64,000 nt of DNA from Desulfovibrio aminophilus (GTDB taxonomy: Bacteria > Desulfobacterota > Desulfovibrionia > Desulfovibrionales > Desulfovibrionaceae), in assembly GCF_023660105.1 (NCBI RefSeq), contig NZ_JAMHGA010000015.1:1-64000 (forward strand), in the 5' to 3' direction. Below, one piece after another: positions 1 to 64,000 of this stretch. The notes beneath the pieces are model-generated. The model was given only the letters and a program-made list of their open reading frames with translations. It was not told where the DNA came from and ran no database searches. The position numbers were made by a program, and so were the translations under genes. How positions within the stretch are numbered: position 1 is the first letter of the stretch; each line of letters begins with the position of its first letter.

Positions 1-1147
1 CGGAGCCGGAGGCCACGTTGTCGGTGGCCCCGCGCACGTCGGCCACCACGTCGCGCAGGCGGTCGGCCATTTCATTGAGGGAACGGGCCAGGATGCCGAT
101 CTCGTCCTTCTGGTCGATGTCCAGGGAGCTGGTGAAGTCGCCGTGGCTCATGGCCTGGGCGAAGGCCACGCCCTTGGTCACCGGGCCGGTGATGGCCCGG
201 GTGAGGAAGAGCGCGGCGGCGATGCCGATGACCAGGGCCACGAGCGCGCCGCCCAGGGTGAGCGAGTTGGCCAGCGAAATATTGGAAGCCATATCGGCCT
301 TGAACAGGGCCAGCGCGTCCAGGCAGGCTTTTTGGGCGGCCCGGGCGTTGTCCACCATGTCCTTGTCCGCGTCCGTCTGCTTCTGGGTCAGCTGGACGAA
401 TTCCTGGAATGCGGCGGCATAGGTGTTGACGCCCTTGATCGCCACGTCGGCGGCCTCGATGTTCTTCTGCTTGCGGTAGCGGGAGCGGAGATCGGGAAGC
501 CCCTTCTGCAGCATCTCCTTCTCGGCTTGATGCTCTTCCAGCTTCTTGGGATCGCCGGAGATGATGAATTCCTTCTCGAAGCGCCGCATGTTCAGGAGGT
601 TGGCCGTGAGCCGCGCGGCGTCGTCCGACTTGTCGTGGCGGTCGACCAGGTCGGGCACGGCGGCGTTGGACTCGGCGGATTTCCTGACGTCCCCGTCCTG
701 GTCGTCCCACATGGCCTGCAGGGAGGTCTGGGCGGCGCGGCCATCGGCGCGCATGGTCTCGTTCAGCTCGTCCTTCTTCTTTCCCAGCCCGACGTAGTTC
801 TGGAACGCGGCTTCGTAGGACTTGACCTGCTCTCCGGCCTTCTGGAGGAGATCCCTGGCGCTCTTGTTATGGATGAGGGATTGGGCCTCGGAGGCCTGGC
901 CTTCAATCTCGGCGATCTTTTTCTTGTGGTCGTCGAGGAGCTTTGGGTCGCCGCGAAGAATGAAGTTCTTTTCGATCTGCCGTGCCTGGAGGATCATGGT
1001 CACGATGGCGTTGGCCCTGTCGCCCATGTCCGCTGACGTGGCCACGGTGGACAGGCTGAAGTAGGCCGTCACGGCCACCGCAAGGGTCAGGACCAGGATC
1101 GTCCCGAATCCGATTCCCAGTTTCACGGCCAGCTTGAGATTGTTCAT
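1..1147 (-). CDS. Methyl-accepting chemotaxis protein with HBM sensor domain, N-terminal part
   Basis: Transmembrane chemoreceptor that would pass a periplasmic ligand signal to CheA/CheW. About 382 residues are visible, and the gene is cut by the window edge before its signalling hairpin. A first membrane helix lies at about residues 6-31. The periplasmic part has two helical repeats with the HBM hallmark: EKNFILRGD near 59-67 and a second FEKEFIISGD near 187. A second membrane helix lies near 291-313, followed by a HAMP domain with KDEIGILARSLNEM. The ATG at 1147 is preceded by GGGAGGA five bases upstream. A longer ATG-like reading at 1151 is in another frame. HBM receptors of this kind bind organic acids in other bacteria; the ligand here is unknown. 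Confidence 0.9.
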   Translation of the reverse strand, partial: MNNLKLAVKLGIGFGTILVLTLAVAVTAYFSLSTVATSADMGDRANAIVTMILQARQIEKNFILRGDPKLLDDHKKKIAEIEGQASEAQSLIHNKSARDLLQKAGEQVKSYEAAFQNYVGLGKKKDELNETMRADGRAAQTSLQAMWDDQDGDVRKSAESNAAVPDLVDRHDKSDDAARLTANLLNMRRFEKEFIISGDPKKLEEHQAEKEMLQKGLPDLRSRYRKQKNIEAADVAIKGVNTYAAAFQEFVQLTQKQTDADKDMVDNARAAQKACLDALALFKADMASNISLANSLTLGGALVALVIGIAAALFLTRAITGPVTKGVAFAQAMSHGDFTSSLDIDQKDEIGILARSLNEMADRLRDVVADVRGATDNVASGS

Positions 1148-1291
1148 GCATCCTCCCGCTTGTTGCCCCCTCCGCAGCGCCTGGGTCGGGGCTTTCAGGG
1201 CCAGCATAGCGCGCCGGGGGGGCAGGGCAAGGATTACCGGAAAATTCTCAAACCCCGCCCGGAAGTCGCGGCGGGCATTGAGGAGAATGGG

Positions 1292-2944
1292 TCAGGACAG
1301 GACGCGGGAGAGGAGTCCGCGAGGATCGCGGGCGGCCAGGGCGCGGCGGAAGGCGGCCTCCTGGCCCTTGGCGCGGGAGTTTTCCAGGGCCAGGCCGAGT
1401 TCGTCCAGCCCGGGCTCCAGTCGGAAGCACTTCAGGTCGGCCATCCCGGCGGCCAGGCCCAGCCGCCAGTCCGCGCGCTCGCGCAGGGTCAGTTCGGAGA
1501 GCAGGCCCAGGCGCATGGCCTCCAGGCCCGGGCAGGACGCCAGCAGGGCTTCCAGGGCGCGGGTGAGGGCCATGTCCCCGGGCCTCAGTCTCAGGGCCAG
1601 GAACAGGCACTCGCCGGACCGGGTCGGGAGGTGACGGGCCGGGTCGAAGGGGAAGCCCGCCCGCAGGGGAGGCAGTCCCCGGCGCGGCAGGCGGGCCCAG
1701 AGCGCGCAGAGGTGCGCCGGGTCGGCCGGCGGCTCCAGCAGGGCCTTGGACGGCCGGGGCAGGGCCTTGATGTGGCGGAACCAGAACTGCTTCGCCAGGT
1801 CGAAGCGGGACAGGCGCAGGGCGGCCATGCTCCCGGCCAGGTCCACGTCCGCCTCGCCGGGGTGGAGATCGTCGGCCAGCACGGCGGCCAGGACGGCCAG
1901 GGTCTCGGCCTCGCGGTCCCCGGCCTGGGCCAGGAAGCGCAGCCGGGCGGCCAGCACGGGCGGCCAGGGAGGCAGGGCGGCCAGCAGGCCGGCCATCTGT
2001 TCCGAGCGCATGGGCAGGCGTCCGGGCTCCCAGAGCAGGAATCGGGACAGGCCGAGCCAGGCGTCGGCCTCCGGGCCGCGCGCCGCGTTTTCCCCGCAGG
2101 AGGCGGCCAGCTCCAGGAGCCGGGCCGCGCGGTGGATGGGCAGGTGCTCCCGCCGCACCCGCTCCCAGGCGGCCAGGGCCTTGGCCCGGGCGGCCTTGGG
2201 ATTCTTGAGCAGGGAGTCCAGCGCGGCCCCCAGCTCGGCCACGTGGGCGCAGACCTCGATCTCGCGGCCGGGTTCGAACAGGGCGTCCTGCTCCGGGCCG
2301 ATGTCCTGGCCCAGGACGAGGCAGCCCGTGGAGGCGGCCTCGAAGAGCCGGAAGTTGATCTCGCCGGTGATGGATTCGTTGGGCACGAAGCGGGAGTCGC
2401 GGTAGAGGGCGAACATCTCGTCGTGGCCCAGGTCCGATGCGGCGGCGAGCCGGGGGCCGTAGCGGCGCTCCAGGAACTCCAGGAGCCAGCGCCGGGCCGG
2501 GCGCTGGGGCGTGACTCGGCCCACGAAGGCGATGTCGCGGCCCCGGCGCTCCCAGGGGGACCAGGGCTGCTCCTGGCCGAAGAAGGGCAGGTGGGCCACG
2601 GCCTTCTGGCCCAGGGAGGAGAGGTCGGCGTCCCACTTGGTCTGGGTGGAGAGGACCAGGTCGAAGAGGCGGCCGTAGGCCGCCTGCCAGAAGCCGTTGA
2701 GGTGCGGGTCCACGGCCCAGAAGACCGTGCGGCAGGAGAGCCGGTCCAGGCCGCGCAGGAACACGCGCGGGCCCAGGCTCTCCACCTGGATCAGGAGTTC
2801 CGGTTCGCGGCCCTGGAGGGCCTCGGCGATGTCCAGTTCGCCGCCCCCGGGGGCCAGGTCCGCCACGATCTCGCAGCCCAGGTCCGTGAACGCCCGGGCC
2901 ATGAGCCGGGGCGAGTTCACGAGGCAGAGCCTGGGCCGCTCCAC
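1292..2944 (-). CDS. CgeB-like family 1 glycosyltransferase
   Basis: Predicted cytoplasmic 550-residue glycosyltransferase of the spore-maturation CgeB/DUF3880 type. The N-terminal half reads a short Rossmann-like segment (LCLVNSPRLM), then VFWAVDPHLNGFW. The C-terminal glycosyl transferase part contains DIAFVGRVTP and NESITGEINFRLFEAASTG near residues 185-210, typical of the nucleotide-sugar domain. Residues beyond about 300 are Leu/Arg/Ala rich and resemble a helical repeat region. The GTG start at 2944 follows the stop of the methyltransferase gene by one base, so it is the last gene of a four-gene operon. Donor and acceptor sugars cannot be told. Such proteins often modify flagellin or surface glycans in Desulfovibrio, which is inference here. 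Confidence 0.8.
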   Translation of the reverse strand: MERPRLCLVNSPRLMARAFTDLGCEIVADLAPGGGELDIAEALQGREPELLIQVESLGPRVFLRGLDRLSCRTVFWAVDPHLNGFWQAAYGRLFDLVLSTQTKWDADLSSLGQKAVAHLPFFGQEQPWSPWERRGRDIAFVGRVTPQRPARRWLLEFLERRYGPRLAAASDLGHDEMFALYRDSRFVPNESITGEINFRLFEAASTGCLVLGQDIGPEQDALFEPGREIEVCAHVAELGAALDSLLKNPKAARAKALAAWERVRREHLPIHRAARLLELAASCGENAARGPEADAWLGLSRFLLWEPGRLPMRSEQMAGLLAALPPWPPVLAARLRFLAQAGDREAETLAVLAAVLADDLHPGEADVDLAGSMAALRLSRFDLAKQFWFRHIKALPRPSKALLEPPADPAHLCALWARLPRRGLPPLRAGFPFDPARHLPTRSGECLFLALRLRPGDMALTRALEALLASCPGLEAMRLGLLSELTLRERADWRLGLAAGMADLKCFRLEPGLDELGLALENSRAKGQEAAFRRALAARDPRGLLSRVLS

Positions 2945-2945
2945 G

Positions 2946-3791
2946 TCAGGCCGTCCAGCGGCCCCAGAGGGAGCGCGGCAGGAACTTGTCCGAGGCTGCC
3001 TGGCGCAGGGCCAGCTCGCCCACGTCCAGGGTCCCGCCCAGGCCCTCCAGGGCGTCGGAGAGGAGGTTGCGGACCATGAGCGCCGAGGCGTCGGTGTTGT
3101 ACATGGTCAGGATGAGGAGCCGGGCCTCGCCGGAGAGCAGCTCCCGGCACTGGGCCAGGAGCTCCGAGACCTGGCGCTCGACCTTCCAGAGCTCCTTCTT
3201 GGGCCCGCGCCCGAAGGCCGGTGGATCCAGGAGGATGGCCTCGTAGCGCTTGCCGCGCCGCAGCTCGCGGGCCACGAACTTGCCCACGTCGTCCAGGATG
3301 AGGCGCAGGGGGGCCTCCTGGAGGCCGGAGAGCTCCTGGTTGCGGCGGGCCCAGGCCAGGGCCGGGCGGGAGGCGTCCACGTGGGTCACCTCGAAGCCCG
3401 CCTTGGCGGCGACCATGCTGGCCGCGCCGGTGTAGCCGAAGAGGTTCAGCAGACGTCCCTTGCCGCCGCGTTCCAGGATGGAGCGCCAGTGCGGCCACTG
3501 CTCGGGAAACACGCCGATGTGTTTGGAGGTCTCGGTGAAGCGGGCCAGCAGGCGCAGGCCGTCCAGCTCCAGGGTCCACTCCCGGGGGCAGTCCGGGGTG
3601 AAGGTCCAGGCGCGCTCGTCGTGCACGGCCCGGGCGCGCCGCCATTCGGACTCGGGCAGGCGGGGCTTCCACCAGGCCCGGGGCTCGCCGCGCACCATGA
3701 GCACCTCGCCGAAGCGCTCCAGCTTGCGCCGGTCGCCGCAGTCCACCAGCTCGTACTGGTCCCATTCGGAGGAGAGGACCTCGATCAGCAC
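2946..3791 (-). CDS. Class I SAM-dependent methyltransferase, RlmI/RlmK-like
   Basis: A 281-residue methyltransferase of the large-subunit rRNA (cytosine/guanine) type. The SAM-binding loop is visible as [10 protein letters not shown] near residue 112, the acidic strand as [10 protein letters not shown] near 135, and the catalytic-site motif as [10 protein letters not shown] near 187. A GTG at 3791 is chosen as start because it overlaps the rnhA stop by seven bases and has GGAGGG just upstream. It lacks the N-terminal PUA domain of full RlmI, so the family is closer to the short Methyltrans_SAM proteins. An rRNA substrate is likely from family membership but not proven. Confidence 0.82.
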
Positions 3792-4264
3792 CGCTCGCCC
3801 TCCGGGACGTCCGGCGGCAGCCCGGGCTTGGCCGCCTGGGTCCGGGCGAGGAGGTCGCAGCGCTCGTTCTCCGGGTGGCCGGAATGGCCGCGCACCCAGT
3901 GGAAGGCCACCTCGTGGGTCTGGAGCAGGGGGATCAGGGCGCGCCAGAGGTCCTGGTTCTTCACCGGCTTCTTGGCCGCGGTCTTCCAGCCGTTCCGCTG
4001 CCAGCCGCGCAGCCAGTTCTTGGTCACGGCGTCCTTGATGTAGGTGGAGTCCGTGTAGAGGTCCACGGCGCAGGGGCGCTTCAGGGCCGCCAGGGCCTCG
4101 ATGACCGCGCGCAGCTCCATGCGGTTGTTGGTGGTGGCGGACATGCCGCCGGACATCTCCCGGGTCTTCCCGCCCTGGCGGAGCAGGGCGCACCACCCCC
4201 CGGGGCCGGGATTGCCCAGGCAGGAGCCGTCGGTGAAGATGGTCACGCGCGCGTCGGCGCTCAT
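3785..4264 (-). CDS. rnhA: Ribonuclease HI
   Basis: Cleaves the RNA strand of RNA-DNA hybrids in the cytoplasm, removing R-loops and replication primers. The 159-residue protein has the full catalytic set: D12 ([12 protein letters not shown]), E50 (NRMELRA), D72 (YTDSTYI) and D137 (NERCD), with the mobile H127 in RGHSGH. The [20 protein letters not shown] stretch is the basic handle of bacterial RNase HI. The ATG overlaps the stop of the upstream TPM-domain gene by four bases (ATGA), which indicates translational coupling. Length and motifs match the E. coli type closely. Confidence 0.97.
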
Positions 4265-4833
4265 GGTTTGCTTCCTTCCTGCTCCGGCGCGGGAGCGGTG
4301 TCGTTCGCGGACCGCCCGCCGCCGGGCTGGTCCAGGTTGTCCAGGCGGGTCCAGATCAGGGCCAGGGCCGTCTTCAGCCCCTGGGCCCAGTCCCCGGACG
4401 CCCAGTAGGGTTCGAAATGCTCGCGCTCCAGGTAGGCCGAGAGCTCGCCCCCCAGGGCCCGGCGCATGAGCGGCGGAAAGGCCGCGGCCACCTTGCGGGC
4501 CTCGGGGTCGATGCCGAAGAAGAGCGTCTTGGAGTCGGTCTCGGTGAAGTCCGCGGCCGCCGGGCCGATCTCCACCCGGGCCTGGACCCCGAAGCGGTCC
4601 TTGATGCTGTCGATGAAGCCGGTGACGAAGGAGCGGTCCTCCTTGGACAGCAGTCCGGCCGGGTCCTTGAGCGCGCCGCCCGCCGCGATCTCGCGCATGC
4701 GGCGCTCGTTGTTGTGCCAGAAGGCCAGGCCCACGGCGAGGAAGACGACGAAGAGCCCGACGGTTCGCAGGAAGCGCTCCATGGGCGTGCGGCCCCGCAC
4801 GAGCGGGCCGGTGTTTCCCTTGCGGAAGAACAT
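4261..4833 (-). CDS. Membrane-anchored TPM-domain protein
   Basis: A 190-residue protein with one N-terminal membrane helix (about residues 20-40, [19 protein letters not shown]) and a following TPM domain. The domain is read from [17 protein letters not shown], the QARVEIG strand and the closing [17 protein letters not shown], which matches the usual P-x-F-x-x-GD-x-x-x-G-I ending of the family. TPM proteins (YgcG, Psb32) are linked to repair or assembly of membrane complexes, and some have phosphatase activity. The start at 4833 has GGAGGT eight bases upstream. First gene of the operon with rnhA. Confidence 0.72.
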
Positions 4834-4985
4834 GCCTGGACCTCCGGCCGGGAAGGCTACCTTGTGGCGGGCCTCCTGGCAAGCCGGAGGGACGCCGGGC
4901 GCATGGCCGGGGCGTGTTGCTTTCCCCGCCGGGCTTTGCGATAACATGCCCCGATGGGCGCGCACGCGCCCCGAGGACGAACGCG

Positions 4986-6068
4986 ATGAAGAAATGGCTG
5001 ATCATCGGCCTGGCCCTGCTGGTCGCCGCCGGAGGCGTCTGGTTCTGGACCGCCCGGGGCAAGGACGGCGGCATCCGCATCCTGAAGACCGCCAAGGTCG
5101 AGCGCGGCGAGGTCCGCAAGGTCCTGGAGGCCACGGGCATCGTCAAGCCCCAGGTGGGCGCGCAGATCCAGATCGGCTCGCGGGTCACGGGCATCCTGGC
5201 CAAGGTGCCGGTGCGCGTGGGCGACGTGGTCAAGAAGGGCGACCTGGTGGCGGTCATCGACAGCCGCGAGCTCAAGGCCAAGCTGGCCCAGGCCGAGGCC
5301 CAGCACCGCCTGTCCCGGGCCAAGCTGGACTATGCGCTCAAGGACCTGGAGCGCAAGCGCACCCTGGTGTCCAAGAAGCTGGAGTCCCAGAGCGTGTTGG
5401 ACCAGGCCGTGCAGGCCGCCGAGGTGGCCCGCTTCGAGACCGCCGCCAACCAGGCGGCCATCGACACCCTCCAGGTCCAGCTCTCCTACACCAACGTGTA
5501 CAGCACCATCGACGGGGTGGTCAGCCAGGTCACCTCCCAGGAGGGCGAGACCGTGGTGGCGGGCATGCAGGTGGCCAACCTGGTCACGGTGCTCGACCCG
5601 ACCCTGCTGGAGATGTGGATCTACGTGGACGAGTCCGACGTGGGCCGCGCGGCCCCGGGCCTGCCCGTGGAGTTCACCGTGGACGCCCACCCGGGCGCGG
5701 TCTTCCACGGGACCATCGACCGCATCTATCCCGAGCCGGAGATCAAGGACAACATCGTCTACTACCGCGCCCTGGTCCAGGTGGACCGGGCCGACGCCGG
5801 GCGGCTGCGGCCGGAGATGACCACCCAGTGCAAGATCATCGTGGAGACGCGCAAGGACGTGCTCTCCATCCCCAACGCCGCGCTCAAGTGGGTGGACGGC
5901 CGCCAGGCCGTGTTCGTGCCCGGGCCCGAGGGCGCGGCCCACGAGGCCCAGGTGGAGCTGGGGCTGATCGGCCTGGACCGCACCGAAATCGTCTCCGGGC
6001 TCGAAGAGGGCCGGGACGTGGCCGTGCAGGTGGTCCTGCCGGGCCAGAAGAAGCAGAAGGGGAGCTGA
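4986..6068 (+). CDS. HlyD/MacA-family periplasmic adaptor subunit
   Basis: A 360-residue membrane-fusion protein that would bridge an inner-membrane ABC pump to an outer-membrane channel. It has a single N-terminal anchor at residues 4-22, a lipoyl-like half-motif ([30 protein letters not shown]) split by a coiled coil at about 95-160 (many Ala/Lys/Glu, e.g. [16 protein letters not shown]), and the second half [16 protein letters not shown] beta-barrel domain follows. It lies directly upstream of the ATPase and permease genes, two bases from the next GTG, and forms a MacA-MacB-type export operon. No outer-membrane TolC gene is in the window. Substrate unknown. Confidence 0.9.
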
Positions 6069-6070
6069 CG

Positions 6071-6778
6071 GTGTCCGGGCCGCTCATCCGCCTGGAGGGG
6101 ATCGGCAGGACCTTCGCCATGCCCGGGGGCGAGGGCGCGTCCGTGACCGTGCTGCGCGACATCGACCTCACGGTGGAGGCCGGGGAGTTCCTGGCCCTGC
6201 AGGGCACCTCGGGCTCGGGCAAGTCCACCCTGTTGTCCATCATCGGCCTGCTGGACCGGCCCAGCGCCGGGCGCTACCTGCTGAACGGCCGGGACGTTTC
6301 GCATCTCTCCGACGACGAGCTCTCGGACCTGCGCAACTCGGTCCTGGGTTTCGTGTTCCAGAGCTTCCACCTCATTCCCTACGCCACGGCCCTGGAGAAC
6401 GTGCTCCTGCCGGGCATGTATTCCCACGCGCCCCAGGGCCGCCTGCGCAAGCGGGCCCACGAGCTTCTGGAGCGGGTGGGCCTGGGTGATCGGGCGGGCT
6501 TCCGTCCGGGCCGCCTCTCCGGCGGCCAGCAGCAGCGCGTGGCCATGGCCCGGGCCCTGCTCAACGACCCGGACCTGCTCCTGGCCGACGAGCCCACGGG
6601 CCAGCTCGACTCGGCCACCAGCTCCGGGATCATGGACCTCTTCCGGGAGATCAACGCCACGGGCAAGACGGTCATCCTCGTGACCCACGACGACGAGGTG
6701 GCCGCCGCTGCCCGGCGCGTGGTCCGGCTGCACGACGGCCGGGCGAGCGAAGACCCCCCGGCCGGGGCGGGCGCATGA
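6071..6778 (+). CDS. ABC transporter ATP-binding protein, MacB/LolD type
   Basis: A 235-residue nucleotide-binding subunit. Walker A is GTSGSGKST at residues 45-53, the signature LSGGQQQR starts at 149, Walker B is LLLADEP at 169-175, and the switch histidine is in VTHD. The GTG start at 6071 sits two bases after the adaptor stop with GGAGCT upstream. Its own stop overlaps the permease ATG by four bases. Sequence style (ENVLLPGMY, FVFQSFHLIPYATALENV) is that of the MacB/LolD/FtsE group, which drive mechanical transport of lipoproteins, peptides or toxins. Confidence 0.93.
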   Translation: MSGPLIRLEGIGRTFAMPGGEGASVTVLRDIDLTVEAGEFLALQGTSGSGKSTLLSIIGLLDRPSAGRYLLNGRDVSHLSDDELSDLRNSVLGFVFQSFHLIPYATALENVLLPGMYSHAPQGRLRKRAHELLERVGLGDRAGFRPGRLSGGQQQRVAMARALLNDPDLLLADEPTGQLDSATSSGIMDLFREINATGKTVILVTHDDEVAAAARRVVRLHDGRASEDPPAGAGA

Positions 6779-8010
6779 GCCCCCTGGCCCTGGCCCGCGC
6801 CCTGGGCATGGCCCTGGACGCGGTGCTGGCCTTCCGCCTGCGCACCCTCTTCGTCTCCCTCGCGGTCGCCTTCGGCATCGCCGCCCTGACCCTCATCGTC
6901 ACGGCCGTGGACGGGGCCAACCGCATGGCCTACCAGATCGTGGACATGTTCGGCCCGGACGCGGCCCTGGTCTTCGGCGGAAACATCAAGAAGCGGGCCG
7001 TGGGCGAGCGCACCCAGACCCTCACCGAGGACGACGCCCGCCGCATCCGGCGCTCCCTGCCCGGGGTCTCCCTGGTGGCGCCCATGCGGGCCAAGTTCGA
7101 CGTGACCGCGCGCTACGAGGGCCGCACCGCGGCCGGGCTGACGGCCGTGGGCGCGCTGGAGGACTATACCAGGGCCTGGAACTGGCCCCTGGCCGAGGGC
7201 CGCGACTTCTCCCCCGAGGACGTGGAGCGCGCGGCCAAGGTCTGCCTCCTCGGCGACAAGCCCTCCCGGACCCTGTTCGGGGACGAGTCCCCGGTGGGCC
7301 GGACCATCTTCGTCAACAACGTGCCCCTGCTCGTCATCGGCAAGCTGGCCTACCGGGGCTTCACCGGCGGAGGCGGCGGCCGCGAAGTGGACGACCGGGT
7401 GATCCTGCCGCTGCCCACCCTGACGAGCCGCTTCAACCTGGACCGCAAGTTCTTCGTGGGCCTGCGCGTGAAGTTCAGCGACGCCACGCGCATGGAGTCC
7501 CAGGTGGCGGCCCTCGGGGCCATGCTGCGCGAGCTGCACCGCCTGCCGCCGGAGGCCGACGACGACTTCACCGTGCTCACGGCCGACGAGGTCCTGGCCT
7601 TCCTGGCCATGCTCAAGGGCGGGCTGATGGTCTTCCTGGGGGTGACGGCGGTGGCGGCCCTGGCCGTGGGCGGCTTCGTGCTGGCCAACCTGTTCGCCCT
7701 CTCGGTCACGGAGCGGTCTTCGGAGATCGGGCTCAAGCGGGCGCTGGGGGCGCGCTCCTCGGCCGTGCTGGCCCAGTTCCTCTTCGAGGCCGTGATCCTG
7801 ACCCTGGCCGGGGGCGTCCTGGGGCTCTTCCTCGGGCTCTCCCTGGGCCAGCTCCTGACCCGTCTGGAGATCCTGACCATCCAGTTCTCCTGGAAGGTCT
7901 TCGGCATGGCCCTGGGCGGTTCGCTGGTGGTGGGGCTGGTCTTCGGGCTCAAGCCCGCGCGGCAGGCCGCCGCGCTCGACCCGGTGGAGGCGCTGCGGGG
8001 CGGAGGCTAG
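6775..8010 (+). CDS. ABC transporter permease, MacB/FtsX type
   Basis: A 411-residue integral membrane subunit with the MacB topology: one N-terminal helix (LFVSLAVAFGIAALTLIVTAV, about 22-43), a large periplasmic domain to about residue 285, and three C-terminal helices around 290-310, 340-360 and 375-395. The signature ERSSEIGLKRALGARSSAVLAQFLFEA precedes the third helix, as in FtsX-domain permeases. It overlaps the ATPase gene by four bases. Its stop lies in a CTAG palindrome shared with the stop of the convergent kinase gene at 8007-8010. Confidence 0.92.
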   Translation: MSPLALARALGMALDAVLAFRLRTLFVSLAVAFGIAALTLIVTAVDGANRMAYQIVDMFGPDAALVFGGNIKKRAVGERTQTLTEDDARRIRRSLPGVSLVAPMRAKFDVTARYEGRTAAGLTAVGALEDYTRAWNWPLAEGRDFSPEDVERAAKVCLLGDKPSRTLFGDESPVGRTIFVNNVPLLVIGKLAYRGFTGGGGGREVDDRVILPLPTLTSRFNLDRKFFVGLRVKFSDATRMESQVAALGAMLRELHRLPPEADDDFTVLTADEVLAFLAMLKGGLMVFLGVTAVAALAVGGFVLANLFALSVTERSSEIGLKRALGARSSAVLAQFLFEAVILTLAGGVLGLFLGLSLGQLLTRLEILTIQFSWKVFGMALGGSLVVGLVFGLKPARQAAALDPVEALRGGG

Positions 8011-10049
8011 GCCTCCGAGGGCGGCGGGGCGGGCAGCAGGACCCAGACCGTGGTGCCCCGCTCCTCGCCCGTCTCGAAGCCCACCGAGCCGCCGTGTACC
8101 TCGGCGATGAGCCGCACCGCGTAGGTGCCCAGGCCCGTGCCGAACTCCTTGCCGTGGGTCGAGTACTTCTCGAAGAAGCGGCCGCGCACGGCCTCGGGCA
8201 CCGCGCCCATGTTGTGCACCGCGAGCCGGACGAAGCGCTCCTCGCGGGAGAGCTCCACGCCGACGGTCCCGCCCTCGGGCGCGGCCTCCAGGGCGTTGGC
8301 CAGGAGATTCAGGAACAGCGACTGGAGGAGCAGGTCCTCGCCCCGGACCAGGAGCATGTCGCCCAGCTCCGGCTCCGCGCCGTCCACCCGCACCGCGACC
8401 TCCAGGCCGCGCGCCCGGGCCAGGTTGCGCATCTCCTCCACCCCGGCCAGGGCCACGCCCAGAAGGTCCACGGACACCGGCCGCACGGCGTAGATTCCGG
8501 CCTCCATCTTGTAGAGGTCCAGGGAGCGGTTGATCATGTCGAGCATCTTGCGGCTGGTCTTCTCCAGGTGATCCAGGAGCTGGAGCTGGTCCGGCCGGAG
8601 ATTGCCGTGGCCGCGCAGGATGCGCGGCACCGAGAGGGCGCAGATGAGCGGGGTCTTCAGGTCGTGACGGGTGATGTGCTCCACGTGCTCCTTGAGCTCC
8701 TCCAGCTCGCGCCGGGCGGTCACGTCCCGGCCGATGGCGATGGCCTGGGCCACCTCGCCCTTCTCGTTGAGCACCGGCGAGAGTCCCACCTCCAGCCAGA
8801 TGATCCGGCCGTCGGCGTGGCGCACGCGGAAGGTGGCCTTGGCGTGGCGTTTCTCCCGGTAGACCGGGCGGGCCAGGTCGTCCTGGACGATCTTCCAGTC
8901 CGGCGGATGGATGAACTCCTCGGGCGGGGAGGAGGCCATGATCTCCGGGGGATAGCCCGTGACCCGGATGCAGGACGGGCTCATGAAGATCACCCGGCCC
9001 TCGGCGTCGTGCAGGCTGATGATCTCCCCGGCGTGTTCCGTGACCAGGCGGAAGCGGGCCTCGCTTTCGGCCAGGGCCGCGCGGCTCTGGTCCTCCTCGC
9101 GGGCCTTGCGCAGCTGCACGAAGAAGAGCGCGGTCATGAAGACCAGGCTCAGGAGCAGGGGACCGGCCATGAGCGGCAGGCCGCGCAGGAAGGTCTCCCG
9201 GATTTCGGACACGGGCTTGTTGGCCACCACCACCAGCGGCTCCCCGGCCAGGCGCAGGAAGGAGGCCACCACCTTGCCGGGCAGCGGACCGCCGTCCATG
9301 ACCAGGGTGCCCTCGATGCGCTTCTGGGCCAGGGCCTCCAGCAGGACCGGGTGGGGGGCCTTGTGGCCCACGACCTCGGGGATGAAGGGATAGCGGGAGA
9401 GGATCACCCCGTCGGTGGAGAGCAGGGCCACGGCCCCGTTGCCCAGGTTGGCGCGGGCGTGGAACTCGGCCAGGTAGGAGGGCTCCAGCGCGGCCACGGC
9501 CACGCCCAGGAGCCTGCCCCGGCGGTCGCGCACCGGGCGGCTCACGGTGAAGAAGGGGCGTCCGGTGAAGCGGCCGGGCAGGAGCGGGCCGATGACGTGC
9601 CCGCCGTCCAGGGCCAGGGCCCGGCTGAAATACTCCTGCTGGGCCACGTTCAGGTCCGGGGCCGGGAACTGGGCGCTGTAGAGGAGCATCCGGCCCCGGG
9701 CGTCGGCCAGCCAGATGGAGCGCACCTGGGGCAGGCGCGCGGCCAGGTCGGAGAGGATGCGCCAGTCCTCCTCGGAGGAGGCCAGCCTGCTCCAGTCCCT
9801 GTCGCGCACGCGGTCTCCGGCGTGCAGCAGGCTCAGGTCCACGGTCTCCAGGGCGCGGTGCAGGTGCTGCTGGACGACCTTGGCCGAGTAGGCGGTCTCC
9901 AGCTCGGCCTCGCGATAGGTGTTGTCCAGGGAGACGCGGATGGCCACGCCGAAGGCGGCCAGCACGGCCAGGAGCGAGAGGGTGAAGAAAAAGGTCAGCC
10001 GCCGGGCGGTCCGGGAGGGTGCGGGGGGATTCGGAACGACTGACGGCAT
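8007..10049 (-). CDS. Cache-PAS sensor histidine kinase
   Basis: A 680-residue membrane kinase. Two membrane helices (about 17-38 and 290-312) flank a periplasmic double-Cache sensor containing SIWLADARGRMLLYS and FFTVSRPVRDRRG. A PAS domain with PAC motif follows at about 345-455 (RFRLVTEHAGEIISLHDAEG; GRDVTARRELEEL). The phosphoacceptor histidine is in THITRHDLKTPL-like sequence near residue 464, the N-box is NLLANALEAA near 582, and the ATP lid glycines are in GTGLGTYAVRLIAEVHGG near 640. The ATG at 10049 has GAGAGGAC upstream. No response regulator is adjacent, so its partner is elsewhere. Signal unknown. Confidence 0.92.
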   Translation of the reverse strand: MPSVVPNPPAPSRTARRLTFFFTLSLLAVLAAFGVAIRVSLDNTYREAELETAYSAKVVQQHLHRALETVDLSLLHAGDRVRDRDWSRLASSEEDWRILSDLAARLPQVRSIWLADARGRMLLYSAQFPAPDLNVAQQEYFSRALALDGGHVIGPLLPGRFTGRPFFTVSRPVRDRRGRLLGVAVAALEPSYLAEFHARANLGNGAVALLSTDGVILSRYPFIPEVVGHKAPHPVLLEALAQKRIEGTLVMDGGPLPGKVVASFLRLAGEPLVVVANKPVSEIRETFLRGLPLMAGPLLLSLVFMTALFFVQLRKAREEDQSRAALAESEARFRLVTEHAGEIISLHDAEGRVIFMSPSCIRVTGYPPEIMASSPPEEFIHPPDWKIVQDDLARPVYREKRHAKATFRVRHADGRIIWLEVGLSPVLNEKGEVAQAIAIGRDVTARRELEELKEHVEHITRHDLKTPLICALSVPRILRGHGNLRPDQLQLLDHLEKTSRKMLDMINRSLDLYKMEAGIYAVRPVSVDLLGVALAGVEEMRNLARARGLEVAVRVDGAEPELGDMLLVRGEDLLLQSLFLNLLANALEAAPEGGTVGVELSREERFVRLAVHNMGAVPEAVRGRFFEKYSTHGKEFGTGLGTYAVRLIAEVHGGSVGFETGEERGTTVWVLLPAPPPSEA

Positions 10050-10185
10050 GCGGTGTCCTCTCCCGGATTTCCACGGTCCGCGCGGAACCCGGGGCGCACC
10101 TGTGTTGTGACAGAAAGGACTTTGGCCGTCAATTATAGGAATCTGTTGATTTTTTCCGCCACGGCCCGGCCGGAAACGCCCGCGT

Positions 10186-11424
10186 TCAGGGCTCGAACGG
10201 ACGGTTGCCCGCCAGACAGGCGCAGAGTTCGGCGTAGACCTCGGCCAGCCGCTCGCGGCTCGGGTTCCCGCCCAGGCGCGCCAGGAGACGGGCCGAGAGC
10301 GTGCCCTTGGTCAGGATGGTCTCCAGGGGCTTGCGCCAGGCCGGATCGAAGTCGTCCGTGGGCAGGGCGTTCTTGGCCATGAACAGCCATATCTCCGAGG
10401 CCTTGCAGGAGCGCCGGTTGGTCAGGCCCAGGGCGTGCAGGTAGGCCGGGTCGTCGATGACCGCCTCGTGGCCGCGGCGGATGACCTTCTCCAGGATGCG
10501 GGCCAGGGGCTCGGCCTCCCATTTCTTCTGCTCGGCCCAGTCCTGCCAGGTCTCGTCGGCCACGGCGCGCAGGGCGGCCACGGCCAGGGCGGCCACGGCC
10601 AAGTCCGAGGCCGGGCATTCCTGGGTGTCCAGGACGCGGATCTCGATGGCGTCGCGCTCGAAGCGGGCGATGGCCCCCCGGGCGTTGAGCCATTCGTGGC
10701 GCAGGATCCCTTCCTTGTCGTGGGGCCGGATGGCCTTGAACATGGGCTTGAGGATGCGCTTCTCGTACTCCCGCCGGGTGAAGGCCCGCTCGGGCACCAC
10801 CAGCCCGGCCACCTGGGGGATGCGCTCGGAGTTGTGGCGGTAGGCCTCCATGCGGCTGTCGGCCAGGCCGGTGGGGCTGCCGTCCAGGATGGGCGTGCTG
10901 GCCGAGAGCGCGGGCAGGATGGGCAGGATGAGGCGGATGGCCGCGTGCAGCCTGCCGAACTCCTCGTCGCCGGAGAAGGGCAGGTTCAGGTGCATGCTCT
11001 GGAGATTGGCCCAGCCGTGGCCCTGGCAGTTGAAGATGCGGTTGAAGGCCGCGTAGACCGCGTTGTACTCGTGGGGCCAGAGTTCGGTCTCGCGGTTCGG
11101 GTCCATCCAGGGATGGGCCCCGCCGGGCATGAGCTGGCCGCCGATGGGCGCGAGCAGGGAGTTGGCCCGGGCCACGTCGGCGGCGAAGCGCTCCGAGAGG
11201 CCCTCCAGGCTGGGGGCCGGGCCGTTGGTCTTGAACTCCACGACGTGCAGGACGAGTTCGTTGGACCAGGCCGTGTCCCCGAACTCCACGTCCGAGGTCA
11301 GCCGCCCGGCGGCGGCCTCCAGGAGCCGGTCGGCGGCCGGGTAGACGTCCAGGGTCCGGGCGTCCACGATCATGTATTCGAGTTCCACGCCGTAGCCCTG
11401 GAAGAGGTGCAGCGGCGCGCTCAC
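10186..11424 (-). CDS. GCS2-type carboxylate-amine ligase (glutamate-cysteine ligase family 2)
   Basis: A 412-residue member of the GCS2 family, which uses ATP to join the gamma-carboxyl of glutamate to an amine. The N-terminal GVELEYMIVD stretch carries the metal/ATP-binding glutamates. NCQGHGWANLQSMHLNLPF and AIEIRVLDTQECPASDLAV correspond to the conserved core and the C-terminal R-x-x-D motif. The GTG start overlaps the stop of the ATP-grasp gene by four bases. It is the last gene of a peptidase/RimK-like/GCS2 operon, a context unlike classical glutathione synthesis. The acceptor amine cannot be told from sequence. Confidence 0.85.
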   Translation of the reverse strand: MSAPLHLFQGYGVELEYMIVDARTLDVYPAADRLLEAAAGRLTSDVEFGDTAWSNELVLHVVEFKTNGPAPSLEGLSERFAADVARANSLLAPIGGQLMPGGAHPWMDPNRETELWPHEYNAVYAAFNRIFNCQGHGWANLQSMHLNLPFSGDEEFGRLHAAIRLILPILPALSASTPILDGSPTGLADSRMEAYRHNSERIPQVAGLVVPERAFTRREYEKRILKPMFKAIRPHDKEGILRHEWLNARGAIARFERDAIEIRVLDTQECPASDLAVAALAVAALRAVADETWQDWAEQKKWEAEPLARILEKVIRRGHEAVIDDPAYLHALGLTNRRSCKASEIWLFMAKNALPTDDFDPAWRKPLETILTKGTLSARLLARLGGNPSRERLAEVYAELCACLAGNRPFEP

Positions 11425-12890
11425 AGGGAGCCCCCCAGGGCCTTCTTGTTCTCGATGCGGCGCAGGAAGACCTCCATGAGCCGCATGTACAGTTCCTCGC
11501 CCAAGATTTCGTCCTCGACGCCGTTGTCGATGTTGGGATTGTCGTTCACTTCCATGACGTAGACCCGGCCGTCGACCATCTTCAGGTCCACGCCGTAGAG
11601 CCCGTCGCCGATGAGCCCGGCGGCCTTGACCGCCGTGCGGATCACGGCCTTGGGGGCCTTGCCCACGGGCAGGCTCTCGGACTTGCCGTAGACGTCGCTG
11701 CCGTCCTTGCCGGTATGCACGATCTGCCAGTGGTCCTTGGCCATCCAGTACTTGCAGACGAAGAGCGGGCGGCCGTCGAGCACGCCCACGCGCCAGTCGT
11801 AGTCCGAGGGCAGGTATTCCTGGGCGATGACCAGGTCCGAGCGCTTGAGCATGGCCTTGGCGGCGTCCAGCAGGCCCTCGCGGTCGCAGGCCATGACCAC
11901 GCCCTGGGAGAAGGAGCTGTCCGGCTGCTTGAGGATGCAGGGCAGGCCGAAGTCGTTGAGCGCCTGCTCCACGTTCTTGGCGTGCACGATGATGGTCCTG
12001 GGGGTGGGGACCTTGTGGCGGCCCAGCAGCTCGGCCAGGAAGACCTTGTTCGAGCAGCGCAGGATGGACTCGGGGTCGTCGATGACCACCAGGCCCTCCT
12101 CGCTGGCCTTGCGGGCCATGCGGTAGGTGTGGTGGTCCACGTTGGTGGTCTCGCGGATGAACAGGGCGTCGAACTCCGAGAGCCGCCGCGAGTCGTCGCG
12201 GGTGATGAACTCCACGCCCATGCCCAGGGACTCGGCGGCCTTGGCGAAGCGCTTGAGGGCCTTCTGGTCCGAGGGCGGCCGCTTCTCGGCCGGGTCCTGG
12301 AGGATGGCCAGGTCGTAGGCCGTGGGCGAGCGCTTGGGGATGACCAGCTTCTTGCCCGCCAGGTATTCCGAGGCCACCTGGGAGGCGAAGGGCAGCTCCT
12401 TCTTGGGGATGTCCTTCATGGACAGGGGCGAGACGTTCTGCAGGTACCAGTCCGCGCAGGAGTGGTTGAAGTCCGCGCGCAGGAACGGCGCGGGAAAGAA
12501 CTTGAACAGCCGAGAGGCCAGCGTCTCCAGGCCCTTCTTCGGGGTCCGGCCGAAGTAGATGTTCAGGGAGAACTTGCGCAGGGTCCGGCCGTCCAGGAGC
12601 TTGACGATGACCTCGTCCAGCTCGTCCGAGGCCAGGCTGATGATGCCCATGGACTTCAGGTCCTGGATGGTGGTCACGCTGGGCACGGGCTTGTGCTTGC
12701 GGGCCTCGGCCAGGAGCGAGACGTAGTAGCCCAGGCTCTGGTAGCGGTAGGACTGGCAGAAGTTGAAGACCTTGGCCCCCTTGAGCGAGGAGAAGGAGGC
12801 GTCGGAGAGGTAGGCGCGGGCGGCTACGGGCTCGATGCCCGAGAGCGTGAGCGGACAGTCCTCCGGGTTCTCGATGACGGTCAGGATCAA
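11421..12890 (-). CDS. RimK-like ATP-grasp ligase with RLAN-type N-terminal domain
   Basis: A 489-residue ATP-grasp enzyme expected to form an amide bond between an acyl phosphate and an amino group. Residues 1-190 form the extra domain found on long RimK-like proteins. The ATP-grasp fold begins at about 280 (VIDDPESILRCSNKVFLAELL), with the nucleotide-binding lysine region PCILKQPDSSFSQGVV and metal ligands in YGVDLKMVDGRVYVMEVNDNPN near the end. A TTG start at 12890 is taken, with AGGAG nine bases upstream overlapping the end of the peptidase gene. Couples to the GCS2 gene by a four-base overlap. Canonical RimK adds glutamates to ribosomal protein S6; this longer family has no settled substrate. 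Confidence 0.85.
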   Translation of the reverse strand: MILTVIENPEDCPLTLSGIEPVAARAYLSDASFSSLKGAKVFNFCQSYRYQSLGYYVSLLAEARKHKPVPSVTTIQDLKSMGIISLASDELDEVIVKLLDGRTLRKFSLNIYFGRTPKKGLETLASRLFKFFPAPFLRADFNHSCADWYLQNVSPLSMKDIPKKELPFASQVASEYLAGKKLVIPKRSPTAYDLAILQDPAEKRPPSDQKALKRFAKAAESLGMGVEFITRDDSRRLSEFDALFIRETTNVDHHTYRMARKASEEGLVVIDDPESILRCSNKVFLAELLGRHKVPTPRTIIVHAKNVEQALNDFGLPCILKQPDSSFSQGVVMACDREGLLDAAKAMLKRSDLVIAQEYLPSDYDWRVGVLDGRPLFVCKYWMAKDHWQIVHTGKDGSDVYGKSESLPVGKAPKAVIRTAVKAAGLIGDGLYGVDLKMVDGRVYVMEVNDNPNIDNGVEDEILGEELYMRLMEVFLRRIENKKALGGSL

Positions 12891-12902
12891 GCGGTGCGTC
12901 TC

Positions 12903-13625
12903 CTAGATGGTCGTTCCCTTGGGGGCGATGATGAGAAGGTTGGCGTCGAATGTCAACGTGCCGAGCATGATCGAGTGGATGAGCCGGGCCATGCGCACCT
13001 CGTAGATCTGGTCCCGGGACATGGGATTGGGCAGCAGGGGATCGGCCACCAGCACGGCGCGCTCCTCGCGGCGGTAGCCGCAGAGGACCACGAAGTGGCC
13101 CGAGGGTTCGCCGCGCACGTCGTCGTAGATCAGGGCGTCGCCCTGCCCCAGCTCGCGGGCCGTGCCGTAGAGGTAGGTCGCCGAGAGCCCGGTGAGCACC
13201 GGCAGGCCGCGCGTGAGCATGCGGCGCAGGAGCCTGGAGGACAACTCCTCGAAGCGGATGGAGCCGCCCAGGGCCAGGAAGCGCATGTAGGCCCGGCAGG
13301 CGGCCCGGACCTTGCGGCGCTGGGGCTTGGCCTCGATCTGGGCCGCCAGCTTGGCGGCCATGTCCGCGGGCTTGCCGTTGAACCAGGTGGGGTCGAAGAC
13401 CTGCAGGTCGTAGGTGTAGAGCGCCGCCGAATAGCCCCGCGACAGGGCGTGGCAGCCGAGGAGCACGGCCAGGGTGCCGCCGCCCGGCAGCTTTTCCACC
13501 TCGTCGATGACCCTCGGCAGGGGCAGGGTGTCGCCGTAGTAGGCGTAGACCGCGTGCAGGCAGGTGGGGCCGCAGGTGGAGTCGTCGGGCTGGGGCAGGA
13601 TGCGGAAGTCGAGCCTTGTGACCAT
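12903..13625 (-). CDS. C39-like cysteine peptidase
   Basis: A 240-residue papain-fold peptidase of the C39-like group. The oxyanion glutamine and catalytic cysteine are read in PQPDDSTCGPTC (Q12, C18), the histidine in PSGHFVVLCGYRR near 177, and the aspartate in VLVADPL near 193. No signal peptide is seen, so it should act in the cytoplasm. The ATG at 13625 has GAGGCG upstream, and it opens the operon that continues into the ATP-grasp and GCS2 ligases. A cytoplasmic peptidase beside two amide ligases suggests that it trims or processes the ligases' product. It is not fused to an ABC exporter as bacteriocin C39 peptidases are. Confidence 0.85.
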   Translation of the reverse strand: MVTRLDFRILPQPDDSTCGPTCLHAVYAYYGDTLPLPRVIDEVEKLPGGGTLAVLLGCHALSRGYSAALYTYDLQVFDPTWFNGKPADMAAKLAAQIEAKPQRRKVRAACRAYMRFLALGGSIRFEELSSRLLRRMLTRGLPVLTGLSATYLYGTARELGQGDALIYDDVRGEPSGHFVVLCGYRREERAVLVADPLLPNPMSRDQIYEVRMARLIHSIMLGTLTFDANLLIIAPKGTTI

Positions 13626-13863
13626 GGGTCGCCTCGCTGGAGCACGGACATACTCCCAACTCCCGGGAATATCCAGTGCCCGGCATGCGGCCCGCCGGGG
13701 CGCGCCGGGCCGGGATTTCGCGCGCCCCCCGTTGCCAAGGCGCGTTTTTTGGGGCATCTTTCGCCGAAAGGTCGCGCCCCGGAGGCGGGACGCGGCCCGT
13801 TTTTCCGGGGCCGGTCCGCCGGCGGACCGGAATCTGTTGTTCTCATCCTGACATCGGAGCCAC

Positions 13864-14298
13864 ATGAAACTTTCTGCCAAGTCGCGGTACGCCGTGCGCC
13901 TCATGCTCGACCTGGCCATGCACGTGGGGCGCGGGCCGCAGCGCACCGCCGCCCTTTCCGAGCACACCGGGGTCACGGTGCGCTTCATCGAGCAGATCCT
14001 CAAGCCGCTCAAGAAGTCCGGGCTGGTGGACAGCGTGCGCGGGGCGGCCGGGGGCTATGTCCTGGCGGGCAAGCCCGAGGACGTGACCCTGGCGGCCATC
14101 CTGCGGGTGGTCGAGGGCGACCTGAGCCTGACCCACTGCCGGGCCGCGCCGGAGATCTGCCACCGCAGCCAGGTCTGCAAGGCCCACCAGGCCTGGGGCC
14201 GCGTCTCGCGGGCCCTGGAGGCCGAACTCTCGGCCATCTCCCTGGCCGACCTCATGGAACCCCTGCCCCTGGGCTCGCAGCACGGCTGCGACGTCTGA
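13864..14298 (+). CDS. Rrf2-family transcriptional regulator with three-cysteine Fe-S motif
   Basis: A 144-residue winged-helix regulator. The N-terminus (MKLSAKSRYAVRLMLDLA) and recognition region (FIEQILKPLKKSGLVDSVRGAAGGY) are classical Rrf2/IscR sequence. Cysteines C92, C99 and C105 sit where IscR binds its [2Fe-2S] cluster, so iron-sulfur or redox sensing is likely. It is transcribed divergently from the peptidase/ligase operon across 238 bp and ends at a strong terminator. Because it is not beside isc/suf genes, its target may be the divergent operon or itself; this is inference. Confidence 0.9.
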   Translation: MKLSAKSRYAVRLMLDLAMHVGRGPQRTAALSEHTGVTVRFIEQILKPLKKSGLVDSVRGAAGGYVLAGKPEDVTLAAILRVVEGDLSLTHCRAAPEICHRSQVCKAHQAWGRVSRALEAELSAISLADLMEPLPLGSQHGCDV

Positions 14299-14320
14299 CC
14301 GGGCGCCTTCCCGGCCACGA

Positions 14321-14348
14321 AAAAGCCCGCCTTTCGGCGGGCTTTTTT
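14321..14348. terminator. Bidirectional Rho-independent terminator
   Basis: A GC stem AAGCCCGCC/GGCGGGCTT around a TTTC loop is flanked by A residues on the left and six T residues on the right. It ends transcription of the Rrf2-family gene on the plus strand and, read from the other side, of the glycosyltransferase gene on the minus strand. Confidence 0.9.
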
Positions 14349-14368
14349 CGTCGTCGTCGCGGCGGGGG

Positions 14369-15868
14369 CTAGGCCCGGGCCTGCTGGGCGCTGTCCACGG
14401 CCATGACCGGCGCGGGGTTCATGATCGGGGCCTGGGCGGCCTGCAGGAGCTCGGTGGCCGGGGCGGCCACGGGCAGGCCGGACTTCACCTCGCGGGTGAG
14501 CCAGCCGGAGCGGTGCGGGGTGATCATGCACCAGACGCCGATCCAGGACAGGCCCGCGATCCAGAAGAAGGAGTAGGGCACGGCCCAGAGGAAGTTCCAG
14601 GAGCGGTGGCGCGCCAGGTAGACCACGGCCGGGATGGTGGAGGCGATGAGCGTGCCGATGAGCACGTTCTTGGCCACCAGGATCGGGGCCACGGCCAGCA
14701 TGCCCAGGGAGCCGATCTTCAGGGCCTCGCCGACCACCAGCTCGATCATCTGGAGCAGGTACTCCACGCGGGTGCCCAGGGCCGGGGTCTCGCGGAAGCG
14801 CCCGAAGAGGAACTGGGCCATGACGATGGACTCGCGCACGTGGCTGCGGCCCCAGCGCACGAGCATCTTGCACAGGCCCTTGTACTTCACGGGCACGTTG
14901 GTCCAGACCAGGGCGTCCTGCTGGAAGAGGATGTGGAAGCCCTTGCGCAGGATGATGTTGGCCAGGCCGCGGTCCTCGCCGATGTTGGCGTAGCGGCCCA
15001 GGAACTGCTCCTCGGACCACTCCTCCAGGTGCGGGGCGAGCACGTCGCCGCGGTAGGCGGAGAGGGCGCCGGGGGTGCAGAACACGGTGTTCAGCCTGCT
15101 CTGGGCCAGGCGCAGGAAGTCGAAGGAGAGCGTGAAGGCCACGTCCATCATCTTGGGGATGAGGCCCTCGCGCAGGTTGAGCACGCGCACGTTGCCGGCG
15201 GTGGCGCCGACGTGCTCGTCGCCCACGAAGGGGCTGACCAGCTTGCGCAGGGTGTCCGGGTCCACCAGGGAGTCGGAATCGATGGTCACCCAGATCCGGC
15301 CGGTGGCGAGCAGGAAGCCCTCGTACAGGGCGCGGCGCTTGCCGCCGTTCTTGGCCAGCTTCACGGCCTCCACGCGGCCGGGGAGCATGCTCTCGGCGCG
15401 GCGCATCCACTGCCAGGTGTCGTCCTTGGAGCCGTCGTCCACGGCGAGGATCTGGAGCTTCTCGGCCGGGTAGTCGCTGGCGGCCACGCTCACCAGGGTG
15501 TTCAGCACGTGGCGGCCTTCATTGTAGGCCGGGACCACCACCGTGAGGGTGGGCAGGTCGGCGTCGGCGGCGTCGGGGCGGGACTTGTAGGTCAGGGCCA
15601 GGCCGGCGCGCCAGAGCAGGGCGCCGATGGTCATCCAGAACAGCCCCTGCCCGAGCCACCAGGCCACCTCGCGGCCGAGGCCCGCGAAGGAGGACAGGGC
15701 GGTGATGCCGGAGTCGGCCCAGACCCACCAGAGGGCCACGGCCGTGCACAGCAGGAAGAGGACCAGGACCACGGGATAGCCGATGTCGCCGTTGGTCAGC
15801 CGACGGCGGGCGGCCGCCTTGCGGGCGGCGGTGAAAACGGAGGCGTCCTCGAACCGGACAGTGCTCAT
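14369..15868 (-). CDS. Membrane family 2 glycosyltransferase (PgaC/hyaluronan-synthase-like)
   Basis: A 499-residue processive glycosyltransferase. Two N-terminal membrane helices (about 31-50 and 72-92) precede a GT-A domain with PAYNEG, the UDP-binding AVDDGSKDD near 143, the metal-binding DSDS near 198, the catalytic GEDRG near 298 and LVRWGRSHVRES in the position of the Q/R-x-x-RW motif. Several C-terminal helices (about 365-450) would form the translocation pore. The product is therefore probably a beta-linked exopolysaccharide exported through the inner membrane. The ATG at 15868 has AGGAG upstream. The gene stands alone, without the deacetylase or porin of a pga locus. Confidence 0.88.
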   Translation of the reverse strand: MSTVRFEDASVFTAARKAAARRRLTNGDIGYPVVLVLFLLCTAVALWWVWADSGITALSSFAGLGREVAWWLGQGLFWMTIGALLWRAGLALTYKSRPDAADADLPTLTVVVPAYNEGRHVLNTLVSVAASDYPAEKLQILAVDDGSKDDTWQWMRRAESMLPGRVEAVKLAKNGGKRRALYEGFLLATGRIWVTIDSDSLVDPDTLRKLVSPFVGDEHVGATAGNVRVLNLREGLIPKMMDVAFTLSFDFLRLAQSRLNTVFCTPGALSAYRGDVLAPHLEEWSEEQFLGRYANIGEDRGLANIILRKGFHILFQQDALVWTNVPVKYKGLCKMLVRWGRSHVRESIVMAQFLFGRFRETPALGTRVEYLLQMIELVVGEALKIGSLGMLAVAPILVAKNVLIGTLIASTIPAVVYLARHRSWNFLWAVPYSFFWIAGLSWIGVWCMITPHRSGWLTREVKSGLPVAAPATELLQAAQAPIMNPAPVMAVDSAQQARA

Positions 15869-16216
15869 CGAATTCCTTCTCCTCGGGCTCGCCCCGGACC
15901 CGACAGGGTCCGCTTGCACGGTGTCCCGATTTTTTTGGCGAACTGGCTCTTTTCCCAGAATCACACGGAAAGTCAACGGGAAAAAAACCAATTGTTTCCT
16001 ACTCTTGTCCTCTTTCGCAAAAACACCCGGAAGCCGGGGCATCCGGGTTGCGGGAAAGTGAGCAAAGCCCATACCAAGGCGTCAACATTTTGATTTTGAT
16101 AATACTTTTTAACAAATCGCTCGGGAGGCGAGCGGGCGAGTGTACGTTTTTTGCGCAGTTCCGGGCGAAAAAATGCCCACGCCGGACGCTGGGGGTCTAG
16201 ACCTTGTCTAGGGGGC
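15869..16216. other. Intergenic region upstream of the glycosyltransferase gene
   Basis: 348 bp without a supported gene, and more AT-rich than its surroundings (15950-16110). On the minus strand a TTGACT at about 15977-15972 may be a -35 box for the glycosyltransferase, but no good -10 is seen. A short hairpin CGCTC/GAGCG lies near 16118-16134, and a GGTCTAGACC palindrome lies at about 16194-16203, just past the end of the GGDEF-EAL gene. No T-rich terminator is evident. Confidence 0.4.
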
Positions 16217-18697
16217 TCAGGCCGGCAGGGGACGGTCGCGGAACTCCCGGATGAAGGTCCGGGCGTCGGGCTCGGCCAGCGGGGGGGAGTAGAGGTAGCC
16301 CTGGCCGAACTCGCAGTCGAGCAGGCCCAGGATTTCGTGGTGCCGGGAACGCTCCACGCCCTCGGCCACCACCTCCAGCCCCAGGGTGTGGGCCAGGCTG
16401 ATGATCGCCTTGACGATCTCCACGTTCTCCCGGTTCACGTCCATCTTCTGGATGAAGGAGAGGTCGATCTTGAGCAGGTCCAGGGGCAGCTGCTGGAGGT
16501 AGATCATGTTCGAGTAGCCGGTGCCGAAGTCGTCCACCGAGAGGCGGATGCCCAGGTCGCGCAGGGCCTGGAGCCGTTCGGCGGCCCGGGAGGCGTTCTC
16601 CATGAGGGCGGTCTCGGTGATCTCCAGCTTGAGCTGGTTGGCGGGCATGCCCGTCTCCTGGAGCACGCGGCGGATGGAGTTCACCAGGTCCGCCTGGGCG
16701 AACTGGCGGCCGGAGAGGTTCACCGAGAGGGTCAGCTCGGAGGCCTCGCGCACGCTCCCCAGCCATTGGGCGAAGGTCCGGCAGGCGGCCCGGAGCACCC
16801 AGAGGCCCAGCTCCACGATGAGCCCGGACTCCTCGGCGATGGGGATGAACTCCGAGGGGCCGACCACGCCCCGGTCGGGGTGGCGCCAGCGCACCAGGGC
16901 CTCGAAGCCATAGAGCCCGTAGTCGCGGCCCAGGCGCACGATGGGCTGGAAGACGAGGAAGAGCTGGCTCTCGGCCAGGGCGCGCTGCAGGCCCGACTCC
17001 AGGTTGAGCCGGTGCACGGCGGCGTCGAGCATGCGGTTGGTGAAGACCTTGAAGCGGTCGCGGCCCATTTCCTTGGCCCGGTGCATGGCCAGGTTGGCGT
17101 TCTGGAGCACGTCCTCGGGCGCCCTGTAGTGGCGGGTGTCCACCACCACGCCGATGCTGGCCGTGAGCTGCACGACCCGCTGGCCGAGCTGGAACTCGCG
17201 GCCCAGGACCTCGCGCACGCGGCGCACGACCTGGATGGCCCGGCGCGGGGCCTCCAGCTCCTCGAGCACGAGCACGAACTCGTCGCCGCCCAGGCGGGCC
17301 ACGGTGTCCAGGTCGCGCACGCACTCCAGCAGGCGCGAGCCCGTCTCCACCAGCAGGGTGTCCCCGAACTTGTGGCCCATGGAGTCGTTGACCAGCTTGA
17401 AACGGTCCAGATCCACGAAGATCACGGCGAAGTTGTAGCCCGGCCGCCGCCGGGAGCGCTCCACGGCCTGGCGGATGCGGTCCAGGCAGAGGGTGCGGTT
17501 GGCCAGGCCGGTGAGCGGGTCGTGCAGGGCCTGGTGTCGGAGCTGTTCCTCCAGGCGCTTGCGGGCCGAGATGTCCTGGCTCACGGCCATGCCGCCGGTG
17601 ATCCGGCCTCCGGCGCCCGTGACCGGCACGGTGCGGACCTCGTAGAAGCGGTCCGCGAAGGCCAGTTCCGAGAGGGAGGTCTGGCCCGCCAGGGCCTGGC
17701 GGAAGACCTCCTCCACGCGCGGGGCCATGTCCGGGGGGAAGAACTCCCCGGGCGTCCGGCCCACGATGTCCTCCGGCTTCAGCCCCAGGGCCTCCAGGCC
17801 CAGGCCCCCGGCCAGGAGGAAGCGCATCTCGGTGTCGAAGAGCAGCACCGTGCCGTTGGGGAAATTCCGGGCCAGGGTGCGGTAGCGGGCCTCGGACTCG
17901 GTGATCGCGGCCAGGGCCTGCTTGCGCTCGGAGATGTCGCGCATGATGGCCTGGAGCAGCGCGGGCGGCCCGGGGTCCACCAGGCTCAGGGAGACCTCGG
18001 CGTCGAACTCCGACCCGTCGGCCCGCAGCTGCCGCCACTCGAAGAACAGGTTCTCCCCGGCCGCGGCCCGGGTCTGTTGCTCGGCGGCCATCTCCGAGGA
18101 GCGCCGTCCGCAGGGCTGGTATTCCGGGGTGAAGCCTCCGGCGGGCGTGCCCAGGATGCGCTCCCGGGGCACGCCGAGCACCTCCTCGGCGCGCTGGTTG
18201 CACTCCACGATCCGGCCGCCCCGGATGAGGGCGATGCAGTCGTTGCCCTTCTCGAACAGGCTCCGGTAGCGGGCCTCGGATTCGGTGAGCGCGGCCAGGG
18301 CCTGCTTGCGGTCGGTGATGTCCATGACCGTGGCCAGGATGCGCGGCCCGGCCGGAAGGTCCACCCGCCGCAGGTGCACCTCCACGTCGAAGAGCTTGTC
18401 GTCGCCGGGCCGCCGCGACTTCCAGTCGAAGGTCAGGGCCTTGCCGGACATGACCTTGCGCCAGATCTCGGGCAGATGCCCGACGTCCGCCTCCGGGCCG
18501 GAGAAGTCCGAGGCGATGGACATGCGCCGGGCCTCCGCGCGGGTCACGCCGAAGAGCTCCAGCATGCGGTCGTTGACGTCCAGGATGGTTCCGTCCGGGC
18601 CATGCAGGAACACGGCCGAGTGCACGTTGTTGAACACGGCCCGCAGGGTGCCCTCGGACTGCTCCAGGGCCTTGGCCGTGCGCCGGGCCTCGGTCAC
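16217..18697 (-). CDS. PAS-GGDEF-EAL protein, C-terminal part of a gene split by frameshift
   Basis: Encodes 826 residues: three PAS modules (about 10-130, 135-255, 260-385), a GGDEF diguanylate cyclase domain with intact ARLGGDEFVL near 470, and an EAL phosphodiesterase domain with GFEALVRW near 590, ITETALMEN, VDDFGTGYSN and VVAEGVE. Both catalytic motifs look complete, so it could make or degrade c-di-GMP. The only possible start at the 5' end is a GTG at 18697 that overlaps the TGA of the upstream frame by four bases. The first residues VTEARR are the end of a PAS-associated motif that begins in the other frame, so a one-base deletion is the simplest explanation. Confidence 0.85.
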   Translation of the reverse strand: MTEARRTAKALEQSEGTLRAVFNNVHSAVFLHGPDGTILDVNDRMLELFGVTRAEARRMSIASDFSGPEADVGHLPEIWRKVMSGKALTFDWKSRRPGDDKLFDVEVHLRRVDLPAGPRILATVMDITDRKQALAALTESEARYRSLFEKGNDCIALIRGGRIVECNQRAEEVLGVPRERILGTPAGGFTPEYQPCGRRSSEMAAEQQTRAAAGENLFFEWRQLRADGSEFDAEVSLSLVDPGPPALLQAIMRDISERKQALAAITESEARYRTLARNFPNGTVLLFDTEMRFLLAGGLGLEALGLKPEDIVGRTPGEFFPPDMAPRVEEVFRQALAGQTSLSELAFADRFYEVRTVPVTGAGGRITGGMAVSQDISARKRLEEQLRHQALHDPLTGLANRTLCLDRIRQAVERSRRRPGYNFAVIFVDLDRFKLVNDSMGHKFGDTLLVETGSRLLECVRDLDTVARLGGDEFVLVLEELEAPRRAIQVVRRVREVLGREFQLGQRVVQLTASIGVVVDTRHYRAPEDVLQNANLAMHRAKEMGRDRFKVFTNRMLDAAVHRLNLESGLQRALAESQLFLVFQPIVRLGRDYGLYGFEALVRWRHPDRGVVGPSEFIPIAEESGLIVELGLWVLRAACRTFAQWLGSVREASELTLSVNLSGRQFAQADLVNSIRRVLQETGMPANQLKLEITETALMENASRAAERLQALRDLGIRLSVDDFGTGYSNMIYLQQLPLDLLKIDLSFIQKMDVNRENVEIVKAIISLAHTLGLEVVAEGVERSRHHEILGLLDCEFGQGYLYSPPLAEPDARTFIREFRDRPLPA

Positions 18698-19458
18698 GTC
18701 CTGGAGATCGAGAGCAGCGCCTGGCCGCCCTGGTGCGGGACGATTCCGATGCGGCCCTCCACGGTGCGCGGCCTGCCGTCCGGGCCCGTGATCTCGTACT
18801 CCAGGGACGGCAGCATCCGGCCCGTGTCCCGGGCCAGGCGCATGCGCTCGTCCAGGGCCAGCCGGCCTTCTTCCGTGAGCCGGGCCCGCAGGTCCGCGCC
18901 GATCATGTCCGTGGGGGAGTCGACCCCGTAGAACGCCGCGGCCGAGGGGTTGGCCCAGAGGATCATCCCGTCCCGGTGCAGGACGATGGCCACGGGCGCG
19001 AGGGTGGCGATGCTCCGGTGCACGGTTTCGGATTCATCCAGCGCGGCCAGGGTCCGCTTCAGGTCGGAAACGTCCTGGACGAAGCCCAGGATGAAGACGC
19101 GGCCGCCTTCCGGGTCGCGGAACAGGGACTTGATCGCGAGGATGCTCGCCTCGCGGCCGTTCCAGATGGTGTGGGCTTCGTTGGTCTGGTCCCGGCCGTC
19201 GGCCAGGATCTGCTCGTCGCGGGAGCGGAAGAGCCGGGCCTGGGCCTCGGGAAAGAGGTCGAAGTCCGTCCGTCCGATGATCTCGGCGCGGGGCCGCCCC
19301 ATGCCGCGCTCCAGGGCCGTGTTGACGTAGATCCAGCGGAGGGAGTCGTCCTTGACGAAGACCGGGGCCTGGACGGCGTCCAGCACGGCCGCGAGGATGC
19401 GCGGCAAGATGTCGTCCTGGGACGGGGCTGGTGTCGCGGGCGCCGGTTTCCTGGACAT
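18694..19458 (-). CDS. PAS sensor module, N-terminal part of the split GGDEF-EAL gene
   Basis: A 254-residue open frame with two PAS domains (about 20-140, with VQDVSDLKRTLAAL at its end, and 145-254). There is no output domain. It stops in LLSISRT-TGA exactly where a PAS-associated motif should continue as SISRDVTEARR, and that continuation is present in the next frame. The ATG at 19458 has GGAGG four bases upstream, which is the natural start of the whole gene. No membrane helix is seen, so the sensor is cytoplasmic. If the frame were restored the protein would have about 1,080 residues with five PAS domains. Confidence 0.85.
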   Translation of the reverse strand: MSRKPAPATPAPSQDDILPRILAAVLDAVQAPVFVKDDSLRWIYVNTALERGMGRPRAEIIGRTDFDLFPEAQARLFRSRDEQILADGRDQTNEAHTIWNGREASILAIKSLFRDPEGGRVFILGFVQDVSDLKRTLAALDESETVHRSIATLAPVAIVLHRDGMILWANPSAAAFYGVDSPTDMIGADLRARLTEEGRLALDERMRLARDTGRMLPSLEYEITGPDGRPRTVEGRIGIVPHQGGQALLSISRT

Positions 19459-19635
19459 GGGGCCTCCATAGTGCGGCACGGCCGTTGTAACTCCGCGCAC
19501 GGCCTGGGGCAATGAGAAAGACGCCGGGCGTGTTTCCCCGGCCGCGTTCTGGACAAGAGGGCGATCATGGATTATGGAGAAAAATAGGGGGGTTTACCGT
19601 GGCGTTCCGAACCGGGGGGCTCGGAGGCGAGGGGC

Positions 19636-20877
19636 ATGATCAAGAAGATTTCGGTGGCCGACCTGCGGCCCGGCATGTGCATCGCCGAGATGGACGCCAC
19701 GGTGTGGCGGCACATGCCGTTCCTCTACACCCGACCCGGCTACGTGCGGGCCGAGGATGTGGAGCGCATCCGCTCCGGGGGCTACCTCGAAACCTTCATC
19801 GACACGTCCAAGGACCTGGGCGCCGAGGAGGAGGTGCTTTCCGAGGAGGAGCGCCTGGACCTCCTCGTGGGCGGCGGCGAGCCCAAGGAGCGCTCCCAGT
19901 CCTCCCTGCGCGTGCCCATCCCCGACGAACTGCCCCGGGCGCACCGCAAGTACCGCGCGGTCCTTGCCTGCGCCCGCCGCGTGGGCGAACGCCTCCTGGC
20001 CCGCATGCCGCTGCGCTCGGCCGAGGCCGAGGACGTGGTGGAGGAGGTCATCGACTCGGTGGCCCGCAACCCCTCGGCCCTGCTCTGTCTTTCCAAACTG
20101 CACAAGTACGACCGCTACACCTACACCCACGGGGCCAACGTCTGCGCCCTGGCGGTGATCTTCGGCTCCTTCCTCGGCCTGTCCCGCGACCGGCTCCTGG
20201 ACCTGGGCTTGGCCGGGCTCCTGCACGACGCGGGCATGATCGTGGTGCCCACCGAGGTGCTCACCCGGCGCGGACCCCTGACCCGGGACGAGATGGACCT
20301 CATGCGCACCCATCCGGCCTACGGCAGGCGCATCCTGGCCGAGTCCGGATCCTTCTCCCAGACGGTGCTGCGGGCCGTGGCCGAACACCACGAGCAGTAC
20401 AACGGCCTCGGCTACCCCCAGGGCCTGCGCTCGGACCAGATCAGCCTGCACGGCCGCATCCTCGGACTCTGCGACATGTTCGACGCCCTGACCAGCGACC
20501 GCTCCCACGCCAAGGCCGCCGTGCCCTCCAAGGCCCTCTCCCTGATCTACGGCATGCGCGGCCAGAACTTCGTGCCCCGCGAGGCCGAGCTGTTCATCAA
20601 GTGCCTGGGCATCTACCCGCCCGGCAGCCTGGTGCGGCTCTCCAGCGGCGACCTGGCCGTGGTCTATGAAACCAACCCGAACTTCCCTCTCCTGCCCGCC
20701 GTGAACGTCATCCTGGACCGCCGCCTGCGGCCCCGGCCGCCCCGGGTGGTGGACCTGGCCGCCCTGGCCCGCGACGAGTCCGGCAAGCCCCGCCTGCGCA
20801 TCGTGGAATGCCTCAACCCGCTGAACTACATGTTCGATCTGCGGCGGCTTCTGGGCGTGGACCTGGCCCTGAACTAG
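19636..20877 (+). CDS. HD-GYP domain c-di-GMP phosphodiesterase
   Basis: A 413-residue cytoplasmic protein. The N-terminal DUF3391-like segment (KKISVADLRPGMCIAEMDA) is typical of HD-GYP proteins. The metal-binding HD pair is in LLHDAGM (H197, D198), followed by HPAYGRRIL, EHHEQYNGLGYPQGL with the GYP motif near 258, and a final HGRILGLCDMFDALTSDR. Metal ligands appear intact. Such enzymes hydrolyse c-di-GMP to pGpG or GMP. The ATG at 19636 has GGAGGCGAGG upstream. It is transcribed away from the PAS-GGDEF-EAL gene across 177 bp, making a c-di-GMP locus. Confidence 0.92.
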   Translation: MIKKISVADLRPGMCIAEMDATVWRHMPFLYTRPGYVRAEDVERIRSGGYLETFIDTSKDLGAEEEVLSEEERLDLLVGGGEPKERSQSSLRVPIPDELPRAHRKYRAVLACARRVGERLLARMPLRSAEAEDVVEEVIDSVARNPSALLCLSKLHKYDRYTYTHGANVCALAVIFGSFLGLSRDRLLDLGLAGLLHDAGMIVVPTEVLTRRGPLTRDEMDLMRTHPAYGRRILAESGSFSQTVLRAVAEHHEQYNGLGYPQGLRSDQISLHGRILGLCDMFDALTSDRSHAKAAVPSKALSLIYGMRGQNFVPREAELFIKCLGIYPPGSLVRLSSGDLAVVYETNPNFPLLPAVNVILDRRLRPRPPRVVDLAALARDESGKPRLRIVECLNPLNYMFDLRRLLGVDLALN

Positions 20878-20883
20878 CGGGCC

Positions 20884-21038
20884 GGTGAAAAATCCGCCCC
20901 GGCGTCGTTGCCGCGAAAATCCCGGACCCTCGCGTGGGTCCGGCCACGCGTCGGGCCCGTTCTTTTCTTGCGCCTTGCCGGAGCGTTTTTTGCCCGGCCC
21001 GCCTCCGAGGGTGAAAAATCCGCCCCGGCGTCGTCGCC
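20884..21038. repeat. Two copies of a 25-bp direct repeat
   Basis: The 25 bp at 20884-20908, beginning GGTGAAAAATCCGCCCCGGC, recur exactly at 21010-21034, and the next four bases differ at only one position. Both copies lie between the HD-GYP stop and the glgP terminator. The copies are 126 bp apart with no gene between them. Confidence 0.8.
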
Positions 21039-21069
21039 GTCCCGAATCCAGTCCGTCCCCCAGCCGATG

Positions 21070-21099
21070 AAAAAGGCCCGCCCCTCGCGGGAGCGGGCC
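21070..21099 (-). terminator. Rho-independent terminator of glgP
   Basis: Read on the minus strand, a GGCCCGC/GCGGGCC stem is followed by a run of five T residues (A residues at 21070-21074 on the plus strand), about 20 bases past the glgP stop. It would also form as a hairpin in transcripts from the HD-GYP side. Confidence 0.8.
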
Positions 21100-21118
21100 C
21101 TTCGGCGTCCGCGCCGGC

Positions 21119-23605
<2,487 letters not shown>

Positions 23606-23649
23606 GGCGTCCTCCTGGGTTCTGGATTCCTTATCTATAAATCCTGCAT

Positions 23650-23738
23650 TTCCGCCACAAAGGCAATGAGGAAAAAAATCATGTTCGCGGGGGCCCGGCT
23701 GTCCCTCAACCGTCACCATTCCGCCACGATTCCGCCAC
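23650..23738. promoter_or_regulatory. Three TTCCGCCAC boxes in the glgP/radical SAM divergent region
   Basis: TTCCGCCAC occurs at 23650-23658, 23719-23727 and 23730-23738. The last two are exactly 11 bp apart, one helical turn. They lie in the 172-bp gap between the divergent starts of glgP and the radical SAM gene, which is suggestive of a regulator-binding array, though no known family is recognised. Confidence 0.35.
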
Positions 23739-23777
23739 ACGGGCCTGCTAGGTTGAAATAAACAACCGAGGCAGGCC

Positions 23778-25076
23778 ATGACCGCCACATCGCTTCCCTG
23801 GCGCCGGACCCTCGGCGCCCTGCTGCGCGGCCGGGTTCCCGGCCAGCTGGTCATCCAGTACACCGACCACTGCAACGCCCTCTGCGCCCAGTGCGGCATG
23901 AACGCCCGCGCGGACATCCCGCGTTCCGTGCTCGGCGCGGACCGGGCCGTGGCCCTGGTGGACGCGGCCGCCGAGAAGGGTTTCCTGGCCCTCTCCTTCA
24001 CCGGCGGCGAACCCCTCCTGCACCTGGGCGAGATCGCCGAGCTTTCGCGCCGCGCCCGGGACAAGGGCATCCCCCTGGTGCGCACCGGCACCAACGGCTT
24101 CCTCTTCCGGGGCCACGACAGGCCCGACTTCCCGGACCGCATGCGCCGCCTGGCCGAGACCGTGGCCGAATCCGGGCTGAACAACTTCTGGATCAGCCTG
24201 GACTCCGCCGACCCGGCCGTGCACGAGCGCAACCGGGGCCTGCCCGGCGTGGTCAGGGGCGTGGAGAAGGCCCTGCCCGTGTTCCGCGAATTCGGGCTCT
24301 ACCCGGCGGCCAACCTGGGCGTGAACCGCCTCGTCGGCGGCGGGACGCCTCCGCCCCCGGCGGCCGAGGACCCGGACGGATTTCGCGAACACTTCCTGGC
24401 CGCCTTCCGCCGCTTCTACTCTTTCGCCGAGTCCCTGGGCTTCACCACGGTGAACGCCTGCTATCCCATGAGCCTGCCCGAGGACCGCGCCCGGGAGCAG
24501 GCCGTGTACGCGGCCACCTCGGCCGACGACATGGTCCGCTTCAGCGGCCTGGAGCGGCCTCTGCTCTACCGGGCGCTGCTGGCGGCCGTGGAGTCCTTCC
24601 GCCACCGCCTGCGCGTGTTCACCCCGCGCAGCGCGCTGCTCAGCCTCATCCGCGAGCACGAGGGCGGCGAGGTGGCCTTCCCCTGCCGGGGCGGGGTGGA
24701 CTTCTTCTTCGTCCAGGCCGGCGGCCTCACGGCCTTCCCCTGCGGCTACCGGGGCGGCGAGCCCCTGGGGCCGTTCCCGGACCTGGACGTGTCCCGGCTT
24801 TCGCGCCGGGCCTCCTGCTCGGCCTGCGACTGGGAGTGCTTCCGCGACCCCTCGGTGCTGGCCGGGCCCCTGCTGGAGCTGGCCATGCGCCCCCTGGCCG
24901 GGGTCTGGCGGCTGCTGCGCGACCGGGAGCTGGCCCGGGCCTGGCTGGACGACCTGCGCTACTACCGCGCCTGCGACAATTTCTCCCTGCGCAGCGCGCC
25001 GGACGCCTGGCACATGGCCCGTTTCGCCCGCCATACCCCGGCGGGAAGGGGGCTTTCGCCTCTTCCGGCGGCCTGA
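23778..25076 (+). CDS. Radical SAM protein with C-terminal cysteine-rich (SPASM-like) region
   Basis: A 432-residue radical S-adenosylmethionine enzyme. The [4Fe-4S] cluster motif is DHCNALCAQC (C32, C36, C39), followed by the SAM-binding FTGGEPLLH near 75. Further cysteines near residues 302, 322 and in SCSACDWEC at about 350-357 suggest one auxiliary cluster, as in SPASM/twitch proteins that modify peptides or sugars. The ATG at 23778 has a weak GAGGCAGG site. A glycine/proline-rich insertion (GGGTPPPPAAED, near 191-203) is unusual. No small peptide substrate gene is seen next to it. Function unknown beyond the chemistry. Confidence 0.85.
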   Translation: MTATSLPWRRTLGALLRGRVPGQLVIQYTDHCNALCAQCGMNARADIPRSVLGADRAVALVDAAAEKGFLALSFTGGEPLLHLGEIAELSRRARDKGIPLVRTGTNGFLFRGHDRPDFPDRMRRLAETVAESGLNNFWISLDSADPAVHERNRGLPGVVRGVEKALPVFREFGLYPAANLGVNRLVGGGTPPPPAAEDPDGFREHFLAAFRRFYSFAESLGFTTVNACYPMSLPEDRAREQAVYAATSADDMVRFSGLERPLLYRALLAAVESFRHRLRVFTPRSALLSLIREHEGGEVAFPCRGGVDFFFVQAGGLTAFPCGYRGGEPLGPFPDLDVSRLSRRASCSACDWECFRDPSVLAGPLLELAMRPLAGVWRLLRDRELARAWLDDLRYYRACDNFSLRSAPDAWHMARFARHTPAGRGLSPLPAA

Positions 25077-25166
25077 CTCGCGTCGTTTCGCCGCTTGTCT
25101 CCCGCTTTTTCCCGGAGTATAAGAAATCCTGTCGGCACCAGAGGCGGACGACCGAAGGGAGGCGGC

Positions 25167-26579
25167 ATGGGTTCCTTCGAGGCCGGGAACGGGTCCCGCA
25201 CGGACGCCACCGCCGTGTGCGGGGGCGATCCCGGGCGCGAGCGCAAGATCCTGCGGCGCATCCACGAGAAGATCGACGACTACGAGTCCTACGGCTTCTC
25301 GCGGGCCGAGGTCCGCATGTTCAACGTCTTCTTCGATCTGGCCCAGGAGTTCGAGGACGACGGCGACTTCTACGCGGTCTGCGTGCTCCTGCCGAGCGTC
25401 TTCTTCAATCTCGACACCGATCTGGCCCTGCTGTCCGATTCGGGCGCGTTGCGCCTGCGCTGCAGCTCCGGCGAGCCGCCCCGGCCGGGCGACGGGTTTC
25501 CCGAGGTTCCCAGGGACCTGCCCCGGGACACCGTCGAGGCGCGCGGCCGCCTGCTCCTGCCGGTGAAGATCAATCCGTCCCTGCGCGACCTCCTGCCCTT
25601 CGAGCCCGCGGAGGACGTCATCGGGGTGATCTCCCTGCGCCCGGCCGACGGGCTGGGCGAGAAGGAGCGGCTTTTCTTCCAGAAGTTCGCCAACCGCGTG
25701 GGCTACCAGCACCACAACCGACTCATCCGCACCCGCAACCGCGAGCACCTGGAGTTCATCAAGAACCTCGTGGAGGACATCGGCCACAACGTCATCGTGC
25801 CGAACATGTACTTCCGGCTCTTCTTCAACCGCCTCAAGGGCAAGATCGACGGCCTGGAGGAGCTGGCCCGGGAGATGGCCCGGGACGAGGAGACCCATCC
25901 CGGGCTCACCGGCGAGCGCCGGGCCAAGCTGGAGTACCTGCACTCCGGCATCCTGTCCCAGTTCAACGAGATCTTCCGCCACTACGAGCAGACCAGCCTG
26001 TTCCTGGAGACGCTCCTGCGCCGCCGCCACTTCCAGGAAGGCCGCTACGTCCTGGAGAAGCGCGTCTGCAATCTGCGCAAGCAGGTCATCGAGCCGCAGT
26101 TGGAGCGCTACCGCCCGAGACTGGAGGAGCGCGGGGTGGAGATCGACCTCTCCCTGGGCGGGGTGCCGGACCGCGAGATCACGCTCCTGGCGGACATCGG
26201 CCTGCTGGCCCAGGTCTACTCGAACCTCTTCTCCAACGCCGTGAAGTACGCCCGCGAGGTGGAGCGCTGGGGCCGGGGCCGCTCCAAGTGGATGGCCTAC
26301 GGCTGGCAGGTCCTGCCCGGGTGCTTCGGCACGGGCCGCGACGGGATCAAGCTGAACGTCTTCAGCTCCGGCCCGGTGATCCCGGCCGCCGAGCGCGAGC
26401 ACCTCTTCACTCCGGGCTTCCGCGCGGCCAACGTGGAGAATGAGTACGGCACGGGCCACGGCCTGTACTTCGTGCGCCAGGTGGTCGAGCTGCACGGCGG
26501 CCAGGTCGGCTACGAGCCCCTGCCCGAGGGCAACAACTTCTATCTCGTCCTGCCTTTGGAACAGGCCGCCAAGGCCTGA
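25167..26579 (+). CDS. Cytoplasmic histidine kinase of an unusual type (GHNVIVP box)
   Basis: A 470-residue protein with no membrane helix. Residues 30-190 look like a GAF-like sensor. The phosphoacceptor is probably H207 in [15 protein letters not shown], a histidine box seen in a group of Desulfovibrio kinases and unlike the usual H-E/D-x-x-x-P. A helical segment follows, then a GHKL ATPase domain with N-box [12 protein letters not shown] near 358 and glycine box [18 protein letters not shown] near 428. The usual D-x-G box between them is hard to see. The ATG at 25167 has GGGAGGCGG upstream. No receiver protein is adjacent. Confidence 0.8.
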
Positions 26580-26716
26580 TTCCGGCGCGTTTTCCGCCCC
26601 AGCGCCCACCTGCCCCGGCCGGACCGGCCGCGGATCTTCCGCCGCGCGTTGCGCCGTTCCCCGCAAGGGAGTATGGTGCGAGATGGTGCAAAAGACCCTC
26701 GTCTGGAGGTGGGTCC

Positions 26717-28789
26717 ATGAAGCTGCGCGGCAAGCTCATTTCCGTTCAGGTGGTGGCCGTGGCCTTGACGGCTGGATTGCTGAGCGGGCTGTTTCTCTGG
26801 CGGATGCACTCCTACGCGGAGCGCGAGATATCCCTCTACCGGGAGGAGACCCTGGCCCGGGAGAAGGGGCGGCTGGAAAACCTCGTGGGCATGGCCGAGG
26901 GCACGGTGCGGGCCTACGAGGAGCGCTCCCGGGACGTGGAGGCCATGAAGCGCGACACCATGCGCGGGCTGAAGCGCGTGGTCCAGGCCGTGGCCTCCCA
27001 GATGCGCGACGTCTGGGCCCGCCGGACCGCCCGGGGCGAGAACCCGGCCGAGGTCCGGGAGGAGCTGAAGGCCCTGGTGCGGGCCGTGCGCTTCGACGAC
27101 GGCAACTACCTCTGGATCATGGACGGGTCCCCGGCCATGATCATGCACCCCGTCACCCCCAAGCTCGACGGCCGCTCCCTGGCCGATTTCAAGGACGCGC
27201 GCGGCGGCAACCCCTTCCAGGAGATGGCCGAGGTCTGCCGGAAGTCGGGCGAGGGCATGGTGGCCTATTGGTGGGCCAAGCCCGGGGACGCGGAGCCCAA
27301 GCAGAAGGTCTCCTACGTCCAGGCCTTGCCCGAGTGGGGCTGGATCATCGGCGGCGGGGCCTGGATGGAGGACCTCACCTCGGCCCTGCGGGCCGAGGCC
27401 CTGCGCCAGGTGGGCGGCATGCGCCTCTCCGACGGCAACTACTTCTGGATCAACGACCTGGCCCCGCGCATGGTCATGCACCCGCTGAAGCCCGAGATGA
27501 ACGGCCGCGGCCTCTCGGACTACGCCGACGCCAAGGGCAAGAAGCTGTTCCTGGAGATGGCCGAGAAGGCCCGGACCGACGGCGCGGGCTTCGTCGAGTA
27601 CCATTGGTCCAAGCCCGGCCGGGAGGGGGATTTCCCCAAGCTGTCCTACGTGCGCCTGTTCCGTCCCTGGGGCTGGGTCCTGGGCATGGGCGTGTACGTG
27701 GACGGCATCGAGGAGGCCGTGGCCCAGCGCCGCGCCGAGTTGTCCAAGGTCACGGCCACGGCCCTGCTGGTGGTCGTGCTGGCGAGCCTCTGCGTGGCGG
27801 CCCTGGGGGCCGTGGCGGCGGTGTTCTTCGCCCGGCGCGTGACCAACGCCATCGGCGCGGAGCCGCCGGACATGGAGCGCATGGCCGAGGCCGTGGCCCA
27901 GGGCGAACTGGGGGCCGTGCTCCGCTCCGCCGGGGCCGAACCGCGCGGGGCATACGCCTCCATGTGCCGGATGTCCGGCAGCCTGACGCGCATCGTGGGC
28001 GAGGTCCAGGGCGCGGCGGCCCAGGTGGCCGCCGGCAGCGAGGAGTTGACCGCCGGGGCCGAGAACATGGCCCAGGCCGTGGCCGAGGAAACGCAGGCCC
28101 TGGGGCGCATCGGCGCGAGCATGGGCGAGATGGTCGCGCTCATCGAGGACGGCGTGACCCTGGCCCGGGATTCCGAGCGGCTGGCCGAGCGGTCCGTGGG
28201 CGAGGCCCGGGACTGCCTGGAGGGCGCGCGCTCGGCCGCGGCGGCCATGCGCGGGATCGCCGAGCGGATCGGCATGGTCGAGAACATCGCCCGCCAGACC
28301 GACCTCCTGGCCTTGAACGCGGCCATCGAGGCGGCCCGGGCCGGGGAGCACGGCAAGGGCTTCGCCGTGGTGGCCTCGGAGGTGCGCAAGCTGGCCGAGA
28401 CGAGCGGGACCGCCGCCGGGGAGATCTCCGAGCTGTCGGCCCAGGCCCGCCGGGCCTCGGAGCAGGTGGCGGAGGCCATCCAGGGCGTGCTGGAGCGCGT
28501 CCAGGGCTCGGCCGAGCTGGCCCGGCGCTCGGCCGCGGCCAGCGCGGGGCAGCGGGAACGGGCCGGGGAGGTGGACCAGTCCCTGCGGGTGATGGACGCC
28601 ACCATGCAGCAGAACGCCTCGGCCGCCGAGGAGCTGGCTTCAACGGCCCAGGAACTGTCCGCCCAGGCGGCGCAGCTCCAGTCGGCCATGGACTTCTTCC
28701 GCCTGGAGCCCTTGCGGGAGGAACTCCCGCCGGAGGCCGGGGAGCGCATCGCCGGACCGGCAGCCCTGCCCGGGCCGCCTCCGGCTTGA
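26717..28789 (+). CDS. Methyl-accepting chemotaxis protein with double Cache sensor
   Basis: A 690-residue receptor. A first helix lies at about 8-28. A dCache_2 periplasmic domain to about 335 contains two similar copies of the ligand pocket ([19 protein letters not shown] and [19 protein letters not shown]). A second membrane helix follows at 348-372, then a HAMP-like linker and a cytoplasmic hairpin whose tip reads [29 protein letters not shown] near 530-560. Cache_2 receptors often bind short organic acids. The C-terminus ends in a Pro-rich tail (AALPGPPPA) without a CheR-docking pentapeptide. ATG with GGAGGTGGG upstream. Confidence 0.93.
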
Positions 28790-28870
28790 CAGGATTCGCG
28801 CTTTCAGTAACGCCTTGCGGATGAGGAGACCGGCCTCCGGCCCGCGACGGGCCGTCGAGCCGGGAGCGTC

Positions 28871-30835
28871 ATGGCCGAAGACGCGCGCCTGCAGCCGCCT
28901 CTGTGCGAGGGACTGGACCCGGAGGCCGCCGACGCGGACGCCGTGGTCCGTTTCGGGGCCACCCGCGACCGGATGAAGCTCTGCGTGAGCTGCTACTCCC
29001 CGGCCCGGGGCTCGGGCGCGCCGCTGAGCGTGGAGCGGCTGGAGGAACTCCTGCGGCTGGCCGGGCTGCGGGCCGAGCTGGACCACGAGGCCGCCGCCCG
29101 GGCCGTGGCCCTGCTCCTGGCCGGACAGGACGCCCGGGCCGTGGCCATCGCCCGGGGCCTGCGTCCCCAGGCCGCCCGCGACGCCTGGGTGGAGCCCCTG
29201 GGCGACTTCAATTTTCCCGTCTTCCCCGGCCAGGTCTTCGGCCGGGTCCATCCGCCGGAGCCCGCCCGCCCGGGCCGGGACATCACCGGCCAGTCCGTGC
29301 CGCCCTCGGATTTGCGCAAACCCAGGAACATGGCCGTTCCCCCGGACGCGGGCTGCGCCCTTTCCGAGGACGGCCTGCTCACGGCCACGGCCTGCGGCCT
29401 CGTGCGGGTGAGCGACACCCAGGTGCGCCTGGAGCCGGTGCTCCGGGTGGCGGGCGACCGGCTTTCGGTTTCGGCGACGCTGTATCCCCACGACGCCCTG
29501 GGCGCGGCGGTCACGGCCCGCCGGGTGCAGGACGAGCTGTCGCGCATGGGCGTGGCCGTGGGCGTGCGCCTGGGCCGAGTGGAGGAGTCCCTGTCCAGGG
29601 CCCGGCAGGCGGGCGCGGCCGTGGAGGGCGTGGTGGTGGCCCGGGGCAGGCCGCCGGAGCACGGCCGGGACGCCCAGCTGGAGCTGTACTACCCCGAGCG
29701 CGAGAACGTGGGCACCGTGTCCGAGGGCGGGCGCATCGACTGGCGCGACCGGGGCTTCTCGCCGGTGGTCGAGGAGGGCTCGGACATCGCCCGGCTGCAT
29801 CCTCCCGGCGAGGGGGTTCCGGGCCAGGACGTGTTCGGCGACCCGATTCCGCCGCGCCCCGGCAGGCCGCTCTCCGTGCGGCCCGGGCGGAACGTGGAGA
29901 CGCTGGAGGCGGGCATGCTCTTCCGGGCCAGGATCACCGGCGTGGTCCTGGCGGGCAAGGGCGCGCTGGACGTGTCCGAGCTCCTGGACGTGGGCGGGGA
30001 CGTGGACTACGCCACCGGCAACATCCGCCTGGCCCACGGTTCGGTGCGGATCAAGGGCACGGTGCGCACCGGCTTCGAGGTCGCGGTCCCGGGCAGCGTG
30101 CTCGTGGACGGGGTGGTGGAGGACGCGCGCATCGAGGCCGGCGGCGACGTGAACGTGCGCGGCGGGGTCTTCATGTCCGGCGAGGGCCGGGCCTTCATCA
30201 AGGCCGGTGGCGGCGTGAGCGCGGCCTACACCCACAATGCCCGGGTCACGGCCGGGGGCGACGTGACCATCGCCCACTACATCACCTGCGGCACGGTGCA
30301 GGCGGGCTACCGCGTGCATTCCGGCGGCCGGGTGCGCGTCACCGACGCCAAGGGCAAGATCATGGGCGGGCTGGTGATCTGCGCCGAGGGCCTGGAGGTC
30401 TTCGAGGCCGGGTCGCCCATGGGCGTGACCACGGTCCTGGCCGTGAGCCGCGAGAGTCCGGAGCTGCGGGAGCTCATGCAGGAGAAGCGGCAGCTGCGGG
30501 CCCTGGTGGAGCGGGTCTCGGCCCAGTTCGGCGAGGGACCGCCCGAGGCCGCCCTGGCGCGCGTGCCCGCCGAGCGGAAGGAGGAGGCCCTGTCCCTGCT
30601 GGTCGAGCGGGACCAGGCCCTGGTCCGGCTCAAGGCCGTGCGCCGGTCCCTGGCCGAGCTGGCCCAGGCCGAGCTGGGCCGAGGCGTGGACGCGCGCATC
30701 GTCATCCGGGGAGTGGCCCATCCCGGGGTGGTCATCAAGATGGGCGGCCGATCCCTGCACGTGGAGCGGCCCCTGGAGCGCGGGCAGTTCTCCTGGAATC
30801 CCCAGAGCCGCGAGATCGTGGTCGCGGGTTTGTGA
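28871..30835 (+). CDS. FapA/DUF342 family protein
   Basis: A 654-residue protein of the flagellar assembly protein A (DUF342) family. The N-terminal 200 residues are variable. The core runs from VTARRVQDELSRMGVAVG through the beta-helix of glycine-rich strands (VGGDVDYATGNIRLAHGSVRIKG, IEAGGDVNVRGGVF, IKAGGGVSAAYTHNARVTAGGDVTIAHY). A coiled coil (about 510-590) follows, as in other family members. The beta-helix is polymer-like, similar in style to bactofilins, and the next gene is a bactofilin. Role in polar or flagellar assembly is inferred from the family; no flagellar genes are nearby. Confidence 0.85.
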   Translation: MAEDARLQPPLCEGLDPEAADADAVVRFGATRDRMKLCVSCYSPARGSGAPLSVERLEELLRLAGLRAELDHEAAARAVALLLAGQDARAVAIARGLRPQAARDAWVEPLGDFNFPVFPGQVFGRVHPPEPARPGRDITGQSVPPSDLRKPRNMAVPPDAGCALSEDGLLTATACGLVRVSDTQVRLEPVLRVAGDRLSVSATLYPHDALGAAVTARRVQDELSRMGVAVGVRLGRVEESLSRARQAGAAVEGVVVARGRPPEHGRDAQLELYYPERENVGTVSEGGRIDWRDRGFSPVVEEGSDIARLHPPGEGVPGQDVFGDPIPPRPGRPLSVRPGRNVETLEAGMLFRARITGVVLAGKGALDVSELLDVGGDVDYATGNIRLAHGSVRIKGTVRTGFEVAVPGSVLVDGVVEDARIEAGGDVNVRGGVFMSGEGRAFIKAGGGVSAAYTHNARVTAGGDVTIAHYITCGTVQAGYRVHSGGRVRVTDAKGKIMGGLVICAEGLEVFEAGSPMGVTTVLAVSRESPELRELMQEKRQLRALVERVSAQFGEGPPEAALARVPAERKEEALSLLVERDQALVRLKAVRRSLAELAQAELGRGVDARIVIRGVAHPGVVIKMGGRSLHVERPLERGQFSWNPQSREIVVAGL

Positions 30836-30991
30836 TCCCGGGCCCTCAAGTCCGCGTCCCGGAGGGCCGAAAAGAGCGGGAGGGCGTCCCGGACCTCGCC
30901 CGACGGGGACGGATCAAGGGGCTTCCCATGTCCACGGGCTTCATGTTAGAAATTTTCGTTCTGTCATTCGGGGGAAAGCGAGGCCAGTTGC

Positions 30992-31492
30992 ATGAAGATG
31001 TTCGGCAAGAAAACCGATGACGGCGAAGGCGTGCGCGGGGACGAACTGAACGCGTTTCTGGGCGCGGGCATCGAGTACCGCGGCCGCCTGGAGTTCGTCG
31101 GCACCGTGCGCATCGACGGCCGTTTTCACGGCGAGATCGTCTCACCCGGAACGCTGGTTCTGGGCCGCGACGCCGAGGTGCACGGGCAGATCCGCGTGGG
31201 CAGCCTGTTTTCCTCCGGGAGCATCCAGGGCGACGTGGAGGCCCAGGTGAAGACCGTGCTGCACGGCTCGGCCGTGCTGGTGGGCAGCCTGCATTCCAAG
31301 GCCCTGGTCATCGAGGAGGGCGCCCGGGTCGAGGGCCAGGTGTCCATGCAGGGCGAGGCCGCCATGCTGTCCGCCCGAGCCTCCGCCGCCGCGCTCGACC
31401 GCTCCGCCGAGCTGCCCTCCGGGGCCCTGCCCGTGGAGGACGAAGACGCCCATCTCATCGAGCCCCTGCCGGCCGGTGAGAAAACCATGTGA
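30992..31492 (+). CDS. Bactofilin (polymer-forming cytoskeletal protein)
   Basis: A 166-residue bactofilin, which assembles nucleotide-free filaments at the membrane and scaffolds envelope or appendage machinery. The core of right-handed beta-helix repeats runs from about residue 20 to 125 (LNAFLGAGIEYRGRLEF, VRIDGRFHGEIV, LVLGRDAEVHGQI, ALVIEEGARVEGQV). The N-terminus is a short basic tail and the C-terminus is acidic and disordered. The ATG at 30992 has a GAGG-type site upstream. It follows the FapA-like gene by 156 bp and is followed 17 bp later by the 52-residue protein gene. Confidence 0.9.
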   Translation: MKMFGKKTDDGEGVRGDELNAFLGAGIEYRGRLEFVGTVRIDGRFHGEIVSPGTLVLGRDAEVHGQIRVGSLFSSGSIQGDVEAQVKTVLHGSAVLVGSLHSKALVIEEGARVEGQVSMQGEAAMLSARASAAALDRSAELPSGALPVEDEDAHLIEPLPAGEKTM

Positions 31493-31509
31493 TGACGAGG
31501 TGAGTTTCT

Positions 31510-31668
31510 ATGTATGAGTTGGTCATTGTGAACGGCGGCAAGGAAGAGGTGATCTTCGTCACCGAGGATCCGCGCGAGGCCGAGCTGAAGCGCCAGCAGC
31601 ACATCCGCTCCATGGGCCAGGGCTACGCGGAGGTCCGCGAATCCCGCCCCAAGGGCAAGAAGAAGTGA
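31510..31668 (+). CDS. 52-residue conserved-type small protein downstream of bactofilin
   Basis: A short open frame starting MYELVIVNGGKEEVIF and ending in a lysine-rich tail (PKGKKK). The ATG at 31510 has GAGGTGAG five bases upstream, a good site, and the frame uses the same GC-biased codons as its neighbours. The first half predicts as alternating beta strands and the second as a helix. No domain is recognised. Its position 17 bp after the bactofilin gene suggests the same transcript. I have seen no basis for a function. Confidence 0.7.
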   Translation: MYELVIVNGGKEEVIFVTEDPREAELKRQQHIRSMGQGYAEVRESRPKGKKK

Positions 31669-31674
31669 TTTCCC

Positions 31675-31698
31675 GGCGCGCCGCGTTCGCGGCGCGCC
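31675..31698 (+). terminator. Stem-loop after the small-protein gene
   Basis: A perfect GGCGCGCCGC/GCGGCGCGCC stem with a GTTC loop begins seven bases after the stop. Only a few T residues follow, so it may be a weak terminator or a transcript-stabilising hairpin. Confidence 0.5.
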
Positions 31699-31794
31699 GT
31701 TCCTTCCCCGCACATCCTGAACGCGCCGCCTCCTTCCCCCAGCGGGGAGGAGGCGTTTCCTTCGTCGCGCGCCCAGCGGCCGCCTCGAGGGCGC

Positions 31795-31823
31795 AAAAAA
31801 AGGGGCGCCCCGAAGGGCGCCCC
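31795..31823 (-). terminator. Rho-independent terminator of sat
   Basis: On the minus strand a GGGGCGCCC/GGGCGCCCC stem with a TTCG loop runs directly into a stretch of T residues (A run at 31795-31801 on the plus strand), 25 bases past the sat stop. Confidence 0.9.
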
Positions 31824-31847
31824 GTGAGCATGCGTCGTATCCGTCGC

Positions 31848-33125
31848 CTACTTCATGGCGGAAGCGGAGGCGGCCTTCTGCATCTTGATCTCGACCTTCT
31901 CGGTCAGGCTGGCGTAGTACTCGCGCAGGATGTCGAGGACTTCGTCGCGGCCGAAGTGATCCGGGACCGGAGCGCCTTCGGAGAGCATCTTGCGCAGCTT
32001 GGTGCCGGAGAGGATGACGCGGTCTTCCTTGGCGTGCGGGCAGGTGCGCAGGGAGGCCATGCCGTCGCACTTGAAGCAGTAGAAGGTCCAGTCGATCTTC
32101 AGCGGCTGGGTCAGCAGGGCCTTGCCGGCTTCCTTCGGCTGCGGGATGGTGTCGAAGATGGTCTGGGCCTCGAACATGCCGTAGAAGTCGCCGACGCCGG
32201 CGTGGTCACGGCCGACGATCAGGTAGTTCATGCCGTAGTTCTGGCGGAACGTGGCGTGCAGCAGGGCCTCGCGGGGACCGGCGTAGCGCATGTCCAGGGG
32301 GTAGCCGGCCTGGATCACGTTCTTCTCGACGAAGTACTTCTTCACCAGGGTGTCGATGCACTTCACGCGCACTTCGGCCGGGATGTCGCCGGGCTTCAGG
32401 GCGCCCACCAGGGAGTGGATGACCACGCCGTCCATGACTTCCACGGCGATCTTGCAGAGGAACTCATGGGAGCGGTGCATGGGGTTGCGCAGCTGCAGGG
32501 CGGCCACGTTCCTCCAGCCGCGCTCGTCCATCTCGGCGCGGAGCTGGGCCGGGGTCTTGTACACGCCGGGGAACTTCTCGGGGAAGTCGCCCTCGGAGAG
32601 GACCTTCACCGGACCGGCCAGATACACGGGCTTGCGGTTGAAGACCATCTGCACGCCGGGGTGCTCTTCCTTGGCCTTGGCCAGGAAGTCGCCCTGGGAG
32701 TCGTCGCCGGCGCCCTTGTAGACCTTCTCGGACTCCCACGCCTTGTCGGCGTCGGAGAGCTCGAACTTCTCGGTGACCTTGATGGTGGCCATCATGAGGC
32801 CGTTGCGCTCAAGGGCCACTTCGTCGCCGACGTTGATGCCGGCGGACTCTTCCTTGGAGGCGGAGAGCATGACCGGGATGGGCCAGAACGTGCCGTCGGC
32901 CAGGGTCATCTTCTCGCAGACGCTCTTCCAGTCGGCCTTGGTCATGAAACCGTCCAGCGGGCTGAAGCCGCCGATGCCGATCATGATCAGGTCACCCTTC
33001 TCCTGGGAGGTGATCTGGATCTTCTTCAGGCCGGCGGCCTTCTTCAGTTCGGCCTCACGCTCCGCACCGGCCAGAAGGCGGATGACCAGACCTTTGCCAC
33101 CATGAGGGGGGACGAGCTTGGACAT
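31848..33125 (-). CDS. sat: Sulfate adenylyltransferase (ATP sulfurylase)
   Basis: Activates sulfate: ATP + sulfate gives adenosine 5'-phosphosulfate (APS) and pyrophosphate, the first step of dissimilatory sulfate reduction in the cytoplasm. The 425-residue homo-oligomer type shows the catalytic [12 protein letters not shown], the [14 protein letters not shown] loop and a zinc-type site [15 protein letters not shown]. The ATG at 33125 has AAGGAGGAAACT upstream. Codon use is richer in GGT, CGT and AAG than in neighbours, as expected for a very highly expressed gene. It is the sole gene of its transcript and diverges from aprBA. Confidence 0.98.
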
Positions 33126-33319
33126 AGTTTCCTCCTTAATGATTGTTCCCGAATGTCACACTCTCGACGCGCCGGATCCCCCGGAACGGCCTTCCGACGG
33201 AGAAGACCGCGGGTCCGGCGGAGATTCCTGGCGATGTGCGCGAGGCTAGCCGGGCCGCTCTCCGGCGTCAAGGCCGGGAGGCGTTCCGACTCGCCTTCTT
33301 CCGCATCGCACGGATGTGT

Positions 33320-33348
33320 TATCTCCTGCATTGTGAAAGTTGTGTCAA
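33320..33348 (-). promoter_or_regulatory. Candidate sat promoter with overlapping Rex-like operator
   Basis: On the minus strand the 18 bp TTGACACAACTTTCACAA contain a consensus -35 (TTGACA) and end in a perfect Rex half-site TTCACAA. A loose -10 (GATAAC) follows 19 bases after the -35. Start of sat is about 195 bases downstream, giving a long leader. Rex represses sat in Desulfovibrio vulgaris by family knowledge; the left half-site here is degenerate. Confidence 0.45.
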
Positions 33349-33776
33349 GCGGAAAAGTGGCCCCCAGGGACCGTGGAACGGTGCGTTTTCAGGTGGTTGC
33401 ATTGTATGACGCTGATTTTTCGTGTTTTTTTGTTGCGAGTCGGCGGGGAGCCGCGGGACGCCGCCGGCCGGACGGGAGCCGGAGCGCCGGAGGCCGGTCC
33501 CGGCCCGCCCGGGGAGGGGGATATCCTCCTGGAGCGGGAGGGATGTTCTTCCGGTGATTCCATGCTGTTATCACGATAAAGTCTAGAAAAACCGAGCCGA
33601 CGCCGCTCGGCGAAGAGGTGTTATTCCGGCGGATTGCGCGGCGGCCGCCGAGGAACCGATCCCGGGGAAAAAAAGCTTGCGGAAAAGGGCTTGAATGCAG
33701 TAAAAACGCGATGCATCCTTGTGCGGTTTCCTGGGCGGCCCGGTTCCCATTTCGTCCCCGCCCGGGGAACAGACGC

Positions 33777-33828
33777 TTGTTCAAAAATTCACTTTTGGCT
33801 TGACTCCTGGCGTTTGGGCTGGTATCCC
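33777..33828 (+). promoter_or_regulatory. aprB: Candidate aprBA promoter
   Basis: TTGACT at 33800-33805 and TATCCC at 33823-33828, separated by 17 bases, could be -35 and -10, about 95 bases before the aprB start. Just upstream, TTGTTCAAAAATTCACTT (33777-33794) matches the Rex pattern TTGTGAA-N4-TTCACAA at 10 of 14 fixed positions. Confidence 0.35.
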
Positions 33829-33921
33829 GTGTGCTCCGCCTGCACGCTAGGCACTTTTGCATATTGGCAGTGGACCGTCGGTATTCTGGAATCATAAATC
33901 AACAAGTTAGGAGGAGATGTT

Positions 33922-34425
33922 ATGCCGACCTTTGTGAACCCGGAAAAATGTGACGGCTGCAAGGGTGGCGAAAAGACCGCTTGCATGTACATTTGTCCGA
34001 ACGACCTCATGATCCTGGATCCGGCCGAGATGAAGGCCTACAACCAGGAGCCCGAAGCCTGCTGGGAGTGCTACTCCTGCGTGAAGATCTGCCCCCAGGG
34101 CGCCATCGAAGCCCGCCCCTACGCTGACTTCGCCCCCCTCGGCGGCACCTCCATCCCGATGCGTTCGGCCGAAGACATCATGTGGACCATCAAGTTCCGC
34201 AATGGTTCCGTGAAGCGGTTCAAGTTCCCCATCCGCACCACTCCTGAAGGTTCCATCAAGCCTTTCGAGGGCAAGCCCGAGCCCGGCGACATCAACAACG
34301 AGCTGCTCTTCACCGAGACCGAGCTGAAGGCCCCCAAGGCCGTGCTCATGAAGAAGTTCGAGGTGTCCGACGCCGACGTGAGCCAGTGCTGGCAGGACGG
34401 CGTCTGCGAGCCCGTCAACGGCTAA
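33922..34425 (+). CDS. aprB: Adenylylsulfate reductase, beta subunit
   Basis: Electron-transfer subunit of APS reductase, carrying two [4Fe-4S] clusters that feed the FAD of AprA. The 167-residue protein shows one cluster set in NPEKCDGCKGGEKTACMYICP and the other in CWECYSCVKICPQGAIEARPYADF, as in known enzymes. The C-terminal tail wraps the alpha subunit in solved structures. The ATG at 33922 follows AGGAGGAG. aprA begins 72 bases later in the same transcript. Confidence 0.97.
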   Translation: MPTFVNPEKCDGCKGGEKTACMYICPNDLMILDPAEMKAYNQEPEACWECYSCVKICPQGAIEARPYADFAPLGGTSIPMRSAEDIMWTIKFRNGSVKRFKFPIRTTPEGSIKPFEGKPEPGDINNELLFTETELKAPKAVLMKKFEVSDADVSQCWQDGVCEPVNG

Positions 34426-34497
34426 CGCGGCCCGCGCCTCATGGTTCGCGAGTGTCTTTGAGAAAAAGAGAACTTCAGAGCTGCTAGGGAGGTAGCT

Positions 34498-36492
34498 ATG
34501 CCTCAGATTCCCGCTAAAGAAGTTGTGAAGGGCGTCCCGTTGGCCGAGCCTCAGGTGATCGAGAAGCACGCGGACATCCTCATGGTCGGCGGCGGCATGG
34601 GCTGCTGCGGCGCCGCGTTCGAGATCTGCCGCTGGGTCGACGCCAAGTACAAGGACCTCTCCGTGATGCTGCTGGACAAGGCCGCCCTCGAGCGTTCCGG
34701 CGCCGTGGCGCAGGGCCTTTCCGCCATCAACACCTACCTGGGCGAGAACGATGCCGACGACTACGTCCGCATGGTCCGCACCGACCTCATGGGCCTGGTC
34801 CGCGAAGACCTGATCTTCGACCTGGGCCGTCACGTGGACGACTCCGTCCACCTGTTCGAGGAGTGGGGCCTTCCCTGCTGGATCAAGAAGGACGGCCACA
34901 ACCTCGACGGCGCCGCCGCCAAGGCCGCCGGTCTGTCCCTGCGCAAGGGCGACGCCCCCGTGCGTTCCGGCCGTTGGCAGATCATGATCAACGGTGAGTC
35001 CTACAAGGTCATCGTGGCCGAGGCCGCGAAGAACGCCCTGGGCGAAGAGCGCTACCTGGAGCGCGTGTTCATCGTGAAGCTGCTTCTCGATGCCAACACC
35101 CCCAACCGCATCGCCGGCGCCGTGGGCTTCTCCACCCGCGAGAACAAAGTCTACGTGTTCACCTGCAACGCCTGCCTCGTGGCCTGCGGCGGCGCGGTCA
35201 ACGTGTACCGCCCCCGTTCCACCGGTGAGGGCATGGGTCGCGCCTGGTACCCGGTGTGGAACGCTGGTTCCACCTACACCATGTGCGCTCAGGTCGGCGC
35301 CGAGATGACCATGATGGAAAACCGCTTCGTGCCCGCCCGCTTCAAGGACGGTTACGGCCCGGTCGGCGCCTGGTTCCTGCTGTTCAAGGCCAAGGCCACG
35401 AACTACAAGGGCGAGGACTACTGCGCCACCAACCGCGCCATGCTGAAGCCCTACGAGGATCGCGGTTACGCCAAGGGTCACGTCATCCCGACCTGCCTGC
35501 GCAACCACATGATGCTCCGCGAGATGCGTGAAGGCCGCGGCCCCATCTTCATGGACACCAAGTCCGCGCTGCTCGCCACCATCAACAACGACTTCAAGAA
35601 CCCCCTCTGGAAGCACCTCGAGTCCGAGGCCTGGGAAGACTTCCTCGACATGTGCGTCGGTCAGGCCAACCTCTGGGCGGCCACCAACTGCGCCCCCGAG
35701 GAGCGCGGCTCCGAGATCATGCCCACCGAGCCCTACCTGCTCGGTTCGCACTCCGGCTGCTGCGGCATCTGGGTCTCCGGTCCGGACGAGGAGTGGGTCC
35801 CCGAGGACTACAAGGTCCGTGCCGAGAACGGCAAGGTCTACAACCGCATGACCACCGTCATGGGTCTGTTCACCTGCGCCGACGGCGTGGGCGCCTCCGG
35901 CCACAAGTTCTCCTCCGGCTCGCACGCCGAGGGTCGTATCGCCGGTAAGGCCATGGTCCGTTGGGTCCTCGACCACAAGGACTTCAAGCCCGCCCTGTCC
36001 GTGAAGGCCGCCGACCTGGCCAAGGAGATCTACCAGCCCTGGTACACCTTCGAGCAGTTCAAGAAGGCCTCCACGGCTCCGGAGATCAACCCGAACTACA
36101 TCACCCCGAAGAACTTCATGATGCGCCTCACCAAGTGCACCGATGAATACGGCGGGGGTTGCTCCACCCTGTACATGACCTCCAAGGCCCTGCTGAACAC
36201 GGGCTTCTGGCTCATGGGCATGATGGAAGAGGATTCCAAGAAGCTGGCCGCCCGCGACCTGCACGAACTCATGCGCTGCTGGGAGCAGTTCCACCGCCTG
36301 TGGACCGTGCGCCTGCACATGCAGCACATCGAGTTCCGCGAAGAGTCCCGTTACCCGGGCTTCTACTACCGCGGCGACTTCATGGGCCTGGACGATTCCA
36401 AGTGGAAGTGCTTCGTGAACTCCAAGTACGATCCCGCCAAGAAGGAACTGAAGATCTTCAAGCGGGCGTTCTGGCAGATCATCCCTGACTAG
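34498..36492 (+). CDS. aprA: Adenylylsulfate reductase, alpha subunit
   Basis: FAD-containing catalytic subunit that reduces APS to sulfite and AMP. The 664 residues match the family length. The FAD-binding loop is ILMVGGGMGCCGAAFEIC near 29-46; AVAQGLSAINTYLGENDADDYVRM, GRWQIMINGESYK and SSGSHAEGRIAGKA are AprA blocks. The ATG at 34498 has AGGGAGGT upstream. Arg is often CGT and Gly often GGT, a sign of very high expression. Ends at a strong terminator, so qmoABCD is transcribed separately or by read-through. Confidence 0.98.
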   Translation: MPQIPAKEVVKGVPLAEPQVIEKHADILMVGGGMGCCGAAFEICRWVDAKYKDLSVMLLDKAALERSGAVAQGLSAINTYLGENDADDYVRMVRTDLMGLVREDLIFDLGRHVDDSVHLFEEWGLPCWIKKDGHNLDGAAAKAAGLSLRKGDAPVRSGRWQIMINGESYKVIVAEAAKNALGEERYLERVFIVKLLLDANTPNRIAGAVGFSTRENKVYVFTCNACLVACGGAVNVYRPRSTGEGMGRAWYPVWNAGSTYTMCAQVGAEMTMMENRFVPARFKDGYGPVGAWFLLFKAKATNYKGEDYCATNRAMLKPYEDRGYAKGHVIPTCLRNHMMLREMREGRGPIFMDTKSALLATINNDFKNPLWKHLESEAWEDFLDMCVGQANLWAATNCAPEERGSEIMPTEPYLLGSHSGCCGIWVSGPDEEWVPEDYKVRAENGKVYNRMTTVMGLFTCADGVGASGHKFSSGSHAEGRIAGKAMVRWVLDHKDFKPALSVKAADLAKEIYQPWYTFEQFKKASTAPEINPNYITPKNFMMRLTKCTDEYGGGCSTLYMTSKALLNTGFWLMGMMEEDSKKLAARDLHELMRCWEQFHRLWTVRLHMQHIEFREESRYPGFYYRGDFMGLDDSKWKCFVNSKYDPAKKELKIFKRAFWQIIPD

Positions 36493-36507
36493 TAGGGAGT
36501 GACCACC

Positions 36508-36540
36508 GCGGCCGCGGGCCTTGTGCCCGCGGCCGCTTTT
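36508..36540 (+). terminator. Terminator after aprA
   Basis: An 11-bp perfect stem GCGGCCGCGGG/CCCGCGGCCGC with a CCTTGTG loop is followed by TTTT, 15 bases past the aprA stop. Confidence 0.8.
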
Positions 36541-36651
36541 CCGTGGACGAAGTGGTCTGAACCCGGGCTGGACGAGGGCGCAGTCCGGGTTTAGGCCATT
36601 TTATCGGATACCTTCACTTCGCTACTCGACTCGACGTTTTGGGACCTAGGA

Positions 36652-36707
36652 CCGCCCGGGGGGCTCCGGGCGGCCGGACGGCTCCGCCGCGCTGAAGCGC
36701 GCGGAGC
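36652..36707 (+). promoter_or_regulatory. Two hairpins in the qmoA leader
   Basis: CCGCCCGG/CCGGGCGG (36652-36673) and GCTCCGCCGCGC/GCGCGCGGAGC with one bulge (36681-36707) lie just upstream of the qmoA ribosome site at 36718. Neither has a T run. They could stabilise the 5' end of the messenger or be remnants of attenuation. No clear -35/-10 was found for qmo. Confidence 0.4.
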
Positions 36708-36731
36708 TCATACTCAGGGAGGATTGTGAGA

Positions 36732-37976
36732 ATGGCGAACAACAGTATTCTCGTAGTGGGCGGCGGGTTCGCGGGGATTACCGCCGCCTTGGAGGCCGCC
36801 GAGGTCGGATACGAGGTCTTCATTGTGGAGACCAATCCATACCTCGGTGGCAGGGTGGCGCAACTGAACCAATATTTCCCCAAGCTGTGCCCGCCTTCCT
36901 GCGGACTGGAGATCCAGTTCCAGCGCATCAAGAACAACCCCCTGGTGCATTTCTACACCATGGCCGAGGTGGTTTCCGTCAGCGGCGGCCCCGGCGCCTA
37001 TGACGTGAAGATCAAGCAGCGCCCCCGCTTCGTGAACGAGCGCTGCACGGCCTGCGGCGACTGCGAGAAGGCCGCCCGCACCACGGTGGACAACGAGTTC
37101 GAGTTCGGGCTCAGCAAGCGCAAGGCCGTCTACAAGACGCACTCCTTCGCCTTCCCCCACCGCTACGTGCTCGACCCCAAGGACATCCCGGCCGAGGAGC
37201 TGGAGGCCATCAAGGCCGCCTGCCCCTACGAGGCCATCGACCTGGCCGACGCGGAGAAGACCTTCGACCTGAACGTCGGCAGCATCGTCTACGCCACCGG
37301 CTGGAAGCCCTACGACCTGAAGAACCTGGACAACCTGGGCTCCGGCAAGCTGAAGAACGTGGTCTCGAACATGCAGCTGGAGCGCCTGGCCGCGCCCAAC
37401 GGCCCCACCTCGGGCCAGATCCTGCGCCCCTCCGACGGCAAGGCTCCCAAGAGCATCGCCTTCGTGCAGTGCGCCGGTTCCCGCGACCAGAACCACCTGA
37501 ACTACTGCTCCTACATCTGCTGCATGGCCTCGCTGAAGCACGTGGCCTACATCCGCAAGAACTACCCGGACGCCAAGGTCGTGATCTACTACATCGACCT
37601 GCGCACCCCGGGCCGCTACGACAAGTTCAAGAAGCGCATCCTCGCGGACGACAAGCTCCTGCTCGTCAAGGGCAAGGTGGCCAAGATCGTCGAGGACAAG
37701 CACAAGAACCCGGTGGTCACGGTGGAGAACGCCGTCACCGGCATCAAGAGCGACGAGACCTTTGACATGGTGGTCCTGGCCACGGGCATGCAGCCCACGA
37801 TGGCCGGCCAGAAGCAGCCCTTCGCGGGCGTGGACGAGGACGGCTTCGTCCTCGCCGCCGAGGACAAGGGCGTGGTGGCCGCCGGTTGCGCCAAGTCGCC
37901 GCTGGACGTGATGAAGTCCGCCCAGTCCGGCACGGGCGCGGCGCTCAAGGCCATTCAAAACGTGGTGGGGAGGTAA
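36732..37976 (+). CDS. qmoA: Quinone-interacting oxidoreductase subunit QmoA
   Basis: FAD subunit of the QmoABC membrane complex that passes electrons from menaquinol towards APS reductase. The 414-residue protein is HdrA-like: FAD loop ILVVGGGFAGITAALEAAE at 5-23 and CPPSCGLEIQFQ near 56. The CTACGDCEKAA cysteines near 101-107 and CAGSRDQNHLNYCSYICC near 246 are characteristic. The ATG at 36732 is preferred over a GTG six bases earlier because its distance to GGAGG is better. qmoB starts three bases after the stop. Confidence 0.96.
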   Translation: MANNSILVVGGGFAGITAALEAAEVGYEVFIVETNPYLGGRVAQLNQYFPKLCPPSCGLEIQFQRIKNNPLVHFYTMAEVVSVSGGPGAYDVKIKQRPRFVNERCTACGDCEKAARTTVDNEFEFGLSKRKAVYKTHSFAFPHRYVLDPKDIPAEELEAIKAACPYEAIDLADAEKTFDLNVGSIVYATGWKPYDLKNLDNLGSGKLKNVVSNMQLERLAAPNGPTSGQILRPSDGKAPKSIAFVQCAGSRDQNHLNYCSYICCMASLKHVAYIRKNYPDAKVVIYYIDLRTPGRYDKFKKRILADDKLLLVKGKVAKIVEDKHKNPVVTVENAVTGIKSDETFDMVVLATGMQPTMAGQKQPFAGVDEDGFVLAAEDKGVVAAGCAKSPLDVMKSAQSGTGAALKAIQNVVGR

Positions 37977-37979
37977 GTC

Positions 37980-40259
37980 ATGGCTGAAAAGCTCGGAGTA
38001 TACATCTGCGGCGGCTGCGAGATCGCCAAATCCCTTGATCTCGCCGGGCTGGCCGAGCACGTGAAGAACAGCAAGGTGGCCCCGCTTTGCAAGGTCGTGA
38101 AGACCAACCCGGTGCTCTGCAGCCCCGAGGGCGTGGCCGAGATCGAGGCCGACATCCAGGCCGAGGGCCTGGACGGCGTGGTGGTCTGCGCCTGCTCCCC
38201 GCGCAGCAAGTGGGACATCTTCCGCTTCGGCGACAAGATCCAGGTCGAGCGCGTGAACCTGCGCGAACAGTGCGTCTGGTCCTTCCAGGACGACCCGAAG
38301 GTTCCCGGCCTGCTCAAGGGCATGGCCGAGGACTACGTGCGCATGGGCGTCACCCGCCTGTCCAAGAGCGTCATCCCGGTCCCGGAGATTCCCGAGACCT
38401 GCAAGACCATCATGGTGCTCGGCGGCGGCTTCACCGGCCTCACCGCCGCGCTCAACGCCGCGGCCATGAACCGCGACGTGCTCCTGGTGGAGAAGGACGG
38501 CAAGCTCGGCGGCAAGGCGCTGAACATGTACAAGACCTTCCCGCTGTCGGCCCCCTTCGACAAGGCCGTGGACACCGGCATCGAGAAGCTCGTCTCCGCC
38601 GTGGAGTCCAATCCCAAGATCAAGGTCGTGATGAACGCCACCCTGGAGTCCCTCGAAGGCGCTCCCGGCCTGTACAAGGCCACCATCGGCGGCGCGCAGT
38701 ACGACGTCGGCTCCGTGATCCTGGCCACCGGCTGGGTGCCCGGCGACGGCAAGTACCTGGAGCCCCTGGGCTACGGCACGATGAAGAACGTGGTCACCTC
38801 CGCCCAGTTCGAGGAGATGGCCAAGAGCGGCAAGATCGTCCGGCCCTCGGACGGCAAGGCCGTGACCTCCGTGGCCTTCGTCCTGGACATGGACCTGCCC
38901 ATGAAGGGCGTGTCCTACGACTCCGGCGCGGCCTGCGAGCCCCCGGCGGAGCTGCCCGAGCAGGCCGCCCCGGCCGAGGGCGAGGCCAAGGATGACGCCT
39001 TCGTCTACGAGAACACCGAGTCGGCCAAACATCTGGCCTACAGCTCGGAGATCTCCAGCCTGGTGGCCCTGAAGCAGGCCGGCTACGTGGCCGAGAAGGT
39101 CCCCGGCGCGGTGGCCATGGTGCTCTACGACCACATGATGGTCCCGGGCATCAACGAGAAGTACTACAAGGCCGCCCAGGACAACACCTCGATCATGCTC
39201 ACCAAGGCCACGGTCACCGGCGTGACCGAGTCCGGCGACGGCACCCTGTCCGTCGCGGCCAAGGACACCCTGCTGGGCGAGAACGTGGAGATCATGGCCG
39301 ACCTGGTGGTCCTGCCCACGGCCGTGGTCCCGGTGACGGCCCACGACCCGACCATGAACTTCGTCTACCGCCAGGGCCCGCACTTCCCGGACCTCAAGCT
39401 GTTCGACGGCTTCGTGGACTCGAACTACATCTGCTTCCCCTACGAGACCCGGCGCACCGGCGTCTACGCGGCGGGTTGCGCGCACCAGCCCATGACCATG
39501 GCCAACGCCCGCGACGACGCGGCCGGCGCCGTGCTCAAGGCCGTGCAGTGCATGGAGAGCATCAACCGCGGCGTGTCCGTGCATCCCCGCTCCGGCGACC
39601 TCTCCTTCCCGGTGTTCAACTTCGTGCGCTGCACCCAGTGCAAGCGCTGCACCGAGGAATGCCCGTTCGGCGCCCTGGACGACGACGAGAAGGGAACGCC
39701 GAAGCCGAACTACACGCGCTGCCGCCGTTGCGGCACCTGCATGGGCGCCTGCCCCGAGCGCGTGATCAAGTTCGACAGCTACAACGTCGACCAGATCGGC
39801 TCGACCATCAAGGAAGTGAAGGTCCCGGACGACATGGTGGCCGGCGGCCCGCGCGTCATCGTGCTGGTCTGCGAGAACGACGCCTACCCGGCCCTGGACA
39901 TGGCCGCCTTCCGCGGCAAGAAGTGGAGCCCCTACGTCCGCTTCATCCCGGTCCGCTGCCTGGGCTCGGTGAACGCCATCTGGGTCGCCGACGCCATGAG
40001 CAAGGGCATCGACGGCGTCATGCTGCTGGGCTGCAAGTACGGCGACGACTACCAGTGCCACTTCGTCAAGGGCTCGGAGCTGTGCAGCCGCCGCAAGGAG
40101 AACATCGCCGAGTCGCTCCAGCGCCTGGGCGTGGAGGCCGAGCGCGTGGAGCAGTACGAGGTCGCCATCGACGACTATGACAAGATTCCCGGCCTCATCG
40201 AGAAGTTCATGAACGAGGTCGTCGCCAAGTTCGGTCCCAACCCCTTCAAGGGTTACTAG
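37980..40259 (+). CDS. qmoB: Quinone-interacting oxidoreductase subunit QmoB
   Basis: A 759-residue flavin and iron-sulfur subunit resembling HdrA fused to an MvhD-like domain. FAD loop MVLGGGFTGLTAALNAAA near 143; two [4Fe-4S] sets in RCTQCKRCTEECPFG and RCRRCGTCMGACPER near 545-590; and the MvhD-like C-terminus with VRCLGSVNAIWVADA and LLGCKYGDDYQCHF. It docks AprBA in current models. An alanine/glutamate-rich insertion (about 320-338) appears to be a linker. GGGGAGG precedes the ATG. Confidence 0.96.
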   Translation: MAEKLGVYICGGCEIAKSLDLAGLAEHVKNSKVAPLCKVVKTNPVLCSPEGVAEIEADIQAEGLDGVVVCACSPRSKWDIFRFGDKIQVERVNLREQCVWSFQDDPKVPGLLKGMAEDYVRMGVTRLSKSVIPVPEIPETCKTIMVLGGGFTGLTAALNAAAMNRDVLLVEKDGKLGGKALNMYKTFPLSAPFDKAVDTGIEKLVSAVESNPKIKVVMNATLESLEGAPGLYKATIGGAQYDVGSVILATGWVPGDGKYLEPLGYGTMKNVVTSAQFEEMAKSGKIVRPSDGKAVTSVAFVLDMDLPMKGVSYDSGAACEPPAELPEQAAPAEGEAKDDAFVYENTESAKHLAYSSEISSLVALKQAGYVAEKVPGAVAMVLYDHMMVPGINEKYYKAAQDNTSIMLTKATVTGVTESGDGTLSVAAKDTLLGENVEIMADLVVLPTAVVPVTAHDPTMNFVYRQGPHFPDLKLFDGFVDSNYICFPYETRRTGVYAAGCAHQPMTMANARDDAAGAVLKAVQCMESINRGVSVHPRSGDLSFPVFNFVRCTQCKRCTEECPFGALDDDEKGTPKPNYTRCRRCGTCMGACPERVIKFDSYNVDQIGSTIKEVKVPDDMVAGGPRVIVLVCENDAYPALDMAAFRGKKWSPYVRFIPVRCLGSVNAIWVADAMSKGIDGVMLLGCKYGDDYQCHFVKGSELCSRRKENIAESLQRLGVEAERVEQYEVAIDDYDKIPGLIEKFMNEVVAKFGPNPFKGY

Positions 40260-40276
40260 GAGAGGAGGTCTCGACC

Positions 40277-41542
40277 ATGTCGAACAGCGTCAGGGTCCAG
40301 CCGGACCTGAAATTCGTAAAGGAACTGCAGCAGTTCGGAGGGGAATCCCTCAAGAAGTGCTACCAGTGCGCAACCTGCAGCGTGGTCTGCCCCCTGTCCC
40401 CCGCCGACAACCCCTATCCCCGCAAGGAGATGGTCTGGGCCCAGTGGGGATTGAAGGACCGCCTGCTCAACGATATCGACATCTGGCTCTGCCACAACTG
40501 CGGCACCTGCTCCGACCTGTGCCCGCGCGGCGCCAAGCCGGGCGACCTGCTCGGCGCGCTGCGGAACATGGCCTACAAGAACCTGGCCCAGCCGAACTTC
40601 ATCGGCAAGCTCATGAGCGGCAAGGGCCTGCCCATCCTGATCCTCATCCCGGCGATCATCTACCTGGTCATCTGGGCGATCCGGGCCTCCATCCTGGGCA
40701 CGGCCTTCCCGCTCTTCGAGATGAACGGCCATGACGTGGTGGTCTCCAAGACCGGCCAGATCATCTACGGCGGCCTGTTCCCGGGCGACTACACCATCGA
40801 CCCGATCTTCGCCCTGCTGGCCGTGTTCATGCTCTTCGGCTTCTACTCCGGCGTGAGCAACCTGCTGAAGAGTTTCGGCTCCATGCCCAAGACCTTCATC
40901 GTGGGCCGCGCCAAGGCGCCGAGCTTCCTCTGCGCCCTGATCGAGACCTTGAAGTACGAAGTGGCCCAGCACACGCAGTTCCAGGACTGCGGCGCGGACG
41001 AGAAGAGCCGGAAGCGCTTCACGGGCCACCTGCTGACCATGTACGCCTTCGTCTGCCTGTTCGTCGTGACCACCATCGTGGCCGTGGGCCACTGGGGCGG
41101 CGCGTTCCTCATGCAGCACGTCCTGGGCCTCACCGACCCGCTGACCCAGCTCATCACCGTGGCGGGCTCCACGCCCATGCCGCTGTACAGCCCGGTGAAG
41201 ATCCTGGCCAACGTGGGCGCGGTCATGCTCGTGCTCGGCCTGACCTTCCTGACCTCGCGCCGGGCCTCCCTGGACAAGGCCAAGCAGGGTTCCAGCTTCG
41301 ACGACTGGTATCTGCTCTCCGTGATCTGGGTCATCGCCCTGTCCGGCCTGGGCGCGGAGATCTTCCGCCTGGCCGGCCTGGCCACCATCGCCTATCCGAC
41401 GTACTTCGTGCACATCGTGGCGGTGTTCATGCTGGTGGGCTACCTGCCCTGGTCCAAGCTCGCGCACCTGGTCTACCGCACGGTGGCCCTGGCCTACGCG
41501 CGCAAGATCGGCCGCATCCCCATGAAGCCCGTGCAGCACTAG
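40277..41542 (+). CDS. qmoC: Quinone-interacting oxidoreductase subunit QmoC
   Basis: A 421-residue membrane subunit that oxidises menaquinol. The N-terminal domain binds two clusters (CYQCATCSVVCPLS near 34 and CHNCGTCSDLCPRGAKPGDLL near 74), HdrC-like. The C-terminal part is a NarI-like cytochrome b with about six helices from residue 115 on, with histidines for haem in AVGHWGGAFLMQHVL and YFVHIVAVF. The ATG has AGGAGAGGAGG upstream, 17 bases after qmoB. Confidence 0.96.
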   Translation: MSNSVRVQPDLKFVKELQQFGGESLKKCYQCATCSVVCPLSPADNPYPRKEMVWAQWGLKDRLLNDIDIWLCHNCGTCSDLCPRGAKPGDLLGALRNMAYKNLAQPNFIGKLMSGKGLPILILIPAIIYLVIWAIRASILGTAFPLFEMNGHDVVVSKTGQIIYGGLFPGDYTIDPIFALLAVFMLFGFYSGVSNLLKSFGSMPKTFIVGRAKAPSFLCALIETLKYEVAQHTQFQDCGADEKSRKRFTGHLLTMYAFVCLFVVTTIVAVGHWGGAFLMQHVLGLTDPLTQLITVAGSTPMPLYSPVKILANVGAVMLVLGLTFLTSRRASLDKAKQGSSFDDWYLLSVIWVIALSGLGAEIFRLAGLATIAYPTYFVHIVAVFMLVGYLPWSKLAHLVYRTVALAYARKIGRIPMKPVQH

Positions 41543-41601
41543 TCGCGAGCCGGGAACCACAACGAAAGGAAAGTCTTCGGACTCTCAAGGAGGCATAGAC
41601 A

Positions 41602-42279
41602 ATGGCTGAAGCGAAAGTTTTCCCCATGAACACCTTCGTGTCCTGCCTGCGCGGCGGGGATCTGGCCGACCAGAACCTCATCGACATGCTGGCCTTCGTG
41701 ACCCAGGCCGAGGTGGACGCCGACTTCGCGCCCGTGGCCTGTTCCCTGACCAAGGCCTGGATCTATGAGCAGGAGCCCCAGCTGACCAAGGCCGGTTCCG
41801 GCGACATCGAGGGCCTGGGCCAGAAGGTCTCCCTCATGCCCCTGCCCGAGGAAACCGCCGCCCAGGCCCAGGGCGTGCTGGCCAAGATGGTCGAGCTGAA
41901 GGCCGCCAACGCCGCCCTGTCCGCCGACAAGGCCTCCCTGACCGCCGAGGTCGAGGCCCTGAAGGCCGAGCTGGCCGGAGCCAAGGCCAAGCTGAAGACC
42001 TTCGAGGATCAGGCCGCCCAGGGCGACGTGAAGCTCTCGGTCTCCTCCAAGAAGATGGACGAGCACATCAAGAAGCTCGAGGATCTCATGGCCGAGGTCG
42101 ACAAGGTCAAGAAGCAGGGCGTGGTCGTGGCCGGCGTTGCCGGCGGCGCGGCCGCCGGAGCCCCCGCTGGTGACGCCGCCGCTGCCGGTGGCGACGCCTC
42201 CGGCGCTCCCACCACGGGCGGCGAGCCCGAGGCCGACTTCGGCTTCGGCTCCAACCCGTTCGCCGACTCCAACTGGTAG
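41602..42279 (+). CDS. qmoD: QmoD-like protein of the qmo operon
   Basis: A 225-residue protein in the position of the small fourth qmo gene of Desulfovibrio. Residues 1-85 form a globular domain (FPMNTFVSCLRGGDLADQNLIDMLAFV). Residues 88-160 are a strong coiled coil (VLAKMVELKAANAALSADKA). The tail is a low-complexity Ala/Gly/Pro linker (about 172-207) ending in FGFGSNPFADSNW. It has no cluster or membrane motif. It may act as an assembly or docking factor for Qmo-Apr, which is inference. GGAGGC upstream. Ends at a long terminator. Confidence 0.85.
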   Translation: MAEAKVFPMNTFVSCLRGGDLADQNLIDMLAFVTQAEVDADFAPVACSLTKAWIYEQEPQLTKAGSGDIEGLGQKVSLMPLPEETAAQAQGVLAKMVELKAANAALSADKASLTAEVEALKAELAGAKAKLKTFEDQAAQGDVKLSVSSKKMDEHIKKLEDLMAEVDKVKKQGVVVAGVAGGAAAGAPAGDAAAAGGDASGAPTTGGEPEADFGFGSNPFADSNW

Positions 42280-42333
42280 TCCCGGCGAGACGCCTCCCTG
42301 TGTGGGCCGAGTCCGGCCCGATGGAGAGCCCCA

Positions 42334-42365
42334 AGCCCCCCGCGCCCGCGCGGGGGGCTTTTTTT
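42334..42365 (+). terminator. Rho-independent terminator of the qmo operon
   Basis: A 12-bp perfect stem AGCCCCCCGCGC/GCGCGGGGGGCT with a tiny loop and seven Ts after it. Because of the symmetric stem and A-poor left side it is mainly a plus-strand terminator. Confidence 0.9.
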
Positions 42366-42382
42366 CGTCCGCCCGGGGGCGG

Positions 42383-43114
42383 TCAGCTCAGGGCGAGGGT
42401 CAGGAAGCGGGCCGGGTCCAGGACGCGGACCTCGTCCCGGCGGTAGCCGCCGAGCACGCCCTCGTGCTCCAGGTCGCGCAGGGTCTTGTTCAGGGTCACG
42501 CGGTGCACGCCCAGGAGCTGGGCCAGCTCCTGCTGGTTCAGGCGGGGGTTGAGCAGCGTCGCGCCGCCCTGGTCGCCGAGGCGCTCGGCGTGCAGGTGCA
42601 GGTAGCGGCAGACGCGGGCCGACAGCTCGTCCAGGCTCATGTCCGCGACCTGGTTGCTCAGGATGCGCACCTTGCAGGCCAGGGTCTCCATGAGATTGAA
42701 CATGAGGTCCGGCCGGACGGGAAAGATTTCCTCCCGCACGGTTTCGCGGCGGAAGGCGTGGATCCGCGAGGGACGGGTGCAGATGTGGCGGTTGCGCGAC
42801 GCGCCGCCGCAGAGCAGGGGGGTCTCGCCGAAGAGGTGGTCCGGGTCCACGTACCAAAGGGTCTTTTCCTGGCCGCCGGGTTCGGCGCGCAGCATGCGCA
42901 CCTCGCCGCGCTCCAGGAAGTAGAGGAAGTCCGGCGGCGCGTTCTCGGGGATCACGGCCTCGTCCTTGGCGAAGTCCAGGGGCGTGGCCAAGTGCAGCAC
43001 GTCCCGCCAGGGGGCGTTGTCCAGGGGGATGCGGGCGAACTCGCGGCCTTCGGGTTCCCCGGAAGGACGCGGACCGCGTGGCCGTGTCGCGTCGGACATG
43101 GCGACAGTGTACAT
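42383..43114 (-). CDS. Crp/Fnr-family transcriptional regulator
   Basis: A 243-residue regulator with a cyclic-nucleotide-binding-type sensor domain (PDFLYFLERGEVRMLRAEPGG, HLFGETPLLCGG) and a C-terminal helix-turn-helix (LNQQELAQLLGVHRVTLNKTLRDLEHEG). The FNR cluster cysteines are absent, so the ligand is likely a small molecule rather than oxygen. Two in-frame ATGs are possible; 43114 is chosen because GGAG lies four bases upstream, and 43099 has no site. It is convergent with qmoD. Whether it controls apr/qmo or the sulfotransferase genes cannot be told. Confidence 0.88.
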   Translation of the reverse strand: MYTVAMSDATRPRGPRPSGEPEGREFARIPLDNAPWRDVLHLATPLDFAKDEAVIPENAPPDFLYFLERGEVRMLRAEPGGQEKTLWYVDPDHLFGETPLLCGGASRNRHICTRPSRIHAFRRETVREEIFPVRPDLMFNLMETLACKVRILSNQVADMSLDELSARVCRYLHLHAERLGDQGGATLLNPRLNQQELAQLLGVHRVTLNKTLRDLEHEGVLGGYRRDEVRVLDPARFLTLALS

Positions 43115-43185
43115 GGGGCTCCGGGCCGGGGCAACAGGCCGCCCGACGGCTCCCCGGACGCGCCGGAGAGCCGTCGGGGCCGCGT

Positions 43186-44547
43186 TCAGGCCGCTCCCGG
43201 CCAGAGCCGGAAGAACTTGGGCGCGCCGTCCACCAGGGGCCGCTTCCGGCTCAGGTCGCGTCCGGCCAGGGCGGGATGGTCCGGGGTGTAGAAGTAGGCC
43301 CGGTGGACCATGTTGGTGAACATGTCGTGCCCCAGGGGCTCCAGATAGTCGGCCGCGTCGCAGAACAGGGCCTTGCCCTCGCCGCACATGATCGGATTGA
43401 CGAACTCCCAGACCACCTTGCCCTCTGGCGTGACCTCGAAGAGGTGGCCCTGCTGGGTGGAGGTCACCAGGGTGTTGCCGTTCTCCAGACGCTGGGCCGC
43501 GCCCTGGCGGTAGCTGAAGAAGCTGTTGCGGCCATGAGCGGCGTACTCCCAGACGACTTCGCCGTTCTCCAGGTTCACCTCGACGACACGTGACCGGGTG
43601 CCTTCAGGCCGCTCGGAGCCGTTGTCGAAGATCGTCACGTGGCCGTTCTCGAGCATGTGGGCGTGGTGCGAGCCGAAGATCCGCTGGTCGCCGGAGTCGT
43701 ACCAGCCCGGCTTCCTGCCCTGCCCGTAGGCCGAGGGATTGCCCCAGCGCCGGACGATCTCGCCGCTCTTGTGGTCCAGGATGTAGACCTCGCTGAAGTT
43801 GCGGGAGTTGAGCAGGATCTGGTCCGTGGCCGGGAGGTACTCCACGGTGTTGAAGTGCGTCCAGTCGAAGCTGGCGTAGTCCTCGCCCACGTTCAGGGGC
43901 AGGCGGTAGTTGATGTCGAACTGATCCGGGCCGGCGCCGATGTGGTCCCAGACGCGCCATTCCCAGACCGTGCGGCCCTGGGGGTCGACCTCGCGGACGA
44001 AATCGGACCAGAAGTCGCGCATGGGCACGCCCTGGAGCACGGTCACTTCGGGATAGGTGTCGGGAATGCGGCCCTTGTCCAGGGCCTCCTGCTTGGTCTT
44101 GCGCTCCCAGCCCAGGATCAGGGTGTTGCCGTTGGGCATGCGGTCGAAACAGTGGTGCTGGATCTCGTCCGGGGAGAACATCTTGTATTCCCAGAGCACG
44201 TTGCCGTCCCAGTCCAGTTCCTGGACCATGCCCGCCGCGCCGCCGATCTTCACCGGCGGCTCCGGCAGGGCGGCCCCGCGCAGGAGGTGCCCGTTGGGCA
44301 GGAACGTGGCGTAGAGGCCCGGGGGGTAGGCGCAGTTCCACTGGTGGACCACGTCGCCTTCCCGGTTGATGAGGTAGGTGACGTTGCACTTCACGGTGGG
44401 CGAAAGCAGGATGTAGCCCTTGGCGGCGGCCTGCTCGTCGTAGGTGATGACCCCCGTGGGGCCGCGATGGATCTCATAGGCCGAGGCGGGCCGCGCCAGG
44501 GCGAGGAGGGCGGCCGCGAGGGCGATGGCGATGACGGCGGTGAGCAT
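43186..44547 (-). CDS. Arylsulfate sulfotransferase (ASST), downstream copy
   Basis: A 453-residue periplasmic enzyme of the PAPS-independent arylsulfate sulfotransferase family, which moves the sulfuryl group between phenolic esters through a histidine intermediate. Signal peptide at residues 1-23 (cut after ASA). The beta-propeller repeats read GHLLRGAALPEPP, GNTLILGWERKT, DQILLNSRNFSEVYILDHKSGEIVRRWG, GHVTIFDNGSE and GNTLVTSTQQGHLFEV. Candidate active histidines are in GSHHAHM and GHDMFTNMVH. Very similar over its full length to the next gene upstream (44660-46033). Substrate unknown. Confidence 0.85.
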   Translation of the reverse strand: MLTAVIAIALAAALLALARPASAYEIHRGPTGVITYDEQAAAKGYILLSPTVKCNVTYLINREGDVVHQWNCAYPPGLYATFLPNGHLLRGAALPEPPVKIGGAAGMVQELDWDGNVLWEYKMFSPDEIQHHCFDRMPNGNTLILGWERKTKQEALDKGRIPDTYPEVTVLQGVPMRDFWSDFVREVDPQGRTVWEWRVWDHIGAGPDQFDINYRLPLNVGEDYASFDWTHFNTVEYLPATDQILLNSRNFSEVYILDHKSGEIVRRWGNPSAYGQGRKPGWYDSGDQRIFGSHHAHMLENGHVTIFDNGSERPEGTRSRVVEVNLENGEVVWEYAAHGRNSFFSYRQGAAQRLENGNTLVTSTQQGHLFEVTPEGKVVWEFVNPIMCGEGKALFCDAADYLEPLGHDMFTNMVHRAYFYTPDHPALAGRDLSRKRPLVDGAPKFFRLWPGAA

Positions 44548-44659
44548 GTTCGGCGGTTCCTTCGGTTCGAGGTGAATGCGCTGCGCCTCCGGGCCGGAGG
44601 TGGTCCCGGAGGCGCGAAATGGGGCGCGCGCCCGCCTGGGCGCGCGCCGCGCGATACGG

Positions 44660-46033
44660 TTACTGCTTGGGCGCCAGGATCTTGAATATTTTGGGTGCGC
44701 CTTCCACCAGGGGCCGCTTCACGCTCAGGTCGCGGCCCTTGAGGCCGGGATAGTCCGGGGCGTAGCGGTAGGAACGGTGGACCATGTTGGTGAACATGTC
44801 GTGGCCGGAGTTCTTCAGGGCGTCGTCCTCATCCGAGAACACGGCCTTGGGCTGACCGAACATGATCGGGTTGACGAATTCCCAGACCACCTTGCCCTCG
44901 GGCGTGACCTCGAAGAGGTGGCCCTGCTGGGTGGAGGTCACCAGGGTGTCGCCGTTGGGCAGGCGCTGGGCCGCGCCCTGGCGGTAGCTGAAGAAGCTGT
45001 TGCGGCCGTTGGCGGCGTATTCCCAGACGATCTTGCCGGTCTTGAGGTCGACCTCGATGACCCGGGAGCGGCTGCCCTCGGGACGTTCGGAGCCGTTGTC
45101 GAAGACCGTGACGTGGCCGTTCTCGATCATGTGGGCGTGATGCGAGCCGAAGATCTGCTGGTCGCCGGAATCATACCAGCCGGGCTTCTTGCCCTGGCCG
45201 TAGGCCGCGGGGTTGCCCCAGCGCTGGACGATCTTGCCGCTCTTCTTGTCCACGATGTAGACCTCGCTCAGGTTGCGCGAGTTGAGCAGCACCTGGTTGG
45301 TGGCCGGGAGGTACTCCACGGTGTTGAAGTGCGACCAGTCGAAGCTGTCGTAGCCCACGCCCACGTGGCCGGGCAGGCGGAAGTTGATGTCCAGTTGGTC
45401 CGGGCCGGTGCCGATGTGGTCCCAGGCGTGCCATTCCCAGACGGTCTTGCCCTTCTTGTCCACTTCGCGCACGAAGTCGACCCAGAAGTCGCGCACGGGC
45501 TGGCCCTTGATGGTCACTTCATCGGGGAAGGTGCCGGGGGTGCGGCCCTTTTTGACGGCCTCTTCCTTGGTCTTGCGCTCCCAGCCCAGGATCAGGGTGT
45601 TGCCGTTGGGCATGCGGTCGAAGGCGTGGTGCTGGATTTCGTTGTCCGAGAGCATCTTATACTCCCAGACCACCTTGCCGTTCCAATCCAGCTCCTGGAG
45701 GATGCCGCCCGCGCCGCCGATCTTCACCGGCTGTTCCTTGGGGGCGTTGGAGCGCAGGAGGTTGCCGTTGGGCAGAATCACGGCGTAGAGGCCCGGGGGA
45801 TAGGCGGACTTCCATTCGTGGACCACGTCGCCTTCCATGTCGATGAGATAGGTGCTCGTGCACTTCACGGTGGGGGCGAAGAGCGTGTAGCCCTCGAAGG
45901 CCGCGCCCTTCACGTACTTGGTCACGCCCGTTGGGCCCTGGTGGGCCTCGTAGGCCCGGGCGGTGGCGGCCAGCGCGCAGATGGACAGCGCCAGCGCCGC
46001 CAGGGACAGCAGCTTGCCTCGTCTGTGGATCAT
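44660..46033 (-). CDS. Arylsulfate sulfotransferase (ASST), upstream copy
   Basis: A 457-residue paralogue of the neighbouring gene, with a cleavable signal peptide at residues 1-27 (ATARA-YE). It shares the propeller blocks EIQHHAFDRMPNGNTLILGW, DWSHFNTVEYLPATNQVLLNSRN, GSHHAHMIENGHVTVFDNG and RNSFFSYRQGAAQRLPNGDTL. It differs mostly at its surface-charged N-terminus and C-terminus. The ATG at 46033 has AAGGAGA upstream. The two copies are 112 bp apart in the same direction and arose by tandem duplication. It faces a 320-bp upstream region shared with the liv operon. Confidence 0.85.
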   Translation of the reverse strand: MIHRRGKLLSLAALALSICALAATARAYEAHQGPTGVTKYVKGAAFEGYTLFAPTVKCTSTYLIDMEGDVVHEWKSAYPPGLYAVILPNGNLLRSNAPKEQPVKIGGAGGILQELDWNGKVVWEYKMLSDNEIQHHAFDRMPNGNTLILGWERKTKEEAVKKGRTPGTFPDEVTIKGQPVRDFWVDFVREVDKKGKTVWEWHAWDHIGTGPDQLDINFRLPGHVGVGYDSFDWSHFNTVEYLPATNQVLLNSRNLSEVYIVDKKSGKIVQRWGNPAAYGQGKKPGWYDSGDQQIFGSHHAHMIENGHVTVFDNGSERPEGSRSRVIEVDLKTGKIVWEYAANGRNSFFSYRQGAAQRLPNGDTLVTSTQQGHLFEVTPEGKVVWEFVNPIMFGQPKAVFSDEDDALKNSGHDMFTNMVHRSYRYAPDYPGLKGRDLSVKRPLVEGAPKIFKILAPKQ

Positions 46034-46353
46034 GTCGAGTCTCCTTGGTTCGGTTTTCGCCTTCCCTCTGACTCCTGATCCTCCCTGCGGAAGCGGGGCC
46101 CGGACGGTGCGTCACGTCCGCGAGGGGGATCCCGCCACCCCCGCGTCTCGGGCCGAGAGCCGACCATAGGGCAAAGCGTTCCGGCCCGCTGTTGCCTTTG
46201 CTACATTTTTCACAAATAGGAGGATTCGGACCCGCCCGGGGCCCCCGCAAGCGGCCGGGGGCGGGAACCGACCTATTTTCTGCTGCACATAATTGTCAAA
46301 AAAGGCCCGTCTCTCTTGATCTTTTTTCTTGGTTCGAGTACGGTGCCAAGCTC
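46034..46353. promoter_or_regulatory. Divergent region between the sulfotransferase and liv genes
   Basis: 320 bp without a gene. It contains TTGCTACATTTTTCACAA at 46198-46215, which ends in a Rex-type half-site TTCACAA, followed by an isolated AGGAGG at 46217-46222 without a plausible short gene behind it. No strong -35/-10 was assigned. A GGCCCCCGC/GCGGCCGGGGGC-type GC stem near 46240-46262 could form in the liv leader. Confidence 0.35.
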
Positions 46354-47112
46354 ATGGCTGAACTCGTCCTCTCCGACATCAGCGTCCGGTTCGGCGGACT
46401 CCAGGCCCTCACCGACGTGAGCTTCGAAGTGCGGCCGGGGCAGGTCGTGGGCCTCATCGGGCCCAACGGCGCGGGCAAGACCACGGTCTTCAACGTCATC
46501 ACCGGCGTCTACGCCACCTGCGGAGGCGCGGCGACCTACGACGGGACCTCCATCCTGGGCCTGCGGCCGTACCAGATCCTGGCCCGGGGCATCGCCCGGA
46601 CCTTCCAGAACATCCGCCTCTTCCAGAACATGACCGCCTTGGAAAACGTCATGGTGGCCCAGCACTGCCGCAGCAAGGCCAAGGTGCTCGGCGCCATTCT
46701 GCGCAGCCCCTCCCAGCGCCGGGAGGAGGCCCGCATCCGCGACAAGGCCATGCGGGCCCTGGAATTCATGGGCCTCGCGCCCAAGGCCCACGAGGTCGCC
46801 AGCAACCTCGCCTACGGCCTGCAGCGCCGCCTGGAGATCGCCCGGGCCCTGGCCTCCGAGCCCAAGACCATCCTGCTCGACGAGCCCGCCGCGGGGCTGA
46901 ACCCCGCCGAGAGCAAGGAGCTCATGGAGACCATCGGCCGCATCGCCGGCCTGGGCGTGAACGTGCTCATGGTCGAGCACGACATGAAGGTGGTCATGGG
47001 CATCTGCGACAGCATCGTGGTGCTGGATCATGGTGTGTTGATCGCCAAGGGGACGCCGGCGGAAATCCGCGGCAACCCCACGGTGATCGAAGCATATCTG
47101 GGTCACGCCTGA
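46354..47112 (+). CDS. livG: Branched-chain amino acid ABC transporter ATP-binding protein LivG
   Basis: First of two ATPases of a LIV-type importer. The 252-residue protein has Walker A GPNGAGKTT near 37-45, the Liv-specific FQNIRLFQNMTALENVMVA, a signature region in ASNLAYGLQRRLEIARAL and Walker B TILLDEPAAGLNP. The ATG at 46354 lacks a clear ribosome site; an upstream in-frame extension to 46192 does not resemble the family and is rejected. Unlike many liv clusters it precedes the binding-protein gene. Confidence 0.92.
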   Translation: MAELVLSDISVRFGGLQALTDVSFEVRPGQVVGLIGPNGAGKTTVFNVITGVYATCGGAATYDGTSILGLRPYQILARGIARTFQNIRLFQNMTALENVMVAQHCRSKAKVLGAILRSPSQRREEARIRDKAMRALEFMGLAPKAHEVASNLAYGLQRRLEIARALASEPKTILLDEPAAGLNPAESKELMETIGRIAGLGVNVLMVEHDMKVVMGICDSIVVLDHGVLIAKGTPAEIRGNPTVIEAYLGHA

Positions 47113-47138
47113 CGAACCACAACCAAGGGAGATGTCGG

Positions 47139-48278
47139 ATGAATCGCATCGCGCTGAAAGTCCTGTCCCTGGCCCTGGCGGTCATTCTGGCCGCCCCCGC
47201 GGCGGCCTTGGCCGCCGACGTGCTCAAGGTCGGCACCCTGAGCCCGCTCACCGGACCCTACGCCGCCGACGGCAACGACATCGCCAACGGCGCGCGCGCC
47301 GCCGTCGAGGTCGTCAAGGACCAGGGCGGCATCCCCGGCTTCAAGGACATCGTGGTCCAGGCCGAGGACTCCATCTGCGATCCCCGCCAGGCCGTGGCCG
47401 CCGCCAACAAGCTCATCAACGAGAAGGTCCCGGTCGTGGTCGGCGCCTACTGCTCCAGCGCCACCATCCCGGCCTCCGAGACCCTGGCCGAGGCCGACAT
47501 CGTCATGATCACCCCGGCCTCCACCAACGAGAAGGTCACCGAGCGCGGGCTGAAGTACATGTTCCGCACCTGCGGCCGCGACGACGACCAGTCCAAGGTG
47601 GCCATCAAGTTCATCAAGGACTTCATCAAGGGCGGCACCGTCTACATCGTGGACGACAAGACCACCTACTCCCAGGGCCTGGCCGACAACCTGGAGAAGC
47701 TGGCCGGCGCCCAGGGCGTGAAGGTCCTCGGGCATGAGCACGTGAACCAGGGCGACAAGGACTTCTCGGCCGTGCTGACCAAGGTCAAGGCCGCCAATCC
47801 CGCCGTGTTCTACGTCAGCCTCCAGAACTCCGCCTCCGGCGCCCTCATGCTCATCCAGGCCAAGCGCATGGGCATCAGCGCCAAGATCCTGGCCCAGGAC
47901 GCCGTGTACCATCCGCAGCTCATGGAGATCGCCAAGGACGCCGCCGAGGGCGTGTTCCTGACCTTCGGCTACACCGACAAGGAAACCCCGGCCTACAAGG
48001 CCTTCTACGCCAAGTACCAGCCCAAGTACGGCGAGCCCGGCGCGTACTCGGCCTATGCCTACGACTCCGCCATGGCCTACCTCATGGCCGTGAAGGCCGT
48101 CGGCTCCACCGACCCGGCCAAGGTCCGCGAGGCCATGCTCAAGAACAAGTTCCAGGGCGCCTCCAAGAAGATCAACTACCTGGAGAACGGCGACTCCGGC
48201 TCCAACTACATCATTCAGACGGTCAAGGGCGGGAAGTTCACCAACTACTGGAACCCCGAGACCGGCAAGCTCTACTAG
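47139..48278 (+). CDS. livJ: Branched-chain amino acid ABC transporter substrate-binding protein
   Basis: A 379-residue periplasmic binding protein with a signal peptide (cut after residue 25, AALA-AD). The mature protein begins VLKVGTLSPLTGPYAADGND, the LivJ/LivK type. The hinge cysteine segment EDSICDPRQAVAAANKLINE and AYCSSATIPAS are typical. AAGGGAGATG precedes the ATG. It is separated from livH by a strong hairpin, which usually lets the binding protein be made in excess. Ligand could be Leu/Ile/Val or another amino acid or amide. Confidence 0.93.
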   Translation: MNRIALKVLSLALAVILAAPAAALAADVLKVGTLSPLTGPYAADGNDIANGARAAVEVVKDQGGIPGFKDIVVQAEDSICDPRQAVAAANKLINEKVPVVVGAYCSSATIPASETLAEADIVMITPASTNEKVTERGLKYMFRTCGRDDDQSKVAIKFIKDFIKGGTVYIVDDKTTYSQGLADNLEKLAGAQGVKVLGHEHVNQGDKDFSAVLTKVKAANPAVFYVSLQNSASGALMLIQAKRMGISAKILAQDAVYHPQLMEIAKDAAEGVFLTFGYTDKETPAYKAFYAKYQPKYGEPGAYSAYAYDSAMAYLMAVKAVGSTDPAKVREAMLKNKFQGASKKINYLENGDSGSNYIIQTVKGGKFTNYWNPETGKLY

Positions 48279-48294
48279 CCTGAACCGCCGCGCC

Positions 48295-48322
48295 GACGGG
48301 CCCGCCTCCGGGCGGGCCCGTC
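48295..48322 (+). promoter_or_regulatory. Intercistronic hairpin between livJ and livH
   Basis: A perfect 12-bp stem GACGGGCCCGCC/GGCGGGCCCGTC around TCCG, 16 bases after the livJ stop, with no T run. Position and shape suit a partial terminator or RNA-stabilising structure that raises binding-protein expression. Confidence 0.7.
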
Positions 48323-48347
48323 ACCGGCCCGGCGGCCCGGAACCCCG

Positions 48348-49250
48348 ATGGAATATTTCGTTCAGCAGCTCATCAACGGGATCACCCTGGGCGGCGTCTA
48401 CGCCCTCGTGGCCCTGGGCTACACCATGGTCTACGGCATCATCCAGCTCATCAACTTCGCCCACGGCGAGTTCTTCGCCGCCGGCGGATACATGGGCGTG
48501 ATCATGCTCACCTGGCTCTCGGCCCAGGGCGTGCCCCCCACGGTCTGTCTCGTCCTCTCGCTGATCCTGACCATGGGCTACTGCGCCCTGCTGGCCACGG
48601 CCGTGGAGAAGGTGGCCTACAAGCCCCTGCGCAACTCCTCGCGCCTCTCCGTGCTCCTCTCGGCCCTGGGCATGTCCATCTTTCTCCAGAACGGCCTCAT
48701 GCTCACCCAGGGCGTCTACGACAAGGCCTACCCCACGGAGATGACCCAGGGCGGCCTGCACTTCGGCATGGTCACGCTCTCCTACATGCAGATCATCATC
48801 GTGGTCGTGACCGCCGTGCTCCTGGTGGGCCTGAACACCCTGGTCTTCCGCACCCGCATCGGCAAGGCCATGCGCGCCACGGCCCAGGACAAGACCATGA
48901 GCGCCCTGGTGGGCATCAACTCCGGGCGCATCATCACCATCACCTTCGCCATCGGCGCGGGGCTGGCCGCCGCCGCGGGCATCATGGTCGGCCTGTACTA
49001 CGGCTCCGTGCGCTACGACATGGGCTTCGTGCCCGGCATCAAGGCCTTCGCCGCCGCCGTTCTCGGGGGCATCGGCAACATCACCGGAGCCATGCTCGGC
49101 GGATTCATCATCGGCATGGTGGAGATCATGGCCGCGGGCTACCTCTCCAGCGAGTACAAGGACGTGTTCGCCTTCATCATCCTCATCGCCGTGCTCTACT
49201 TCATGCCCACCGGCATCATGGGGGAGAACGTTGACGACACTCGCGTCTAA
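48348..49250 (+). CDS. livH: Branched-chain amino acid ABC transporter permease LivH
   Basis: A 300-residue membrane permease with about eight helices. The N-terminus MEYFVQQLINGITLGGVYALVALGYTMVYGIIQLINFAHGEFF is the LivH hallmark, and AMRATAQDKTMSALVGIN is the conserved ATPase-coupling loop near residue 180. It overlaps the start of livM by 20 bases. Confidence 0.95.
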   Translation: MEYFVQQLINGITLGGVYALVALGYTMVYGIIQLINFAHGEFFAAGGYMGVIMLTWLSAQGVPPTVCLVLSLILTMGYCALLATAVEKVAYKPLRNSSRLSVLLSALGMSIFLQNGLMLTQGVYDKAYPTEMTQGGLHFGMVTLSYMQIIIVVVTAVLLVGLNTLVFRTRIGKAMRATAQDKTMSALVGINSGRIITITFAIGAGLAAAAGIMVGLYYGSVRYDMGFVPGIKAFAAAVLGGIGNITGAMLGGFIIGMVEIMAAGYLSSEYKDVFAFIILIAVLYFMPTGIMGENVDDTRV

Positions 49251-50447
49251 GCGCCACTGGGCATCCTTCGGAATCGGCCTCGTCTGGTTCTTCTTCATCC
49301 TCTGGCCGCTCATGGGCATCAAACCCGAGGGCCTGGAGTTCGGGCCCGCCCTGGAGGTCTGGGCCAAGGTCGCCGTGGCCGCCCTGTTCCTGTTCGTGCT
49401 CTGGGGCCTCAAGCGCCAGGGCTCCCTCGACTTCATCATCGCCCCTGCCGGCCGCTTGGCCCAGTCCCTGGCCGCCCCGGCCCGCGCCCTGCCGCGCTGG
49501 GCGCCCATCCTCGCCGTGGCCGCCCTCGCCTTCGTCTTCCCGTTCCTCAACGAACGCTACGCCATCGACGTGGCCATCAATGTGCTCGTCTACATCTGCC
49601 TCGGCCTGGGCCTGAACGTCGTGGTCGGCCTGGCCGGGCTGCTGGACCTGGGCTACATCGCCTTCTACGGCGTGGGGGCCTACACCTACGCCCTGCTCTC
49701 CGTGCACTTCGGCCTGTCCTTCTGGCTCTGCCTGCCCATCGCGGCGGGCTTCGCGGCCGTGGCCGGGTGCATCATCGGCTATCCCACGCTGCGCATGCGC
49801 GGCGACTACCTGGCCATCGTCACCCTGGGCTTCGGCGAGATCGTGCGCATCGTGCTCAACAACTGGATGAGCCTGACCAACGGGCCCAACGGCATCCTCG
49901 GCGTGAAGGCCCCCAAGGTCCTCTGGATGGACGCCGGGCACTGGACCCTGGTGTCCCTGCGCAACCTCACCGGGCTCTACTTCGTCATTCTTTTTCTGGC
50001 CGTGCTGACCATCATCGCCGTGCACCGCCTGAACTTCTCGCGCATCGGGCGGGCCTGGGAAGCCATCCGCGAGGACGAGACCGCGGCCCAGCTCATGGGC
50101 GTGAACACCTTCGCCCTCAAGCTCCTGGCCTACGCCATGGGCGCGGTCTTCGGCGGCCTCGCGGGCTGCTTCTTCGCCGCCCGCATGCGCTTCGTCTCCC
50201 CGGAGTCCTTCACCTTCATGGAGTCGGCCATGGTCCTGGCCATGGTGGTCCTGGGCGGCATGGGCTCCATCCCCGGCGTGATCCTCGGGGCCCTGGCCCT
50301 CATCGCCCTGCCCGAGGTCTTCCGCGGCTTCGAGCTCTACCGCATGCTCGTCTTCGGCGGGGTCATGGCCGTGATGATGATCCTCAAACCCAAGGGACTC
50401 TGGCCCGCCAAGCGCGTGGGCGGCCGTTCCGAGGAAAAGGGCCACGC

Positions 50448-50451
<4 letters not shown>
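49231..50451 (+). CDS. livM: Branched-chain amino acid ABC transporter permease LivM
   Basis: A 406-residue permease with around ten helices, the first two before a core that begins near residue 95. LNVVVGLAGLLDLGYIAFYGVGAYTYALL and the coupling loop SRIGRAWEAIREDETAAQLMGVN mark the family. A TTG at 49231 is used as start: it has GGGGGAG upstream, and the open frame overlaps the livH end. Stop overlaps livF by four bases. Confidence 0.93.
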
Positions 50452-51167
<716 letters not shown>

Positions 51168-51316
51168 CCCCCCTTCGGGGGACTATGGAAAGGCGAAGAG
51201 GGGTTCCGCGAAAGGAAAGGCGGGACGAGGCGCAGACCTTGTTCCGCGTTGTTTTCGCCGTTCATCGTCGGCCTGCGCCAGGGCGGCGGACGGGCACTTT
51301 CGCGAGACGTTGGTTT

Positions 51317-51544
51317 CTACAGCCGGTCGGCCTTGGTGTCGGCGGGTTCCTCGGCCGCAGCCTCCAAATCCTTCAGCAAGGCGGCGAGGTCGATGCCGTA
51401 GCGCGCGGCCGCGTCCTCGATGCTCTCGAACAGGGCCTCGCAGAGGATGCAGGCCCCCACGCGGTGGCCATAGTCCCGGAACACGGCCGTGGTTCCCGGG
51501 TGCCGGGCCACGGTGTCCAGGATGGTGTCCTGGGGCGAGATCAC
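51317..51544 (-). CDS. DUF1858-type small redox protein
   Basis: A 75-residue cytoplasmic protein of the DUF1858 (hybrid-cluster-associated disulfide) family, typified by ILDTVARHPGTTAVFRDYGHR followed by the CILC cysteine pair near residue 33-36 and LAALLKDLEAA. The two cysteines could form a redox disulfide. A GTG at 51544 is chosen since it overlaps the upstream stop by four bases and has AGGAAGG three bases upstream. Last gene of the yedE-tusA operon. Confidence 0.8.
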   Translation of the reverse strand: MISPQDTILDTVARHPGTTAVFRDYGHRVGACILCEALFESIEDAAARYGIDLAALLKDLEAAAEEPADTKADRL

Positions 51545-52407
51545 AGACCTTCCTCGCGCAGCACGGTTTCCAGGGCCTCCGGGATGCGCGCGGCCAGCTC
51601 CCGCACCTGGCTGGCGGGCGTGGGCCGCAGCAGGGCCCCGGCCAGCCGGTTGACCCGCGCCCCGGCCAGGCAGGCCCGGGGGATGTCCCAGCCCGCCTCG
51701 ATGAGCGCCGCCGCGACGCCGGTGAGGGTGTCGCCCGTGCCGCCCATGGCCTCCAGGGCCTCCTCCGAGGGCGCGTCCACGCTGCCGAGAATCTCGCCGT
51801 CCCGGACCACGTGGTCCACCTCGCCCTTGACCAGCAGGTGCCGGGCCGCGTTGGCGTGCGCGTGGGCCCGTTGGACCAGGTCCGGCACGCGGTTGTCCTG
51901 GCTGAGCAGAAATCCCCGGGCATAGAACGGGTGCGGCGCGGTCTCGTCGGCCAGGAAGGCCAGCTCTCCGGCGTCCGGGGTGAACAGGTCGTATTCCTGG
52001 GCCTGGCCGCTCATCTTGGCCGCGTACATGAAGCCCGCGTCGGCCAGGAGCAGGGGCCTGGGCCGCATGGCCTGGGCCGCGAAGAGCACCTTGTTGTGCC
52101 AGTCCACGTCCGGCTGGAGGTAGTGGAAGGCCAGCACGGAAAAGCGGCTGGACGGCAGGGTCCGTTCCAGGTGGGCGTAGACCGCGCGGCTGCCGTGGCC
52201 CGTGCCGATGTCCCCGGCCAGCACGGCGTGCGGGGCCTCGCGGCCCAACGCCAGCGCGGTCGCCGAGGCGGCGGCCAGCAGGGCCGGGGTGCCCCGGGCC
52301 ACGTCCACGGCCGTCCCGGCCACGAAGAGCGCCTCTCCGTCCCATTCCGCCGTTCCGGCGAGCAGGGGCGCGTCCGGCTCGGGCAGGGTGCCGATCACCG
52401 CGAGCAC
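51541..52407 (-). CDS. Ribokinase-like fold protein of the NAD(P)H-hydrate dehydratase type
   Basis: A 288-residue protein that resembles the ADP-dependent NAD(P)HX dehydratase/kinase fold. It contains VLAGDIGTGHGSRAVYAHL, PLLLADAGFMYAAKMSGQ, YDLFTPDAGELAFLAD, HLLVKG and the ribokinase-like anion hole AMGGTGDTLTGVAAALI near 235-250. The catalytic aspartate is in GGTGDT. GTG starts at 52407 and 52398 are both in frame; the latter would give the usual four-base overlap. The lack of a neighbouring epimerase and its place in a selenium/sulfur operon argue against simple NAD(P)HX repair, so a different small-molecule substrate is possible. Confidence 0.7.
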   Translation of the reverse strand: MLAVIGTLPEPDAPLLAGTAEWDGEALFVAGTAVDVARGTPALLAAASATALALGREAPHAVLAGDIGTGHGSRAVYAHLERTLPSSRFSVLAFHYLQPDVDWHNKVLFAAQAMRPRPLLLADAGFMYAAKMSGQAQEYDLFTPDAGELAFLADETAPHPFYARGFLLSQDNRVPDLVQRAHAHANAARHLLVKGEVDHVVRDGEILGSVDAPSEEALEAMGGTGDTLTGVAAALIEAGWDIPRACLAGARVNRLAGALLRPTPASQVRELAARIPEALETVLREEGL

Positions 52408-52943
52408 AGCCGCCGCATCTCCTTCAGGGCCAGGTCCAGGGCATAGGCGCAGAGGGTGTGGCCCTGGTCGCGCGGGCTTTCCGCCTCGTCCAGGGATTTC
52501 CCGGTGAGTTCGCGGGCCAGCCAGGGCACGTCCGGGCAGCCGCCGCCCGAGACGTTGACGATGATCCGCGTTTCCTTGTCCACGGTGATCTTCATGTTCG
52601 CGGCCCGGACCATGAGGTGCCGTCCGAAGTCCTTGGCCTGATAGAGGTCCACGGGCGTGAGCAGCGGGCCGGAAAGGGGCGCGGCCTCCAGGGGCGGATT
52701 GCCCGCCTTTTCCAGGACGCTCAGGATGCGGGCCGTCTCGATGAGCGGGTAGACCACCACGAGGTCGCAGCCGCGCTGGAGTTCCGGGGGCGGACCCATG
52801 ACGGTCACGGGCCAGCCCCCGGCCTTGAGCAGGTTTTCAGCGCGGATGACCTCGCTCGTATTGGCGAAGACCAGGATGCCCCGGTCCGCGGACGGGGCCT
52901 GTTTCCTCCGGGCCTTGGGCCGGAGCAGGTCCAGAAGGCTCAC
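52395..52943 (-). CDS. DUF3343-domain protein (putative Se/S carrier)
   Basis: A 182-residue cytoplasmic protein. Residues 20-100 have the DUF3343 pattern ILVFANTSEVIRAENLLKAGG and VTVMGPPPELQRGCDLVVVYP. The second half (NMKITVDKETRIIVNVSGGGCPDVPWLARELTGK) is a separate small domain found with it in sulfate reducers. DUF3343 proteins have been proposed as selenium or sulfur carriers because they co-occur with YedE and SirA-like genes, which is exactly the context here. The GTG at 52943 overlaps the TusA-like stop by four bases. Confidence 0.78.
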   Translation of the reverse strand: MSLLDLLRPKARRKQAPSADRGILVFANTSEVIRAENLLKAGGWPVTVMGPPPELQRGCDLVVVYPLIETARILSVLEKAGNPPLEAAPLSGPLLTPVDLYQAKDFGRHLMVRAANMKITVDKETRIIVNVSGGGCPDVPWLARELTGKSLDEAESPRDQGHTLCAYALDLALKEMRRLCSR

Positions 52944-53158
52944 GGCTTGGCGATGGTCAGACGGTACTCGCCCGCGTTCTCGGCCACGTTCTCCACCCGC
53001 CATCCCGAGCCGGTGGCCGCCCGGGCCACGTTTTCCTTGGAAGCCTCGGTGTCCACCAGGATTTCGATGGTCCCGGAACCCAGCCGCTTCATGGCGGCCA
53101 GGGCGTCCAGCACCGGCTGCGGACAGGAGAGCCCGCGCGCGTCGACTGTTTCAGCCAT
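52940..53158 (-). CDS. TusA/YedF-family sulfurtransferase-like protein
   Basis: A 72-residue carrier of the SirA/TusA/YedF fold. The sulfur- or selenium-binding motif is GLSCPQPVL with C12, and the fold signature is VDARGLSCPQPVLDALAAMKRLG and IEILVDTEASKENVARAA. ATG at 53158 has GAGAGAGACA upstream. It lies 11 bp after yedE, so the pair probably acts together. TusA proper delivers sulfur for tRNA thiolation; the YedF branch is linked to selenium. Confidence 0.88.
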   Translation of the reverse strand: MAETVDARGLSCPQPVLDALAAMKRLGSGTIEILVDTEASKENVARAATGSGWRVENVAENAGEYRLTIAKP

Positions 53159-53169
53159 TGTCTCTCTCC

Positions 53170-54252
53170 TTACGCCTTTTTCCGCATGGCGAAGCCGATG
53201 AACAGGCAGAAGGCCATGCCCAGGACCCAGGCCTCCATGCCGTGGGGGCCGAGGCCCTTGGGCGAACTGGCCAGTCCGAAGTTGTGCGCGAAGGCCGCGC
53301 CCACGATCATGCCCAGGACGAACACGGCAGAGTCGCCGTCGCCCTCGCCGGCCATGAACAGCTGGCGGCCGGGGCAGCCCCCGGCCAGGGCGAAGGCCAG
53401 GCCCGCCAGGACCATGCCCGCGAAGTTCCAGAAGTGCAGGGCGTGGGCCACGGGCTGGCCCTCGAAGCCGAGCCGGAACTGGCCCAGGGCCAGGTTGACC
53501 ACCAGGGCCGCGACCAGCAGGGCCAGCACGCCGCAAAGGAGGTGCGTCTGGCGGAACAGGAGCAGGTCGCGGAACGCGCCCATGGTGCAGAAGCGGCTGC
53601 GCTGGGCCAGGCCGCCGATGATGAGCCCGGCTCCCAGCGCCAGGACCAGGGGCGCGTGCTGCGCGCCGGGGCCCTTGAGGCTGTAGAAGAGCACGCCGCT
53701 CACCGGCTGGCCTTCCTGGGCCGGGTAGAGGAACAGGAGCGCCAGGAACAGGACCATGACCAGGGGCAGGACCAGCCCGACGGCGGCCGGGGCCTGCTGG
53801 CTGCGGCCCAGGGTGAAGCCGCCGCGCAGGAACAGGGTGCCGATCCAGATGCCGCCGATGAGCCCGGCGATGCCGAGCACGGCGTTCAGGTCGCCGCCCG
53901 CCAGGCGGAGCAGGGCGCGCCAGGGGCAGCCCAGGAAGATGAGCGCGCCGATCATGGCGAACGCGCCCAGGAGGAAACGCACGATGGGCGCTGACCCGGC
54001 GCGGGGCCGGAAGTCCTTGGCCGCCAGGGCCGCCAGCAGCGAGCCCAGGACGAAGCCGATGATTTCCGGCCGCATGTACTGGACCACGTCGGCCCGGTGC
54101 AGGCCGACGGCCCCGGCGATGTCCCGCTCGAAGCAGGCCACGCACACGCCCATGTTGCCGGGGTTGCCCCAGAACTGCAGCAGCGGCGCCAAGACGCCGA
54201 TGGCCAGTCCCACTCCGATGATGCCCCATCTGGTGGCGAACGAGTTCTTCAC
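53170..54252 (-). CDS. yedE: YedE-family selenium/sulfur transporter
   Basis: A 360-residue membrane protein with about nine to ten helices of the YeeE/YedE family. It carries the conserved cysteines in FLGCPWRALLR near 111, RSRFCTMGAFRD near 235 and AGGCPGRQLFM near 290, and an additional GVCVACFERD near 35. The YedE group is proposed to import a selenium compound (the thiosulfate importer TsuA is a relative). The GTG at 54252 has GGAGGGGCG upstream. First gene of the five-gene operon. Confidence 0.85.
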   Translation of the reverse strand: MKNSFATRWGIIGVGLAIGVLAPLLQFWGNPGNMGVCVACFERDIAGAVGLHRADVVQYMRPEIIGFVLGSLLAALAAKDFRPRAGSAPIVRFLLGAFAMIGALIFLGCPWRALLRLAGGDLNAVLGIAGLIGGIWIGTLFLRGGFTLGRSQQAPAAVGLVLPLVMVLFLALLFLYPAQEGQPVSGVLFYSLKGPGAQHAPLVLALGAGLIIGGLAQRSRFCTMGAFRDLLLFRQTHLLCGVLALLVAALVVNLALGQFRLGFEGQPVAHALHFWNFAGMVLAGLAFALAGGCPGRQLFMAGEGDGDSAVFVLGMIVGAAFAHNFGLASSPKGLGPHGMEAWVLGMAFCLFIGFAMRKKA

Positions 54253-54329
54253 CGCCCCTCCTTCATCTCTCCGCGATTGCCGGAATGCGGCCGTTTCCCG
54301 GCCGGGCCTGGATCGTATTCTTCCATCAA

Positions 54330-54335
54330 TAGTAT
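54330..54335 (-). promoter_or_regulatory. Possible -10 box of the yedE operon
   Basis: On the minus strand TACTAT at 54335-54330 is the best -10-like box upstream of yedE; the -35 is weak (CGTATT 17 bases away). The box lies in a CGTATT...AATACG inverted repeat at 54314-54356 that could hold a regulator. Both assignments are tentative. Confidence 0.25.
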
Positions 54336-54412
54336 TTTTCCGCCCCTGGCAAATACGAAAAGGCTATGGGTTTCGAGGAGATCGAATGAAATTGTCGATA
54401 CAAGGAGGGGAG

Positions 54413-54449
54413 AAAAAAGACGGCCGGGTCGGCGCGCGCCGAACCGGCC
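54413..54449 (-). terminator. Terminator of the hmc-rrf operon
   Basis: On the minus strand a 14-bp GGCCGGTTCGGCGC/GCGCCGACCCGGCC stem with one mismatch leads into GTCTTTTTT. It lies 23 bases past the rrf2 stop, so the hmc-rrf transcript ends here, before the yedE operon. Confidence 0.88.
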
Positions 54450-54471
54450 TGGGAACCGCCGCCGGAGGCGT

Positions 54472-54882
54472 TCAGCGGCAGGGACAGTCGGAGAGCAGGC
54501 TCTCGATGGTCATGGAATCCAGGGTGTTCATCATGGCCTGGGCGGCCTCGATCCAGATGCCCCGGGTCATGCACTGTCCGGCGCGGTTGCACTCGCCGCA
54601 CTCGCTGCACGGGGCCAGGCACTCGGTCTTCTCCAGGGCGCGCACGATGTCGCCCACGGTGATCTGGGAGGCGGGGCGGGCCAGGGAATGGCCTCCGCCG
54701 ACGCCCCGGCGGCTCTTGATGAAGCCGCTCTTCTTCAGCTCGTTGATGAGCTTCTCCAGGTACTTTTCCGAAATTCCCTGGCGTTTGGCGATGTCCGAGA
54801 TGGGCACCGGTCCTTCCTCGCCGTGCAGGGCGATGTCCAGGACCATGCGGGTGCCGTAGCGGCTCTTGGTGGTGATGCGCAT
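54472..54882 (-). CDS. rrf2: Rrf2, Fe-S-type regulator of the hmc operon
   Basis: A 136-residue winged-helix regulator, the prototype of the Rrf2 family by position. MRITTKSRYGTRMVLDIAL and KYLEKLINELKKSGFIKSRRGVGGGHSL are the DNA-binding region; cysteines in TECLAPCSECGECNRAGQC are numerous enough to bind an iron-sulfur cluster. In D. vulgaris rrf1 and rrf2 follow hmcF and repress the operon. The ATG at 54882 is preferred to one at 54915 because the shorter protein has the standard family N-terminus, though neither has a strong ribosome site. Confidence 0.92.
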   Translation of the reverse strand: MRITTKSRYGTRMVLDIALHGEEGPVPISDIAKRQGISEKYLEKLINELKKSGFIKSRRGVGGGHSLARPASQITVGDIVRALEKTECLAPCSECGECNRAGQCMTRGIWIEAAQAMMNTLDSMTIESLLSDCPCR

Positions 54883-54892
54883 GGCGCAGATT

Positions 54893-55345
54893 TCATCCGA
54901 GGATGGCGCGGACATGGCTCAGGATGTCTCCCGGTTTCACGGGTTTGGTGAGGAAGGCGACCGCCTCCGGGACGGCGTGGCGGCCGGCGGGCATGCCGCT
55001 GACCACGATGACGGGCGGGATGTTCTTGACCCCGTCCTGGACCAGGCGGTGGTGGAAGCGCGGCCCCCATCCCTTGGGCATGGCGATGTCCAGGGTGATC
55101 AGGTCGGGCTTCTCCGCGCGGAAGACCCGCATGGCCTCTTCGCCGTCGCGGGCCACGCAGGTGGCGTAGCCTTCCTCCTCGAAGAGGGCCTTGAAAAAGA
55201 GCACGATGTTCGGGTCGTCGTCGATGATCAGGATCTTCTTCCGACGCCGACCGGCGGCCGGGGAGCAACCCTCCCGGCCGCCGCCCCCGGATTGGGGGGC
55301 GGCGGCGGAGGGATCGTTCCTGGGTGTGTTGTCCCTGCTACTCAT
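54893..55345 (-). CDS. rrf1: Rrf1, receiver-only response regulator
   Basis: A 150-residue single-domain response regulator without an output domain. After a Gly/Pro-rich N-terminal 35 residues it reads [11 protein letters not shown], the phosphoacceptor D in [11 protein letters not shown] near residue 83, a conserved S in VVSGMPAG and K in FLTKPVKPG. The ATG at 55345 overlaps the hmcF stop by eight bases. Matches rrf1 in D. vulgaris by position and type. Confidence 0.9.
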
Positions 55346-56732
55346 CTTCCTTGGGCTTCAGGTGGTCCGGGACGATGGCCATCTTGATCAGGAGGGGCTT
55401 GAGGAAGGACCAGCGGATGCCGATCCTGTACTCTTCCTCCAGGTCGCGGATGGCGTCCCAGCAGTTGTGACACGGGGCGATGACCAGCTTGGCCCCCGTG
55501 GCCAGGATCTGGTCGCGCTTTTTGCGCAGAGCCACGTTGCGCTGCGGTCGGAACTTGCCGACGCCGTTGAAGCCGCCGCCACCGCCGCAGCAGTAGTTGT
55601 GCTCCTTGTTCGGCGTCATTTCGATGAAATAACCCGGTTCCACCAGATAGCTCATGATCTCGCGGGTGACAAGCGCGAGGCCGTGGTTGCGCACGTAGTT
55701 GCAGGAGTCCTGCAGGGTGACGGGCTCCTTGATGCGCTTGGCCGGGTCGATCTTGATCTTGCCCGTGCGCAGGGCCTCGGCCACCCACTCCACATAGTGG
55801 ATGTAGGGCGCGGGCGGCAGCCCGTCGGGGCGTCCGACCCAGTACGGACCCTCGATGACCGTGCCGCGGTGGGCGTGGCCGCACTCCGTGCCGATGACGC
55901 GCTTGGGCTTGAGCCGCTCGATGGCCGAGTAGACGTTCTGCACCTGCTGCTTGCAGCCTTCCCAGTCGCCCGCGAACATGGTCAGGGAGGTCTGCTCCCA
56001 GCCCTCGGACGGCACGGTCCAGTTCTCGCCCGCCAAGTGGAAGAGGATAGCGGCCTCGGCCAGGTCCTCGGGATAGTGCTTGGGCTCGCGGGCGTTGCAG
56101 GTGTACATGATGTCCGCGCCTTCCTTGTCCACGGGGATCTCCAGGCCCGGCCATTCCTCGCCGTTCTCCTCGGCCATCCACTCGCAGGTCTCCACCCAAT
56201 CCTCGCTGGTCACGTCCATCTGGGCGTGGAAGATGCGGTGCATGCCGGAGCCGATCTTCAGCTCCCACGGCACGAAGCCCTGGGAGAAGAGCAGGCCGCG
56301 CAGGTAGCTGAACATGACGCCCATGTCGATGCCGTAGGGGCAGTACATGCCGCAGCGGTTGCAGCAGGTGCACTTGGACCAGGCGGTCTCCATGGCCATC
56401 TGCATGAACGCGTTGTCCACGTCGCCGTCGCGGCGCACGATCTCGCCCAGGGTGGACTGGATCTTGTAGGCCGGGACCTGCTTGGGGTCGCGGTTGTTCA
56501 CGGTGTAGAGGAAGCAGGAGTCGGCGCACAGGCCGCAGTGGGCGCACATGTCGAGCCAGGTGCGGGTGCGCGACTTGAGGGTGTTCTTCAGGCTGGCGCG
56601 CAGCTTTTCCGTGTCCACGTCGAGGTGGTTCATCTCCTCGTAGTAGACGCGGCCGCGGGTGTCGGCCAGCAGCGCGTCCAGCTGTTCCTTGGTGGTCACG
56701 GGCTGCTTGTTGCAGATCTTGCCTTCGGGCAT
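55338..56732 (-). CDS. hmcF: Hmc complex iron-sulfur subunit HmcF (HdrD/CCG-type)
   Basis: A 464-residue cytoplasmic iron-sulfur subunit of the Hmc complex, homologous to heterodisulfide reductase. Two [4Fe-4S] binding sets are [11 protein letters not shown] near 62 and [14 protein letters not shown] near 121. Two cysteine-rich CCG domains end the protein ([35 protein letters not shown]). It would receive electrons from HmcE at the inner face of the membrane. AAGGAGAA lies before the ATG. Last structural gene before rrf1. Confidence 0.95.
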
Positions 56733-56764
56733 TTCCGTTCTCCTTGATCGTTACCGGGCCTGGG

Positions 56765-57442
56765 TTACCAGGGCATGTTCCGGCCCTTGCGGCCGCCGCG
56801 CTTGATCGCGAAGTCCATGCCGATCTGGGCGCGGCTCAGGAAGAAGCCGACGACGTGGTAGAGCTTGGTGAAGGGGATGGCCACCAGCAGGAGCTCGGCC
56901 GTGAGGATGTGGGCCAGGAGCCAGAACTGGTAGTCGCCCCAGTGCATGACCGCCACGAAGCCGGTGCACAGCGGCGCGGCGGCGATGAGCAGGAGCAGCC
57001 AGTCGTACCAGGTGGTCACGATGCGCACCTCGGGCAGGCTGAAGCGGCGCATGGCGATGCCCACGATGGAGACCAGGGCCAGGGCGGTGAGCACGTCGGC
57101 CAGTCCCTGGGGCAGGGAGGGCCAGGCGATGCCGAAGCGCTGCTGGAGCAGCACGGCGTGTCCGGCCAGGAACAGCGGCACGAGCACCGCGCCGATGTGG
57201 AAGCCGAAGAAGGCCAGGGTGAAGCCCGGCTTGGTGCGCCAGCTGTGCGTGCCGAAGGGCAGCAGCCAGTAGAGGATCGAGCGGGCCGCGCCCTTGGCCC
57301 CGTCGGCGGGGAAGGAGGAGTAGGCCACGCGGTCGAGGGGCTGGCTCAGGCCCTTGACGTACCACACGACGCGGTAGGCCAGGCCGCCCAGGAACACGGC
57401 GAACACGACCCAGAGGAGGGGTCCGGTGATGAACTCGTACAT
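56765..57442 (-). CDS. hmcE: Hmc complex membrane subunit HmcE (NarI-like)
   Basis: A 225-residue integral protein with five predicted helices, e.g. LLWVVFAVFLGGLAYRVVW, PGFTLAFFGFHIGAVLVPLFLAGHAVL and FWLLAHILTAELLLVAIPFTKLYHVVGFFL. The paired histidines in FHIGAV, GHAVLL, AHILTAE and LYHVVG suit two b-type haems, as in NarI. It would connect the periplasmic cytochrome side to HmcF. AAGGAGAAC precedes the ATG. Confidence 0.93.
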   Translation of the reverse strand: MYEFITGPLLWVVFAVFLGGLAYRVVWYVKGLSQPLDRVAYSSFPADGAKGAARSILYWLLPFGTHSWRTKPGFTLAFFGFHIGAVLVPLFLAGHAVLLQQRFGIAWPSLPQGLADVLTALALVSIVGIAMRRFSLPEVRIVTTWYDWLLLLIAAAPLCTGFVAVMHWGDYQFWLLAHILTAELLLVAIPFTKLYHVVGFFLSRAQIGMDFAIKRGGRKGRNMPW

Positions 57443-57453
57443 CTTCGTTCTCC

Positions 57454-57609
57454 TTAGTGGTGCCCGTCGTGGCCGCTCTGTTCGTGGTCCGCGTCGCGGG
57501 CCAGGAGGAAGCGCCAGAGGCCGACGAAGCCGAGCACGATGACGCCCATGAGGATGTAGACCGCGTTTTTGGCGTTCAGCATGAAGTCGTGATAGGTAAA
57601 GAACTCCAT
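57454..57609 (-). CDS. hmcD: Hmc complex small membrane subunit HmcD
   Basis: A 51-residue protein too short for routine gene calling, read between hmcC and hmcE. It starts MEFFTYHDFML, has one membrane helix at about 14-37 (NAVYILMGVIVLGFVGLWRF) and ends in a His-rich tail (SGHDGHH). The ATG at 57609 has AAAGGAGAGCTGAC upstream, overlapping no gene, and its TAA lies 12 bases before the hmcE start. Position and size match HmcD of D. vulgaris. Confidence 0.85.
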   Translation of the reverse strand: MEFFTYHDFMLNAKNAVYILMGVIVLGFVGLWRFLLARDADHEQSGHDGHH

Positions 57610-57621
57610 GTCAGCTCTCCT

Positions 57622-58785
57622 TTAGTGGGCGTCCTTGAAGTCGGGATGCTCGTAGAAGATGGGCATCCGGGTGACGATGAAGCGGAAGGCCAGGATGCCG
57701 ACCACCACCACGAACAGCGACACGCCGATCTCGCCCCAGCTGGGGAAGTAGCGCTGGGCCGAGGGCAGCTGCCAGTTGAAGGCCACCAGGGAGACGTTGA
57801 AGCGGTTCAGCACGATGCCCAGCACCGTGAGGCCGGAAGTCCACTGGATGAGCTTCAGGTTCCGCTCGCGCGAGCCGATGGCGTAGAGCAGGCAGGGCAG
57901 GACCACGAAGCCCAGGACCTCGAAGAGGTACCAGGCGCCCCAGCCCGTGAGCAGGTACTTCCAGTTGTCGTCCGCGCCCAGGGCGATGAGCTTGATGCCC
58001 AGGTAGGCGGCCAGGACCACCGAGGCGGCCCGGGCGAAGCCCAGGACCACGCCGTCGTGCTGGGCCAGGTAGGTCGCGTCCATCTTGTGGTGGAAGGCCT
58101 TGTGCGAGAGCGTGCCCTCGAAGATGACCATGGACAGGCCCACGGCGATGGCCGAGACGAAGAACTGGATCGGCAGGTAGGTCGAGTACCAGAGCGGGTG
58201 CAGCTTGGAGGGCGCGATGAGGTAGAGCGCGCCCAGCGAGGACTGGTGCAGGGTGGAGAGCACCACGCCGAAGATGGTCAGGAGCAGCGTGAGCTTGTGC
58301 ACCAGGCCGCGCAATTTCTTGAGCCCCAGCCATTCCAGCGCCGCCACCGAGTACTCGATGGCCAGGACGCTCAGGTAGAGGAACACGCACAGGCCCACTT
58401 CATAGAGCAGGGAGGTGGTGCCGGGCTGGAGGAAGATGGGGTAGACCAGCCGCCAGGGACGGCCCACGTCGTAGTGCAGGGCGAAGACCACCAGGGCGTA
58501 GCCCAGGAAGGCCGTGAGGATGGCCGGGCGCACCGCCGAGTGGTATTTCTTGATGCCGAAGATGTAGGCCGCGGCCGAGGTGGTGAAGCCTCCGGCGGCC
58601 AGGGCCACTCCGCAGAGCAGGTCGAAGCCGATCCAGATGCCCCACGGGTTGTTGTCGTCCAGGTTGGTGATCGCGCCCATGCCCTTGGTGAAGCGCAGCA
58701 CGGTGAGCACCAGGCCGACGGCCACCACGATCCCCGCGAAGATGTTGAACGGGGTGAACAGCGATTTCTTGGTTTCGGCGGTCAT
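57622..58785 (-). CDS. hmcC: Hmc complex membrane subunit HmcC (NrfD/PsrC-like)
   Basis: A 387-residue quinone-site-type membrane protein with ten helices. NPWGIWIGFDLLCGVALAAGG and STLHQSSLGALYLIAPSKLHPLWYS are family blocks of NrfD/HybB proteins. The ATG starts immediately after the hmcB stop. It probably anchors HmcA/HmcB and exchanges electrons with the quinone pool or passes them inward. Confidence 0.95.
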   Translation of the reverse strand: MTAETKKSLFTPFNIFAGIVVAVGLVLTVLRFTKGMGAITNLDDNNPWGIWIGFDLLCGVALAAGGFTTSAAAYIFGIKKYHSAVRPAILTAFLGYALVVFALHYDVGRPWRLVYPIFLQPGTTSLLYEVGLCVFLYLSVLAIEYSVAALEWLGLKKLRGLVHKLTLLLTIFGVVLSTLHQSSLGALYLIAPSKLHPLWYSTYLPIQFFVSAIAVGLSMVIFEGTLSHKAFHHKMDATYLAQHDGVVLGFARAASVVLAAYLGIKLIALGADDNWKYLLTGWGAWYLFEVLGFVVLPCLLYAIGSRERNLKLIQWTSGLTVLGIVLNRFNVSLVAFNWQLPSAQRYFPSWGEIGVSLFVVVVGILAFRFIVTRMPIFYEHPDFKDAH

Positions 58786-59844
58786 CTACGCGCCCTCCTC
58801 CTCTTTGGCGGCGGCGGCCGCTTCCTCGAGCGCCTTCTTGACCTCGCGCTCGATGCTGCCGGCCTTGTCCTTCTCGGCCTGCTCCTTGAACTTGGCGAGC
58901 TTGGCGTCGTTCTCGGCCTGGTTGCCAGCGACGGCGGCCTTCACGGCGGCCGCGCGCTCCTCGTCGGCCGTCTTCTCGTTGCGCTTGGAAATGGCCCAGA
59001 TGCCGCCGAGCAGGGCGGGCCAGAGGGCCGCCACCATGGGCACCACGGCCAGGGCGCCGGAGGTCAGCTCCGGGGCGCTGGTCACGCCGAGATCCTCGCG
59101 CATGCCGATCTCCTTGAAGGGCGCGCCGGAGAGGGTGAGCCAGTTCGTGCCGCCCATCTCGCGCTCGCCGTAGACGTGGTCCACGTAGCGGCCGGGGTTG
59201 GCCTCGATGCGGGCGTGGGCGATCTTCAGGATGTCCTTGCGGCGGCCGTAGACCAGGGCCTCCTTGGGGCAGGCCCCCACGCAGCCGGGCACGGACAGCT
59301 CGCCGGCCGTGATCTGCGGGTGGCACATGGTGCACTTCATGACCCGGGGGGTCAGCGGCTCGTCGTACTCGTAGGTCGGCACGTTGAACGGGCAGGCCAT
59401 GATGCAGTAGCGGCAGCCCACGCAGACCGAGGCGTCGTAGGTCACCGAGCCGTCGGGGTTCTTCTTGAAGGCGCGCACGAAGCAGGCCGAGGCGCAGGCC
59501 GGCTCCTGGCAGTGGTTGCACTGGATCTTGCGGAACACCGGGGCCGCGGCTCCGGCGGGCATGTACTTGTTGACCACGGTGTGGGCCTTGGCCGAGGTGC
59601 GGCGCTCGGTGTCGAGCACTGTCAGGTCGGTGAAGGGCTTGGCCGGGGCCGGGAGCTTGTTGACCTTGTTGCAGGCCTCCTCGCACTTGCGGCAGCCGAT
59701 GCAGCGGGTGGCGTCGAAGAGCACGGCCTTGGCGTCGGGATAGCCTTCGAAGTGCGCATTGGAGGCGGCATGCGCCGGGGTCTTTCCGAGGGCCAGGCCC
59801 GCCCCGGCCGCCCCCATCAGGGTCAGGAACTTTCTGCGTCTCAT
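58786..59844 (-). CDS. hmcB: Hmc complex iron-sulfur subunit HmcB
   Basis: A 352-residue ferredoxin-like subunit. A Tat-type signal [20 protein letters not shown] puts it on the periplasmic side. Four [4Fe-4S] binding sets follow: [49 protein letters not shown] and [25 protein letters not shown] membrane helix near 265-283 ([20 protein letters not shown]) anchors the C-terminus, and an Ala/Glu/Lys coil ends the protein. Typical of the DMSO-reductase-B type subunit, here tied to HmcA. Confidence 0.95.
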
Positions 59845-59876
59845 GACGGACTCCTCAATATTCTCGAGCGTTCACG

Positions 59877-61559
59877 CTACTTTTTCCGGGGCTTGTGGCA
59901 GCCGTTGGCGCAGTCGGTGGCCACCGGCTTCTCCAGCTTCATCGCCGTGTGGCAGCCCATGCACTGGCCGTGGTAGGCGGCCTTCAGGCCGGGACGGCCG
60001 GGCTCGTTCGGGGAGAACGGCTTGGCATGGCAGCTGGCGCAGCTGGGCGGGGTCTTGGAGACCGGGCTGTTGTGGTGGCAGCCCTGACAGACCGTGCCCA
60101 TGTCGCCGTGGAAGTAGCCCGCGAGCTTGTCGTCCTTCATGTTCTTGAGCAGCGTCATGACGATCTTGCGGTGCGGCAGTTCGCTCGGCTCGTACTCGTC
60201 GGCCAGGACCTTGATCGTGACCTTCTCCGGGATGTCCTCCGTGGCGAAGACCTGGGCCTCCATCCTGCGGGCGGCCAGATAGGGCTCGGCCAGCGGCTTC
60301 TCGTCGGCGGCCTTCATGCCGGACAGGGCCGCGGGATCCAGGGCGGGCAGGCCCTGGACGGGCTCGGCGTGGCACTTGCGGCAGCTCTCGTTAGAGGCCT
60401 TCTTGCCCCGGTCGGCGGAGGTGTGACAGCCCGCGCACTTGGGATCGGCCTGCCTGGTCTGGTGGCAACCCACGCAGGAGCGGGTCGAGGCCAGGCCGTG
60501 CATGGCCGTCTCCAGGGTCACGAAGTTGCTGTCCTTGGTGCCCTGGACCGTGTGGCACTTGGTGCAGGAGTCCATGGACTTGTGGTGGCAGGCGCGGCAG
60601 GTGTCGGTGGCCTGCTCGTGGGCCTTGTGGTCGAAGGGCGCCGGGCGCATGGCGTAGATCCTCGCGCCGGAGGCGGCCTGGGCCTTGTCCACGTTCACCG
60701 CGATCACGGCGGCGTCGGGCTGACCGCGCTTCATGCGGGGCAGCTCGCCGCCGATCTTGTCCAGGACCTTCTTGTCGTTGGCGCGGATGGACTTCTGGCC
60801 CGTTGCGCCGTGGCAGCCCGCGCAGAGCACCGGGCCGGTGGCCTGCTTCTTCTGCTCCATGCCCAGGTGGCAGGTCACGCAGTCGTTGTGCGCGGCCTGG
60901 CGGAAGCTCTCGACCTCCACGCCCAGGGCGGCGTCCTTGACCGGCTTGTCCAGGTGGCAGTAGCGGCAGGTGCCTTCCTTGCCCTTGGCCCAGACGGTCT
61001 TCTTGGCGGCCTTGTCGTATTCGTGGTGGCAGCGGCCGCAGTTGTCCTTGTCACCGGAGGGCGAGGCGATGTCCTTGGACTCGGCGTGGCGGTAGTGCAG
61101 GACGTTGGTGAAGCCCATGTCCAGCTGCTTGCCCGCCGCGGCCTTGGGATTGTGGCAGGAGCGGCACTGGCCGTCCTGGGGTCCGGCCTTCTGGCCCTTG
61201 GCCGCGGTCTGGGCGTGACAACCGATGCAGTTGTCGTGGTAGACCGACTTCATGGCCTGGGCGTCGCCGTCGGCCACGCGCATGAACTTGAGGACGAGCT
61301 TGCCGTTCTCCTGCTTGTGGCAGGCCGCGCAGTCCTTGCCCGCCTTCTTCAGGGCCTCGGTGTGCTTGTCGTGGGCGAACACGACGGGCGGCAGCTCAAG
61401 CTTGCCGTAGGCCGTCATGTCGTCGATCAGGACGATGTCCGCCTGTTCGGCGGCCGGGGCCTTGGGATCGCCGGAGCCGCTGGCCTCGATGCAGTACACC
61501 GACACGGCGGCGAACACGCACAGGACACCAGCCCATCTCAGCAGTGGTCTTGCCTTCAT
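59877..61559 (-). CDS. hmcA: High-molecular-weight cytochrome c HmcA (16 haems)
   Basis: A 560-residue periplasmic multihaem cytochrome c that accepts electrons from hydrogenase via cytochrome c3 and passes them to the Hmc membrane complex. I count fifteen CXXCH haem sites and a sixteenth at the extreme C-terminus in the form CANGCH (three residues between the cysteines). A signal peptide ends near residue 27 (VSVYCIEA). The ATG at 61559 is chosen with GAGGAC nine bases upstream over an upstream in-frame GTG. First gene of the operon hmcABCDEF-rrf1-rrf2. Confidence 0.95.
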   Translation of the reverse strand: MKARPLLRWAGVLCVFAAVSVYCIEASGSGDPKAPAAEQADIVLIDDMTAYGKLELPPVVFAHDKHTEALKKAGKDCAACHKQENGKLVLKFMRVADGDAQAMKSVYHDNCIGCHAQTAAKGQKAGPQDGQCRSCHNPKAAAGKQLDMGFTNVLHYRHAESKDIASPSGDKDNCGRCHHEYDKAAKKTVWAKGKEGTCRYCHLDKPVKDAALGVEVESFRQAAHNDCVTCHLGMEQKKQATGPVLCAGCHGATGQKSIRANDKKVLDKIGGELPRMKRGQPDAAVIAVNVDKAQAASGARIYAMRPAPFDHKAHEQATDTCRACHHKSMDSCTKCHTVQGTKDSNFVTLETAMHGLASTRSCVGCHQTRQADPKCAGCHTSADRGKKASNESCRKCHAEPVQGLPALDPAALSGMKAADEKPLAEPYLAARRMEAQVFATEDIPEKVTIKVLADEYEPSELPHRKIVMTLLKNMKDDKLAGYFHGDMGTVCQGCHHNSPVSKTPPSCASCHAKPFSPNEPGRPGLKAAYHGQCMGCHTAMKLEKPVATDCANGCHKPRKK

Positions 61560-61733
61560 AACATCCAGTCCTCGCACCTCTTTGATTTCATGGACAGAGA
61601 GCCTTCAGACTCCTCCGAACGCCCGGGGCGCGGCGCTCGCCCGCGCCTCCCGCCCGGTCCGTCCGGCGCGGCCGGTCTCCCGTCCGGCCCGCTGGAAAGA
61701 ACTCCGTGAGAAAAAAGCCGTCTCTCTCGGGTC

Positions 61734-61758
61734 AATTCATACTCCTAGAGTATGAATT
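61734..61758. promoter_or_regulatory. 25-bp perfect palindrome in the hmc leader
   Basis: Two 11-bp arms AATTCATACTC and GAGTATGAATT flank a CTA spacer. It lies 175 bases before the hmcA start, just downstream of the candidate promoter, as expected for a repressor operator. Rrf2, encoded at the end of the operon, is the obvious candidate binder; Rrf2-family sites are usually such AT-edged dyads. Confidence 0.7.
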
Positions 61759-61783
61759 AATTTCCTACGAGGTCACTATGAAA

Positions 61784-61801
61784 TTGTGAACCTTTCGTCA
61801 A
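61784..61801 (-). promoter_or_regulatory. Rex-like element over the hmc -35 box
   Basis: On the minus strand TTGACGAAAGGTTCACAA contains a -35-like TTGACG and ends in a perfect Rex half-site TTCACAA. It shares its layout with the sat element at 33331-33348. Confidence 0.4.
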
Positions 61802-61867
61802 GCGGGTTCCCACCAACTCGGTAGGATTTTTTTCACGAGCGGGAAAATGAACGGGAAATGCGCGTGG

Positions 61868-63607
61868 CTACTTGCTTGGCGGATCGAAGGGCGAGGACTG
61901 GGACGGGGCCTCGGGGGCCGGATCAAAGGACGCGGGGGCCGGGCCCTGGGGCGCGGCGTCGAAGGGGGCGGCGGCTCCGGCGGGGGCTCCCGGAGCGGGG
62001 TCGAAGGGCGAGGCCCCCTCGGCCGGGCCGTGGGTCGGCCGGATCGTCTGCACGGCCCGTCGGATGTCCAGGCCCATGCCCCGGCCGGCCTTCTCGAACG
62101 AGCCCTCGGCCAGGCGCAGGGCCCCCATGGGCTCCACCTGGATGGCGGAGGCGGCCTGCACCGGGCAGCGGCTCTCGCAGGCCCCGCAGCCAGTGCAGCG
62201 GTTGCCGAGCACGAAGGGCACGGTCACGGGCGAGGAGTCCACCCGGCGCATCTCGATGGCCCCGTAGGGGCAGACTTCCTTGCACACCAGGCAGGGCTTG
62301 CCCCATTCCCAGGCCAGGCACTTCTGGCGCAGGACATGGGCCGTGCCCATCTTGGCCCACATCTTCTCGGAAAGCGGCAGGGGCCGCACCGCGCCCGTGG
62401 GGCAGACCCGGCCGCACTCGGCGCAGTCCGGGTCGCAGGCCCCGCGCCGGGCCTCGGCCACCGGGCTGAACATGCCCCAGACTCCGGCCTGGAGCCAGGC
62501 GGGCTGGAGCGTGTTCGTGGGGCAGGCGGCCATGCACTCGCCGCAGCGCAGGCAGCGGGCCAGGAAATCCCCCTCGGGCAGGGCCCCGGGCGGCCTCACC
62601 CGGTCGGGATCCACGATGGTCCCGGCGACGCCCTCCTTGAGGGCCGGGGAGTCCAGGCCGGTGAGGGCCAGGGCCGCCATGCCCGCGCCGGACAGGCCCG
62701 CGGCCAGGAACTCGCGCCGCGCGGGCAGGAAGGATTCCGCCCCGGCGGAGCGGGGCAGGAGCCGGAAGTCCACCGCGTTCTCGGGGCAGACCCGCACGCA
62801 GCGCAGGCAGGCGATGCATTCGCGGAAGCGGGTCGCGCCGGGGTCCTCGGGGATGGCCCCCATGGGGCAGGTCCGGATGCAGGCCCCGCAGCCCGTGCAG
62901 TCCGGGGACACGGAGCGCCGCCAGGCCGGACGGCCGGAGAACAGGGCCAGCAGGGCCCCGGCCGGGCAGAGGCAGCGGCACCAGAAGCGCGGGGCCGAGC
63001 GGGCCAGGGCGAACAGGCCCGCGAAGAGCAGGGCCACGAAGAGCATGGTCGCGAAGCGCGGCACCGGGACCACGGCGAAGCTCAGGGCCCGCCAGTCCAG
63101 GGCCCGGGCCAGGGGCCGCAGGGCTCCCAGGCCGGAGTCCAGGCCCAGCCGGACCACGGGCAGGACCACGAGGCCCCAGAAGCGCGTGGCCAGGGGCATG
63201 GGCGCGAGCCAGTAGAGCAGCGACACGCCCAGCGCGGAGGAGCCCAGGCAGGCGGCCAGCAGGCCGTACTTGATCCGCCGCGCGCCGGGCCCGGGCTCGG
63301 CCCCTTTCTTCCTCTTGATATGGAGCGCGCCCTGGGCCAGGTCCAGGGTCGCGCCCATGGGGCAGATGTGGCCGCAGAAGAACCGGCCCACGAACAGGCC
63401 CGTGGCGATGATCGCCAGGCCCGCCAGCAGGGCCGGGATGACCGCCCGCGCGGCCAGCATGGCCCCCGCGGCGCCCAGGGGATCGAGCCAGAGGAAGACG
63501 TCCGGCGTGATGCCCTGGGCCGCGCGGAAGGAGAGAAAGCCCAGGAACCCCAGAAAGGTTCCCAGGCTCAGGGTCTGGAGGATTCGCTGCAAGCGCGGCC
63601 GTTTCAT
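61868..63607 (-). CDS. Membrane polyferredoxin (NapH-NapG-like fusion)
   Basis: A 579-residue iron-sulfur protein. The N-terminal half has about five helices and the NapH-type motifs CGHICPMGATLD and CRCLCPAGALL. It is followed by two ferredoxin sets (CTGCGACIRTCPMG, CIACLRCVRVCPENA), then a MauM/NapG-like half that starts with a Tat-like or helical segment (PARREFLAAGLSGAGMAALALTG) and carries CLRCGECMAACP, CAECGRVCP, CLVCKEVCPYG and CTGCGACESRCP. The tail from about residue 533 is low complexity. It follows the DUF362 gene, a pairing common in sulfate reducers. Electron donor and acceptor unknown. Confidence 0.88.
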   Translation of the reverse strand: MKRPRLQRILQTLSLGTFLGFLGFLSFRAAQGITPDVFLWLDPLGAAGAMLAARAVIPALLAGLAIIATGLFVGRFFCGHICPMGATLDLAQGALHIKRKKGAEPGPGARRIKYGLLAACLGSSALGVSLLYWLAPMPLATRFWGLVVLPVVRLGLDSGLGALRPLARALDWRALSFAVVPVPRFATMLFVALLFAGLFALARSAPRFWCRCLCPAGALLALFSGRPAWRRSVSPDCTGCGACIRTCPMGAIPEDPGATRFRECIACLRCVRVCPENAVDFRLLPRSAGAESFLPARREFLAAGLSGAGMAALALTGLDSPALKEGVAGTIVDPDRVRPPGALPEGDFLARCLRCGECMAACPTNTLQPAWLQAGVWGMFSPVAEARRGACDPDCAECGRVCPTGAVRPLPLSEKMWAKMGTAHVLRQKCLAWEWGKPCLVCKEVCPYGAIEMRRVDSSPVTVPFVLGNRCTGCGACESRCPVQAASAIQVEPMGALRLAEGSFEKAGRGMGLDIRRAVQTIRPTHGPAEGASPFDPAPGAPAGAAAPFDAAPQGPAPASFDPAPEAPSQSSPFDPPSK

Positions 63608-63700
63608 GCCAGTTCCGTTTTCCCCCCGCGCGAGCCCGGTTGGCGCGCGCCCATCGCGGGTCCAGGGCCCGGGGGCCCTGGCGGAGCCCCCGCTTCCCGT

Positions 63701-64000
63701 CTACGCGGTCACGCCGGCCACGTTCAGCTTGTCCACGTCCATGCGTCCGAGGCCGCGCTCGGCGGCGTAGCGGATGTGCCGGACCTGGGAGGGGGCGATC
63801 TTCTGCCCGTACCAGGGGGTCAGGGTCACGGCCAGGGCGTCGGCCGCGACCATGTCGGCCGAGGCCAGCACCGTGTCCAGCTTGACCACCGGGCCGGGGC
63901 CGTAGGGCCCGCCGGAGGTCATCACCGTGGTGGCGTCGATGACCGCCAGTTTGGTCTTGGGCTTGAGCAGGGAGGCCAGGTCCACGATGGCCTTGTCCAG
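63701..64000 (-). CDS. DUF362-family protein, C-terminal part (cut by window edge)
   Basis: The last 99 residues of a DUF362-type protein, with the frame open to the window edge. LAVIDATTVMTSGGPYGPGPV, LASADMVAADALAVTLTPW and PSQVRHIRYAAERGLG are family blocks; the true start lies beyond 64000. The stop is 93 bases before the polyferredoxin start, so the two are probably co-transcribed. DUF362 proteins usually carry a ferredoxin or bind metal; those parts are outside the window. Confidence 0.85.
   Translation of the reverse strand: MDKAIVDLASLLKPKTKLAVIDATTVMTSGGPYGPGPVVKLDTVLASADMVAADALAVTLTPWYGQKIAPSQVRHIRYAAERGLGRMDVDKLNVAGVTA

Follow-up and report, generated by a model that had tools for sequence, protein, structure and literature searches.

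The question raised by this locus is what is built, or taken apart, by three genes that encode two ligases and one cysteine peptidase. The window (the whole stretch of DNA analyzed, 64,000 nucleotides of a Desulfovibrio aminophilus contig) carries them at 10186-13625 on the minus strand, in the order C39 > ATP-grasp > GCS2. The genes are tightly coupled: 12 nt lie between the C39 and ATP-grasp genes, and the ATP-grasp and GCS2 genes overlap by 4 nt. Three coupled genes for a C39-like, a RimK-like ATP-grasp and a GCS2 protein had been described from the letters of the DNA, and all were found at these positions, with each assignment backed by Pfam. The features of the region were as follows.

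10050..10185, no strand: slot of the FGase-type gene in relatives, empty here; FGase was present at the slot in 29 of 41 relatives
10186..11424, minus strand: GCS2/YbdK-like carboxylate-amine ligase, GTG start, 412 aa; PF04107
11421..12890, minus strand: RLAN + RimK-like ATP-grasp ligase, TTG start, 489 aa; PF14401 + PF08443
~11451-12317, minus strand: ATP-grasp domain of this ligase
~12387-12821, minus strand: RLAN domain of this ligase (own-genome RLAN match 12387-12821)
12903..13625, minus strand: C39-like peptidase/amidohydrolase, ATG start, 240 aa; PF13529 + PF03412
13650..13672, minus strand: imperfect palindrome, 23 bp, ATATTCCCGGGAGTTGGGAGTAT, just upstream of the C39 start
13864-14298, plus strand: Rrf2 gene, divergent; PF02082 4e-37

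The C39 protein matched PF13529 (E = 4.3e-9, 37.5 bits against a cut-off of 24) and PF03412 (E = 1.1e-4), and no signal peptide was seen on it. Across the trio loci Q12, C18 and H177 were invariant and D195 nearly so, and Gln12, Cys18, His177 and Asp195 lined up with the catalytic residues of C39 peptidases in an alignment with the ComA peptidase; the Cys-His-Asp catalytic set in a papain fold that marks C39-like peptidases was found in the window protein. A fold search with the predicted model (pLDDT 89.5) returned 6mpz, a double-glycine protease (Z 16.3, rmsd 2.0, 136 residues), and 2bu3, the structure of the phytochelatin-synthase-like Alr0975 carrying a glutathione acyl intermediate (Z 16.1, rmsd 2.5, 162 residues). 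As modeled, the protein would fit a peptide-leader protease and a glutathione-type enzyme equally well. Despite the similar fold, Pfam gave no match to PF05023 (phytochelatin synthase) at E 0.01. A role as C39 double-glycine exporter was rejected, because the protein stands alone at 240 aa with no conserved transporter or leader ORF beside it.

In the ATP-grasp protein, a PF14401 RLAN domain (4e-44, 150.3 bits against 25) is followed by a PF08443 RimK-like ATP-grasp (5.2e-9, 36.4 bits against 21), the arrangement that defines RLAN ATP-grasp proteins, and the genome holds a single copy. The protein scored below the curated cut-off of TIGR00768, the RimK alpha-L-glutamate ligase (71.7 vs. 143.4 bits). 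In a fold search, its predicted model (pLDDT 88, pTM 0.63) scored higher against ArgX/LysX (Z 28) and RimK (Z 27.7) than against Ddl and GshB; the glutathione synthetase 1gsa gave Z 22.2. The GCS2 protein, also the only copy in the genome, matched PF04107 over residues 12-294 (2.6e-34, 119.3 bits against 21). Both the G-V-E-L-E metal/ATP motif and the EIRVLD motif were intact, G12, E14, E16, N55, E56, R263 and D266 were invariant in 41 loci, and the GxExE signature described for the GCS2 family (PMC2588565) was retained. It fell under the curated cut-offs of TIGR02050 (YbdK; 60.4 vs. 176.4 bits) and TIGR02048 (GshA-type; 32.3 vs. 249 bits). No matched GCS2 subfamily model reached its cut-off, so glutamate is proposed as the substrate from the family as a whole.

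From the window alone the locus had been read as a ligase and peptidase system, a view to be checked by neighborhood conservation and to be given up if the genes were not kept together elsewhere. Co-conservation was found far beyond Desulfovibrionales, and the view stands. The ATP-grasp protein, used as query of a genome scan, returned 59 loci. All three genes in the identical order were present in 41 loci, drawn from the genome scan and from genomes of the class; a few of these are near-copies, some species being represented in both collections. They come from Desulfobacterota, Gamma- and Betaproteobacteria, Fibrobacterota, Sumerlaeota, Planctomycetota, Verrucomicrobia, Acidobacteria and Leptospiraceae. 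Since the arrangement recurs in 41 loci, the trio is a real unit and not a chance arrangement.

Among 149 genomes of the class, profile matches were obtained for C39 in 19, for GCS2 in 20 and for a broader ATP-grasp profile in 33. Every C39 genome (19/19) was also a GCS2 genome, with the two genes adjacent (hypergeometric P = 4e-23, or 2e-7 by genus, relatedness not removed). These co-occurrence figures overstate independence because the genomes are related; the recurrence across phyla stands apart from them. Pairwise distances of the three proteins were correlated (r = 0.83-0.88, permutation P = 0.0005), and the distance trees agreed. The one partnerless GCS2 gene (G146/L074) starts within GxExE and lacks both E56 and E63, which are invariant in trio loci, as expected if GCS2 were useless without the other two genes. 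L018 and L025 showed no remnant of C39, and L074 showed none of any partner gene.

A fourth gene usually accompanies the trio. An FGase-type (N-formylglutamate amidohydrolase) metallohydrolase (PF05013, E ~1e-24 in trio relatives) lies directly downstream of GCS2 in 29 of the 41 trio loci. Within the class it was found in 17/149 genomes, namely 16/19 trio genomes and 1/130 non-trio genomes (Fisher P = 1e-17; by genus 7e-5). FGase was absent from the whole window genome and from its congener G095, and none lay beside the trio in L002; the window therefore carries a shortened form of the system, FGase having been lost in its genus. In the third trio genome without FGase (G068), GCS2 is cut by the contig end. 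The tree requires FGase to have been gained or lost next to the trio no fewer than 9 times, and loss of the gene in several lineages means that it cannot be essential. As for the three-gene system of the sequence-only reading, the system was upheld and the gene set proved incomplete, the usual FGase and the sister systems with GNAT in place of GCS2 being outside the window. In the literature library that was searched, no paper on the GCS2 + FGase form was found.

Loci in which the ATP-grasp gene lacked GCS2 often carried a GNAT, which was fused to the ATP-grasp, adjacent to it, or part of a GNAT-DUF3335 (C39-like peptidase) fusion; some had neither. The fusion to the ATP-grasp was seen in L032, L033 and seven class genomes (L075-L081), and one GNAT-fused sister form adjoins a SET-domain gene. 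In no locus did GNAT and GCS2 both lie beside one ATP-grasp, and on the ATP-grasp tree the two states required at least 2 changes, against a shuffled mean of 16. Both enzymes place an acyl group on an amine, GNAT from acyl-CoA and GCS2 from an ATP-activated carboxylate. The replacement of GCS2 by GNAT thus suggests that the shared step is acyl-capping of an amine. Amidoligase/peptidase neighborhoods of this general kind, including GNAT-DUF3335, were reportedly predicted by Iyer, Abhiman, Burroughs and Aravind in 2009 (doi 10.1039/b917682a). As in the present loci, ATP-grasp, GS-fold and GNAT ligases are there combined with peptidases; in this comparison, made second-hand, the difference is that FGase coupling and the GCS2/GNAT exchange were measured in the present analysis. 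According to PMC10318531, Iyer 2009 suggested a possible role as peptide ligase or acetylase for the GNAT of DUF3335 fusions. The system is an uncharacterized, well conserved variant of the predicted ligase-peptidase kind. Its most informative parts, FGase and the GCS2/GNAT exchange, lie outside the window.

The control region is less widely shared. Redox or iron control through the divergent Rrf2 gene had been suggested at the outset, and the Rrf2 protein does carry an IscR-like Cys/His set (C92, C99, C105, H108). Outside the window, however, it was the divergent neighbour of the trio in just two loci, L002 and L071, both from near relatives. Rrf2 was accordingly rejected as a conserved regulator, and such control is not a property of the system; within the window's genus, regulation of the trio by Rrf2 is possible. 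The 23-bp palindrome at 13650-13672 is retained in the window's close relatives and is a possible operator. It was rejected as a regulon motif, being unique in the genome within 3 mismatches.

Carriers, substrates and known pathways were then considered. Within 700 bases either side of the 41 trio loci, no conserved small substrate or Pup-like ORF was found; most small-ORF clusters flanking the trio shadowed known genes, and none was conserved across genera. The LysW carrier (TIGR01206) was absent from the genome, the ribosomal S6 of the genome ends RLSDTTAA and has no C-terminal glutamates, and neither canonical GshA nor GshB was found in the genome. The early observation that no carrier or substrate peptide gene is visible is borne out, within that 700-base range, over all 41 loci. 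LysW-dependent ligation, S6 glutamylation and the canonical GshA/GshB route were rejected, with LysW, GshA and GshB absent and S6 unfit. No dehydrogenase, aminotransferase or transporter was conserved beside the trio. A defense system was rejected, with no PADLOC match.

The reading preferred here, at a probability of about 0.5, is a cytoplasmic pathway by which a small glutamate-containing amide compound (gamma-glutamyl, or like an N-capped di- or tripeptide) would be made and recycled. GCS2 would phosphorylate a carboxylate, for which the gamma-carboxylate of glutamate is the likeliest candidate, and then join it to an amine, as other members of its family suggest. To judge by its fold, the RLAN/RimK-like ATP-grasp would use another acyl-phosphate step to attach one more amino acid. 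RimK, LysX and ArgX add amino acids onto glutamate-terminated acceptors. C39, together with FGase in most lineages, may hydrolyze amide bonds in the product or in an intermediate, serving in trimming, turnover or glutamate salvage, and the window's genus would run the pathway without FGase. In the sister systems GNAT would cap the amine from acyl-CoA, replacing GCS2 with its glutamate and ATP.

One alternative is a protein- or peptide-tagging system. Glutamate or a short peptide would be placed by GCS2, the ATP-grasp or both on a protein whose gene lies elsewhere, and C39 and FGase would take it off again. Precedents exist in RimK/RimB of Pseudomonas, where a ligase is paired with a neighboring protease that trims the added glutamates (PMC10092738), and in pupylation, where a GCS2 relative has been turned to protein tagging (PMC2588565); the window ATP-grasp is RimK/LysX-like by fold, and the SET-domain gene beside the GNAT-fused sister form hints at protein substrates there. 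RimK/RimB, which glutamylates ribosomal S6, shares a related ATP-grasp ligase and a protease partner, whereas the trio has an extra RLAN domain, a second ligase, a RimK score under the cut-off and an S6 that ends SDTTAA without glutamate. LysX/ArgX is the best fold match (Z 28) but works with LysW, which the window genome lacks. PafA is related to GCS2 and couples glutamate carboxylates with amines; the trio, in contrast, has no Pup-like ORF, an ordinary GCS2 family member and a cysteine peptidase instead of a proteasome. With no conserved small ORF near the 41 loci, no LysW and no terminal glutamate on S6, a small molecule is favored over a tagged protein. Writing on two related families, the authors of PMC2588565 likewise argued that carboxylate-amine ligases produce peptide metabolites when no Pup-like ORF lies close by. 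Tagging is therefore considered unlikely, and a metabolite pathway is favored.

Two other metabolite routes were weighed against the preferred one. Because canonical GshA and GshB are absent and the window GCS2 is the sole GCS2, a glutathione-like product is possible, with GCS2 making gamma-glutamylcysteine, the ATP-grasp acting as glutathione synthetase (as its match to 1gsa, Z 22.2, would allow) and C39 as an Alr0975-like glutathione cleaver (Z 16.1, 162 residues). Glutathione synthesis with Alr0975 resembles the trio in combining the GCS2 family, an ATP-grasp and a papain-fold enzyme. The trio proteins, however, belong to separate subfamilies: GCS2 scores far under the GshA-type cut-offs, the ATP-grasp is nearer RimK/LysX than GshB in fold, and C39 has no phytochelatin synthase domain (PF05023) by Pfam. 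A distribution over only 19/149 class genomes would be odd for a main thiol, and the system adds an FGase and a GNAT that replaces GCS2 in sister forms, neither of which is known to us from thiol synthesis. A replacement glutathione pathway is thus distinctly improbable. Very improbable is the handling of external amines or N-acyl-glutamates, with GCS2 capping an amine as a gamma-glutamyl derivative, much as PuuA caps putrescine, and the hydrolases freeing the glutamate again. The FGase family acts, by its name, on N-formylglutamate, GCS2 and GNAT are interchangeable as expected of two amine-capping routes, and the patchy distribution fits an accessory pathway; but the dehydrogenase, aminotransferase or transporter of such a pathway is not conserved beside the trio, and the ATP-grasp ligase would be left unexplained.

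Beyond the window, it is put forward tentatively, as possible rather than probable, that a widespread and previously undescribed four-enzyme module, GCS2 and RLAN ATP-grasp with C39-like peptidase and FGase, makes a new glutamate-based amide, either a metabolite or a tag, and also removes it, and that across bacteria its GCS2 step is exchangeable with GNAT. The set is compact, two ligases and two hydrolases whose genes stay linked in several phyla, and its chemistry is narrowed to glutamate and amine capping by the coupling to FGase and the exchange of GCS2 for GNAT. For the RLAN (PF14401) and DUF3335 (PF11814) proteins, on which the sole statement found is a prediction, a function would follow.

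The gene divergent from that of the C39-like peptidase encodes an Rrf2 protein, and an imperfect palindrome lies upstream of the peptidase gene.

Window 13864-14298, (+): Rrf2 protein with a C92/C99/C105/H108 set
Window 13650-13672, (-): imperfect palindrome ATATTCCCGGGAGTTGGGAGTAT

The Cys/His set resembled that of IscR, in which the first-to-second Cys spacing is presumably one residue narrower, and the protein scored below the IscR equivalog cut-off. The palindrome was conserved among the window's close relatives, no second copy was found in the window's own genome at ≤3 mismatches, and it is a possible Rrf2-type operator.

One GCS2 gene stood without ATP-grasp, C39 or FGase (N-formylglutamate amidohydrolase-type) partners.

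L074 5853-7052 (genome G146): orphan GCS2

As its partners are absent, its motif is damaged and invariant residues are missing, this gene is a decaying remnant. In a gammaproteobacterium (L016, 6608-7282), an alpha/beta hydrolase (PF20408) occupied the FGase position.

In Haliea and relatives (L042-L047, L053, L057), neither GCS2 nor the GNAT acyltransferase domain accompanied the RLAN ATP-grasp, which was followed in several of these loci by a 2OG-Fe(II) oxygenase gene. GNAT-RLAN-ATP-grasp fusions of ~660 aa were found in other Desulfovibrionaceae (L075, L077, L078, L079, L080), with a small SET-domain gene close to or adjoining the fusion, an uncommon pairing that may hint at a protein substrate.

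Follow-up and report, generated by a model that had tools for sequence, protein, structure and literature searches.

A conserved tandem dyad array in the hmc promoter of Desulfovibrio aminophilus as a putative operator for the predicted regulator Rrf2

Background

The Rrf2 protein of the hmc operon is the namesake of a large protein family whose members regulate in response to Fe-S and redox state, and solved structures among its relatives include those of IscR, CymR and NsrR. Type 1 sites of IscR are 25-bp dyads of 11-3-11 form (11-bp arms, 3-bp spacer) with a GACT half-site core. According to the portions available of the report on RsrR, 11-3-11 inverted repeats are characteristic of full-length Rrf2 sites, and in the rsrR region of Streptomyces venezuelae two sites lie one base apart (PMC5015018); the class 1 sites of RsrR have this form, are associated with likely autoregulation and have targets in signal transduction and NAD(P)H metabolism. 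RisR of Myxococcus xanthus is described, in the sections available, as an Rrf2-family repressor with a GAC-N7-GTC core, AT-rich flanks and isc and suf targets, acting at promoters with predicted -35 and -10 boxes (PMC9973013). The hmc operon of D. vulgaris Hildenborough has the same rrf1 and rrf2 genes as the operon described here (Keon et al. 1997, as cited in the parts available of PMC9338935 and PMC10924467), and an rrf1-rrf2 deletion of that strain has been published. No DNA site for the founding Rrf2 clade was found among the matches listed in the open-licence literature searched, which leaves out most subscription papers, and none is given in the available portions of PMC9338935, PMC5015018, PMC9973013, PMC5701242, PMC4215793 or PMC10924467.

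The locus described here lies in a 64-kb stretch of D. aminophilus DNA, which is referred to as the window. The leader of its hmc operon contains three dyads (A, B and C). The hmc dyads share the 25-bp 11-3-11 form of the IscR type 1 sites but differ in the half-site core. Dyad C is an exact 11-3-11 repeat, dyads B and C are also one base apart, and the consensus of 85 hmcA leaders (TACC-N5-GGTA) conforms to a symmetric xAC-N7-GTx core with AT-rich flanks. The resemblance to the RsrR class 1 sites is one of geometry, extending to likely autoregulation, while the targets are unlike hmc (PMC5015018, in part). RisR is alike in its predicted promoter boxes and AT-rich flanks, whereas the hmc array has a TAC-N7-GTA core, is tandem and has hmc as its target (PMC9973013, in part). 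Sites of this type have been described before; one belonging to the founding Rrf2 clade appears to be new within the literature searched, part of it available as excerpts. A conserved, promoter-linked tandem operator would provide a defined DNA target on which binding, cluster dependence and autoregulation are directly testable and, if the reading is true, would point to a means of restraining expression of the 16-heme Hmc conduit.

Methods

Of 297 genomes of the order, 140 gave a match to HmcA at E ≤ 1e-100. Sequences upstream of hmcA were collected from these genomes and from a search of named genomes, and the resulting 144 leaders were reduced to 87 non-redundant clusters; L039 and L040 (no hmcA by tblastn) were discarded, as were loci offering fewer than 200 bp upstream of hmcA. 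De novo motif runs were conducted in palindromic mode at a width of 25 with 200 starts. One model was built from 85 hmcA leaders outside the window's genus; a second, held-out model was built from 66 leaders belonging to the family of that genus, the genus itself being excluded. Array layout was counted in the 55 leaders (54 cluster representatives and G148) whose best site reached 16 bits. The linkage table covers 61 of the 69 genomes searched for rrf2, the seven without an hmcA match and G225, in which the hmc contig ends at hmcF, having been left out. An rrf2 gene was labelled by hand as linked when it lay within about 15 kb of hmc on either strand.

Results and discussion

The hmc operon and its Rrf2

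All hmc genes of the window are on the minus strand. hmcA, encoding the hexadecaheme cytochrome (59877-61559; NF045713, 674 bits, cut-off 400), hmcB (58786-59844; NF045715, 545 bits, cut-off 420), hmcC (57622-58785; NF045714, 694 bits, cut-off 550), hmcE (56765-57442; NF045716, 361 bits, cut-off 275) and hmcF (55338-56732; NF045711, 938 bits, cut-off 750) all exceed their NCBIfam cut-offs. They are followed on the same strand by rrf1 (54893-55345), with a receiver domain (PF00072) and an NF045717 score of 139 bits, below the cut-off of 160, and by rrf2 (54472-54882), predicted to encode an Fe-S regulator. The earlier placement of rrf2 as the last gene of the hmc operon was thereby borne out. 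The ATG of hmcA is at 61559, and its entry in the open reading frame list begins at an upstream GTG. The rrf1 gene encodes a stand-alone receiver, its reading frame sharing 8 bases with the end of hmcF; Pfam profiles gave no DNA-binding domain in Rrf1, and Rrf2 is the sole protein with such a domain among the seven operon proteins tested.

Rrf2 belongs to the Rrf2 superfamily, exceeding the cut-offs of both PF02082 (147 bits, cut-off 30) and TIGR00738 (138 bits, cut-off 73.3). It retains cysteines equivalent to the IscR ligands Cys92, Cys98 and Cys104, positions at which cysteine is found in 65, 67 and 69, respectively, of the 69 rows labelled linked, and Glu43 of the IscR recognition helix is present in the window's Rrf2 and in nearly all of these rows. 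Given the conserved ligands, it is plausible that the proposed repression by Rrf2 would be governed by its Fe-S state. The protein was rejected as an IscR equivalog, scoring 118 bits with TIGR02010 (cut-off 207.55) and having Arg at position 107 in place of the ligand His107; the six commonest residues at this position cover 68 of the 69 linked rows, and His is absent from them. CymR, NsrR and RirA equivalogs were rejected likewise (98, 72 and 72 bits against NCBIfam cut-offs of 195, 182 and 193). A third, distant Rrf2-family gene of the genome, its product 31% identical, lies in the window at 13864-14268 on the plus strand.

Dyads of the hmcA leader

The 308-bp hmcA leader (61560-61867, minus strand) is flanked by hmcA and an upstream ferredoxin-type gene. 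Its strongest site, dyad C (61734-61758, minus strand), reads AATTCATACTC-CTA-GAGTATGAATT and is a perfect inverted repeat with 11-bp arms and a 3-bp spacer, exactly as the sequence-only reading had described it. One base away is dyad B (ATTTCATAGTGACCTCGTAGGAAAT; 61760-61784, minus strand), an imperfect 25-bp dyad. The -35-like box TTGACG (61796-61801, minus strand) begins 17 bp before dyad B, and dyad A (AAATCCTACCGAGTTGGTGGGAACC; 61805-61829, minus strand), a weaker candidate, lies just upstream of this box.

Dyad C is unusual for the local composition of its leader, an arm of at least 11 bp having arisen in 1 of 1000 dinucleotide shuffles of the 308 bp. Across the window long perfect hairpins are not rare: seven others with arms of at least 11 and spacers of at most 8 were found, all of them GC-richer or terminator-like. 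At up to 3 mismatches dyad C is single-copy in its own genome (3.54 Mb, 45 contigs). A degenerate form of the pattern, allowing up to 2 mismatches, gave 5 sites in the genome against 4 for a reversed-pattern control; since dyads C and B account for two of the five, no further targets of a wider regulon can be claimed.

Conservation of the array

The de novo motif of the 85 leaders outside the window's genus was ATT.C[AC]TACC-N5-GGTA[TG]G.AAT, with a log-likelihood of 454.6 against 84.8-110.8 in six shuffled sets. All three dyads match it. Scored over the 64-kb window, dyad C ranked first (28.5 bits), dyad B second (20.6 bits) and dyad A fourth (15.3 bits), below an unrelated 16.5-bit match at 36476. 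With this model, which was trained on most of the leaders concerned, sites of at least 16 bits were found in 54 of the 87 non-redundant leaders and in 2 of 4350 shuffles. By the same model, and so partly on its own training leaders, 112 sites fell in 55 kb of leaders and 8 in the 1.1 Mb of sequence flanking them at 110 loci; two of those eight are in promoters of rrf2 itself.

Under the held-out model dyads C, B and A scored 17.2, 14.5 and 13.6 bits, the next position in the leader scoring -2.2, and 17.2 bits was reached by none of 5000 shuffles of the hmcA leader. Among 1809 control segments, none matched the score of the window's own genome (G000) or of G267. Outside the family none of the 1809 was as high for G006, G009, G029, G067, G070 and L034, and one was as high for each of G014, G024 and G075. 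The match was weak in G010, G015 and G039 (6, 18 and 27 controls as high). The model detected no motif in the leaders of G002, G004, G013, G043, L035, L036 and L037.

Dyad B is also present in the congeners G148 and G267, and both have counterparts of dyad A. In an alignment of the three species the TTGACG box is identical and the arms of dyads B and C show hardly any change, unlike the variable centre of C, a contrast that rests on G267, G148 being close to the window throughout; the last ~50 bases before hmcA are conserved too. Conservation of the dyad in the hmc leaders of relatives had been named beforehand as a test of the operator, and the dyad recurs in them. Across the 87 non-redundant leaders 108 sites reached 15 bits; one of these is a perfect dyad and the mean is 6.3 of 11 complementary pairs, which rules out perfect symmetry as the key feature. 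Because the related sites are imperfect, what is conserved would be half-sites for a protein and not RNA pairing.

Layout is also shared. Adjacent dyads are spaced by 24-26 bp in 69 of the 88 pairs that the 55 leaders contain, with three dyads per cluster in 23 leaders, two in 22 and one in 10. In 40 of the 55, 17-18 bp separate the start of a TTGAC box from the first dyad; four more have the box within the first dyad, 17 bp ahead of the second one, and it lies 42 bp before the first dyad in two and 5 bp before it in one, the rest having no TTGAC within the stretch scanned. Taken with the usual distance between -35 and -10 boxes, this spacing would place a dyad over the -10. The window fits the same layout, with cTTGACG, dyad B over the inferred -10 and dyad C beside B, so that dyad C would lie just downstream of the -10/+1 region. 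A position just downstream of the likely hmc promoter had been claimed for dyad C; the cTTGACG box agrees with it, although a generic sigma-70 scan of the leader called no promoter there. The array is very likely an operator, as yet putative, of the hmc promoter. The original operator reading is retained in this form, but its unit is no longer one perfect dyad: it is an array of two or three dyads, embedded in the predicted promoter, in which perfect symmetry is incidental.

Association with rrf2 genes

A motif scoring 16 bits or more was accompanied by an hmc-linked rrf2 in 36 of the 61 genomes; 6 had the linked rrf2 only, 3 the motif only and 16 neither (Fisher p = 2e-7, counting genomes as independent). 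The association is much weaker by genus than by genome: grouped by genus and linkage, the corresponding counts were 13, 5, 2 and 9 (p = 0.008). Three genomes with a linked rrf2 clearly have no 16-bit site (G123, G185, G232), and the other three (G106, G053, G193) reach 12.8-15.5 bits. In genus g7, hmc is present in the five genomes searched, with neither a linked rrf2 nor such a site. In g5, g15 and g31 (G217) rrf2 is directly upstream of hmcA and its own promoter carries a dyad, scoring 18.5 and 19.3, 16.7, and 21.9 bits, respectively; a second rrf2-like gene further upstream in g5 and g15 has no such site. Genomes searched had one to five Rrf2-family genes at E ≤ 1e-12 and the Rrf2 tree was resolved only in part, with good support for 36 of its 89 inner branches, so the term linked does not imply orthology of these genes.

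The leader shared by L081 and L033 (G123, genus g17) contains a variant dyad, AAATCAACCTCCCAGAGGATGATTT, with 10 of 11 pairs. It is situated between divergently transcribed rrf2 and hmcA, beside a divergent Rrf2, and co-evolved specificity is possible.

The predicted regulator and its alternatives

On these comparisons the hmc-linked Rrf2 is probably the regulator of the array. In the mechanism proposed, dimers of Rrf2, the product of the operon's final gene, would fill dyads B and C side by side, and perhaps dyad A; with B bound over the inferred -10 and C over the first transcribed bases, RNA polymerase would be kept off, and change or loss of the predicted Fe-S cluster would relieve repression. 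As rrf2 lies inside the hmc operon, such repression would constitute a negative feedback loop. An autoregulatory Rrf2 operator had been suggested from the dyad in the first place. Its conservation, its Rrf2-family geometry and its tracking of hmc-linked rrf2 support that suggestion in part; it is qualified by the sites that paralogs carry too and keeps the standing of a prediction.

The array might instead be an Rrf2-family operator read by another paralog, tmc-linked or unlinked, a reading we consider unlikely. The number of family members per genome would allow it, and G085, G087 and G213 have strong hmc sites with no linked rrf2. Recognition-helix residues are nearly identical between linked Rrf2s and the tmc-linked Rrf2, and the hmc motif reaches 14 bits in 11 of 21 tmc leaders. 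By hand count, a site of at least 16 bits lies within 400 bp before 4 of 40 unlinked paralogs (L184, L188, L189, L205); the promoters of the other 36, however, are without the motif. Against this reading, too, the motif goes together with hmc-linked rrf2 across genomes and in three genera precedes the rrf2 next to hmcA, and the tmc leaders of the window's own genus differ, with 11.7 and 10.9 bits in G000, best sites of 15.0 and 15.8 bits in the congeners and pairs ~30 bp apart.

Control of hmc through these sites by a dimeric regulator of a different family appears very unlikely. The sites are tied to Rrf2 by comparative evidence, but their 25-bp 11-3-11 geometry and one-base separation match the Rrf2-family sites in the available part of PMC5015018, their TAC-N7-GTA core resembles the RisR core in that of PMC9973013, and no other operon protein tested has a DNA-binding domain. 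A role for dyad C in the hmc leader transcript as a hairpin of RNA, whether attenuator, stabiliser or terminator, is hardly credible: its 25-mer would fold at -10.6 kcal/mol, a stability reached by 0 of 200 shuffles, and a 77-nt leader piece containing it at -25.5 kcal/mol (1 of 200), but neighbouring and related sites pair poorly, dyad B over the predicted -10 having no fold (-0.6 kcal/mol) and the related sites keeping half-site sequence and not pairing, and a scan found no terminator-like site.

Parallels in the tmc operon

Outside the window, at G000:C37 12708-16962 (L271 5709-9963), a tmcDCBA operon has an Rrf2-family gene of its own as the last gene, the product of which is 48% identical to the window's Rrf2. 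This tmcDCBA-rrf2 layout parallels that of hmc and rrf2, and its leader has the weak related dyads, ~30 bp apart, described above. In the 21 tmc loci as a set, the 14-bit threshold was reached in 11 leaders against 9 of 4200 shuffles. The tmc leaders of other genera include L317, L302, L316 and L315; some of the matches are tandem dyads at 25 bp, and the leaders examined in g8, g7 and g4 stayed below the threshold. One GACT-type half-site marks the tmc site of the window's genus, with pairs ~30 bp apart, and the hmc sites have TACY half-sites 25-26 bp apart. We tentatively suggest, as one possibility, that in sulfate reducers the two trans-membrane electron conduits, Hmc and Tmc, are run by Rrf2 sensors that are paralogs, with each sensor encoded alongside its complex and acting on related but distinct tandem operators; if true, such a pair would let the cell use its redox or Fe-S state to choose the Hmc or the Tmc conduit.

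Nitrate strongly induced an Rrf2-family gene of D. desulfuricans 27774 together with the receiver-domain gene beside it (Ddes_0843/0844), according to the portions available of PMC5701242. Nitrate is a possible signal for Rrf2 and receiver-domain gene pairs of this kind.
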